NCBI GenBank assembly: GCA_015295905.1 | Contig: DVEB01000188.1 | Span: 1 to 39,746 of the forward strand | Origin: Synechococcales cyanobacterium M55_K2018_004 | Lineage (GTDB): Bacteria > Cyanobacteriota > Cyanobacteriia > Elainellales > Elainellaceae | Length of the DNA stretch: 39,746 nucleotides | Reading direction: 5' to 3' | In this document: positions 1-39,746 of the stretch, in pieces | How the letters are laid out: the number at the start of each line of letters is the position of its first letter | Numbering within the stretch: the stretch's first letter is position 1 | The notes under the pieces: model-generated | The model's input: the letters and a program-made list of their open reading frames with translations, nothing else | Told to the model about the DNA's origin: nothing | The model's database searches: none | Position numbers and translations under genes: made by a program

Positions 1-53
1 GTGCGCGACGCGCACGGAACAGCAAGGGTTTCAGCTTATCCCGAATTCACGTT
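1..53. repeat. Family I MITE-like repeat, right half
   Basis: A 15-bp perfect palindrome at 1-15 (GTGCGCG, A, CGCGCAC) is followed by AAGGGTTTCAG and the terminal sequence CTTATCCCGAATTCACGTT at 35-53. The same arrangement ends the copy at 22718-22833. The left half lies outside the window. The stop codon of the neighbouring lipoprotein gene (52-54) falls on the repeat terminus. Confidence 0.7.
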
Positions 54-483
54 AACCAGGATTGCAGTAGAGATTGACCTCGTTCACTAAGGGTGGTTCT
101 TTGTTGGTTGCTGCTTCAAAGGCTTGCTGGGCAGACTCAGCCGCTTGGATGTCCTCCTTCTGGATGGCTTCGGACAGCGCACGGGAAGACTTCCCTAGTT
201 CGCTATATAGCGAAATGAAACGGCTCTGAAACTCCTGAAGCTGCGGGTCGTTTAGTTCGATGGCCTCCATCGCTGCTTTGGCGTTGTCCACCGTTTCGGC
301 AACTTTCAGGTAGGCAGAATAGTTGGGAGTGGTGTTGGTCTGAATGATGGCTTGCATCTCCCCAACGGCGCGGTTGGCTACTGCAATCAGCCGACTACAC
401 TGAGACGATCGACTTTCACTACAACTGGTGGCAAAGAATGCAATGAAGGCGATCGCACTCAGATACCCACGCAGTCTGGTCAT
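52..483 (-). CDS. Small predicted lipoprotein, cyanobacterial hypothetical
   Basis: A 143-residue exported protein of unknown function. The N-terminus MTRLRG is followed by a hydrophobic stretch and a lipobox-like FFATSC, so Cys21 is the likely lipidated residue and the protein would be membrane anchored. The mature part is predicted alpha-helical, Ala/Glu/Gln-rich, with further Cys residues near both ends (SSQC and NLYC) that could form a disulfide. I chose the ATG at 481-483 because GTGGAGAA lies just upstream at good spacing; the TTG 18 bases further upstream has no such support. The stop codon sits on the end of a dispersed repeat, so the repeat may have inserted at the gene end and set the present C-terminus. 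The family is not one I can name. Confidence 0.7.
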   Translation of the reverse strand: MTRLRGYLSAIAFIAFFATSCSESRSSQCSRLIAVANRAVGEMQAIIQTNTTPNYSAYLKVAETVDNAKAAMEAIELNDPQLQEFQSRFISLYSELGKSSRALSEAIQKEDIQAAESAQQAFEAATNKEPPLVNEVNLYCNPG

Positions 484-539
484 GCAAATTCTCCACGGCA
501 AGGGGATGAGATTCTAACGGGTGCATATCACGGTTGTCC

Positions 540-640
540 TCACTCTAAATCCCTCTCCCAACTTGGGAGAGGGACTTTGAGAGGCTCGGCTTTCTTGCTC
601 CCAAGTTGGCAGCAGGGGTTGGGAGATGAGGGCCCGCAAC
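540..640. repeat. Common cyanobacterial CCCTCTCCCAA hairpin repeat
   Basis: Position 551-573 is a perfect palindrome (CCCTCTCCCAA, C, TTGGGAGAGGG). It is followed by ACTTTGAGAGG and a second GC-rich arm, CTCCCAAGTTGG, ending in GGGTTGGGAGATGAGGGC. This layout resembles an interspersed repeat I know from many filamentous cyanobacterial genomes. The rest of the 484-850 gap holds no gene that I can support. It separates the lipoprotein start from the sbcC stop. Confidence 0.65.
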
Positions 641-850
641 GATGACATGCTCTCGATTCTAACTTTGGTTGGGTCTGCATTCCTGAGAAGCATTAGCTCT
701 CAATCATCCACAAGGGAGAAGGGTCTGGTCAATAGCTAAATCGCTCGATTTGCTCACGATTTTCCGAGAAGCTGTTTGGAAAGTCTTGTAAAGAGTTGAT
801 TTTTCGTGGGCTGGTGCAAAAAAAATCAACTTTTCAAATTAAAGCTTTGC

Positions 851-3800
851 TCAGACACTCAAGCTAATTTGAGACCCCTGGGGTGTTTTGACCACCTCAA
901 TGCGGGTCTGGAAGGCTTCTTTCAGGCGGGGCATGTGGGTCACGGTGAGGATGCAGGCAAAGTCAGCAGCGATCGCCTGAATCGCAGCAACAAGGCGATC
1001 GCACCCGGCCTCATCCTGGGTGCCAAAGCCCTCATCCACGATCAGCAGTTGCAGGGCGGCGCCCGATCGCTGCGAGAGCAACCGCGCCAATGCTAGACGG
1101 ATAGCAAAGTTGATCCGAAAGGCTTCGCCGCCGGAGTAGGTCTCGTAGGGGCGAGTGCCCTGGGCATCAGCAATTAAAATATCCAGCGTTTCGATGAATT
1201 TGGGTGCGGACTGTTTTGCTTTGCTACCCCGTGAATCTTTGCGGCTCTTTTGAGTGACAAACTGCACATGCAACTGATGGTTACTGAGCTTACCCAACAG
1301 CAGATTCGTCTCTGCTTCTAGGTGAGGTAACACATTCTCGATCATCAATGCCTGGATGCCATTTTTGCCAAAGGCCAGGGAGAGTTCCTGGTAGACTCGC
1401 AGTTCTCGCTGGAGGGCATTTTGTTGCTGAACCAACGCTGCTTGCTGTTGCCCCATCTCCTGGAGGTGTTGCTGCTGCTGTTGCAGCCGCCCCACCTGGG
1501 CTAGGTGTTCATCGAGTTGTAATCGCCGCTGCTGTATTTGCTGTTCTAGTGCGTGAATGTCAGGCCCGGGGTCGGGGGTTTGCTGCAACCCTGCTTCCAA
1601 CTGCTGAATTTGAGCACTAACTTCCTGGAGAGCGGTCTGCCGTTGCTGCAGGAGTTGCTTCAGCTCGTTGGCCCGACGCTTCACCTGGGGATACTGCTGT
1701 TGAGCATGGAGCAACTCCTGGTGGCGCAGTTGCCATCCCTGGGTCTGCCGCAGTGCCTTACGCAGAGCAGCATGACGCTGAGGATCGTAGGCGATCGCCG
1801 CCAACTCCCGATCTGCCTGCCGCATTTCCTGCTGCAAGGTAGAGTGGGCCAGATTCTCGACTTCCTGCTCTAACGCATTCTTCTGAGCAAGGAGTTCGGG
1901 ATATTGCGTTTGCAGGTGGGCCAGTCGTCGTTGTGCCTGCTTCAATTCTGCATTTTTGATCTCGGCCCAGCGCCAGCGATCGACTTCTCCGCGAATCAGG
2001 GCGTGATCTCGGTCATCATAATTAAGCTGGCGGAGGGTCTGATCCAGCTCGTGCAGTTCAGCTTGGAGTTCAGGGGCGTAGGCAGCAGTCTGCAACAATC
2101 GCTCAATTTCTGAGCGTTCCTCAAGCACTCGTTGCAGTTGCTGCTCACTCTCGCTCATGCCACGTAGTTGCTGCTGCAACTGTCCGCGTCGTTCCAGCAC
2201 AGTGCTGTAGTGGCTGAGTTCCTTGTCCAGGTCGCGGTATTCCTGTCGTAAGACCTGGATCTCGCGCTCAGAGGTGGTCAACTGCTCGCGAATCACCCAC
2301 ACCTGACGCAGCAGTTCCTCGCGCTCCTGCTGATAGCGGGCTTGCACCAGGCGGCGGTGGTGCTCGTCTAGGGGGCGATCGCAGAGCGGACATAGCAGAT
2401 CATCAGCAGGAGAAGCAGTATGGGCAGAAAGGTGGGCAACAGAGGAGGCCGGAGACAGGGAAGCAGAGGAAGACCCCTGGGCAACGCCGACCTCCTCCCG
2501 GTGGAGCAGCGCAATTTTCTGGTCCAGTTCCGCCAGTTGCGCCTCACATTTGCGCTGGTCTTCCTGGAGGCGCTCCATAAACGTGCGCCGCTCGGTGCCC
2601 TTTTCGCGCACCTTACTCTGGTAAGCCCGCCGCCGTTCCAGATATTGCGCCAGTTCTGCGATCTCCACCTCGGCTTGCTGGAGCGCTGGTTGCCGCTTCT
2701 GTTGTTGTTGAAGCTGTTCTACCGTCAGGTTGAGGGTTTCAAGACGCGCTTGCAGCCGAGTAGACCACTGCTCAAGCTGGCTCTGGAGCACTTGCCGACG
2801 TTGCAGCAAAGGAGCAGCCTGCATTTGCAGGTGGTCATACTGAGTCAGTTGGGCACGCGCCTGCTGGAGCTGGGCCAGCGCTGCCTCAACGCTCTCTTGT
2901 TTACGCAAGCTGTGCAGAAGTTCTTTTTCTTCCTGTTGTAGCGTCTCGATCTGCACCTGGAGCTTACTGATCTGTTCCTTGAGGACACCAGACTCACGCT
3001 CAAATTGCTGCTGGAGTTGCTGCCGTCGGGTCTGGGCCGCTTGGTGTGCGTGAAACTTTGCAGTCTGGGCTTCCTCTTCTACCTGGAGGCTATGGTATTC
3101 TGCGTAGCCAGCGGCGATCGCCTCGGCCTGCTGCAACACACGCTCAAGGCTGAAGAGTTGCTGGTAGACACTATCCAGTTCCTGCTGCAACCGCTGACAA
3201 TCCTCTAGAGTGTGGCTGTGTTGCTGCTGGTGCAGGTCAAGTTGTTGCACCTGAGCCTGGCGTCGTTGTTGGAGAATTTGGAGCTGACGCAGGGCTTCAG
3301 TGTCGATTTCCTGTTGTTGCTGCTGTTGCTCTAGCAACGCCTGCCGCTCTGCCAGTTCAGTCGCGATCGCATCAGCCTGTTGCATCTGCTGGCTGAGGTG
3401 TTCTAGCGATCGCTGGAGGACATCGAGTTCGGCCTTGATTTGGCGCGATCGCTCGCGTGACTGGTCGGCCAGCAGTTCATACTGGTCAAGCTTGAGCAGG
3501 TCGGCTAGGATTTGTTTGCGCTCGCTGGGCCGCTTCAGCATAAACTCGTCTGCTCGTCCCTGCCGCAGATAGGCGGAATTAATGAAGGTCTCGTAGTCTA
3601 ACCGAATGTGGCGCAGGATGCAGTCCTGGGTTGCCCGAATGCCCTTTTCCGTCAGACTACGGAATCCGGTTTCTGTCTGCACCTGAAACTCTAGCGAACT
3701 GTTCTGCCCCCGTTGACGGGCACGGATCACTCGATAGGTTTGCCCACGACACTGGAAGGTAAAGTTGACCTGTGCCTCAGACTCACCCAAGTGAATAATG

Positions 3801-3976
3801 TCATCTTCGGTAGCCGCACGACTCTCTCCCCACACTGACCAGGCGATCGCCTCCAGCAATGAAGACTTCCCCGCGCCGTTGGAGCCACTGATGCACGCAA
3901 CATGCAACCCCCGAAAATCAAGGGTTGCCTCCCGATAGCTGAGAAAGTTTTTCAGAGTCAGTTGTAGCGGGATCAT
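851..3976 (-). CDS. sbcC: SbcC/Rad50-type exonuclease subunit
   Basis: Large SMC-like ATPase of 1041 residues, the partner of nuclease SbcD in the Mre11/Rad50-type complex that processes hairpins and blocked DNA ends. The Walker A motif GSNGAGKSS lies at residues 31-39. Two long Gln/Leu-rich coiled-coil arms flank a zinc hook CPLC near residue 526. The ABC signature YSGGEAFRIN is near 947 and Walker B LLIVDEGFG near 977. All catalytic parts are present, so the gene looks functional. A Ser/Ala-rich stretch of about 25 residues lies just before the hook. The ATG at 3976 gives the canonical start MIPLQLTLKNFLSYREA. No sbcD is adjacent, as often happens in cyanobacteria. It is transcribed away from the ssb gene. 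The coiled-coil region is very Gln-rich, which creates spurious open frames on the other strand. Confidence 0.95.
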   Translation of the reverse strand: MIPLQLTLKNFLSYREATLDFRGLHVACISGSNGAGKSSLLEAIAWSVWGESRAATEDDIIHLGESEAQVNFTFQCRGQTYRVIRARQRGQNSSLEFQVQTETGFRSLTEKGIRATQDCILRHIRLDYETFINSAYLRQGRADEFMLKRPSERKQILADLLKLDQYELLADQSRERSRQIKAELDVLQRSLEHLSQQMQQADAIATELAERQALLEQQQQQQEIDTEALRQLQILQQRRQAQVQQLDLHQQQHSHTLEDCQRLQQELDSVYQQLFSLERVLQQAEAIAAGYAEYHSLQVEEEAQTAKFHAHQAAQTRRQQLQQQFERESGVLKEQISKLQVQIETLQQEEKELLHSLRKQESVEAALAQLQQARAQLTQYDHLQMQAAPLLQRRQVLQSQLEQWSTRLQARLETLNLTVEQLQQQQKRQPALQQAEVEIAELAQYLERRRAYQSKVREKGTERRTFMERLQEDQRKCEAQLAELDQKIALLHREEVGVAQGSSSASLSPASSVAHLSAHTASPADDLLCPLCDRPLDEHHRRLVQARYQQEREELLRQVWVIREQLTTSEREIQVLRQEYRDLDKELSHYSTVLERRGQLQQQLRGMSESEQQLQRVLEERSEIERLLQTAAYAPELQAELHELDQTLRQLNYDDRDHALIRGEVDRWRWAEIKNAELKQAQRRLAHLQTQYPELLAQKNALEQEVENLAHSTLQQEMRQADRELAAIAYDPQRHAALRKALRQTQGWQLRHQELLHAQQQYPQVKRRANELKQLLQQRQTALQEVSAQIQQLEAGLQQTPDPGPDIHALEQQIQQRRLQLDEHLAQVGRLQQQQQHLQEMGQQQAALVQQQNALQRELRVYQELSLAFGKNGIQALMIENVLPHLEAETNLLLGKLSNHQLHVQFVTQKSRKDSRGSKAKQSAPKFIETLDILIADAQGTRPYETYSGGEAFRINFAIRLALARLLSQRSGAALQLLIVDEGFGTQDEAGCDRLVAAIQAIAADFACILTVTHMPRLKEAFQTRIEVVKTPQGSQISLSV

Positions 3977-4053
3977 GGGAAATGCTGACGAGTCCCCAAT
4001 CCCAGCTTAGCAGTACATTAGAACTTTAATACAGATGCTCTGTCAAATTTCGG

Positions 4054-4094
4054 CAATTCTCAGTATAAAAACTAGAAGTCTACAATGAGAATTG
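4054..4094. repeat. Family II inverted repeat (CAATTCTCA)
   Basis: Arms CAATTCTCA at 4054-4062 and TGAGAATTG at 4086-4094 form a 9-bp inverted repeat around an AT-rich centre that begins GTATAAAAACTAGAAG. The same arms recur at 36610-36652 and related ends occur at 15849 and 20592-20850, so this is a small dispersed family. Confidence 0.7.
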
Positions 4095-4246
4095 TTGGTT
4101 ACATCTCCGCAAAATCACCTGAGTGCCTGAGCACCCCTGCGATTGCAATCAACACTAACGGGGGGACAAGTTTGAAAAAGAAAAATAAGAGTTTGGATAC
4201 GGATACGGATGTACTGCATTGATTCTTCCGGCATAATAGGTAGACT

Positions 4247-4329
4247 AACGTGAATTTCGGAAAAGCAGGGGTTCTGAGGTGCTGCACACGGCGCAGTGCC
4301 CCAAAATCTGCTTAACCAAAACTGACGTT
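4247..4329. repeat. Family I MITE-like repeat, one-hairpin copy
   Basis: The left end AACGTGAATTTCGG and the right end, read on the minus strand as AACGTCAGTTTTGG, form imperfect terminal inverted repeats of about 22 bp. Between them is one GC-rich hairpin (GGTGCTGCAC...GCAGTGCC). It lies 29 bases before the ssb ATG, so it would sit in the promoter or leader of that gene. The rest of the 3977-4358 gap, apart from the family II repeat, shows nothing I can assign. Confidence 0.7.
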
Positions 4330-4358
4330 CCAATTAAGTTTTGGGGATTAGACAAACA

Positions 4359-4718
4359 ATGAGCTTAAATGTTGTGACGCTGGTGGGTCGAGTTGGTCGC
4401 GATCCAGAGGTGAGATATTTTGAATCGGGTTCTGTCAAAGCTAGCACGACTCTGGCCGTGAATCGGCTGAAGCGCGACAGTGAGCCAGACTGGTTTGACC
4501 TGGAGATCTGGGGCAAAACAGCGCAAATTGCGGCGGATTATGTGCGTAAAGGGAGTTTGATTGGTGTTTCTGGGACATTACGCTTTGACCACTGGCAAGA
4601 TCGCAATACGGGAGTCGAGCGATCGAAGCCCATCATTCGGGTCGATCGGCTGGAGCTACTGGGGTCAAAGCGAGACCAGGAACAGGCAATGGCCGATTCC
4701 TACAACGATGAGTTTTGA
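4359..4718 (+). CDS. ssb: Single-stranded DNA-binding protein, short form
   Basis: OB-fold protein of 119 residues that coats single-stranded DNA in replication, repair and recombination. MSLNVVTLVGRVGRDPEVRYF is the typical N-terminal beta strand with the GRxxxDPE motif, followed by VNR and WFDLEIWGKTA. I chose the ATG at 4359, not the in-frame TTG at 4341, because conserved homology begins at MSLNVVTLVG. The protein ends DSYNDEF. This keeps an acidic patch and terminal Phe but is a poor match to the classic DDDIPF tip that recruits partner proteins, and the usual long disordered linker is nearly absent. Many cyanobacteria carry more than one ssb; this may be the shorter paralogue or the only one. 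It stands between sbcC and recG, both on the opposite strand. Confidence 0.9.
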   Translation: MSLNVVTLVGRVGRDPEVRYFESGSVKASTTLAVNRLKRDSEPDWFDLEIWGKTAQIAADYVRKGSLIGVSGTLRFDHWQDRNTGVERSKPIIRVDRLELLGSKRDQEQAMADSYNDEF

Positions 4719-4743
4719 TGTGCAAGCACTGCTTGCGTGGTGA

Positions 4744-4780
4744 TTTTTGTGGGCAAATGCTCAGCGTTTGCCCACAAAAA
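4744..4780. terminator. Hairpin between convergent ssb and recG
   Basis: Perfect 14-bp arms TTTTTGTGGGCAAA and TTTGCCCACAAAAA close on a short GC loop. The hairpin lies between two gene ends (4718 and 4807), so it probably ends transcription from both sides. There is no separate U-tract; the U-rich part is the stem base itself. Similar TTTTGTGGGA arms occur at 29221 and 39657. Confidence 0.6.
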
Positions 4781-4806
4781 CTGTTGATTGAGTGATCGAG
4801 CCGACG

Positions 4807-7293
4807 TTACGTCAGAATTGCACCACCCATGAGGCGCTTGTAGCGGTAGTTGAGTTCGGCTTTCATGAGAGGCCATCGCTGGAGCGTGGAGTCCTTCTGC
4901 ATTACTTTTTCAGCAGCTTCGCGAGCGATTTCTAAAACATCTTGGTCTTCAATCAGGCTGGCAAGAGCAAAGTCGGGGAGTCCCGACTGCCGGGTTCCCA
5001 ACACCTCACCCGGCCCCCGCAGGCGCAGGTCCATTTCAGAGATAAAGAAGCCATCTTGCGACTGTTCCAGCACCTTGAGCCGTTGCCGCGATACTTCTGA
5101 TTTACTACTGCTCATCAACAAACAATAAGACTGGGCAGCTCCCCGCCCCACTCGGCCACGGAGCTGGTGTAACTGCGATAGGCCAAACCGCTCAGCATGC
5201 TCAATGAGCATCACTGTTGCGTTAGGGACATCGACCCCGACTTCTACGACGGTTGTGGAGACCAAAATTTGGGTCTTATTTTCCCGGAATCGCGTGATGG
5301 CTTCGTCTTTCTCCGCTGGGGTGAGTCGTCCGTGCAGCAGACCCACCGAAAATTCAGGAAAGATGACGTCCCTAAGGCGATCGCATTCCTCAATGGCCGA
5401 CTTTAAGTCTAGTTTTTCCGACTCCTCCACCAGCGGCAACACCACATACGCCTGTCTTCCTTGGGCAATCTCACGCCGCATCAAGTCGTAGGCATGACAG
5501 CGATCGCCCGCTGACAGCACCGTTGTTTTAATGGCCTGCCGTCCGGGAGGCAGTTCGTCAATCTGACTGACATCCAGGTCTCCGTGTAGGGTAAGGGCCA
5601 GAGTGCGGGGAATTGGCGTTGCAGTCATCGTCAGCACATGAGGATTGTCGCCCTTCTGCTGAAGCCGTGCCCGTTGCTGCACCCCAAAACGGTGTTGTTC
5701 ATCGATGACAACTAAACCCAACCGCGCAAATTTCACCGGCTCTTCCATCAGGGCATGGGTTCCCACCAGTAACGGCAACTGTCCCGTCTCTAGGTCGGCG
5801 TGGATTTGGCGGCGTTTGGCAGCGCGAGTGGAGCCAGTCAACAGTTCAACGGGCAGGTGCAGCAAGTTAAACCAGTTCACTAGTTTGCGGTAATGCTGCT
5901 CGGCCAAAACTTCCGTCGGCGCCATCAACGCTGCCTGATATCCGGCCTGAATTGCAGCAAGACAGGCGATCACCGCCACGATGGTCTTCCCAGAACCAAC
6001 ATCTCCCTGCACCAATCGGTTCATTGGCACCGGTTTCTGGAGGTCGTTGAGGATATCCTTGACGACCCGCTGTTGGGCACCCGTGAGCTGAAAGGGTAAG
6101 ATCTGATAAAACTGCTCGATCAGTGCCCCTGTGGGGGGCAAGACGATGCTGGTCTGTTCCTGCTGTTGGTGTCGTCGCCGCTGCAACATCCCCAGTTGCA
6201 GGTAGAAGAATTCATCAAACACCAGCCGCCGCCGGGCCAGTTGCAGCGCTTCGGCATGGGGGGGGAAGTGAATATGGGCGATCGCCTCCTGAATACCGAC
6301 CAGGCCATACTTTTCTCGCAGTCGATCTGGCAGCGGCTCCTGTAACTGGATCGCCGCCGGTAGCGCCGCAACAACCGCTTTCCGCACCAAGTCGGCAGGC
6401 ACTCCTTCAGTCAGGGGGTAGACGGGCACGACGCGACCTACCTTCATTGACTCAATGGAGCCACCGGAGTGGTCAAGCACTTCGATCTGGGGATCTTCCA
6501 AAGTCATGCCGTACTTACTGGCCTTCACCAATCCCGATGCAGCGATGACAGCACCGGGCGGATACAGCCGCTTTTGCTGCTCCTGCCAGCCCCGGTTGCG
6601 AAAGCGCTGACCAGCAAAGAAGCGGCTCAGCTTGATCTGGCCAGTGTGGTCTTTAATCCGCAGTTCAAGGATTGTGAGTTGGGGATTGCGGGGCGTGCTG
6701 AAGCAGGTGCAGCTTTTGACGGTGCCAATCAGAGTGACAGTCTCACCGGGTTGCATTTCACGGATGTTGACCTGGCGAGCATAATCAATGTGGTCGCGGG
6801 GATAATAGAACAGCAGGTCCTGCACGGTGAACAGCCCTAGCTTGGCGAGTTTTTCGCTGTTCTTGGCACCAACTCCTGGCAGATAGGTGACAGCTTGGTC
6901 GAGTTCTAGGTGTCGATTCGCTTCAACCAGAGGAACTGTCTTGGGCTGCTTGGTCCGCTGGGGGGTTGAGCGGGTTGCCGTGGGTGAGGGAGTGGCTGCC
7001 GTTGTCGTGGCTTGCTGAGTCGCTTGCTTTTCGACCAACAGTTTCGTCTGGTAGAGAGTTCGCCGGGTGTCGGCGACTAGGTGCTGTCGTTGAGCGAAGG
7101 TGAGTTCGGAGTAGCGGGTGAACTCGGTGGCAATCTGTTGGAGGCGTTGCCGTTCGGTCGGGGGGATTTCTGTAGAAGGTTCGCTCAGGCTCAGGCTCAA
7201 AAATTCACTGAAACGACACTCCTTGCCCACCAGGTCGTTGAAGCCGCGTTCAGCCTCAACCATCAACGCTTTCTGTAGTCGGCTCCATTCCAT
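4807..7293 (-). CDS. recG: ATP-dependent DNA helicase RecG
   Basis: An 828-residue superfamily 2 helicase that remodels stalled forks and branches Holliday junctions. An N-terminal extension of about 130 residues ends in a Thr/Pro/Gln-rich linker (around 95-125). It is followed by a helix-hairpin-helix-like segment (YLPGVGAKNSEKLAKLG), the wedge/OB domain and the helicase core. Visible motifs are Walker A GDVGSGKT (about 430), DEQHRFGVQQR (about 530), TATPIPRTLAL and the C-terminal GRVGRG. The N-terminal extension is longer than in E. coli RecG (about 690 residues) and is usual in cyanobacteria and plastids. The ATG at 7293 has only a weak ribosome-binding site, so the exact start is less certain. 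It is followed convergently by ssb. Confidence 0.95.
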   Translation of the reverse strand: MEWSRLQKALMVEAERGFNDLVGKECRFSEFLSLSLSEPSTEIPPTERQRLQQIATEFTRYSELTFAQRQHLVADTRRTLYQTKLLVEKQATQQATTTAATPSPTATRSTPQRTKQPKTVPLVEANRHLELDQAVTYLPGVGAKNSEKLAKLGLFTVQDLLFYYPRDHIDYARQVNIREMQPGETVTLIGTVKSCTCFSTPRNPQLTILELRIKDHTGQIKLSRFFAGQRFRNRGWQEQQKRLYPPGAVIAASGLVKASKYGMTLEDPQIEVLDHSGGSIESMKVGRVVPVYPLTEGVPADLVRKAVVAALPAAIQLQEPLPDRLREKYGLVGIQEAIAHIHFPPHAEALQLARRRLVFDEFFYLQLGMLQRRRHQQQEQTSIVLPPTGALIEQFYQILPFQLTGAQQRVVKDILNDLQKPVPMNRLVQGDVGSGKTIVAVIACLAAIQAGYQAALMAPTEVLAEQHYRKLVNWFNLLHLPVELLTGSTRAAKRRQIHADLETGQLPLLVGTHALMEEPVKFARLGLVVIDEQHRFGVQQRARLQQKGDNPHVLTMTATPIPRTLALTLHGDLDVSQIDELPPGRQAIKTTVLSAGDRCHAYDLMRREIAQGRQAYVVLPLVEESEKLDLKSAIEECDRLRDVIFPEFSVGLLHGRLTPAEKDEAITRFRENKTQILVSTTVVEVGVDVPNATVMLIEHAERFGLSQLHQLRGRVGRGAAQSYCLLMSSSKSEVSRQRLKVLEQSQDGFFISEMDLRLRGPGEVLGTRQSGLPDFALASLIEDQDVLEIAREAAEKVMQKDSTLQRWPLMKAELNYRYKRLMGGAILT

Positions 7294-7364
7294 GCTGGAA
7301 TTCCCGAACGGTGCTCCCTGTCTGAAACGCTGTCTTGATCAGAACTCATCAAAACTCATCAAAA

Positions 7365-8372
7365 TTAGGACTCATCAAACCAGGTGGAACGCCATGCTAA
7401 TTCGGCCTGGGCGATCGCCCATTCTCGGCGACGTTTCTGATAGTCTCGTTGCAGTTGGTTGAGCCGGGAGGACAACCCCCGCAACTTAGAGCGACCTGTG
7501 GTCAGCATCATGTCACCAAACTCCAGTTCCGATAACCGCAAGCGAATGGCAAGAATGCGGGTGACTTCGACCTGGTTGGATGTTTCGTTCTTAGCCTCCA
7601 CCATTAGGTTTAGCAGATTTGGTGAACTGCTGGTCATTTCTGAGGCAACGGCGGCTTTCGTTGCAGCTTCGATGACTTGCTCGGGCAGCTTTTGCGGCAA
7701 GATACCAGCTTGATAGAGCAGATGGTTGGCTGCCAAGGAAAGGGTTTGTAAGACTGTGAGAATTCCCGCCTCGACTTGCTCACGCCATTGCACGAGTTGG
7801 GCCAAGGGGGTGAAGGGGGGCGCTGTGAGGGCTTCATTGGCTGCGTCTGCTATTGTCTCAGAGGCAGCGGACGGGGGTTCCGGTTTTGCAGCCTCAGAGT
7901 GATGGGCGTCTTCCTCCGCCTCTGCCTCTCCCTCCGCCTCAGAACCAACCTGGACAATCACAATCTCCTCGCTTTCCCCGGCTTCAGTCAGCTGCAGAGC
8001 CTTCAAAAATGCCTGCTCCTGGGCTGCGTGATCGCCTGCCTCGTCTGCTGATGCACTCAAGCGCAGCGCTGCCTCACGGCAAGCTAAAGACTCTGGATCG
8101 AGTAAAGCCATCAAGTCTTGCTGGGCATTCTGGGCCAGACGTTTGAGGTCTTCCTGGAGCTGTTGCCGCTGGCTCACCGATAAACGCAAAAAACTTTCCG
8201 GGTAGCCCTGGGTGCAGAGGTGATAGGCGGCCAGAATCAGTTGCTTGCGGACAGAGGTGCTCAGCAACTTGAGGTAACTCTCGTAGGCAGCGTGAAAGTC
8301 CTGGGCGATCGCCTCCACCGCTGCATCTAAGCTCTCAATGTCTCGTTCAATTTGCTGAATTGTTCTGACCAT
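7365..8372 (-). CDS. Conserved cyanobacterial hypothetical protein
   Basis: A 335-residue soluble protein with no signal peptide or membrane segment. The first 115 residues are helical and rich in Gln, Leu and Ala, including QRQQLQEDLKRLAQNAQQD. A central acidic linker (residues about 135-175, with EAEGEAEAEEDAHHSE) leads to a C-terminal helical half that ends in a basic coiled-coil-like stretch (RLNQLQRDYQKRRREWAIAQ) and WFDES. The architecture suggests a scaffold or adaptor with two helical domains, but I do not recognise a named family. The ATG at 8372 is preceded by a weak GTGAGAA. The gene lies 71 bases upstream of recG on the same strand, so the two could be cotranscribed. Confidence 0.75.
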   Translation of the reverse strand: MVRTIQQIERDIESLDAAVEAIAQDFHAAYESYLKLLSTSVRKQLILAAYHLCTQGYPESFLRLSVSQRQQLQEDLKRLAQNAQQDLMALLDPESLACREAALRLSASADEAGDHAAQEQAFLKALQLTEAGESEEIVIVQVGSEAEGEAEAEEDAHHSEAAKPEPPSAASETIADAANEALTAPPFTPLAQLVQWREQVEAGILTVLQTLSLAANHLLYQAGILPQKLPEQVIEAATKAAVASEMTSSSPNLLNLMVEAKNETSNQVEVTRILAIRLRLSELEFGDMMLTTGRSKLRGLSSRLNQLQRDYQKRRREWAIAQAELAWRSTWFDES

Positions 8373-8407
8373 TTCTCACGCTGCAACCCAAATTGTGCGG
8401 GAAGGGG

Positions 8408-8493
8408 GCATTGCTTAATCCGAGTACGATTGCTTGAGTGAGCAGCGTACTTCATGCGCCGCTCACTCAAACAATCACGAATTAAATCCGCCA
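8408..8493. repeat. Family III palindromic repeat (GAGTGAG hairpin)
   Basis: The 16-bp arms 8428-8443 and 8461-8476 pair with one G:U position. The flanking GCATTGCTTAATCC at 8408 matches the end of the larger palindrome at 38241-38331, which reads GCGTTGCTTAATCC on the minus strand. The element lies between the tsf stop and the start of the 335-residue gene and may act as a terminator for neither, since both genes run leftward. Confidence 0.65.
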
Positions 8494-8646
8494 GACCTGA
8501 GCAAGTGCATGGGCAACTGGTCCGATTGACCCGCCACCCATGACCTATCCTAATCAAAAGTCAGTTTCCATAGGAAAATGCAGTGCTCTGCACACTATCA
8601 GTGCTCCAGGAAAACCATGACCAAGAAGAGTCCTAGAACCAGGATT

Positions 8647-9447
8647 CTACTTCTTCTTTTTGCCTTTCTTGTCGTCGGATTTGGGCTTCTCTTCCTTCGC
8701 CGGCTTTTCTTTTGCAACGGGTTCTGGTGCAGGAACTGCTTCCTCGGCAGGCTTTTCGTCTACGACGGCTGCCGGTGCAGGGGCTGCTTCCTTTGCCCCC
8801 GTCTGAGCAGCAACTTCAGCCGCAAAATCCGATTCCTGCTTCTCGATGCCTTCCCCCATAATGAAGCGCACAAAGCGGCGCACCTGGATATTTTCCCCCA
8901 GACTTGCGATGTGCTTCTTCACCAGGTCTTCAACCGTAATGCTCTGGTCTTTGATATAAGGCTGTTCCAACAGAGCCATGTCTTTCAGGCGCTTTTCAAT
9001 GCGCCCTTCAACAATCTTCGCCCGGACGTTCTCTGGCTTGTTGGCCAGGTCATCCTTGCCCATTTCGATCGCTTTTTCCTTCTCAACCACTTCAGCAGGA
9101 ATATCGCTCACCCGCACGTACTCGACGTTAGGGCTGGCAGCGATCTGCATGGCAATGTCCTTAACCAGGGTTTGAAACGCTTCGTTACGGGCCACAAAGT
9201 CAGTCTGGCAGTTGACCTCAACCAACACCCCAATCCGACCACCCGTGTGGATATAGCTACCAACAAGACCCTCCGCCGTCGTTTTTCCGGCTTGCTTTTC
9301 GGCCTTGGTAATCCCACGTTGACGCAACCACTCCATGGCTTTCTCCATGTCGCCGTTGGTTTCTGCCAGGGCCTTTTTACAATCCATCATGCCTGCGCCA
9401 GTCTTATCGCGCAGTTCCTTAACCAGTTTTGCTGATATCTCCGCCAT
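8647..9447 (-). CDS. tsf: Translation elongation factor Ts with charged tail
   Basis: EF-Ts is the nucleotide exchange factor that reloads EF-Tu with GTP. The N-terminal UBA-like domain shows [18 protein letters not shown] and MEWLRQRGI. The core contains the diagnostic [10 protein letters not shown]. The C-terminal segment [15 protein letters not shown] closes the conserved part near residue 205. A further 58 residues form a low-complexity tail rich in Ala, Pro, Glu and Lys that ends KKGKKKK. The total of 266 residues exceeds the roughly 200-220 of short EF-Ts forms. It follows rpsB by 141 bases on the same strand, the usual rpsB-tsf operon. The ATG at 9447 gives the canonical [13 protein letters not shown] start. 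Confidence 0.97.
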
Positions 9448-9588
9448 TGTCTCTACATCCCTGTGTGCAACGTTGAATATGCAGGTCTGAGGCTTAACTT
9501 ATCAGGTTGGGGTGACAGGTGTTTTGAAATGTGATCTCTAACACCTCTCACCTCCCCAGATGACCTTGACCCGTTCAAGGCTCAGAAG

Positions 9589-10374
9589 CTACGCTTCAGA
9601 GTCTTCGTCGTCTTCCGCGTATTCGCTTTCGTCGTAGTCAAACTCTTCTTCGGCACCCTCGTAGTCTTCGTAGTCGTCCTCGACATCGAGTTGACCATGG
9701 CGACCTTCATAAATGGCATCCGCCAACCGTCCAACAATCAACTTAATCGAGCGAATTGCATCATCGTTGGCAGGAATCGGGATGTCCACCAAGTCGGGGT
9801 CGCAGTTTGTATCCAGCAGAGCCACGATAGGGATATTGAGCTTCTGGCATTCTTGGACTGCGTTGTATTCCCGTCGCTGGTCAACAATGATCACGACATC
9901 GGGCACTTTTCGCATGGACTTGATACCGCCCAAGTACTTCTCCAGCTTTTCCAGCTCGCGCCGCAGCATGGAAGCTTCTTTTTTAGGCAGCAGGTCAAGC
10001 TGACCTGTTTCTTGACGACGCTCCAGCTCTTTGAGGCGATCAACACGGGTTTTAATCGTTGCCCAGTTGGTCAACATCCCACCTAGCCAGCGCTGGTTGA
10101 CATAGTAGGCTCCGCAGCGAGATGCCTCTTGGGCAATAATGCCTGCAGCCTGACGCTTGGTACCAATAAACAAAAATTTCTTGCCCTGTTCAGCAGCAGT
10201 GCGCACGTAGTTATAAGCTTCCTCCATCAACTGGGCTGTCTGCACCAAGTCAATGATGTGCACACCGTTTCGTGCCGTATAGATGTAGGGCGACATTTTG
10301 GGGTTCCAGCGGCGGGTTTGATGCCCAAAGTGAACCCCTGACTCAAGCAACTGAGCCAAAGAAACAACTGGCAT
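9589..10374 (-). CDS. rpsB: Small ribosomal subunit protein uS2
   Basis: Ribosomal protein S2 of 261 residues, needed for assembly of the 30S head and for binding S1. The start [25 protein letters not shown] is canonical. [12 protein letters not shown] and [19 protein letters not shown] are typical. I chose the ATG at 10374 because AAAGGAG lies at ideal distance upstream; the longer open frame to 10467 reads through non-conserved sequence. The last 32 residues contain 20 Asp/Glu and no basic residue ([18 protein letters not shown]), an extension beyond the conserved fold. It is the first gene of the rpsB-tsf pair, and its promoter should lie at 10375-10500. Confidence 0.97.
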
Positions 10375-10503
10375 GAATTCAACTCCTTTCGGGTTTTTCC
10401 TCCACCTGGCAGTATTTTTGGGACTGGCCAAAAACACCCGAAAATCCAGGTGTGTGATTTTAGACAACTTCTCTAGAGTAGCATGTGAGCAGACGGGTGG
10501 TTA

Positions 10504-12495
10504 CTAAACGCGGTTGAGGAGTTCTGTGGATTCGGTCTGTTGTTCTTCCGGAGATTGCTGTGGGTCTGCAAGTGGAAAGGCAATTTCCACGGTTGCGCCT
10601 CGATTGATTCCTTCGCTGTAAAGCTCAATGGTGCCCCCCATTCGTTCCACCAATTGTTTGGAGATGGCCAGACCTAAGCCTGTCCCCTCATGCTTGCGGG
10701 TGGTTGAACCATCAGCCATGACAAACGGTCGGAACAACTTTGCAATTTGATCAGGGGGAACACCCACACCCGTGTCTTGAAAGGAGACGACAATCCACGT
10801 TTGACTGGTGGATGGTGGAGCGATCGCCTGATCTGCGGAATCAGCTTCGGCGGTAGGCGGGGTATGAAGGATTGGCTCCTTCAAGAGACGGGTCTGGATG
10901 GTAATTCCGCCTTCATCGGTGAACTTCACTGCATTGGAAAGGACATTGAGAAAAACTTGTCGCAACCGTTCAGGGTCAGCCCAGACAATGAACTCCTTCG
11001 ATAGATCTGGCAGATTAAATTCCAGGTTTTTGCGTTGAATTTCAACCCGTTGAAGTTCAATGACTTCTCTCAGCACTGTGGTCAAGTCAAAATATTTGGG
11101 GGTGTAGCGTTCTCTTCGCTTAATGATGCTCTGAATGTCAAGCAAGTCATTGATGATGTTGAGCAGATGCACTGCCGCACTATCGGCTTGCTTCAGCAGA
11201 TCCATTTCCTCTTCTCGGTCATCGCAGTACCCATCTTTGATCAGGCGAATACAACCGATGATGGCGTTCAGGGGAGTGCGCAGTTCGTGAGAGGTGGTTG
11301 CCAGAAATTCGCTCTTCAGTTGGTTGGCAGTTTCTGCTTCTTGCCAGGCGGCCTCTAGTTCCATGGCTCGCTCTTCTAGGCGTTTTACGAGGTTGTCGAG
11401 GACTTCCGCAAGCTGATTCAGTTCCCTCACCCGAAAATCTTTGGGAGCGCCTTCACGTAGTTCTCGTTTGTGTAGGCGGCGAGCATAGCGACCCAATTTC
11501 TCGATCGGGAGAGCCAAGTCGCGGGCCATGTAGAGCATGCCCAGTAGGTGTGCCGCCAGCAAACCAGCCGTGAGAATAAACAGGATTTGGGCGATCGCCT
11601 CTAGTCCTTTTAGTGCGGCTTCCTCGGGAGTCACCGCTAGGACTGTCCAGATCTGCCGTTCAGATTGAGTGACTGACACGTTGAGAGGGCTGTAGCCAGC
11701 GAGCCATGTTTTGCGATCGCCTGCAAAGTCTCCCAGGTTCAGCACCCCTCGCTCTCCCCGCTGAGCCGCATCAAGCATCACCTCAAATTGGGAAACGTCA
11801 TATTCTGCATTGATGTTTTGGCCGATCCGATTAGGTAGGGGATGCGCTAGAAAATTGCCCTCTGGGTCAATCACTACAGTGTAGCCTAGCAATGACCAGG
11901 GTTGAGCACTTTCAAGCTGTTGCAGAATGGCATAGGCACTGATGGCGTATTTGAGTCCCCCCTGGTTATCGTAGACTGGGACACTGATCGACAGGTCAAG
12001 CTTAATCTGCCGGTCGTTTTGGGGGATGCGATAGGGGGGATTGGGGTTGAGGCGAAAGGTGTTGACCTGGTAGGGATTATTGGGTGTGATTTGGAGCGGC
12101 CAGGCATAGTCAGAAGGAGAGGCGATCGCCCGGTTGCCACAGGTACTCGCGAGCGGGGCAAGGGTTTTGAGGTCGATTAGTTGCAGGCAGCGAATGCTGG
12201 GCGCTTGGCTCTGCAACTGCTGGAAAAGTTGTAGGACTTGAGGGCGATCGCCCCGACGTAGCACGTCTGTTTGACTGGCAAGGGAAAGACTCGTCTGAAG
12301 GGACTGGAGCGATGCCTGAATTGTATCGGCCTTACGAATTGCACTTTCCGTCAAATTTTGCTGGGCTGCAAACAGCAGGTTGCCGTGTATTCTGCGAAAG
12401 GTAACAGCCATGCCGAACAACAGCACAGGGATGCTGAACAGCAGAATCCGCGTCAAAAGCAAACGACGAAATGAGGACTGACCCAGCAGTGGCAT
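10504..12495 (-). CDS. Membrane sensor histidine kinase, Cache-HAMP type
   Basis: A 663-residue two-component sensor. An N-terminal membrane helix (about 12-32) precedes a periplasmic region of about 265 residues with Cache-like features (VYDNQGGLKYAISAYAI and VVIDPEGNFLAHP). A second membrane helix spans about 300-323, followed by a HAMP-like segment and a coiled coil. The dimerisation domain has FLATTSHELRTPLNAI with the phospho-accepting His403. The ATPase domain shows LRQVFLNVLSNAVKFTDEGG, DTGVGV and GTGLGLAISKQLVERMGG. No receiver domain or adjacent response regulator is present, so it is an orphan kinase with an unknown partner and ligand. Cache domains of this kind usually bind small molecules outside the cytoplasm. 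The Gln/Ser-rich tail after residue 645 is not conserved-looking. Confidence 0.92.
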   Translation of the reverse strand: MPLLGQSSFRRLLLTRILLFSIPVLLFGMAVTFRRIHGNLLFAAQQNLTESAIRKADTIQASLQSLQTSLSLASQTDVLRRGDRPQVLQLFQQLQSQAPSIRCLQLIDLKTLAPLASTCGNRAIASPSDYAWPLQITPNNPYQVNTFRLNPNPPYRIPQNDRQIKLDLSISVPVYDNQGGLKYAISAYAILQQLESAQPWSLLGYTVVIDPEGNFLAHPLPNRIGQNINAEYDVSQFEVMLDAAQRGERGVLNLGDFAGDRKTWLAGYSPLNVSVTQSERQIWTVLAVTPEEAALKGLEAIAQILFILTAGLLAAHLLGMLYMARDLALPIEKLGRYARRLHKRELREGAPKDFRVRELNQLAEVLDNLVKRLEERAMELEAAWQEAETANQLKSEFLATTSHELRTPLNAIIGCIRLIKDGYCDDREEEMDLLKQADSAAVHLLNIINDLLDIQSIIKRRERYTPKYFDLTTVLREVIELQRVEIQRKNLEFNLPDLSKEFIVWADPERLRQVFLNVLSNAVKFTDEGGITIQTRLLKEPILHTPPTAEADSADQAIAPPSTSQTWIVVSFQDTGVGVPPDQIAKLFRPFVMADGSTTRKHEGTGLGLAISKQLVERMGGTIELYSEGINRGATVEIAFPLADPQQSPEEQQTESTELLNRV

Positions 12496-12879
12496 ACTGA
12501 CTTACGGCCTTAGTGACTTTAACCCACTCGATCTTTAAAAAATTAATCTTCGATCACTGCTCCCTGCAAAAACATCCGTAGGCACAAAAACCTTCTTGAA
12601 AACTTTAAACTCTAATTTTGACTCTCCTGAACCTTGGCTAGCAGTTCGCGTTGCCGGCATCTAACATCCGTGGATTCTTCTGGGGCAACGCAGCCCCCCA
12701 AAAAATCAGAGCGTCTTGTTCTCATTTTTATCGGGGTTGATTCAGATCAGGGTCTATTCAGAAGTTCGTTGACGATGCGCTGAGTGTTCCTCAGTCCAGG
12801 TCAATCTGCAATCTATCAAGCTCAAATGTCAGGATAAAACAAAGGTAGAGAAACGGCTACCTGTGTCTCTGCTGTTTGC
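12496..12879. other. Intergenic gap between divergent genes
   Basis: This 384-bp gap separates the kinase start from the RibD-type gene start, so both promoters should lie here. An 8-bp inverted repeat (GCGTTGCC at 12648, GGCAACGC at 12684) is followed by a C-run and A-run. I cannot assign it a function. I see no other gene or repeat family member. Confidence 0.4.
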
Positions 12880-13623
12880 ATGGCTGCTGCGACTGTGTTG
12901 CGTCCCTACATCTCTGTAATCCTTGCCATCAGCGCTGATGGCAAGATCGCGGACCGGGTGCGATCGCCCGCTCGGTTTGGCTCCTCGCGCGATAAAGCCC
13001 ACCTTGAAGCCCGCCTTGCCGAAGCCGATGCTGTGCTGTTTGGGGCAGGCACACTGCGTGCCTACGGCACCACATTGCCTCTTTCGAGTCCTGCACTGTT
13101 AGAACAACGGCAGCAGCAGGGCAAATCCCCACAGCCCGTTCACATTGTTTGCTCTCAGAGCGGTCACGTCGATCCGACGCTCCAGTTTTTTCGGCAGGCG
13201 GTTCCTCGCTGGTTGCTCACGAGTCCAGCGGGCGCTAAACCCTGGCTACCCCAGCCGCCGCTTGCACAGTTTCCAGATGTGCCACCATCCGCTCCGTTAG
13301 CGCCTTGGTTTGAGCAGGTGATCGAGGTTCCTACTAACGCCGATGGCCTGGATTGGACGGCTGCCCTTGCAGCCTTGAAAGATCGCGGGATTGAGCGGCT
13401 GGCCGTCATAGGGGGAGGCGTGCTGGTCGCTTCCCTGCTGGCACTGGGTGCCATTGACGAACTCTGGCTCACAGTCTGTCCACTGCTATTGGGTGGTGTA
13501 GACGCGCCTACACCTGTGGAGGGAAAAGGCTTTCTGGCAGCGATCGCCCCCCAACTGGAACTGCTCTCTGTAGAGGCGATCGGCCACGAAGTCTTCCTGC
13601 ACTACCGAGTCCTGCGCCGCTAA
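12880..13623 (+). CDS. RibD C-terminal-like (DHFR-fold) reductase
   Basis: A 247-residue stand-alone reductase of the RibD C-terminal/dihydrofolate reductase-like superfamily. In riboflavin synthesis this fold uses NADPH to reduce the ribosyl group of the pyrimidine intermediate. Visible features are the first strand PYISVILAISADGKIAD, EADAVLFGAGTLRAYGTTL, the nucleotide-binding IERLAVIGGGVLVASLL and IDELWLTVCPLLLGG. The deaminase domain found in full-length RibD is missing, so this protein alone cannot do both steps. It may work with a separate deaminase or act on another pteridine-like substrate. The ATG at 12880 is the first good start. Nothing in the surroundings points to riboflavin synthesis. 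Confidence 0.85.
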   Translation: MAAATVLRPYISVILAISADGKIADRVRSPARFGSSRDKAHLEARLAEADAVLFGAGTLRAYGTTLPLSSPALLEQRQQQGKSPQPVHIVCSQSGHVDPTLQFFRQAVPRWLLTSPAGAKPWLPQPPLAQFPDVPPSAPLAPWFEQVIEVPTNADGLDWTAALAALKDRGIERLAVIGGGVLVASLLALGAIDELWLTVCPLLLGGVDAPTPVEGKGFLAAIAPQLELLSVEAIGHEVFLHYRVLRR

Positions 13624-13725
13624 TCCAAAATCTCAACTCTAGAATCCCTTGGTTTTCCACCCAAACATCTCATAAACAGCACCGCACATCGCCCAAATGC
13701 TTAAAATTGCTTTACCTTAAAAAGC

Positions 13726-14910
13726 ATGGTGGAACAGCTTAAGTCGCACGTTTCTGTTACGTTCGTTAACCACATTGCCGAAATTCCCCAGGCAGCATGG
13801 GATGCACTCGCTCTGCCCCTGAAAACGCCTTTTTTTGAGTGGGAGTGGCTGCACAACCTGGAAGCCTCTGGCAGTGCAACAGCAAGGCAAGGGTGGTTGC
13901 CTAACCACCTGACAGTTTGGCGCGATCGCACCCTGATTGCTGCTGCCCCGCTATACCGAAAGGGCCACAGCTATGGCGAATTTGTGTTCGACCACGAGTG
14001 GGCACACTTGGCGGATCGGTTAGGCGTGCAATACTACCCCAAACTAGTGGGAATGTCGCCCTTTACCCCTGCGGAAGGCTATCGGTTCCTGATTGCCCCG
14101 GGTGAAAACGAGGATGAACTGACAGAATTGATGGTTGCGGCGATCGACCAATTCTGTGTGCACCATCAAATTTCGGGGTGCCACTTCCTCTATGTCGATC
14201 CGGATTGGATGCCACGGCTTGAACAGCGGGGATTCTCTCGCTGGTTGAACCATAACTACGTCTGGAAAAACCGCAGGTTTTTGAGCTTTGACGACTACCT
14301 CGCCGCCTTTAATGCAAATCAGCGGCGCAACATTAAACGAGAACGCAAAGCAGTAGAAAATGCGGGGCTGCGTTTCCGAGTCCACACCGGTGAAGACATC
14401 AGTCGGTCGCTTTATACCCAGATGTATGCCTTCTATAGTGATACCTGTGACAAATTCGGCTGGTGGGGCAGCAAGTATCTGACCAAGCGATTTTTTGAAC
14501 AGCTTTACCCCACCTATCGCCACCGCACTGTTTTCTTTGCTGCCTACTCAGAGGATGATCCCCACCATCCCATCGGCATGTCGATCTGTTTCTACAAAGG
14601 GAATCAGCTTTATGGACGGTATTGGGGGGCGCGGCAAGACCTAGAGAACCTGCATTTCGATGCTTGTTACTATACGCCGATTGAGTGGGCGATCGCCAAC
14701 GGCATCCAGACCTTTGACCCTGGGGCGGGCGGTCGTCACAAAAAGCGGCGAGGTTTCCCCGCAACTCCCAATCACTCCCTCCATCGCTTCTACGACCCCC
14801 GATTCGCTCAAATCTTGCAGCGCTATATCGAGCAATACAACGAGATGGAACAGCAACAAATCGAGGCAATCAACCAAGACTTGCCGTTTAAGCAAAACTT
14901 AGAACCCTAA
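13726..14910 (+). CDS. FemAB-like GNAT-fold protein (PF04339 type)
   Basis: A 394-residue cytoplasmic protein of the family often labelled GNAT family N-acetyltransferase or peptidoglycan biosynthesis protein (DUF482/FemAB_like). Characteristic parts are AAWDALALPLKTPFFEWEWLHNLEASG near the N-terminus, RRNIKRERKAVENAGLR in the middle, YGRYWGARQDLENLHFDACYY and the C-terminal FDPGAGGRHKKRRGF. Members have two acetyltransferase-like folds, and their substrates are mostly unknown; an aminoacyl transfer role by analogy with FemAB is only a guess. ATG at 13726 precedes MVEQLKSHVSVTF. It follows the RibD-type gene by 102 bases on the same strand. A short degenerate repeat begins right after the stop. 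Confidence 0.85.
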   Translation: MVEQLKSHVSVTFVNHIAEIPQAAWDALALPLKTPFFEWEWLHNLEASGSATARQGWLPNHLTVWRDRTLIAAAPLYRKGHSYGEFVFDHEWAHLADRLGVQYYPKLVGMSPFTPAEGYRFLIAPGENEDELTELMVAAIDQFCVHHQISGCHFLYVDPDWMPRLEQRGFSRWLNHNYVWKNRRFLSFDDYLAAFNANQRRNIKRERKAVENAGLRFRVHTGEDISRSLYTQMYAFYSDTCDKFGWWGSKYLTKRFFEQLYPTYRHRTVFFAAYSEDDPHHPIGMSICFYKGNQLYGRYWGARQDLENLHFDACYYTPIEWAIANGIQTFDPGAGGRHKKRRGFPATPNHSLHRFYDPRFAQILQRYIEQYNEMEQQQIEAINQDLPFKQNLEP

Positions 14911-14914
14911 CAAT

Positions 14915-14966
14915 AACCCGAATTCCGAATAATACCGACGGAGTCGGTATAACCAGAACTGATGTT
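14915..14966. repeat. Family I MITE-like repeat, short derivative
   Basis: On the minus strand the right end reads AACATCAGTTCTGGTTATAC, close to the family end AACGTCAGTTCTAGTTAAG. The centre is a small hairpin, ATACCGAC/GTCGGTAT. The left end AACCCGAATTCCGAATAA is degenerate. At 52 bp it would be an internally deleted copy, placed directly after a stop codon (14910). Confidence 0.5.
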
Positions 14967-15049
14967 TAACTAGCTACTTTACACTACACCCCACTGACCC
15001 AATAACCGGGGGACATGAGAGTTGCTGGGTTACTCGACTGATCGCCAAC

Positions 15050-15766
15050 CTAACGAGCACAGTTTTCTGACAGGCAGACGACCAACACCGACTGAATCTT
15101 GGCATCTTCACGGAACTGCTGGGTCTCGTTGAATTCTTGGGTCGGCGAGGCATAGATGCCCGCAGGATTGCTGTTGCCGTTGCCCGTAGCGAAGGAAATA
15201 TTCGGCTCAGGTTGGCGTTGAAACCGCACGTACTCTCGTCCTTCATTCTGCAAATTGTAGGAGAGCGTCGCTTTGCCGTAGACCGAGACCGCTTCCCGAA
15301 TCAGTGTTCCCGGCCCCACGCCTTCAGCCGTCTGAAAGTCGGGGTTTTCGGTATAAATCCCCTGGATTACATCAGTATCGTTGAAGGTGGTCCCTGCCAG
15401 GTAAAGAATGTAATAGTCTACCTTACCGGCACGACTCACAGCGATCGCATCAAAATCCACAATAAAAGGCGACTTCACCATAAACTCAGTTCCCGCCTCC
15501 GCCTTTTGCTTCAGTTCGCCTAGGGTCATTCCCAGTTGGGCATTTCCTATTCCCTGAGCAGAGATAAGCGGACGCTGGGGAACGGGGGGTTGCGTGATAG
15601 GCGTAGCTGTGGGAGTAGCCGTGGGAGTGGGGCTGGGAGTCGCAGGGGTGGGACTCCCAGCAATTGGCGTGGGAGAGGGAGACGGGGTAGAAGCCACCTG
15701 ATTGCAGCCAGTCGCCACCAGCAAAAGGCTGGAAACCAGGAAGCAGGTGGGGAGAATGCGAATCAT
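15050..15766 (-). CDS. Lipoprotein with Pro/Thr-rich linker
   Basis: A 238-residue predicted lipoprotein. MIRILPTCFLVSSLLLVATGC gives a signal with lipobox VATGC and lipidated Cys21. A low-complexity linker of about 50 residues (PSPSPTPIAGSP, then TPSPTPTATPTATP) holds the globular part away from the membrane. That domain has ISAQGIGNAQLGMTLGELKQKA followed by beta-rich sequence with YVRFQRQPEPNISFATGNG and three Cys, one near the C-terminus (SENCAR). The opening GIGxxxLGMTxxELK resembles small lipid-anchored domains found in other cyanobacterial proteins; no function is known to me. I chose the ATG at 15766 because the signal peptide begins there; the upstream extension MLFWFKMAVSFAQRPG would place the signal internally. 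Confidence 0.75.
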   Translation of the reverse strand: MIRILPTCFLVSSLLLVATGCNQVASTPSPSPTPIAGSPTPATPSPTPTATPTATPITQPPVPQRPLISAQGIGNAQLGMTLGELKQKAEAGTEFMVKSPFIVDFDAIAVSRAGKVDYYILYLAGTTFNDTDVIQGIYTENPDFQTAEGVGPGTLIREAVSVYGKATLSYNLQNEGREYVRFQRQPEPNISFATGNGNSNPAGIYASPTQEFNETQQFREDAKIQSVLVVCLSENCAR

Positions 15767-15848
15767 ACCAGGACGCTGAGCAAAAGACACCGCCATCTTA
15801 AACCAAAACAACAAAAATGCACTGGAAGGGTGGAGTCAACTCGCTTCT

Positions 15849-15915
15849 CTCAGTATAAAAACTCAACATCTGGAGGGGCGCACCCTGTAGGTGCGCCCCT
15901 CCAGATGTTGAGTGT
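15849..15915. repeat. 24-bp perfect-stem hairpin with family II end
   Basis: Arms 15861-15884 and 15890-15913 are perfectly complementary over 24 bp with a 5-base loop (CTGTA). The bases just before, CTCAGTATAAAAACT, match the left end of the family II repeat at 4060. The hairpin lies between the 5' end of the lipoprotein gene and the 3' end of the DUF1350 gene, both on the minus strand, so it could terminate the upstream transcript. Confidence 0.75.
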
Positions 15916-15995
15916 AAGGTGAGCCCGTCTGTGACAAGCCAACCTCACACTCAATGCCCAAAATGCAACGTGCTGCTAACCAACCCATGCTTCAT

Positions 15996-16772
15996 CTAGG
16001 CCTTAGCAAAGGGGTTAAGCCACAACCGAATCGTTTGCTTGAGCTGGTTGAAATCACGGTTGAGTTCCTGGCGCATCAGTTGCCCTAGGGCATCGAAGGG
16101 GGTAAACACCTCCCCTGCCTGCCATTTAAAGTCCTGCCCCAGAGGCGTCAGGTGGTTCCCCTTGAGGATTTGCAAACTGGTAAGGTCAGGACAGCGCTGC
16201 AGCATCACATCATGTAGCGATCGCGTCTGGTCAATATCATCATGCTTGAACTTGACCAGTAAGTTGCGCCGCACCTGATAGTTACGCAGGATTAACTCAT
16301 TCGTCTCTTCTGGCGAAGGCGTAAACTCAACATTGATCGGAGTGGGAGCGAGTTGAACAAATTGTTCTAGGAAGGGAATCGACCGCTTGGCAGGATAGTT
16401 GTTGAAGGAGATCAGCAGGTTTCCTGCTCGCTCCTGCGGATACAGACTGCCAATCAGTAGGTGTAATTTACACCCCATACTGTGCCCAACACCGTAGATG
16501 GGTAGGTAGCGACGCTTAAACTGTTTGTCATACAGCTCATCCATCGCGCGGGTAAAGGCGGCCAACACCTGACGGGCGATCGCTCCGTGGTCGAAGGTGT
16601 TGACGAAGGGGGTTGCCACCACCGCGTAACCTTCTTCGGCCAGAAATTCGAGTAAGGAGCGATAGGTCAACTGGGGAGCCGCCGCCACAAACGCTCCTCC
16701 CAAAAAATGCACCACTGCCCTAGGGCGCGGCGGCACTACCACCCAGTTGCCCGCAATTTCTTGCCATTCCAT
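15996..16772 (-). CDS. DUF1350 family alpha/beta-hydrolase-like protein
   Basis: A 258-residue protein of the DUF1350 family, found in cyanobacteria and plant plastids. The fold is alpha/beta hydrolase-like: RAVVHFLGGAFVAAAPQLTYR near the N-terminus carries an oxyanion-type loop, and GVGHSMGCKLHLLIG holds the candidate nucleophile Ser98. PFVNTFDHGAIARQVL and SFNNYPAKRSIPF are family-typical, and a late ILKGNHLTPLGQ supplies a candidate catalytic His. No substrate is established for the family that I know of. ATG at 16772 gives MEWQEIAGNWVVVPP; the upstream frame to 16922 runs through a dispersed repeat and has no homology-like sequence. There is no signal peptide. Confidence 0.85.
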   Translation of the reverse strand: MEWQEIAGNWVVVPPRPRAVVHFLGGAFVAAAPQLTYRSLLEFLAEEGYAVVATPFVNTFDHGAIARQVLAAFTRAMDELYDKQFKRRYLPIYGVGHSMGCKLHLLIGSLYPQERAGNLLISFNNYPAKRSIPFLEQFVQLAPTPINVEFTPSPEETNELILRNYQVRRNLLVKFKHDDIDQTRSLHDVMLQRCPDLTSLQILKGNHLTPLGQDFKWQAGEVFTPFDALGQLMRQELNRDFNQLKQTIRLWLNPFAKA

Positions 16773-16817
16773 AGCTTGAAGAAATTTGAAGAAAAATGAA
16801 GCCTCTGCCCCTATGGT

Positions 16818-16940
16818 AACGTCAGTTCTAGTTAAGCAGGGTTTGGGGCACCCCGCATGGCGCGATGACCCAAACCCCTCAATGGTCCGTGCACAATGCT
16901 CACGAAACATCAAGAGTTCCAACTTGTCCCGAATTTACGT
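16818..16940. repeat. Family I MITE-like repeat, two-hairpin copy
   Basis: The left end AACGTCAGTTCTAGTTAAG and the right end, read on the minus strand as ACGTAAATTCGGGACAAG, are terminal inverted repeats. Inside are two stems, GGTTTGGG...CCCAAACC and a second one around GTCCGTGCACAATGCTCACG. It fills most of the 300-bp gap between the queA stop and the DUF1350 start, where the DUF1350 promoter would be expected. Confidence 0.75.
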
Positions 16941-17056
16941 GATGACGGTTTTCATCTAGCTGCTTGCAGTAGTGCGGTCGGTGACCACACCACTCAACCC
17001 CTTAACCAACTGGATCGTGTGCTACAAGAGACAGCTTCGCAGCGTATATTGACCTC

Positions 17057-17090
17057 TATACATGAGGGGCTGTTATACATGAGGGGCTGT
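17057..17090. repeat. Perfect 17-bp tandem duplication at queA 3' end
   Basis: TATACATGAGGGGCTGT occurs twice in a row (17057-17073 and 17074-17090). The second copy encodes the last queA codons (...APHV) up to its stop at 17073-17075, and the first copy lies just past the stop. This is a recent-looking duplication. Confidence 0.85.
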
Positions 17091-18221
17091 CACCGCCTCT
17101 GGCAGGATCAACATTGCATCGCCGAAGGAGTAAAAGCGGTACCCCTGAGCGATCGCCTCCTCATACAGACTGAGCAACCGCTGCCGCCCGATCAATGCAC
17201 TCACCAGCATCATCAGGCTCGACTTAGGCAGGTGGAAGTTCGTGATCATACCATCCACGACTTTCCACTCGTAACCTGGATAGATGAAAAGATTTGTTTT
17301 GCCAAAATAGGGGTGCAGTTTGCCCGTGGCCACCGCTGCCCCCTCCAGCGATCGCACGACCGTTGTGCCAACGGCAATTACTCGTCCCCCCCGTGCCTTC
17401 GTCGCCTCGATTTTGGCAACGGTTTCAGGAGTTACCTCTAACCACTCACCGTGCATCACATGGGCCGTAATGTCTTCGGTTTCAACTGGACGGAAGGTAC
17501 CTACACCAACATGCAAGGTAATAAAGGTCTGCTCAATGCCTTTCGCTGCCAAACGCTCCAACAGTTCGGCGGTGAAATGCAGCCCCGCTGTCGGCGCTGC
17601 CGCAGAACCAGGGCGATCGCCATACACTGTTTGATACCGATCTGGATCTGCATGACTATCGGTGATGTAAGGCGGCAGAGGAATGATTCCAACTTCATCG
17701 ATTAAAGACAGCAACGACTGACCGTTAGGGCAGTGAAACTCCACGATACGACCGCTGGTAGCCGGGTCAACCGATACAATAGTTGCCTCTAACTTCGGTG
17801 CGCCCTCCGGCATCTCACCCTGGTCATCTGGGCCATAGAACTGCACCCTAGCACCAGGCTTCAACCGCTTGCCAGGTTTGACCAGTGCAAGCCAGCGATT
17901 TTCCTCCAGTTCCTCCAGCAACAACACTTCAACCTTCACCCCACTTGGCTTCCGTCCATAAAGGCGAGCAGGCAGAACTTTTGTATTGTTCAAGACCAGC
18001 AAGTCACCAGAGCGCAACAACTCATCTAGCTCATGAAAGATACGATGCTCATGCGCAGTCGGGGAGGAAACCACTAGCAACCGCGAGTGGTCTCTAGGAG
18101 TGACTGGATCCTGTGCAATCCGTTCAGGCGGCAACTGATAATCATAGGCACTCAGAAGGAGATCCTCTGGAGAGGGGTTCGCCAAATGCAAAGGGGGGGT
18201 GTCACCGGTAAGTTTGGTCAT
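17073..18221 (-). CDS. queA: tRNA preQ1 ribosyltransferase-isomerase QueA
   Basis: S-adenosylmethionine:tRNA ribosyltransferase-isomerase of 382 residues. It transfers the ribosyl part of SAM to preQ1 at the wobble base of tRNAs, making epoxyqueuosine. [75 protein letters not shown]-like [16 protein letters not shown] and [15 protein letters not shown] are diagnostic. About 17 residues precede the usual start region, and cyanobacterial QueA commonly carries a middle insertion ([16 protein letters not shown]). The ATG at 18221 is used; a shorter start is possible but less likely to have a methionine. No other queuosine genes are nearby. Confidence 0.95.
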
Positions 18222-18388
18222 GCGACTGTCGAAGGCACGAAATGGCGGTGAATGAGTTCAGATGTGAAAGCAAGTATACGGAATTCTCAAACAATTCTGC
18301 CAGAGAAAAAATGAACGTTGCTTTTCAGTAGCATCGTCACCCCCAGAGACCCTGGAACTCCAAGCTCACGTCCTGTCTATTTGAGATC

Positions 18389-18511
18389 ACGTTAATTCGG
18401 GATATGCTGAAACCCTCAATGGTCTGTACGCGGCGCACACGAACCATCGAGAGTTTTGGGACACGGTGCAGCGTGCGGTGCCTCAACACCCACGTCAGCC
18501 GAACTGACGTT
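18389..18511. repeat. Family I MITE-like repeat, inverted copy
   Basis: Read on the minus strand it starts AACGTCAGTTCGGC and ends CATATCCCGAATTAACGT. The inner half aligns well with the copy at 16818-16940, sharing CTC.ATGGT.CGTG spacing. Two internal hairpins are visible. It lies upstream of queA in the gap shared with the 18707 gene. Confidence 0.75.
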
Positions 18512-18536
18512 GAGTAGATCACCCATGCGACTAGGT

Positions 18537-18577
18537 TGGGATGGTGTGTCTGCGCGACGCGCAGACACACCATCCCA
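18537..18577. repeat. 20-bp palindrome with one-base loop
   Basis: Arms 18537-18556 and 18558-18577 are perfectly complementary around a single A (TGGGATGGTGTGTCTGCGCG and its complement). The tip TGCGCGACGCGCA is the same as the tip of the repeat at 1-15. The rest of the 18222-18706 gap holds GC-rich short inverted repeats, including GGGGGATATTCCCC at 18597. Confidence 0.8.
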
Positions 18578-18706
18578 TTGCCGATGAACCGAGATTGGGG
18601 GATATTCCCCATGCTAGGACGGGGAGGATTCCCCTAGAAAACAACCGTATTCTCCACGAGAATTGAGATTGTAAGAACAACATCAGCATTGTGCCGGGGG
18701 CTGGAT

Positions 18707-19096
18707 ATGGAATACATCTACTACCTAGCGAATGCCAGCCTGACTTTAAGGCTTGTTGAATATTTGCACAACACATCCTGGCTGCCTGTCCAGTTTATGA
18801 CGGTGATTCACCGCATTGACGGCTGGGTTGTGAAAGTTAAGATGCAACAACCACTTGAACCACAACAGGATGGCGATTTTCGCGCCTACTTAAATGAACT
18901 CGGAATTCCCTACGAGCCAGAGATTCGTCTGCGCATGGCGCTTTGGGGTCTAGAAACAGGGCAATCTCCTGTGGATGTGATGCGGCGTTACCAAGTAGCC
19001 GTTGTTTCGCATGGTAGCCCTGATCGTAGTGAAATTGAGGAGTTTCGCAAGCAGTTTGTCCGGGGACTAGGCTATTGCCCTGAAACGTTAGCCTAA
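18707..19096 (+). CDS. Small conserved-looking hypothetical protein
   Basis: A 129-residue soluble protein beginning MEYIYYLANASLTLRLVEYL. It has two parts: an N-terminal alpha/beta-like segment ending DGWVVKVKMQQP and a C-terminal helical segment with RLRMALWGLETGQSPVDVMRRYQVAVVSHG. I do not recognise it. I chose the ATG at 18707 because GGGGG lies 6 bases upstream; the TTG at 18689 is weaker. GGGGATATTCCCC-type inverted repeats lie on both sides (18597 and 19401), so the gene sits alone in a repeat-bracketed interval between queA and ycf54. Codon use and HIP1-poor sequence do not clearly mark it as foreign. Confidence 0.7.
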   Translation: MEYIYYLANASLTLRLVEYLHNTSWLPVQFMTVIHRIDGWVVKVKMQQPLEPQQDGDFRAYLNELGIPYEPEIRLRMALWGLETGQSPVDVMRRYQVAVVSHGSPDRSEIEEFRKQFVRGLGYCPETLA

Positions 19097-19397
19097 GCCT
19101 GCATAAGCGATCTTCGCATCATTCGCTTCAGCGTTAGAATTGCGTGCAGCGCAACCTCACAGTAGCTTCCTCAGAGTTCAACCGTGCTTCAGGCCATTGA
19201 ACTTTGAGGAGGCTTCTGCATTTGCAAACGTTTGCGGCTGCGCGGTGGCGGGGGTGATGCCTGCGCTACCACTCTCGATGAGAACCGCTCCAGAAAACAC
19301 CAGAAAACGCTGGTTCTCTGCTTGCTTTCTAGAGTACAGGAGAGTGCACTTAGGCTCCAGCCCAATTCCCCACAACTAGGACTGGTTCCCTGGCAGT

Positions 19398-19430
19398 ATG
19401 AGGGGAATATCCCCCATCTATTCCCCTCAT
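19398..19430. terminator. Hairpin between convergent genes
   Basis: Perfect 12-bp arms ATGAGGGGAATA (19398-19409) and TATTCCCCTCAT (19419-19430) flank a 9-base loop. The site lies between the end of the small hypothetical gene and the end of ycf54, so it may stop transcription from both directions. A repeated CAGTCACTCACG follows. The rest of the 19097-19462 gap shows nothing I can support. Confidence 0.55.
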
Positions 19431-19462
19431 TGCGCCTAGTCACTCACGCCCAGTCACTCACG

Positions 19463-19789
19463 TTAGACTGTCGCCAGTGATGCCAAGGGATCGGGAATAG
19501 TAGCAGAGGGAGCTTCAAATTCTCCAGTTGCGACGTACTCTAACCGTAGTTTAAGCCACGTGATGTATTGCTTGTTGGTTGAAATAATGGCAGCAGCAGG
19601 CTGAGGAATCCTAGCCTTCAGGTCTGCCATTTCAGGTGCCTCTAAAAATGCGGGTTGCTTGACGACCCAGAAGTCAATCTCTTTGTTGTTCTCTTGATAA
19701 TGACGGATTCGTTCTTTGACCGTTTCTTCTGTGGGTTCGTCTTGAAACAGGTATTTATCGCTAGCTGCAACGTAGTAGTAGGTAGTCAT
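19463..19789 (-). CDS. ycf54: Ycf54, Mg-protoporphyrin ester cyclase partner
   Basis: A 108-residue protein of the Ycf54 (DUF2488) family, which binds and stabilises the AcsF subunit of the oxygen-dependent cyclase that makes the fifth ring of chlorophyll. [57 protein letters not shown] and [18 protein letters not shown] match the family from start to end, and the length is normal. The ATG overlaps the pdxJ stop as ATGA (19786-19789), so the two are almost surely translated from one message. No other chlorophyll synthesis gene is in the window. Confidence 0.95.
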
Positions 19790-20508
19790 AACTTTCCTTG
19801 AATCGCTTGTTTCATTTCACGGACGGCACGCTCTAGGCCCACCAACACTGCACGGCTGATGATGGTATGCCCAATGTTCAGTTCTTCCATGCCCTCTAGG
19901 CAGGCTACAGGATGGACGTTCCAGTAAGTGAGGCCATGCCCAGCATTGACCCGCAATCCAGCAGCGATCGCCTGCTGACACCCCTGCCGCAGCACTGCCA
20001 GTTCTTTGGCCCGTGCAGTCTCGTTGGGGGCGTCTGCATACTTGCCGGTGTGTAACTCGATGAATTTTGCCCCCACTGCGGCCGCCGCTGCAATCTGGTT
20101 TGCATCCGCATCAATAAAGAGGCTGACAGGAATCCCCGCCTCCTGGAGTTGACCGACTACGGTGGTCATCCGGTCTGTTTGTCCAGCAACATCCAACCCA
20201 CCTTCAGTGGTGACTTCTTCCCGCCGTTCAGGGACGAGCGTCACATAGTCGGGGTGAATGTCGAGGGCGATCGCCACCATCTCATCCGTCGCCGCCATCT
20301 CCAGGTTTAGGTGAGTCCGCACCGTCTGCCGCAGCAGGCGCACATCTCGGTCCTGGATATGTCGTCGGTCTTCCCGCAGGTGAACAGTAATTCCATCGGC
20401 TCCTGCCAGCTCTGCCAGCACAGCAGCCCCAACCGGATCGGGCTCCACCGTCCGCCGTGCCTGTCGGATGGTGGCCACATGGTCGATATTGACTCCCAGT
20501 GTCGGCAA
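19786..20508 (-). CDS. pdxJ: Pyridoxine 5'-phosphate synthase
   Basis: A 240-residue TIM-barrel enzyme that condenses 1-deoxyxylulose 5-phosphate with 3-amino-2-oxopropyl phosphate to pyridoxine 5'-phosphate, the last ring-forming step of DXP-dependent vitamin B6 synthesis. The start [22 protein letters not shown] is canonical, as are [47 protein letters not shown] and the phosphate-binding [12 protein letters not shown]. Length is standard. It is the first gene of the pair with ycf54 and reads away from a repeat-filled gap. Confidence 0.97.
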
Positions 20509-20587
20509 AGTCCATCACTCCTTTGTGTGAAACATCCCTGTCTAATCATGCCATCCTCGATTGCCTTTCCTCAAACTGTCCCCAGTA

Positions 20588-20850
20588 ATTCCAGCGATTC
20601 TCATTTGGGGTGTCTAGGAGGGTTTTAACCCGCCACGGGTGAGCTAAAACCCTCCTAAAAGTGGGATGTTCGCACCCACAGGATGCGAACATCCCACGTC
20701 TCATTTTCATACTGAGAATGGCTGCGGTAATTCTCAGCGTGGAGTGCTGGTGTGGTTTTAGCCCACCATAAGCGGGCCTAAACCCACACCAGCCCCAGGA
20801 GTTTGTAGCCGCCGTGTGCCCCCGACGGGTGATTTTCATCCTGAGCATGG
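20588..20850. repeat. Two tandem family II-type hairpin elements
   Basis: The first unit runs from GATTCTCATTTGG (20595) to TTTTCATACTGAGAATGG (about 20723). It contains two strong stems, AGGAGGGTTTTA...TAAAACCCTCCT and GTGGGATGTTCGCA...TGCGAACATCCCAC. The second unit runs from TAATTCTCAGCGTGG (20730) to TTTTCATCCTGAGCATGG (about 20848). It has the stem TGGTGTGGTTTAG/TAAACCCACACCA-like. Ends of both resemble the family II arms. Together with the next entry they fill the 611-bp gap upstream of phoH; a 106-residue open frame here is repeat shadow. Confidence 0.75.
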
Positions 20851-20951
20851 CTGAACTGTCCCACACCTCTTTTGTTAGCGTCCCAAGTTAAAGTATTGTG
20901 ATTTGAATAGCCAATTCACGCTTTCAATGGGAACCCTGGCATCTATCCCTG

Positions 20952-21018
20952 GCATCGTTGATTTAATCCATGATTTTTGAGTGAGGGGTGTATCCCGTGC
21001 ACCTCTGACTCAACCAAG
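20952..21018. repeat. Family III palindromic repeat, decayed copy
   Basis: GTTGATTTAATCCATGATTTT, then TGAGTGAGGGGTG, matches the left arm of the palindrome at 38241-38331. The right arm (CACCTCTGACTCAAC) is partly eroded. It lies about 100 bases before the phoH start codon. Confidence 0.6.
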
Positions 21019-21119
21019 CCGATTTGGATTGGGCGCCGGATTCAACGGATTCAACAATGCCTCCCTCTTAACCATTCGCTAGTCTGGTTCCTGTAGAGAG
21101 ACTTTCCCTATACGCCACG

Positions 21120-22442
21120 ATGAAACAAGTCTACGTCCTCGATACCAATGTGCTGTTGCACGATCCATCAGCGATGATGCGGTTTGGGGACAATGATGTT
21201 ATCTTGCCGATCACGATTATTGAAGAACTCGATCGGTTTAAGAAACAACCCGAAATGACGGGGCGAAATGCACGCCAGGCATCACGGACACTCGACACCC
21301 TGCGGCAGCGGGGGCACTTGATCCAGGGGATTAAGATTAATGGAGGGGGCTTTCTGCGGGTGGCTCTGTGCGATCGCCACACTTTAGCAGAACTGCCAGC
21401 AGAACTAGAGGGCGACAAGGGCGACAACGAAATTCTCGCCGTCGCCATGGAGTTGCGCGAGAAGTGTCAGTGCCCCGTGGTGCTGGTCAGCAAAGACACC
21501 AACCTGAGAATTAAAGCCGATGCCCTAGGGCTAGAAGCGCAGGACTATGAAATTGACAAGGTTGCGATCAAAGACCTGTACACGGGGAGCGCGGAAGTCT
21601 TCGTCAACCCGGCTGTGATTGACCTAATGTTCAAGCAGGGAGGCATATCGCTTGAGCAGGAGACGCACCCCAATCAGTTACTCACCCTAGTGAATGAATC
21701 CAACCCTGACCACACTGCCCTAGCCATCGTAGAGGGCACAACAGGAAAGGTTATCCCACTCAACAAACTGCCCCACTCTGGGGTCTCCCACATTCAACCC
21801 CGCAACCGAGAGCAGAAGTTTGCGCTGGAACTGTTGCTGCGAGACAGTATTCCGTTGGTAACGCTGGTGGGGAAAGCAGGGACAGGAAAGACTTTGCTGG
21901 CGATCGCCACAGGCCTCCAAAAAGTTGTTGAAGAGGGAACTTATAGCCGTCTACTGATCTCGCGTCCGGTTATCCCAATGGGGCGAGATATTGGGTACCT
22001 CCCTGGTGACATTAGTGAAAAGCTTACCCCCTGGATGCAACCGCTCTATGATAACTTTGACCTGATCTTCAGTAGCGAGACCCTGGGGAAACGAGGCCGC
22101 TGGCACCAAGGCTACGAAGACTTGATGCAGCAAGGGCTTTTGCAGATTGAAGCACTCACCTACATCCGCGGTCGCACCCTACCCCAACAATTCCTGATCG
22201 TGGATGAAGCCCAAAACCTCACTCCCCACGAGGTGAAAACCATCCTGACGCGGGCAGGCGAAGGCACAAAAATTATTCTGGCGGGTGATGTAGACCAGAT
22301 TGATAACCCCTACGTGGATGCCGAGAGCAATGGCCTGACCTACGTGGTCGAACGGTTTAAGGACGACCCCCTAGCCGGACACATCACGCTCACAAAGGGC
22401 GAGCGATCGAAATTGGCAGAACGGGCCACTGCGCTGCTCTAG
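21120..22442 (+). CDS. PIN-PhoH family ATPase
   Basis: A 440-residue protein joining an N-terminal PIN-type nuclease domain to a C-terminal PhoH ATPase, as in PhoH2 proteins studied in mycobacteria as RNA-unwinding ribonucleases. The PIN part has YVLDTNVLLHDPSAM, ITIIEELDRFK and DNEILAVAMELRE, which keeps the acidic residues expected for metal binding, and VVLVSKDTNLRIKADALG. The PhoH part has Walker A LVGKAGTGKTLLAIA (about 250), ISRPVIPMGRDIGYLPGD, Walker B FLIVDEAQNL and ILAGDVDQIDNPY. Length and motifs are complete. It stands alone, without an antitoxin-like partner gene directly upstream. ATG at 21120 is the first residue of the conserved start. Confidence 0.93.
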   Translation: MKQVYVLDTNVLLHDPSAMMRFGDNDVILPITIIEELDRFKKQPEMTGRNARQASRTLDTLRQRGHLIQGIKINGGGFLRVALCDRHTLAELPAELEGDKGDNEILAVAMELREKCQCPVVLVSKDTNLRIKADALGLEAQDYEIDKVAIKDLYTGSAEVFVNPAVIDLMFKQGGISLEQETHPNQLLTLVNESNPDHTALAIVEGTTGKVIPLNKLPHSGVSHIQPRNREQKFALELLLRDSIPLVTLVGKAGTGKTLLAIATGLQKVVEEGTYSRLLISRPVIPMGRDIGYLPGDISEKLTPWMQPLYDNFDLIFSSETLGKRGRWHQGYEDLMQQGLLQIEALTYIRGRTLPQQFLIVDEAQNLTPHEVKTILTRAGEGTKIILAGDVDQIDNPYVDAESNGLTYVVERFKDDPLAGHITLTKGERSKLAERATALL

Positions 22443-22518
22443 GCGGCGCGACAACACATAATCCTTGGTTTTTTGTGCGGTTCTGCTGCCCATCCCACAA
22501 CCAATAGAGCAGAGAAAC

Positions 22519-22647
22519 TCACGCTTCGTCATCGTCTTGCACTTGGTTCCAAGGAAGCTTGGTGCCCATCTCCGTGGCCGCAGAGAGGCACAAGTAGACA
22601 ACGAGCAGGGTTGCGCTTCCCAAAAACATCAGCCATTCTTGATTCAT
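22519..22647 (-). CDS. 42-residue predicted single-span membrane peptide
   Basis: A short frame not usually called: MNQEWLMFLGSA leads into a hydrophobic helix (TLLVVYLCLSAA, residues about 7-24), then TEMGTKLPWNQVQDDDEA. One membrane span with a polar, acidic C-terminus is the layout of many cyanobacterial small proteins attached to photosystems, cytochrome b6f or NDH-1, but I cannot match it to a named one. The ribosome-binding site is weak (AAAAGAA just before the ATG). It is convergent with the PhoH-type gene, 76 bases from its stop. A perfect 25-bp tandem duplication begins 17 bases upstream of its start codon, and a family I repeat follows. It could be a chance frame. Confidence 0.5.
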   Translation of the reverse strand: MNQEWLMFLGSATLLVVYLCLSAATEMGTKLPWNQVQDDDEA

Positions 22648-22663
22648 TTCTTTTGCCCAAACG

Positions 22664-22713
22664 GTTTGCAGCTAGTCAGCTAGGGTTTGTTTGCAGCTAG
22701 TCAGCTAGGGTTT
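22664..22713. repeat. Perfect 25-bp tandem duplication
   Basis: GTTTGCAGCTAGTCAGCTAG plus GGTTT occurs twice without mismatch (22664-22688 and 22689-22713). It lies in the likely leader of the 42-residue peptide, between that gene and a family I repeat. Confidence 0.9.
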
Positions 22714-22717
22714 GAAT

Positions 22718-22833
22718 AACGTCAATTCAGGTTAAGAGGCTTGGGGGGCACTGTGCGGTGCTCCCAAAGGTTTGCTTTTCCGTGCGCGACGGGCACGAAA
22801 AACCAAGGGTTTCAGCTTATCCTGAATTCACGT
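22718..22833. repeat. Family I MITE-like repeat, best two-ended copy
   Basis: The left end AACGTCAATTCAGGTTAAG and the right end CTTATCCTGAATTCACGTT (minus strand AACGTGAATTCAGGATAAG) match at 16 of 19 positions as terminal inverted repeats. Two hairpins lie inside: TTGGGGGGCAC...GTGCTCCCAA and TTTCCGTGC...GCACGAAA. The element is bracketed by TA on both sides, as expected for a TA-targeting transposon derivative. Confidence 0.8.
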
Positions 22834-22860
22834 TACATTAGTCTTGTCTAGAAATTAAGT

Positions 22861-22993
22861 GATACCAATTCCAAAAACCAAGGCGACAGATGGGGATCAC
22901 AGGAGCGTTGTTCCCTGATGGGGCTTGTAGAGAACGAAGTTCCCTACCCCCTTTCCTATAGGATCTGTTGTGAGCATTTGAAGAATTGGTATT
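22861..22993. repeat. Family IV element with ATACCAATTC ends
   Basis: ATACCAATTC at 22862-22871 and its complement GAATTGGTAT at 22983-22992 bound a 131-bp stretch that contains GAACGAAGTTCCC and GGGGCTTGTAG. These terminal sequences resemble a repeat end common in cyanobacterial genomes. With the family I copy it fills most of the 22648-23076 gap. Confidence 0.6.
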
Positions 22994-23076
22994 ACACGGG
23001 TGGCTGCGTTGCGCTTTATAACTTAATGTCTGAACGTGGCTACTGGTTCTGATCTGCTAGTTCTGAGTTGTGTCTT

Positions 23077-24078
23077 GTGCGTCAACTACTTTTTCTGGTT
23101 CCAGGAACAGGGGGAAAATTTGCCTGCGGGGGGCTGTGGGCAGAGCTGAAGACGGTGCAGTTGGCACGGGAAATCTGTTCCGCAGAGGTTGTGACCTATC
23201 GGCGACGCGAGGCCAATACCCTATTCCTAGACGACCTCCTACAGTCTCCAGCGGTGGACGACAAGATTTTTGTAGTCAGTTGGGGGTTCGACGTGCCCAA
23301 GCTAGCACGCCGTCTGCGAAACTATCACACTGTCTATCATGCCCACAGTGCCGAGTATGGCTTCCAGCTACCTGCCAATGTGCCCATTATCACCGTTAGT
23401 CGCCACACCATGGGTTACTGGGGACAACGAGCACCTCATTCGTTAATTTACTATTTACCCAATCAAATCTCAGATGAATTTCGCGACCTGTCTCTGTCAC
23501 GAGACATTGATGTGTTGGTGCAGGCTCGTAAATCCTCACGGTACTTGTTGCAGATGCTAGTGCCTGCACTACAACAGCACTGTGAAGTCATGGTGGTCAA
23601 TTCCTACGTGGAAGATTTGCCGGGGCTGTTCAATCGAGCCAGGGTATACCTATACGATTCGGCAGAATACTGGGCGATGCAGGGGGTAACGGAGGGGTTT
23701 GGGCTACAACCGTTGGAGGCGATCGCCTGTGGATGTCATGTTTTCTCGAGTGTGAATCATGGTCTGTCGGACTATCTAGACCCCGGCTTTAACTGCCAAA
23801 AAATTGCGGGTGTCTCACTAGAGTATGACGTCCATCGCATTCTCAAGACACTTCAGCGACGAGAACCTAACAACGTATCGGAAACCTTGCTGAAGGAGTA
23901 TCGTAAGGAAAATATTCTCTATCGTTTGCAGCGGATCCTCGCAGAAGTGAATGAATTTTTTGATACTAGCAAACAATATTCAGCGAATATTCCTGACCTA
24001 ACGGCGATGAGAATTTGGAGATTGCGATCGCAACGCACTTTCAATCAGCTTAAAAAACTCTGGAGCAAGAACTCATGA
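23077..24078 (+). CDS. Glycosyltransferase, GT-B fold
   Basis: A 333-residue predicted glycosyltransferase that moves a sugar from a nucleotide donor to an unknown acceptor. LLFLVPGTGGKFACGGLWAEL is a Gly-rich N-terminal loop. The middle has VYHAHSAEYGFQLPANVPIITVSRHT, and the donor-binding part is YDSAEYWAMQGVTEGFGLQPLEAIACGCHVFSS, with the E-x7-E pattern of GT4-like enzymes (EGFGLQPLE). The C-terminus is basic and helical. The start is uncertain: GTG at 23077 or TTG at 23068, neither with a good ribosome-binding site. Its stop overlaps the next ATG by four bases, so it is translationally linked to the cytochrome gene. No other cell-surface sugar gene is nearby. Confidence 0.83.
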   Translation: MRQLLFLVPGTGGKFACGGLWAELKTVQLAREICSAEVVTYRRREANTLFLDDLLQSPAVDDKIFVVSWGFDVPKLARRLRNYHTVYHAHSAEYGFQLPANVPIITVSRHTMGYWGQRAPHSLIYYLPNQISDEFRDLSLSRDIDVLVQARKSSRYLLQMLVPALQQHCEVMVVNSYVEDLPGLFNRARVYLYDSAEYWAMQGVTEGFGLQPLEAIACGCHVFSSVNHGLSDYLDPGFNCQKIAGVSLEYDVHRILKTLQRREPNNVSETLLKEYRKENILYRLQRILAEVNEFFDTSKQYSANIPDLTAMRIWRLRSQRTFNQLKKLWSKNS

Positions 24079-24431
24079 AGAGTCCTTTGAGGATACAGAC
24101 TCATCCAAATTTGAAGATAGTTTTTCTCACATTGCTGCTAGTATTCAGCCTTGTCGCTCCAGTCTGGGCGGCTGACCTTGAAAAGGGTGCGCAAGTGTTC
24201 GACACCACCTGCGCTGGATGTCATATTAACGGTGGCAATATTGTGCGACGCGGGAAGACCTTGAAGCAGAAAGCCCTAGAACGCAATGGCTATGCAACGG
24301 TAGAGGCGATCGCAACAATTGTTGCAAACGGTAAAGCAAATATGTCTGCCTACAAAGAACGACTCACGCCTGAAGAAATTGAGAACGTCGCCCACTACGT
24401 TTTACAACGAGCATTAGAAAATTGGCAGTGA
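24075..24431 (+). CDS. petJ: Cytochrome c6-like electron carrier
   Basis: A 118-residue class I c-type cytochrome for the thylakoid lumen or periplasm, where c6 carries electrons from cytochrome b6f to photosystem I or to oxidase. The signal peptide is hydrophobic (IVFLTLLLVFSLVAP) with likely cleavage at VWA-ADLEKG. The haem site is CAGCH (Cys46, Cys49, His50) and the axial Met is Met90 in NGKANMSAYKERL. The tail EEIENVAHYVLQRALENW is typical of c6. The sequence HINGGNIVRRGKTLKQKALERNGY differs from the most conserved PetJ and the SAY after Met replaces PAF, so it could be a c6B/c6C-type paralogue. The ATG lies in the overlap ATGA with the glycosyltransferase stop. The symbol is used in the broad sense. 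Confidence 0.87.
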   Translation: MKSPLRIQTHPNLKIVFLTLLLVFSLVAPVWAADLEKGAQVFDTTCAGCHINGGNIVRRGKTLKQKALERNGYATVEAIATIVANGKANMSAYKERLTPEEIENVAHYVLQRALENWQ

Positions 24432-24525
24432 AGTAGTGGCGTGCCATCCATACTCCGGATATCGTCTTCGAACGAATTTTGTTCGAATGAATTTTGGGAT
24501 GAGACGGACACGCCGTGCGCACCTC

Positions 24526-24606
24526 ATCCTATGGCGCCACGCGCTCATCGTGTAAAACGCTTTTTGTGAGAAACCCCGCTACGCGGGGTTTCTCACAAAA
24601 AGCGTT
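24526..24606. repeat. Family V repeat with 24-bp perfect hairpin
   Basis: Arms 24556-24579 and 24583-24606 pair perfectly over 24 bp with a 3-base loop. The preceding ATGGCGCCACGCGCTCAT is also found, inverted, beside the hairpin at 29221-29303. The site lies between the convergent cytochrome and lipase genes and could serve as a two-way terminator. A smaller GGGATGAG/CTCATCC stem precedes it at 24497-24529. Confidence 0.8.
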
Positions 24607-24628
24607 GTCTTAACCAAGTTAGCTAGTG

Positions 24629-25252
24629 CTACACGACTCCGGCAGTTGAATTCGTGAGCTGCGGCTTGCGTAGCGGTTCCGAGAGAACCATGGCAACCGT
24701 TGTCAAACTCTGTAAACTCCTGACCATCCAGGAATGGGCAGGCACCCAAAGCTGAACCTCTCGTCCTACTGGCAGACGAGAACTCGTAGCAGGGAGAATA
24801 ATCAAGTCGAGGGGGGTCCAGATGGATGTGAAGTTAATTTGCTCAAGGCGATGGACATCGCGATTTAGGTCGGTCAAGAAAGGACTGTTGATCCGCATTT
24901 GGCTGCCCCCTTTGTTGGGGCGAACGTAAGCGGCCCAAGTGCCGTTGTGGGGAGAAGAGATCGTCACAAAGCGGTGGATGCGGTCAAGTCCACCCAGACG
25001 CTGCACGTAGTATCGTCCAACAATACCCCCCATGCTAAAGCCCACCAAGTCAAAGGGTTGGTCGGGTGGAAAGGCTTGTGCCACATAATCGGCCACTTGC
25101 TGCGCTAATTCTTCCAGCCCCGCATCACCATTGTTAGGGTATAGGTCTAGACTATGGACACTCCAGCCCCACTGTTGCAAAAAAGGAGTCATGGTACTGA
25201 AGAGTTCGGCGGTGTCATCAATGCCATGCAGGAGAAGGACGGGATTACGCAT
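24629..25252 (-). CDS. Lipase/esterase-like alpha/beta hydrolase
   Basis: A 207-residue hydrolase resembling small bacterial triacylglycerol lipases. The oxyanion loop is VLLLHGIDDTAELF, the nucleophile Ser73 is in GFSMGGIVGRYY, and FVTISSPHNGTWAAY is the usual following strand and loop. TPLDLIILPATSS offers the acidic residue and PAHSWMV the catalytic His. There is no signal peptide when the ATG at 25252 is used; I preferred it because homology starts at MRNPVLLLHG, whereas the longer frame from 25312 adds a non-conserved hydrophobic piece. Substrate is unknown; lipid ester is likely. It is convergent with petJ across a hairpin. Confidence 0.85.
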   Translation of the reverse strand: MRNPVLLLHGIDDTAELFSTMTPFLQQWGWSVHSLDLYPNNGDAGLEELAQQVADYVAQAFPPDQPFDLVGFSMGGIVGRYYVQRLGGLDRIHRFVTISSPHNGTWAAYVRPNKGGSQMRINSPFLTDLNRDVHRLEQINFTSIWTPLDLIILPATSSRLPVGREVQLWVPAHSWMVRSLQSLTTVAMVLSEPLRKPQLTNSTAGVV

Positions 25253-25574
25253 ACGGTAGAGTGAAATGGATGGAAGGGAAGCGATGATCTTTGGCATCAA
25301 GCACACGATCATCAGTGAGCCTCTGCAATATCAGCGTTTGCCACGTTACTGAAAACCAGCAGCTTGGAGGCGTTGGCTCTGCTGTCCCACGATTGGGTAT
25401 TCTCGTTGCCTAAGAAACGCAACTGACGAGAAGCGCTACTGAAAGATTGTGCTTCTCAGCTAAAGGCAGCATTTTGAGAAGCATTATATTTTTGAGCTGT
25501 TATATGTTCTAGCTTAATCTAGCGTAATAGCTGCGATCGCATCCTGTATGGCCTGTGTAGACAGCTTGGCAAAT

Positions 25575-25622
25575 GTCCTCCCCAGCGGCTTGCAGGTTGT
25601 CCTCCCCCGCGGCTTGCAGGTT
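25575..25622. repeat. 24-bp tandem duplication, one mismatch
   Basis: GTCCTCCCC, A or C, GCGGCTTGCAGGTT occurs twice in a row (25575-25598 and 25599-25622) with a single difference. The site lies in the 592-bp divergent gap between the lipase and the debranching enzyme. The remainder of 25253-25574 shows no gene or RNA that I can support. Confidence 0.8.
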
Positions 25623-25662
25623 TCTGGACTTGGGTTTAATTTCGCAGCGCTAATTGCTGCAA

Positions 25663-25715
25663 GTGCGAAAAATTCTGGAATACTTGCGACGCAAGTATTC
25701 CAGAATTTTTCGCAC
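25663..25715. repeat. 53-bp palindrome, 26-bp stem, one-base loop
   Basis: Arms 25663-25688 and 25690-25715 are perfectly complementary around a single A at 25689. The tip TTGCGACGCAA resembles the tips of the hairpins at 1 and 18537. A cruciform could form in DNA. It lies 130 bases before the debranching enzyme start, in its likely promoter region. Confidence 0.85.
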
Positions 25716-25844
25716 AATTGAGTCCAAACTTCCTGTCTGAATTCCAGCTTAAATTCAGCCAGGTGCAGGAGTGAAATTCCTGATTTTTGGAGGATACTGA
25801 GCTTTGCATCTTACTATTGGATTTTGCACGATCGCCCTTGCTGC

Positions 25845-27917
25845 ATGGAAACACCCGATACTCGTGAATGGCTATTGACAAATGGCTTAGGTAGTTTCGC
25901 CAGTGGTACGGTTTGTGATGCCCACACCCGCACCTACCACGGCTGGCTTGTGGCGGCGATGAACCCACCAGGGCGACGGACCCTCCTCCTCTCACGGGTC
26001 GATGCTTATTTGTGGATTGGTAGCACTGGATTCGAGTTGAGTACAAATTTTTGGGGGAGCGGGGCGATCGCACCGCAGGGGTATCAACGGCTGCAATCGT
26101 TTCAGATCAGTCCAGTGCCCACCTGGATTTGGGGGACTGACGACTGGCAATTTACCCGCGAAATTCTCCTACCCTACGGCCTGATTCCCGATGAAACCAC
26201 AGAACAACCAAGGTTTCGCCATCAGGTGTTGGTGCGCTATCGCTATACGGGCCAAGAAGAAGCACTGCTGACGTTACGACCGCTGATTGGCGATCGCAAC
26301 TTTCACCACCAGCAAACTGCCGACTCCGATCTTCATTTCTCTCAAGTCGTTGAAGATCAACGAGTTTTGTTCCAGGCAACTCGTGCCGATTGGCTGGGGG
26401 TTCCCTGGCAACTGAGCTGGAGTGCAGGGACTTACTGTGTGCAGGGAGTCTGGTATCGAGACTACCGCTTCCCAGAGGAGACCCAGCGGGGACTGGGCGA
26501 TCGCGAGGATCTTTACAGCCCTGGTTATTTGAACATAGCCCTGCAACCTGGTCAGAGCGTGACCCTAGAGGCGAGGGTGCGGGGTCTGAGCAAAAACTGC
26601 CCGTTCGTTCCTCCGGATGAAGAGAGTTTTGCGATCGCCCTCAATAGTGAACAACACCGCCGCATGCAGGTGTTTTCGGGCATGGCAGGGAAATCGACCT
26701 GGAGCGATCGCAAGTCTCTGCCTCCCCGCCCTGCCATGCCGCCGGCCACACTGCTGCAAGCCAGCGATCAGTTTGTTGCCTACCGGGCATCAATTGCGGG
26801 GCCAACCGTGATCGCAGGCTACCCCTGGTTTGGTGACTGGGGACGGGATACACTGATCGCGCTGCCTGGACTGGCCCTTTCAACAGGCCGCTATGCCCTG
26901 GCGCGAGGGTTACTGGAGACCTTTGGGCGCTACTGCCAAGACGGACTGATCCCCAACACCTTCCCAGACAGTGGGGAAAGTCCACTCTACAACAGCCTGG
27001 ATGCAGTCTTGTGGTGGGTTGAGACGCTGGGGCTATACCTGGAGGCAACCCAAGACTGGGCCTTTCTAGTAGAGCAATACCCCACAGTCCGCAGCATTTA
27101 CAAAGCATTTGTTACGGGAACGCACTTCAATATTCGGATTGATGCGCGGGATGGCTTGGTGACGTGGGAAGCGCCAGGATACGCCCTCACCTGGATGGAT
27201 GCGCTAGTGAACGGACAACCCATTACCCCCCGGCAGGGCAAACCGGTAGAGATTAATGCCTTGTGGTACTCAGCGTTGTGCTGGGCGCAGCAGTGGGCAG
27301 AACGCCTGAAGCACAGCCATGAGCCGGGGAATGGGTCGAGCAATTACGAAAACCATGCCCGCCGCTACGCACAACAGGCCAAACAGGTGAAGGCAGCGCT
27401 GCAAAAATTCTGGAATCCCCAAAAACAGTTTTTTTACGACACGATCAGTCCTAACGATACACCCAACGACTCAGTCCGTCCCAATGCAGTCATTGCCCTA
27501 TCTCTGGCGCACTGTGGGTTCTCTCCTGAGCAAGCACGGCAAGTCGTACAGACAACCCGCGATCGCCTCCTCACCCCCTACGGCCTGCGTTCCCTCGATC
27601 CGGACGACCCGCAATACATCGGAGTTTATGAAGGCAATCCGGCCCAGCGCGATCGCGCCTACCACCAAGGCACGGTGTGGAGCTGGCTGATTGGCCCCTT
27701 TATCCGTGCCTGGAAGCGCTTTTATCCCAACGATCCCCTACCCTGGAACCCTACCCCGATGCTGGAACACCTGGAACAGCAAGCCTGCCTGGGATCTATT
27801 TCAGAAATCTTTGATGGCAATGCACCGCACCAAGCCCGGGGGGCGATCGCCCAGGCATGGTCTGTCGCAGAACTGCTGCGGCACTGGCAGGAGATTGCTC
27901 CCTACTGTGAGCCGTGA
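25845..27917 (+). CDS. Glycogen debranching enzyme (amylo-1,6-glucosidase type)
   Basis: A 690-residue cytoplasmic enzyme of the amylo-alpha-1,6-glucosidase family, which removes branch-point glucose during glycogen use. The N-terminal part (GDE_N-like) opens REWLLTNGLGSFASGTVCDAHTRTYHGWLVAA. The C-terminal catalytic (alpha/alpha)6 barrel has FGDWGRDTLIALPGLALSTGRY, GLIPNTFPDSG, NSLDAVLWWVETL and HQGTVWSWLIGPFIRAW, with acidic residues in the usual places (GDWGRD and YNSLDA). Length is normal. The ATG at 25845 is chosen over TTG 25824 because MHDRPCC upstream is not conserved-looking. No other glycogen gene is adjacent. A partial family I repeat begins right after the stop. Confidence 0.93.
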   Translation: METPDTREWLLTNGLGSFASGTVCDAHTRTYHGWLVAAMNPPGRRTLLLSRVDAYLWIGSTGFELSTNFWGSGAIAPQGYQRLQSFQISPVPTWIWGTDDWQFTREILLPYGLIPDETTEQPRFRHQVLVRYRYTGQEEALLTLRPLIGDRNFHHQQTADSDLHFSQVVEDQRVLFQATRADWLGVPWQLSWSAGTYCVQGVWYRDYRFPEETQRGLGDREDLYSPGYLNIALQPGQSVTLEARVRGLSKNCPFVPPDEESFAIALNSEQHRRMQVFSGMAGKSTWSDRKSLPPRPAMPPATLLQASDQFVAYRASIAGPTVIAGYPWFGDWGRDTLIALPGLALSTGRYALARGLLETFGRYCQDGLIPNTFPDSGESPLYNSLDAVLWWVETLGLYLEATQDWAFLVEQYPTVRSIYKAFVTGTHFNIRIDARDGLVTWEAPGYALTWMDALVNGQPITPRQGKPVEINALWYSALCWAQQWAERLKHSHEPGNGSSNYENHARRYAQQAKQVKAALQKFWNPQKQFFYDTISPNDTPNDSVRPNAVIALSLAHCGFSPEQARQVVQTTRDRLLTPYGLRSLDPDDPQYIGVYEGNPAQRDRAYHQGTVWSWLIGPFIRAWKRFYPNDPLPWNPTPMLEHLEQQACLGSISEIFDGNAPHQARGAIAQAWSVAELLRHWQEIAPYCEP

Positions 27918-27918
27918 G

Positions 27919-28029
27919 ACCAAGGGCTGGGGCTGCCCCCTTACGGTGCGCGGCACCCCCAACCTCGCGTTTTTCCATGCATAGCGTGCATGGAAAATTG
28001 AGGGATTTAGTTTATTTCAAATTCACGTT
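27919..28029. repeat. Family I MITE-like repeat lacking clear left end
   Basis: The right end TTATTTCAAATTCACGTT and two hairpins (GGGGCTGCCCC...GGCACCCCC and TTTTTCCATGCA...TGCATGGAAAA) match the family layout. The left end would fall at the debranching gene stop (27915-27917), suggesting the insertion or later loss trimmed it. The rest of the 27918-28374 gap holds the upstream region of the PEP-CTERM gene, with no gene that I can see. Confidence 0.65.
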
Positions 28030-28374
28030 AATCTCCGTATATTTACAGTCACATTTAGGACTTTTCGTTTTTCGGCTACCTACTCTGAACCCTGCATTGC
28101 TGCTGAGTTGCAGCCATGGGAAACCCTTTGAGAATTTCTCTTTCGCGGAGCTTTAATTGAGTTTTTAGATTGTTTGAACGTGAGTTTAGCAGCCTTTGCA
28201 CGCAGGCGAATCTTGTTATTTTAGATACAGCAACGAGGTGAGGATTTAAGGCCGACGCGGTCGTTCGGGGTGCATCCTAGCTGCTGCATTGCTGCTTTTG
28301 ATTCGCTTAGGGCTGGCCAGTTCTAGTAACGACCCTTTTCATTCACCACCTAACTCGCAACAAGGAGTGCTTGC

Positions 28375-29061
28375 GTGAACGCTAAAATTGTTTCACTTGT
28401 ATTGACCACTGCTGCTCTGTTTGCAGCGGCTGCACCGGCGGAAGCAGTTCACTTGACTATTGGGGGAACCCAGGTCGCTAACGAAGGCTTTCGGTCCAGC
28501 GTTGCAGGAGCACGCACCATTACGTTCAACGATGGGACAGCTCCGACCTCTGGGCCAGTCACCTACTCTGGCATCACCGACCACATTGTCCAAGGCAGTC
28601 GAGCCAGCCATCACGCTAGCCCAGCCGGAAACACGAGCCGCTACCTCACGCTCTCGACGCAAACGGCACGCGGTGTTGCTGGCAACACTGGCTCTTTGAC
28701 AATCAACTTCAGAAATGCCATCAGCTACTTTGGACTCTACTGGGGGTCGGTGGATACCTATAACTTCCTGGACATCTTCAGCGGTGGTAAGCTGATTCGC
28801 ACGATCAGCGGTCGTGATGTCTCGACCACTGCTCGTGGGAGTTGGACGGGAGCAAGCGACAACGTTTACGTCAACCTCTTTGCCACCAATGGGCAAAACT
28901 TCGACAAGATTGTCATGCGCTCCACGGGGATTGCGTTTGAAACCGATAACCACGCCTACGTTGAAGCAGTTCCCGAACCCCTGACGCTGGGAGGCAGTGC
29001 CCTGGCTCTAGGCCTAGTGTTGCGCTTGCGAAAGCAACAGAAGGCCGCCAAGCAAGCCTAG
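28375..29061 (+). CDS. PEP-CTERM sorted exported protein
   Basis: A 228-residue secreted protein. MNAKIVSLVLTTAALFAAAAPAEA is a signal peptide. The mature part is Ser/Thr/Gly-rich and beta-rich, with FNDGTAPTSGPVTYSG, NTGSLTINFRNAISYFGLYWGSVDTYN and TGIAFETDNHAYVEA. The C-terminus has the PEP-CTERM tripartite signal: VPEP at about 199, a hydrophobic helix (LTLGGSALALGLVL) and a basic tail RLRKQQ. Such proteins are cut by an exosortase at the PEP motif and delivered to the surface or exopolysaccharide. The GTG at 28375 is well supported by AAGGAG seven bases upstream. Function of the mature domain is unknown; the pattern resembles other cyanobacterial PEP-CTERM proteins of the Npun_F0296/F0813 kind, but I cannot assign one. 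Confidence 0.87.
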   Translation: MNAKIVSLVLTTAALFAAAAPAEAVHLTIGGTQVANEGFRSSVAGARTITFNDGTAPTSGPVTYSGITDHIVQGSRASHHASPAGNTSRYLTLSTQTARGVAGNTGSLTINFRNAISYFGLYWGSVDTYNFLDIFSGGKLIRTISGRDVSTTARGSWTGASDNVYVNLFATNGQNFDKIVMRSTGIAFETDNHAYVEAVPEPLTLGGSALALGLVLRLRKQQKAAKQA

Positions 29062-29083
29062 CCTCTTTGCTAAACGTTTGCTA

Positions 29084-29175
29084 AACGTCAGTTCAGGTTA
29101 AGAGAGTTTTGGGGCTCCGCACTAGGCGCGGAGCCTCAAAACTTCAAGGGCCTCCGCTTATCTTGAATTTGCGTT
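29084..29175. repeat. Family I MITE-like repeat, one-hairpin copy
   Basis: The left end AACGTCAGTTCAGGTTAAG and the right end CTTATCTTGAATTTGCGTT are clear terminal inverted repeats. The single internal hairpin is GTTTTGGGGCTCCGC...GCGGAGCCTCAAAAC. It starts 23 bases after the PEP-CTERM stop and may stop its transcript. Confidence 0.8.
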
Positions 29176-29220
29176 AATTGGGTGCGATCGCCCCTAAATC
29201 GGTATTGAACATCAGACAAA

Positions 29221-29303
29221 GCGTTTTGTGGGAAACTCCGCTGCGCGGGGGTTCCCACAAAACGCTTGTTACATCATGAGCGCGTAGCGCCATCGTGATG
29301 GCG
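29221..29303. repeat. Family V hairpin repeat, inverted copy
   Basis: The hairpin GCGTTTTGTGGGAAAC...GTTCCCACAAAACGC has a few mismatches. The following ATGAGCGCGTAGCGCCAT is the inverse complement of the flank beside the hairpin at 24526. A fragment GCGCGTAGCGCCAT is also present at 34690. The rest of 29304-29821 has only short open frames and a G8 run at 29532; I cannot support a gene there. Confidence 0.7.
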
Positions 29304-29821
29304 ACTGAACGGCTGCGTTGGAGCATAGCAGCGTGTCGCTAGAAAAAACCAATTGCTGCAAGTTGTGGGATTGCCCATCGCTTCATGGCTAACTTCATGG
29401 CTAATCTGATTGCTGAGCAGCAGAAACGTGAGGATTTGAATTCACCCGACGGGTTGAACCTCTGGGGTGAGGTGAGCGGAGGGAAAGATCTCTATACTGC
29501 GCATACAGTTTGGCTGCTTCAGTCTTGTCTTGGGGGGGGGAAGCCCTGAATCCGGATTTCTAGCCAGAAGACGTTGAACCGTGCGCATAGAGTCTGAAGC
29601 AGGCGAATGTTGTCGCCAAAAAAGAAACATTCCTTTACGCTAGGGATCGTTCAACACTTTTCATCTGTACCGTTGTCAGCGTTACTGTGGGGGGCGCTAA
29701 TGTGCAGAGTGACTTTTGGGAGAGGTTCCCTCCGTGCGCCTCTCATCCAAACAGGCATCCCCCGATTCAGCAACGCCGTACCGTGTGAGACAGCTTGGTT
29801 TATCTCTACTTGGGGAATTCA

Positions 29822-31081
29822 ATGGTCAAGGCAAACCCATTTCCTGCGGGAATTTTGCTGAGTGCAACCCTTTTCCTGTCGGTTGCCCTCGGTAGTTGCA
29901 GCCGCCAACCGGAAGCCCAGGGGCAAATGCCGCTCGCTGTCCCGGTACAGGTCCAACCTGTGAGCAGTGGCACACTGCTGCAAACTTCAGAATTTGTTGG
30001 TGTACTAGAAGCACAAAATCGGGTGGCGCTGCGCCCAGAGGTGGATGGGCAGGTGGTGCAGGTGTTTGTGCAGCCGGGGGATAGGGTGCGACGGGGAACT
30101 CCGATCATGCAACTGAAGGCAGACCAGACCCGCGCCCAAGTGGGAGGAGCGATCGCCGATGTGGCTGCGGCTCAGGCGGCGAAGAGTACTGCCGAAGCCC
30201 GTTTGAGTGCTGCCCTTTCCCAGCGCGATCGCGCTGCTGCGGATGTGCGTCTGCAACAGACTGAGTTTCAACGCACCGAATCGCTGGTGAATGAGGGGGC
30301 ACTCTCCCAGCAGGCACTCGACCGGGTAAGGAATGCGCGAGATACTGCGATCGCCACACTAAAAGCTGCCGAAGACGAAGCACGGGCAGCCCAAGCTGCT
30401 GTCGATCAGGCCAACGCCACCCTCGCCCGTGCCCAAGCTCAACGCTCCGTCGCCAGTGCAGACTTGCAAGACCGTCGCATCATCGCGCCGATTGATGGCG
30501 TTGTTGGCGACATCTCCCTCAAGGTGGGCGATTACGTCAAGAGCGGCGACCTAATCACCAACATTATCCAGAACGGAGCCTTTGACCTTAACTTATCGAT
30601 TCCCAGCGAACGAGGCCCAGAGTTAGAGGTTGGTCTGCCTGTGGAGTTGCTGGATGCTCAAAACGAACTGCTGATCCGAGGCCGCATCAATTTTGTTGCA
30701 CCGGACGTCAATGCAGCACAACAGTCGATCCTCGCTAAAGCTCGTTTTCCCAATAACGGCAGTCTGCGAGATGGACAGTTTGTGCGTGTTCGGGTGATCT
30801 GGGATAGTGCGCCGGGGGTGTTGGTGCCGACTACTGCGGTCACTCGCATCGCCGGACAGCCCTTTGTGTTTGTGGCAGAGACGGGGCAGGCCTCTGCAGG
30901 CGGCGAACCGCAGCAAGTTGCGCGTCAGCGTCCAGTGCAGTTGGGCGCGATCCAGGGTAATTATTACCAGGTGATGGCGGGTATTCGTCCGGGAGAGCCG
31001 TTGATTGTCTCAGGGATTTTGAACTTGCAGGATGGAGTGCCAATTATTACGACGGGGCAACAAACCAGTCAACGACCTTAA
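29822..31081 (+). CDS. RND efflux periplasmic adaptor lipoprotein
   Basis: A 419-residue membrane fusion protein of the AcrA/MexA type, which links the inner membrane pump to an outer membrane channel. Its N-terminus has a hydrophobic stretch and lipobox VALGSC (Cys26). The lipoyl/beta-barrel half starts at LLQTSEFVGVLEAQNRVALRPEVDGQVVQVFVQPGDRVRRGTPI. A long helical hairpin follows, Ala/Gln/Arg-rich (residues about 100-205), and then the second lipoyl half with IIAPIDGVVGDISLKVGDYVKSGDLI. The C-terminal membrane-proximal domain has VLVPTTAVTRIAGQPFVFVAETG. I chose the ATG at 29822 because the signal starts there. The pump gene follows on the same strand. Confidence 0.93.
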   Translation: MVKANPFPAGILLSATLFLSVALGSCSRQPEAQGQMPLAVPVQVQPVSSGTLLQTSEFVGVLEAQNRVALRPEVDGQVVQVFVQPGDRVRRGTPIMQLKADQTRAQVGGAIADVAAAQAAKSTAEARLSAALSQRDRAAADVRLQQTEFQRTESLVNEGALSQQALDRVRNARDTAIATLKAAEDEARAAQAAVDQANATLARAQAQRSVASADLQDRRIIAPIDGVVGDISLKVGDYVKSGDLITNIIQNGAFDLNLSIPSERGPELEVGLPVELLDAQNELLIRGRINFVAPDVNAAQQSILAKARFPNNGSLRDGQFVRVRVIWDSAPGVLVPTTAVTRIAGQPFVFVAETGQASAGGEPQQVARQRPVQLGAIQGNYYQVMAGIRPGEPLIVSGILNLQDGVPIITTGQQTSQRP

Positions 31082-31086
31082 CGCGT

Positions 31087-31153
31087 GTTTGAAAAGTTAA
31101 GTTTGCGTGTGCTGCACGCCCGCAAACTCGACCTCTCACAGGACTTTTCAAAC
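31087..31153. other. Nested inverted repeat between adaptor and pump
   Basis: Outer 11-bp arms GTTTGAAAAGT (31087) and ACTTTTCAAAC (31143) enclose inner arms GTTTGCG (31101) and CGCAAAC (31121). It starts 5 bases after the adaptor stop. It could attenuate transcription into the pump gene or be a dispersed element; the family is not otherwise seen here. Confidence 0.5.
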
Positions 31154-31381
31154 AGTCTCTTAGGTTGAACCAGATGGTGAACAGCAGCAGGGGAGGCAAA
31201 ACCGAACGGAATTAACGGCTACTTTGACTCCTTTTCTCCCCCCTTGTGGGAGCAGCAGCTAGGGGATGAGGAGAACCTGCGTAGACTGGTGATCGGGTCA
31301 ACATTGAATTGATTTCAATGGCTCACTGCTTTCTCCGATCGTTTCTTTTTCTCTCTCCAAAAGAACCAGACAAGCAATTTT

Positions 31382-31429
31382 ATCAGCATTCATCTCACTG
31401 CACCAATCAGCATTCATCTCACTGCACCG
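31382..31429. repeat. 24-bp tandem duplication upstream of the pump gene
   Basis: ATCAGCATTCATCTCACTGC plus ACCA occurs twice (31382-31405 and 31406-31429), differing at the last base. It lies in the leader just 30 bases before the pump ATG. The rest of the 31082-31458 gap holds the nested inverted repeat and a fragment GGGGATGAGGAG like the repeat at 540. Confidence 0.85.
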
Positions 31430-31458
31430 CTCTGCATCTCCAATTCTTTTTTTATTTT

Positions 31459-34400
31459 ATGTTTGCACGATTTTTTATTCAGCGCCCGGTCTTTGCTTCC
31501 GTCTGTTCGCTCATTATTGTTTTCCTGGGACTGATCGTGGTGCCAACGCTGCCGATCGCCCAATTTCCCAACATCAGTCCCGTTCAAGTCGTGGTCACCT
31601 CAAACTATGCCGGGGCCGATGCGCTGACCGTTGAAAGTGCAGTTACCAATCTCTTAGAGCAGGAGATCAACGGTGTGGAGGGAATGAAGTATATCAGTTC
31701 CTCCAGTGGCAGTGATGGCACCAGTCAGATTACTGTCACCTTCGATGCTGGGGTGAATCCTGACATTGCCACTGTCAATGTGCAGAACCGAGTTGCCAGA
31801 GCGGAACCACGTTTGCCCAGTCAGGTTGTCCAGACGGGGGTGACGGTCTCGCAGCAAAACAGCAACTTTTTGATGGCGATCGCCCTCTACCCTGAAGCAG
31901 ACGCTCCCTACGACCCGACCTTTCTGAGCAACTACGCCAGCCAGTTCATTGTGGATGCCCTGCGGCGAGTGCAGGGGGTGGGCAACATTCAGATTTTCGG
32001 TGAACGGAAGTACGCCATGCGCTTGTGGCTTGACCCTAACCGACTAGCAGCACGCAATTTGACCATCCAGGACGTAGAAAATGCTGTGCGTGAGCAGAAT
32101 ATCCAGGTCGGGGCAGGCCAAATTGGGCAACAGCCCGCCGCCGCAGACCAGGAATTTCAACTCAACCTACGGGCTGAGAGCCGCTTAACCAGCGTCGCCG
32201 AATTTGAAGACTTGGTGTTATCCACTGGGTCAGACGGCAAGCTAGTGAAGCTGCGAGATGTAGGACGAGTGGAACTAGGAGCCGAAAACTACGGCAGCAG
32301 CTTGACCTATAACGGCATCCCTTGTGTGGGCTTGGGGATTACGCAACGTCCTGGCACCAATGCACTGCGGGCAGCCGAGGCGATTCGCCAGGAATTTGCC
32401 CGGTTGAGTGACGCCTTTCCACCAGGAATGCAGTATGCGATCGCCTTTGACACCACCGTATTTGTGGATGAGTCCCTCCGTGATGTGGTGAACACGCTGA
32501 GCCAGGCGATCGTACTGGTGGTGCTTGTCATCTTCCTGTTTTTGCAGGACTGGCGTACAACCCTCATTCCAGCTATCACCATCCCAGTCTCATTGTTGGG
32601 GACGTTTCTCTTCACCAAACTGTTTGGATTTTCGATCAACACTCTGACGCTGTTTGGCCTGACCCTGGCAACGGGATTGGTGGTGGATGATGCGATCGTG
32701 GTCACTGAGGCGATCGCCACCAAAGTGCAGGACCAGCGGATGAGTGCGTTTCGAGCTGCGGTTGAGGCGATGCAGGAATTGACGGGAGCAGTGATTGCAA
32801 CCTCGCTGGTCTTGATGGCGTTGTTTGTTCCGGTGGCCTTTTTTCCAGGAACGACGGGTGCCATTTATCAGCAATTTGCTTTAACGATCGCCTTTGCCAT
32901 TGCCATTTCCACCTTCAATGCCTTAACCCTTTCTCCCATGCTGGGGGCATTATTGATGCGGGGAACACGGGCCGACCACCAAGGATGGTTAGGGCGACTG
33001 TTTGCACCGTTTAACCGCTTTCAACATTACACACGGGAGCGCTACGCCGCTTTTTTGGGTCAGGTCACGCGATTCAAGTATCTGGTGCTGGCTGTATTTG
33101 CAGCCTTGGTCGGGTTGACTATCTGGGTCTACCAAAGTGTCCCCTCCGCCTTTTTGCCAGAGGAAGACCAAGGCTATTTCATTACGCTAGTGCAGGCCCC
33201 CGAAGGCGTTTCCCTAAACTACACGGAAACGATCTTGGCACAGGCCGATCAGATCGTGCGAGCCACTCCCGAAGTGGAAGCCAACTTTGCGGTGACGGGC
33301 TTTAGCTTTGCCGGAGTGGCTCCCAATCAGGGCATTATGTTTAGCAAGTTGCGTCCTTGGCAGGAGCGGCGATCGCCCAACCAGGCCGTCCAGGCAATCA
33401 TCCAACAACTCCAGATGAAATTCTTTGGCATCACGGCAGCCCGCATTTTTGCGCTCAATCCACCTTCCATCCAGGGATTGGGAAACTTCGGCGGCTTCCA
33501 GATGGAGATGCAGGATCGGCGCGGTAACTTATCGCTAGACCAGTTTGTTGGGATCCTCTATCAGTTCCTTGGGGCAGCCAACCAAAACCCTAACGTGCGG
33601 GCCGTCTTCTCGACCTATTCGGCGAATACACCGCAGTTGTTGGTGCGGGTCAATCGCGATCGCGCCAAAGCCCTCAACGTCGGTATTCAAGATATTTTCA
33701 ATACCCTGCAAAGCTATCTTGGTTCGTCCTACGTGAATGACTTCAACTTAGACCAACGCAGCTATCGCGTCTATGTGCAGGCGGATCAACCGTTTCGCTC
33801 TAACCCGACAGCCATTGAGCAACTCTATGTGCGGTCTTCGACCGGGCAAATGATCCCGCTGGGCAATCTCGTCACCGTCACTCCTACCACCAGCGCCCAA
33901 ACCATCACGCACTACAACCTGTTCCGTTCCATCTCCATCCAGGGTACTGCCGCTCCTGGCAGAAGTTCTGGACAAGCGCTGTCAGCCATGGAGCAGACGG
34001 CAGCTCAGGCCTTCCCGCCGGGGGTGGGTTACGAGTGGACGGGGACTGCTCTGGAGGAGCAGGAGTCGGGCGGCCAGGCCCCCATCATTTTTGGCATCGG
34101 TCTGGTCATGGTGTTCCTGGTGCTGGCGGCACAATACGAGAGCTATATTGACCCAACGGTGATCATGCTGACCGTGCCACTGGCCGTTTTGGGGGCACTG
34201 GCCGCCCAGTGGATGCGTGGATTGAACAATGATGTGTACTGTCAGATTGGTCTGCTGATGTTGATTGGCCTCGCCAGCAAAAACACGATTCTGATTGTGG
34301 AATACGCCAACCACTTACGCGATCGCGGTTTCAAACTCACCGAAGCAGCAATCGAAGCCTGCCGCGAACGGCTCCGCCCCATCTTGATGACAGCCTTCTC

Positions 34401-34647
34401 TGGGTTAGTAGGCTTCCTGCCGCTGGTGCTGGCTACTGGAGCCGGAGCGGCCAGCCGTCAGTCGTTGGGCACAGCGGTGTTTGGGGGATATCTAGTGGCG
34501 ACTTTCCTGAGTCTGTTTATCACGCCAATCCTCTATATCTTGGTGAAAGGAGGGAGCGATCGCTTTTTTCCACCCAACGCCGCCCGACACCCGCAAGAAC
34601 CAGACGCGGAAGAAAGCTCGATCTCTGAAGTGGGCAGCCCAACTTGA
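31459..34647 (+). CDS. RND multidrug efflux pump, HAE-1 type
   Basis: A 1062-residue inner membrane pump of the AcrB/MexB family, which exports hydrophobic compounds using the proton gradient. MFARFFIQRPVFASVCSLIIVFLG is the first membrane helix, followed by the porter domain (VNVQNRVARAEPRLPSQV, TNLLEQEINGVEGMKYISSS). The proton-relay Asp pair is in GLVVDDAIVVTEAIA (about 410), and APEGVSLNYTETI and PGRSSGQALSAMEQ mark the second porter half. The C-terminal GLASKNTILIVEYANHLRDRG and RPILMTAFSGLVGFLPLV are canonical. I chose the ATG at 31459, since the frame upstream is a tandem repeat with no conserved sequence. The 377-bp gap after the adaptor is longer than usual for this pair. No TolC gene is in the window. 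Confidence 0.95.
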   Translation: MFARFFIQRPVFASVCSLIIVFLGLIVVPTLPIAQFPNISPVQVVVTSNYAGADALTVESAVTNLLEQEINGVEGMKYISSSSGSDGTSQITVTFDAGVNPDIATVNVQNRVARAEPRLPSQVVQTGVTVSQQNSNFLMAIALYPEADAPYDPTFLSNYASQFIVDALRRVQGVGNIQIFGERKYAMRLWLDPNRLAARNLTIQDVENAVREQNIQVGAGQIGQQPAAADQEFQLNLRAESRLTSVAEFEDLVLSTGSDGKLVKLRDVGRVELGAENYGSSLTYNGIPCVGLGITQRPGTNALRAAEAIRQEFARLSDAFPPGMQYAIAFDTTVFVDESLRDVVNTLSQAIVLVVLVIFLFLQDWRTTLIPAITIPVSLLGTFLFTKLFGFSINTLTLFGLTLATGLVVDDAIVVTEAIATKVQDQRMSAFRAAVEAMQELTGAVIATSLVLMALFVPVAFFPGTTGAIYQQFALTIAFAIAISTFNALTLSPMLGALLMRGTRADHQGWLGRLFAPFNRFQHYTRERYAAFLGQVTRFKYLVLAVFAALVGLTIWVYQSVPSAFLPEEDQGYFITLVQAPEGVSLNYTETILAQADQIVRATPEVEANFAVTGFSFAGVAPNQGIMFSKLRPWQERRSPNQAVQAIIQQLQMKFFGITAARIFALNPPSIQGLGNFGGFQMEMQDRRGNLSLDQFVGILYQFLGAANQNPNVRAVFSTYSANTPQLLVRVNRDRAKALNVGIQDIFNTLQSYLGSSYVNDFNLDQRSYRVYVQADQPFRSNPTAIEQLYVRSSTGQMIPLGNLVTVTPTTSAQTITHYNLFRSISIQGTAAPGRSSGQALSAMEQTAAQAFPPGVGYEWTGTALEEQESGGQAPIIFGIGLVMVFLVLAAQYESYIDPTVIMLTVPLAVLGALAAQWMRGLNNDVYCQIGLLMLIGLASKNTILIVEYANHLRDRGFKLTEAAIEACRERLRPILMTAFSGLVGFLPLVLATGAGAASRQSLGTAVFGGYLVATFLSLFITPILYILVKGGSDRFFPPNAARHPQEPDAEESSISEVGSPT

Positions 34648-34704
34648 GGTCAACTTGCGGCAGGCAGGGTTTCATCTAGCCATGCCCTAGCGCGTAGCGC
34701 CATA

Positions 34705-36393
34705 TTACGGCAGGCCTTCCTGGCGGATGACAACGCCGATCTCGAACTGGCTGGTGCGATCGCTCTCTATTGTCAAACTGGCTGAAAGTGTGCGGATTGC
34801 TCGCACCACTGCATCCGCCTCCGGCGGCAGCTTGGGCAAGGGGATGGGGGGATTGCTAGTCATCAGTTGCTCGACATTGGCAAAGAACTGACTGTGGGTG
34901 GCCTTCACTGGTGTATCGCCTCCTGTGCTAAAGGGACTCACCTGGGTAAGAGCCGTATCTGGTTTGGGCAGAATGGCACTCGGCAAGGATGGCCCTAGCG
35001 CCAGAAAAGCCGTTTCACTGTTCAGCCAACCGTGGGAAAAACTCAAGGAACCAAAGGGCGAGATCCAGTTCACTACTGGCTGACCGTCTACCTGGGCAGA
35101 GGCCACTTGGAACTGGTAGCGGCTGCGCAGCACCTCATCTAACTGTTGTAACGATTTTTCCGTGGCCGCGCGATCGCCCGATTGCACCGTCAGCAGCAGG
35201 CCTGTCCGCAGGCTAGGAGAGGGGTTTGGCAGAGGCACCAGAGCAAGCGAAAATTCTCCCGTCATCCAGGCAAACAGATCCTGGGTAGGGTCTAGCCCCG
35301 TCAGAGAGCGGATGCCCGCCTCAAACGTAGTGGGATTCAGAGGACTGTCTGGCGGAGCGGTGGCCTGCTGGCTATAGCGCTGCCAGAAATCCTGAAAATT
35401 GCTGCCAGCAGCCATCATCAGCGTATTGGCAGGCAGCAGCGCCAGGGTTTTACTGGCTCTGTTTTCAACCTTATTGCGGGTCTGAGCATTGGCAGGGAGC
35501 CAGGTCTTCCCCTGGATTTGAATGCCTCCGCTACTGACTGTCATCGTTCCAGCTACGCCTTGGCTGTTTTGTAGTGGTGTCAAGCCCAGCAGGGGGACGG
35601 GTTGTAGATTGTCGCGGGTGACCAGCGCCCTAGCCTGGGGCGCATTTAGGTAAAACCGCAGAAATGAGTTAGGGGCGGCAGTGGTGGCAAAGGCGTTGCG
35701 GTAGTCGGCATCGTCTTCTAGAGACGGTTTGCCCCGGTAGGTATCGATCACCTGTTCAATGACTTTGGGGCTGGTGCCTAGCACCAGAAAGCGGTTGTCA
35801 AGTACGGTAGCGGCATAGTCACGATCGCCCTCGCCATCGACCGACCAGATCTGGAGTCCTTGATAGGTGAGGGCAGTCACCTTAGCACCGGGCGCTGTGG
35901 GGGGTTGGGTCAACACTGCTTGCGCTGCATCGGGACGGGCGATCGGGAAAACGGCGACGGTCTTCTGTTGGTTTGTTGGGCTGGGCTTGAGAAAATCCGA
36001 GGGGGCACCCATGGCAGTCGCAGTCGGCATCAGCGCAATCGTCACCTCATTGCCCACCCAGGGGCGAATGTCTCGCTCGTAATCCAGGCCATTCTGGGTG
36101 AGGAAGCGATCGCGCCAGTCTAACAATGTCTGGTCGAGAACGGCCCGCGATGCCGGTGTACCTAGGGTGCGGAAACGTTGCCACCGTCCTGTGTCCGTTG
36201 TCAACGACAGGCTCAGCACCACCTCCTGGGGAACCACCTCAGAGCCTACTGGGAGCGCCGAAGTGGTCTGCTGCCGTCCCGATACCCAGTAGCCGAAGAG
36301 GGCACCCACACCAAGGGCGATCGCCGCCCCCGATATCACCAGCAGGATGGGTTTGCTATTTTTGATCAACGCTTGACGGTCTTTCAGCATCAT
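34705..36393 (-). CDS. DUF3352 family membrane-anchored protein
   Basis: A 562-residue protein with one N-terminal membrane helix (PILLVISGAAIALGVGALFGYWV, residues about 15-38) and a large exported part. DUF3352 signs are EVVLSLSLTTDTGRWQRFRTLGT, LTQNGLDYERDIRPWVGNEVTIALMP, VDGEGDRDYAATVLDNRFLVLGTSP and the C-terminal LTIESDRTSQFEIGVVIR. The family is widespread in cyanobacteria and has no assigned function that I know. It is convergent with the RND pump gene; the gap between them carries a GCGCGTAGCGCCAT fragment of repeat family V. The two adjacent ATGs make the start MMLKD; either may be used. Confidence 0.88.
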   Translation of the reverse strand: MMLKDRQALIKNSKPILLVISGAAIALGVGALFGYWVSGRQQTTSALPVGSEVVPQEVVLSLSLTTDTGRWQRFRTLGTPASRAVLDQTLLDWRDRFLTQNGLDYERDIRPWVGNEVTIALMPTATAMGAPSDFLKPSPTNQQKTVAVFPIARPDAAQAVLTQPPTAPGAKVTALTYQGLQIWSVDGEGDRDYAATVLDNRFLVLGTSPKVIEQVIDTYRGKPSLEDDADYRNAFATTAAPNSFLRFYLNAPQARALVTRDNLQPVPLLGLTPLQNSQGVAGTMTVSSGGIQIQGKTWLPANAQTRNKVENRASKTLALLPANTLMMAAGSNFQDFWQRYSQQATAPPDSPLNPTTFEAGIRSLTGLDPTQDLFAWMTGEFSLALVPLPNPSPSLRTGLLLTVQSGDRAATEKSLQQLDEVLRSRYQFQVASAQVDGQPVVNWISPFGSLSFSHGWLNSETAFLALGPSLPSAILPKPDTALTQVSPFSTGGDTPVKATHSQFFANVEQLMTSNPPIPLPKLPPEADAVVRAIRTLSASLTIESDRTSQFEIGVVIRQEGLP

Positions 36394-36609
36394 GGTTTCT
36401 CTTCCAACGTCAACGGCCCCAACTCAACGTGCATCCTGAATCAATCTCAAGTGCCACCCAGACCCTGGGAAAAACTGTGCAGCGCACTTTTTCCCAAGAT
36501 CTGGCATAGAGTAGGCGCATCGCTCGCACCCCCTACATCGGGTTGTCGATAGTCTGCATCCTTCATACTGCATTGCCGCACATTTCACAATGTAACCCTG
36601 TCACCATCA

Positions 36610-36652
36610 GCAATTCTCAGGATGAAACGTAGAAATCCCAAATGAGAATTGC
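36610..36652. repeat. Family II inverted repeat (GCAATTCTCA)
   Basis: Arms GCAATTCTCA (36610-36619) and TGAGAATTGC (36643-36652) form a perfect 10-bp inverted repeat. It is followed at 36678-36715 by a second stem, TTTCCGTGGCGGTG...CACCCCGCCACGGAAA, with one mismatch. They lie in the 428-bp gap between the DUF3352 start and the HEAT protein stop; the remaining part has no gene I can support. Confidence 0.75.
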
Positions 36653-36821
36653 AGGGTCACCATCGGCCAAACTGAACTTTCCGTGGCGGTGTGCGACGCA
36701 CCCCGCCACGGAAAACCCTATCAGAACCTTGAGAAGGAAATCCACCGAAAAAAGTGCCTGACCAATGGGGTCAATCTGCAACTAATCCGAATCAACGCAG
36801 GCCGGCACGTCATCGCAGGTG

Positions 36822-37478
36822 CTAGAGAAACCGCCGAGCCTCCTGAGCAACGGCTTCCGAGGGGTCGTTTGCCATCTGCTCTAACGTACTGCGAACGTCC
36901 TCGCCATTCAATCGACCCAATGCCTGTACCACGCGGTGACGCACCTGCCAGTCGGGATGGGTGACGTAGGGCATCAGTAGGGGAATGGCGCGGCGATCGC
37001 CCAGTTCTCCTAAAGACCCAATCGCCGCCGTCTTGACCAACTCATTGGTTGACCCCAGAGCCTCCTCCAGCAACTCAAAAGAGCGCGGTTCCCCGAGTTC
37101 GCCGAGGGCAGCAATGATGCTGAATTGCAACAACCACTCCTCAATTTCGTGATAAACCTGCTTGAGGTCGTCAAAAGCAGCCGTTAACTTAAGAGCGCCA
37201 ATGGCGTCCGCGGCTGCCGCCCGCACGTCAATTTCCTTATCGGTCAGGAGGCGATCGCGCAACAGCTTCAGCGACACGTCGAGGTCTTGCCCGCCTAAGG
37301 TAGAGAGCTGGCTAACGGCAGCATAGCGAACCCGAGCATTGCTGTCGGCAGTGGCAGTCTGGATCATCCGAAAGGCGATCGCCGGATCGAGCTGGCGCAT
37401 TTGGTTGACAGCCCGCAGCCGCTGGCCAAAGTCTTCTGAACTCAAGAGTTCTTGCACAGAGTCAGGGGTAATGGTCAT
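36822..37478 (-). CDS. HEAT-repeat protein, possibly NblB-like
   Basis: A 218-residue all-helical protein of HEAT/phycocyanin lyase-like repeats. Repeats are visible as RLRAVNQMRQLDPAIAFRMIQ, ARVRYAAVSQLSTLGG, EIDVRAAAADAIGALKLT, FSIIAALGELGEPRSFELLEEAL, VKTAAIGSLGELGDRRAIPLLMP and QVRHRVVQALGRLNGEDVRS. MTITPDSVQELLSSEDFGQRLRAV resembles the start of NblB proteins, needed for phycobilisome breakdown under nutrient stress, but the same fold occurs in bilin lyases (CpcE/F) and unrelated scaffolds. I chose ATG 37478 because similarity starts there; the upstream frame to 37574 is unconserved. It has no clear Shine-Dalgarno. The CBS gene precedes it on the same strand. Confidence 0.83.
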   Translation of the reverse strand: MTITPDSVQELLSSEDFGQRLRAVNQMRQLDPAIAFRMIQTATADSNARVRYAAVSQLSTLGGQDLDVSLKLLRDRLLTDKEIDVRAAAADAIGALKLTAAFDDLKQVYHEIEEWLLQFSIIAALGELGEPRSFELLEEALGSTNELVKTAAIGSLGELGDRRAIPLLMPYVTHPDWQVRHRVVQALGRLNGEDVRSTLEQMANDPSEAVAQEARRFL

Positions 37479-37560
37479 GGAGGTTTTTGTTGTATTTGGT
37501 TTAAAAGAACTGGAAAAAGTAGAAGTTGAAACAACGAGTCGTGCGATCGCCCAAACATTG

Positions 37561-37606
37561 TTGGCCGCAGTCACAGTTGGCCGCAGTCACAGTTGGCCGC
37601 AGTCAC
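37561..37606. repeat. 16-bp unit repeated nearly three times
   Basis: TTGGCCGCAGTCACAG is repeated head to tail at 37561 and 37577, and again from 37593 for 14 bases. The array ends 4 bases from the CBS gene stop, in the gap before the HEAT gene. A variable-number tandem repeat is likely. Confidence 0.9.
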
Positions 37607-37609
37607 ACC

Positions 37610-38074
37610 CTACTGACTTGCAGCCAAGTGGCGCACAATGTCGCCCCGCGTCAAAATTCCAACCACTTTGCCTGTGTCATCCACAACGGGTAACCGATGG
37701 ACACTGCGTTCGTGCATGAGTTGGGCAGCATCTCGCAGGGGCTTGTCGGGCTTAATGGTAAGCAAGTTCTTTTTCGTCATGACTTCTCCTACCGTCTGGC
37801 CCAGAGCTTTGTGGAGTGCTCGCTCGTATTTAGCAGGATTTTCGAGGTAGATCACGCTGTCTAGCAGCATGATGTAGGGCGGTAGGGTCACTCCTGTCTC
37901 ACGCCACATGAGGTCGGTCTCAGAGACAATGCCGACCAGTTGACCCCCATCATCCACAACAGGCAGACCACTAATGCGGCGCTCTGCCAGGATTTTGATG
38001 GCCTCCTGCAATGGCGTCTCAGGTTTCACCACGATAGGGTCGCGGCTCATGACATCGGCGACGGTGGTTGTCAT
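37610..38074 (-). CDS. CBS-pair domain protein
   Basis: A 154-residue protein made of two CBS domains, which usually bind adenine nucleotides and control a partner protein. CBS1 covers about residues 8-58 (VMSRDPIVVKPETPLQEAIKIL, SGLPVVDDGGQLVGIVSETDLM). CBS2 covers about 95-150 (VMTKKNLLTIKPDKPLRDAAQLM, VHRLPVVDDTGKVVGILTRGDIV). No catalytic domain is attached, so it probably acts as a regulator; cyanobacterial and plastid CBS-only proteins of this sort (CDCP/CBSX-like) bind thioredoxin or other enzymes. ATG at 38074 gives MTTTVADVMSR. The HEAT gene lies 131 bases downstream on the same strand. Confidence 0.92.
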   Translation of the reverse strand: MTTTVADVMSRDPIVVKPETPLQEAIKILAERRISGLPVVDDGGQLVGIVSETDLMWRETGVTLPPYIMLLDSVIYLENPAKYERALHKALGQTVGEVMTKKNLLTIKPDKPLRDAAQLMHERSVHRLPVVDDTGKVVGILTRGDIVRHLAASQ

Positions 38075-38240
38075 TGCTAGTTTCGCTACAGTTTAGGTTG
38101 CTTGAGCTTATTCTTTAGGATACAGGGAGGGTGAGCCGTGTGGAGTTTGATTTTTTTTGCAGCCAGATAGCGTCGTTGACATCAATGCTGCACTGACACG
38201 AGTCTGATCACCACCACGGAAGGCGTGCTAAGTGAAATGC

Positions 38241-38331
38241 GGCGTTGCTGTTTTAACCAATGATTTTTTGAGTGAGGGGCGCACGGAGCGCACCCCTCAC
38301 TCAAAAAATCACGTTGGGATTAAGCAACGCC
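38241..38331. repeat. Family III nested palindrome, best copy
   Basis: The outer arms are GGCGTTGCT (38241) and AGCAACGCC (38323). The inner 18-bp arms GATTTTTTGAGTGAGGGG (38262-38279) and its complement (38293-38310) pair perfectly. Related copies are at 8408-8493 and 20952-21018. It fills part of the 388-bp gap between the CBS gene start and the VIT1-type gene start, both reading away from it. Confidence 0.8.
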
Positions 38332-38462
38332 TGAAATGCGAAGGACAAGTTTTAGCAATCAGATCAACTGGGTCATGAACAAGAATTTAACCTTACGGAT
38401 CAAACCTTGATTCAACCCATCTGCTATGTTGACCCTAGCAGTTTCATGTGGGAATTCCTCAG

Positions 38463-39590
38463 ATGCGCCAGCAGACTGATATCGATCGCTATTTAGAAAA
38501 CTGGCAGGATGAGATCGAAAGTGCTTACCTCTACCGAGCGCTAGCCAAGGCAGAGCCGCAACCGCTGCTGGCAGAGGTGTATCGTCGGCTGGCGCTGACC
38601 GAGCAACGCCATGCTCAAGTCTGGGAGGAGCGACTGAAGCAGGCAGGATATCCCCTACCTAAGCGACGGATTAGCTGGCGGACGCGATCGCTCGCCGTGC
38701 TGGCAAAGTGGTTTGGCCCGCAGTTTGTGCTGCCCACCATCAACGCTATGGAACAGGTGGACAGCCACAGTTACGACACCCAGCCGGAGACGCACAATAC
38801 CCGACTCCCCATCGAAGAACGCTCCCATGCACGGTTACTGGAGGCGATCGCCAGACCGAGCCAGCATGGCCTAGCAGGCAACACCGTAGCGCAAATTGAA
38901 GGCCGTCACCGTACTGCTGGCGGCAACTCTTTACGGGCTGCGGTCCTAGGGGCGAGTGATGGACTGTTATCCAACCTCAGCTTGGTGATGGGGGTAGCCG
39001 GAGCCGAACTGACAAGCCAGTCCATTCTGATCACGGGCATGGCAGGTCTGCTGGCAGGAGCCTGTTCGATGGCACTAGGCGAATGGCTCTCTGTGCAGAG
39101 TTCGCGCGAACTATACGAGCGGCAGATTGCGATTGAGCGACGAGAAGTGGAGGAAGTGCCAGAAGAGGAAGAGGAAGAGCTAGCCCTGATTTATCAGGCC
39201 AAAGGGTTATCAGAAGCCCAGGCCAAATCCTTAGCGGCTGACATGATGCGGAACCAGACAACAGCACTCGATACCCTGGCCCGCGAGGAGTTGGGCATTG
39301 ATCCCGAAGAACTAGGAGGCTCTGCCTGGACGGCTGCTATTACCTCATTCTTTCTATTTGCAATCGGAGCCATTATTCCTGTTGCTCCCTTTATCGTTCT
39401 GACTGGACAACCTGCCGTCTACGTTAGCCTCATCGTGAGTGGTGTGGGATTGTTCCTCATTGGTGCTGGCATTACGTTGTTGACAGGACGCAGTGTTTGG
39501 TATTCAGGGATGCGTCAGGTCTTATTCGGCTTTGCGGCTGCAGGAATCACCTTTACTATCGGTCGCATTATTGGTGTCACTATTCAATGA
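38463..39590 (+). CDS. Ferritin-like/VIT1 fusion, MbfA-like iron transporter
   Basis: A 375-residue membrane protein with an N-terminal ferritin-like domain and a C-terminal VIT1/CCC1 domain. Di-iron ligand candidates are Glu19, Glu47-x-x-His50 (LTEQRHAQVWEE), Glu96 and Glu118-x-x-His121 (EERSHARLLE). The VIT1 part starts AAVLGASDGLLSNLSLVMGVAGA and SILITGMAGLLAGACSMALGEWLSVQS, followed by an acidic cytoplasmic region (EEVPEEEEEELALIYQAKGLSEAQA) and three C-terminal membrane helices. VIT1/CCC1 proteins move Fe2+ or Mn2+ across membranes, and MbfA (Agrobacterium, Bradyrhizobium) combines them with a ferritin-like domain for iron export. The acidic segment matches the metal-binding domain of VIT1. 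I use ATG 38463. It is divergent from the CBS gene across a palindrome. Confidence 0.88.
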   Translation: MRQQTDIDRYLENWQDEIESAYLYRALAKAEPQPLLAEVYRRLALTEQRHAQVWEERLKQAGYPLPKRRISWRTRSLAVLAKWFGPQFVLPTINAMEQVDSHSYDTQPETHNTRLPIEERSHARLLEAIARPSQHGLAGNTVAQIEGRHRTAGGNSLRAAVLGASDGLLSNLSLVMGVAGAELTSQSILITGMAGLLAGACSMALGEWLSVQSSRELYERQIAIERREVEEVPEEEEEELALIYQAKGLSEAQAKSLAADMMRNQTTALDTLAREELGIDPEELGGSAWTAAITSFFLFAIGAIIPVAPFIVLTGQPAVYVSLIVSGVGLFLIGAGITLLTGRSVWYSGMRQVLFGFAAAGITFTIGRIIGVTIQ

Positions 39591-39656
39591 TGCAACATCA
39601 CAATCTTTGGCCTAGTCTGGAAGACTTGCGTCACAAGCTTTCCAGTAGAACCAAAA

Positions 39657-39695
39657 TTTTGTGGGAGCTCCCACTCAGCAGAGGTTCCCACAAAA
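39657..39695. terminator. Imperfect hairpin after VIT1-type gene
   Basis: TTTTGTGGGA (39657) pairs with TCCCACAAAA (39686), the same stem ends as at 4744 and 29221. It lies 66 bases past the stop at 39590 and may terminate that transcript. The rest of the window end is non-coding as far as I can see. Confidence 0.5.
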
Positions 39696-39746
39696 ATCGT
39701 TTAATACGGAATCCGTTGCTTATAGGGTCGGTTAGTTTTTGGTAGA

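Follow-up and report, generated by a model that had tools for sequence, protein, structure and literature searches.

A high-copy hairpin repeat with IS982-type ends in a cyanobacterial genome

Nezha and other miniature inverted-repeat transposable elements (MITEs) of cyanobacteria, named in PMC3733652 and PMC10969869, are short and gene-less, have terminal inverted repeats and lie near coding sequences. ERIC, RUP and NEMIS/Correia MITEs are structured, intergenic, high-copy elements of ~100-130 bp, and a 2024 review quotes 711 ERIC copies in Photorhabdus (PMC10969869). REP/REPIN elements with their RAYT transposases are likewise dispersed intergenic hairpins. A separate body of work concerns template switching between the arms of inverted repeats, whose signature in yeast is arm homogenisation together with spacer inversion (PMC8604942); a second source treats template-switch mutations also for RNA hairpins (PMC8794818). 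The literature that we searched contained no IS982 MITE from cyanobacteria.

Here we describe a repeat from a 39,746-nt stretch of Synechococcales cyanobacterium M55_K2018_004 (the window, meaning the whole stretch analysed) that has features of all these systems. With IS982 elements (NF033520/PF13612) it has in common 19-bp ends, a left/right asymmetry and 4-5 bp duplications of the form A...T, but it contains neither a gene nor IS982 inner sequence and carries two hairpins instead. Compared with ERIC, RUP and NEMIS/Correia, it is present in ~1,000 copies (an extrapolated figure) and has two co-evolving hairpins with one common arm. Unlike REP/REPIN, it has target-site duplications and DDE-type ends, and no Y1 transposase was found. 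Nezha and the other cyanobacterial MITEs presumably differ from it in ends and driver. Arm homogenisation and spacer inversion recur as in the yeast inverted repeats and the RNA hairpins (PMC8794818), but in many dispersed copies of a bacterial transposon, where we infer the mechanism.

Copies in the window and across the genome

The preliminary description of the window listed eight copies of a hairpin-containing repeat, and we found both ends and the internal stems at the places given, to within 1 base (Table 1). Matches to the ends with at most 3 mismatches numbered 5 and 6 in the window, where 0.00-0.01 were expected by chance, and a profile made from other copies matched 7 of the 8. Single-copy folding z-scores were between -3 and -6.5 for most of them, the more decayed copies excepted. 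One copy had been described as beginning at 27919 without a left end; that end is indeed decayed, but the copy extends back to about 27904. When the flanks of the window copies were compared, none had kept an exact flanking duplication, and the copies are therefore probably old. A weak model match at 36653-36775 was rejected as a further copy, as it resembles an unrelated hairpin. No curated Rfam family was matched in the window at gathering thresholds.

Table 1. Copies of the repeat in the window
Positions	Strand	Form	Support
1-53	+	partial copy: right half of H2 and right end	end with 1 mismatch; model positions 72-124, E 3e-9
4247-4329	-	83-bp short form with both ends and H1, no H2	fold z -6.5; E 4e-12
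14915-14966	-	52-bp remnant with degenerate ends and one simple hairpin	weakest member; absent from profile matches
16818-16941	+	full-length copy, H1 and H2	E 1.5e-21
18388-18511	-	full-length copy, H1 and H2	E 5.6e-24
22718-22834	+	117-bp copy, both ends well kept, H1 shortened	fold z -3.7; E 3e-22
27904-28029	+	decayed copy, left end nearly lost	in profile matches, E 4.8e-7
29084-29175	+	92-bp copy: perfect left end, H1, shortened H2	fold z -5.9; E 2e-15

Alignment of full copies gave a 124-bp consensus with the order AACGTCAGTTCTGGTTAAG - H1 - H2 - CTTATCCCGAATTCACGTT, in which the 19-bp ends are the terminal inverted repeats. H1 consists of the arm AGGGTTTTGGGGCACCGCGC, a 3-nt loop and the complement of the arm; H2 is built in the same way from the arm AACCCTTGCTGTTCCGTGCGC, also with a 3-nt loop. 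The middle AACCCT is common to the two hairpins and pairs with the left AGGGTT in H1 or with the right AGGGTT in H2, so that the element contains three mutually complementary strands. Copies were 48-126 bp long, with a main class of 124 bp and no room for a transposase gene, and the shorter classes (83, 79 and 48 bp) were devoid of one or both hairpins.

Further copies, for which a genome-wide search had been proposed, proved abundant, and the ends stayed conserved when these copies were aligned. Across the host genome (5.01 Mb in 362 contigs), the left end was matched 723 times with at most 3 mismatches, compared to 6 times for a backwards control. Scanning 827 kb of host sequence with a profile of 35 full copies gave 175 separate matches, amounting to 2.07% of bases, and none in the reversed sequence; extrapolation puts the host total at about 1,000-1,060 copies, or ~2% of the DNA. 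Contig ends lay inside the repeat in 19 of the 70 cases examined (2% expected), indicating that the repeat breaks up the host assembly, and the window itself begins within a copy. Presence in relatives was patchy: four genomes of the family had ~720 (the host), 365, 166 and 152 end matches, and the others had 0-10.

Other repeats were also seen in the window. Of two more hairpin repeats, the dispersed TTTTGTGRGAAACYCCGC...GCGGGGTTTCYCACAAAA occurs three times (24562-24600, 29224-29262 and 39657-39695), as does TTTTTGAGTGAGGGG...CCTCACTCAAAA, whose loops vary (8431-8487, 20974-21030 and 38265-38321). Two copies, 80% identical, were found of a 45-bp repeat with the ends CAATTCTCA...TGAGAATTG (4050-4094 and 36607-36651). 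A perfect 25-bp tandem duplication at 22664-22713 lies directly 5' of the best MITE copy (22718-22834), and there are 24-bp duplications at 25574-25621 and 31382-31429.

Target site and the probable transposase

Exact flanking repeats of 4 bp were present at 11 of 55 host copies and of 5 bp at 4 of 55, where re-paired flanks gave 0.6 and 0.1 (15 of 55 in total versus ~0.7 expected); one further host copy had a 7-bp exact repeat. In Kaiparowitsia, 47 of 56 copies had repeats of 4-6 bp compared to ~2 expected from re-paired flanks (29 versus 1.4 at 4 bp, 16 versus 0.4 at 5 bp and 2 versus 0.03 at 6 bp). The target logo was T/A..T/A in both genomes (slashes mark the borders), the duplicated block starting with A, ending with T and lying between T and A. 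We conclude that the repeat inserts at T/ANN(N)T/A with a 4-5 bp duplication. Two copies were nested in older copies of the family, with duplications GGTT and CTCTT, and rejoining their flanks restored the sequence of the older copy across the junction, which reveals the empty site.

The preliminary description had noted TA on both sides of the best copy and at several other ends, and had proposed movement by a TA-targeting transposase of the IS630/Tc1 type. The bases are literally there (T/AACG...CGTT/A), but they are not a TA duplication: given the T/A..T/A target, each apparent TA is made up of one target base and one element base. Besides the T and A that adjoin the element ends, a MITE of an IS630/Tc1-type element could draw on three IS630-type (DDE_3) matches in the host, one of which has an open frame. 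However, the repeat ends bracket none of these genes and, as set out below, belong to IS982 elements, and the duplicated blocks are 4-5 bp long and vary in sequence, which refutes this origin. Host PF01609 transposases were also considered as the driver and rejected, as they are not bracketed by repeat ends. A REP/REPIN-like element moved by a Y1/RAYT transposase would be short, hairpin-forming, intergenic and high-copy, and the left end contains CGTC, a REP tag (PMC3733652). No Y1_Tnp gene was found in the host, however, and neither duplicated target sites nor IS ends of the DDE type belong to REP, leaving this reading highly unlikely.

In relatives, paired repeat ends ~970 bp apart enclose a DDE transposase gene of the IS982 family (NF033520, E 1.5e-73, cut-off passed; PF13612, E 2e-73). 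Such elements with matching ends were found in the relatives G035, G021, G015, G026 and G048; G021 has an intact 292-aa transposase frame, and intact copies are flanked by the duplication AGCT in G021 and ATACT in G048. The intact elements of these two genomes are candidate drivers. In those intact IS whose ends are asymmetric, the end reads ...GGATAAG upstream of the gene and ...GGTTAAG downstream, and this asymmetry matches that of the MITE, the IS upstream end resembling the MITE right end and the IS downstream end the MITE left end. In Kaiparowitsia implicata (G015), where the IS982 copies are broken, the IS downstream end AACGTCAGTTCGGGTTAAG is identical to the left end of that genome's MITE (19/19), and the IS upstream end AACGTGAGTTCGGGATAAG agrees with its right end at 18 of 19 positions. 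MITE and IS982 element share only the 19-bp ends; their inner sequences differ.

The full-length transposase with the same ends that had been proposed as a check thus exists in relatives. The host assembly yielded no IS982 transposase to a protein query, the family model or a second protein query, and the gene was also not found in the high-copy genomes G003 and G009; the same search picks up small IS fragments in relatives. We weighed an assembly artefact as the reason: where IS982 copies are collapsed, as in G030 and G033, IS fragments lie at contig ends, whereas the host assembly shows none, although a wholly dropped contig may still hide an IS. Since there is no IS982 gene in the host assembly, we infer the driver from the relatives.

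Taken together, these results make it very probable that the repeat is a high-copy MITE moved in trans by an IS982-family transposase, with a 4-5 bp duplication at T/ANN(N)T/A. The elements are non-coding, and the DDE transposase would recognise both 19-bp ends, act in trans and insert the element at its target, duplicating the 4-5 bp. To judge from the end sequences, the IS982 lineage in question would have driven the MITEs and would later have been lost from the host, leaving hundreds of orphan copies behind. The earlier characterisation of the repeat as MITE-like, mobile, hairpin-rich and located beside genes is borne out in every respect; its proposed IS630/Tc1 driver is not.

Gene context and hairpin evolution

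With genes taken from greedy open frames rather than curated annotation, 124 of 144 host copies were intergenic, compared to 18% of random positions. Among intergenic copies with both neighbours known, 33% lay between convergent genes (15% expected for random intergenic positions) and 17% between divergent genes (32% expected). The convergent bias and the divergent deficit fit a purging of harmful insertions, and the preference for intergenic sites and convergent gene ends, together with decay after insertion, does not indicate a host function. For ORF 21120-22442, the region 3' of the orthologue was free of copies in two relatives and contained a different short copy in Kaiparowitsia, a comparison that is weak because gene order is not conserved.

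Covariation in the stems, which the preliminary description had raised as a check on RNA folding, was strong. Pairs with double changes numbered 29 overall versus 15 in shuffles, and they comprised 26 of 35 pairs in H1 and H2 but 3 of 16 in the terminal inverted repeats. Conservation thus acts on the sequence of the ends and on the complementarity of the stems. In copies with low end divergence, 7-8% of stem sites were off consensus, yet 97-98% were paired; mispairs reached 20-23% in more diverged copies, while double changes per copy remained roughly level. H2 mispairing climbed from 0.02 to 0.23 with growing end divergence. It follows that compensation took place while lineages were active; once inserted, copies decay, and in the older ones this decay looks neutral. 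Because mispairing increases with age, we reject in-place correction of all copies as the main process.

Strong stem covariation and enrichment between convergent genes might also be expected if the hairpins were host-useful RNAs or terminators selected at each site. We consider this improbable, as older copies lose pairing through one-sided changes, covariation is strong already among very young, nearly identical copies, Rfam gave no match in the window, and purging of harmful insertions from promoters and genes also predicts the convergent bias. Covariation in these stems is no proof of RNA function.

In the unshared stem parts of a young Kaiparowitsia burst, a sample partly chosen by sequence, we counted 11 distinct complementary doubles, 0 non-complementary doubles and 3 distinct singles; a subset with H2 unselected gave the same result (30 double-sided cells, all complementary, and 3 single). 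One copy of the burst was altered on all three complementary strands together (positions 23/59/99). The same arms were found with the loop turned either way, as GAC/GTC in H1 of both Kaiparowitsia subfamilies, as GTC/GAC and ACC/GGT in Kaiparowitsia H2, and as CGG/CCG, GTC/GAC and GGC/GCC in the host, where loop counts overlapped those of their own reverse complements by 0.57-0.67, compared to 0-0.1 for reverse-only or complement-only controls. Near-identical copies thus show homogenised arms and inverted loops, the signature of template switching at quasipalindromes.

From these patterns we tentatively suggest, at somewhat short of an even chance, that the stems evolve in concert mainly by mutation, through template switching or through repair acting on a folded, single-stranded intermediate, coupled to the transposing phase. 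In active lineages the inner hairpins stay nearly perfect palindromes even though their sequence drifts; template switching between the arms, the most likely cause, would homogenise the arms and flip the loops. As an alternative to templated correction, selection acting on source copies as they transpose is a possible though doubtful way of keeping the hairpins perfect. Young copies are nearly perfectly paired and old ones are not, so a filter would operate in the active lineage, and the stems could be a requirement of the transposase or of a folded intermediate; among young copies, single changes in the stems were only marginally scarce (3/1410 H2 stem sites versus 8/1081 end or linker sites, p 0.07). 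Pairing selection does not, however, predict both loop orientations on the same arms; the joint alteration of three strands in one copy also speaks against it, and the 11 doubles against 3 singles in a near-identical burst would require two hits per short lineage. The existence of 48-83 bp copies without one or both hairpins also suggests that the stems are not strictly required at insertion, unless they were lost later. Alongside template switching, selection for folding during transposition may reinforce hairpin upkeep, a proposal that we hold with much lower confidence than the identity of the repeat as a MITE.

The two-hairpin plan is kept in three genera despite different sequences. A 116-bp copy in G003 has the same plan and the same three complementary strands with a different sequence, and in G009 another MITE, 165 bp long, agrees in its ends and 4-5 bp duplications but has an unrelated hairpin-rich interior and ~150 end matches genome-wide. 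Retention of the plan across genera goes beyond the needs of a plain MITE and is a point against a MITE-only account.

Significance

The mechanism, that of an IS982 MITE, is ordinary; the copy number is extraordinary, the driver has apparently been lost, and the palindrome record is unusually clear. A very abundant cyanobacterial repeat is now tied to a named transposase family, and the assumption of TA targeting is corrected. At about 1,000, the orphan copies in this genome, where no transposase was detected, outnumber the 711 of ERIC (PMC10969869). If the stems do evolve in concert by mutation, strong RNA-style covariation would arise without RNA function, and a two-hairpin, three-strand shape would outlast its own sequence across genera; covariation by itself, we caution, does not establish an RNA. 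With hundreds of dated copies that range from perfect to decaying palindromes, the shares of mutation and selection behind compensatory changes become measurable in bacteria.
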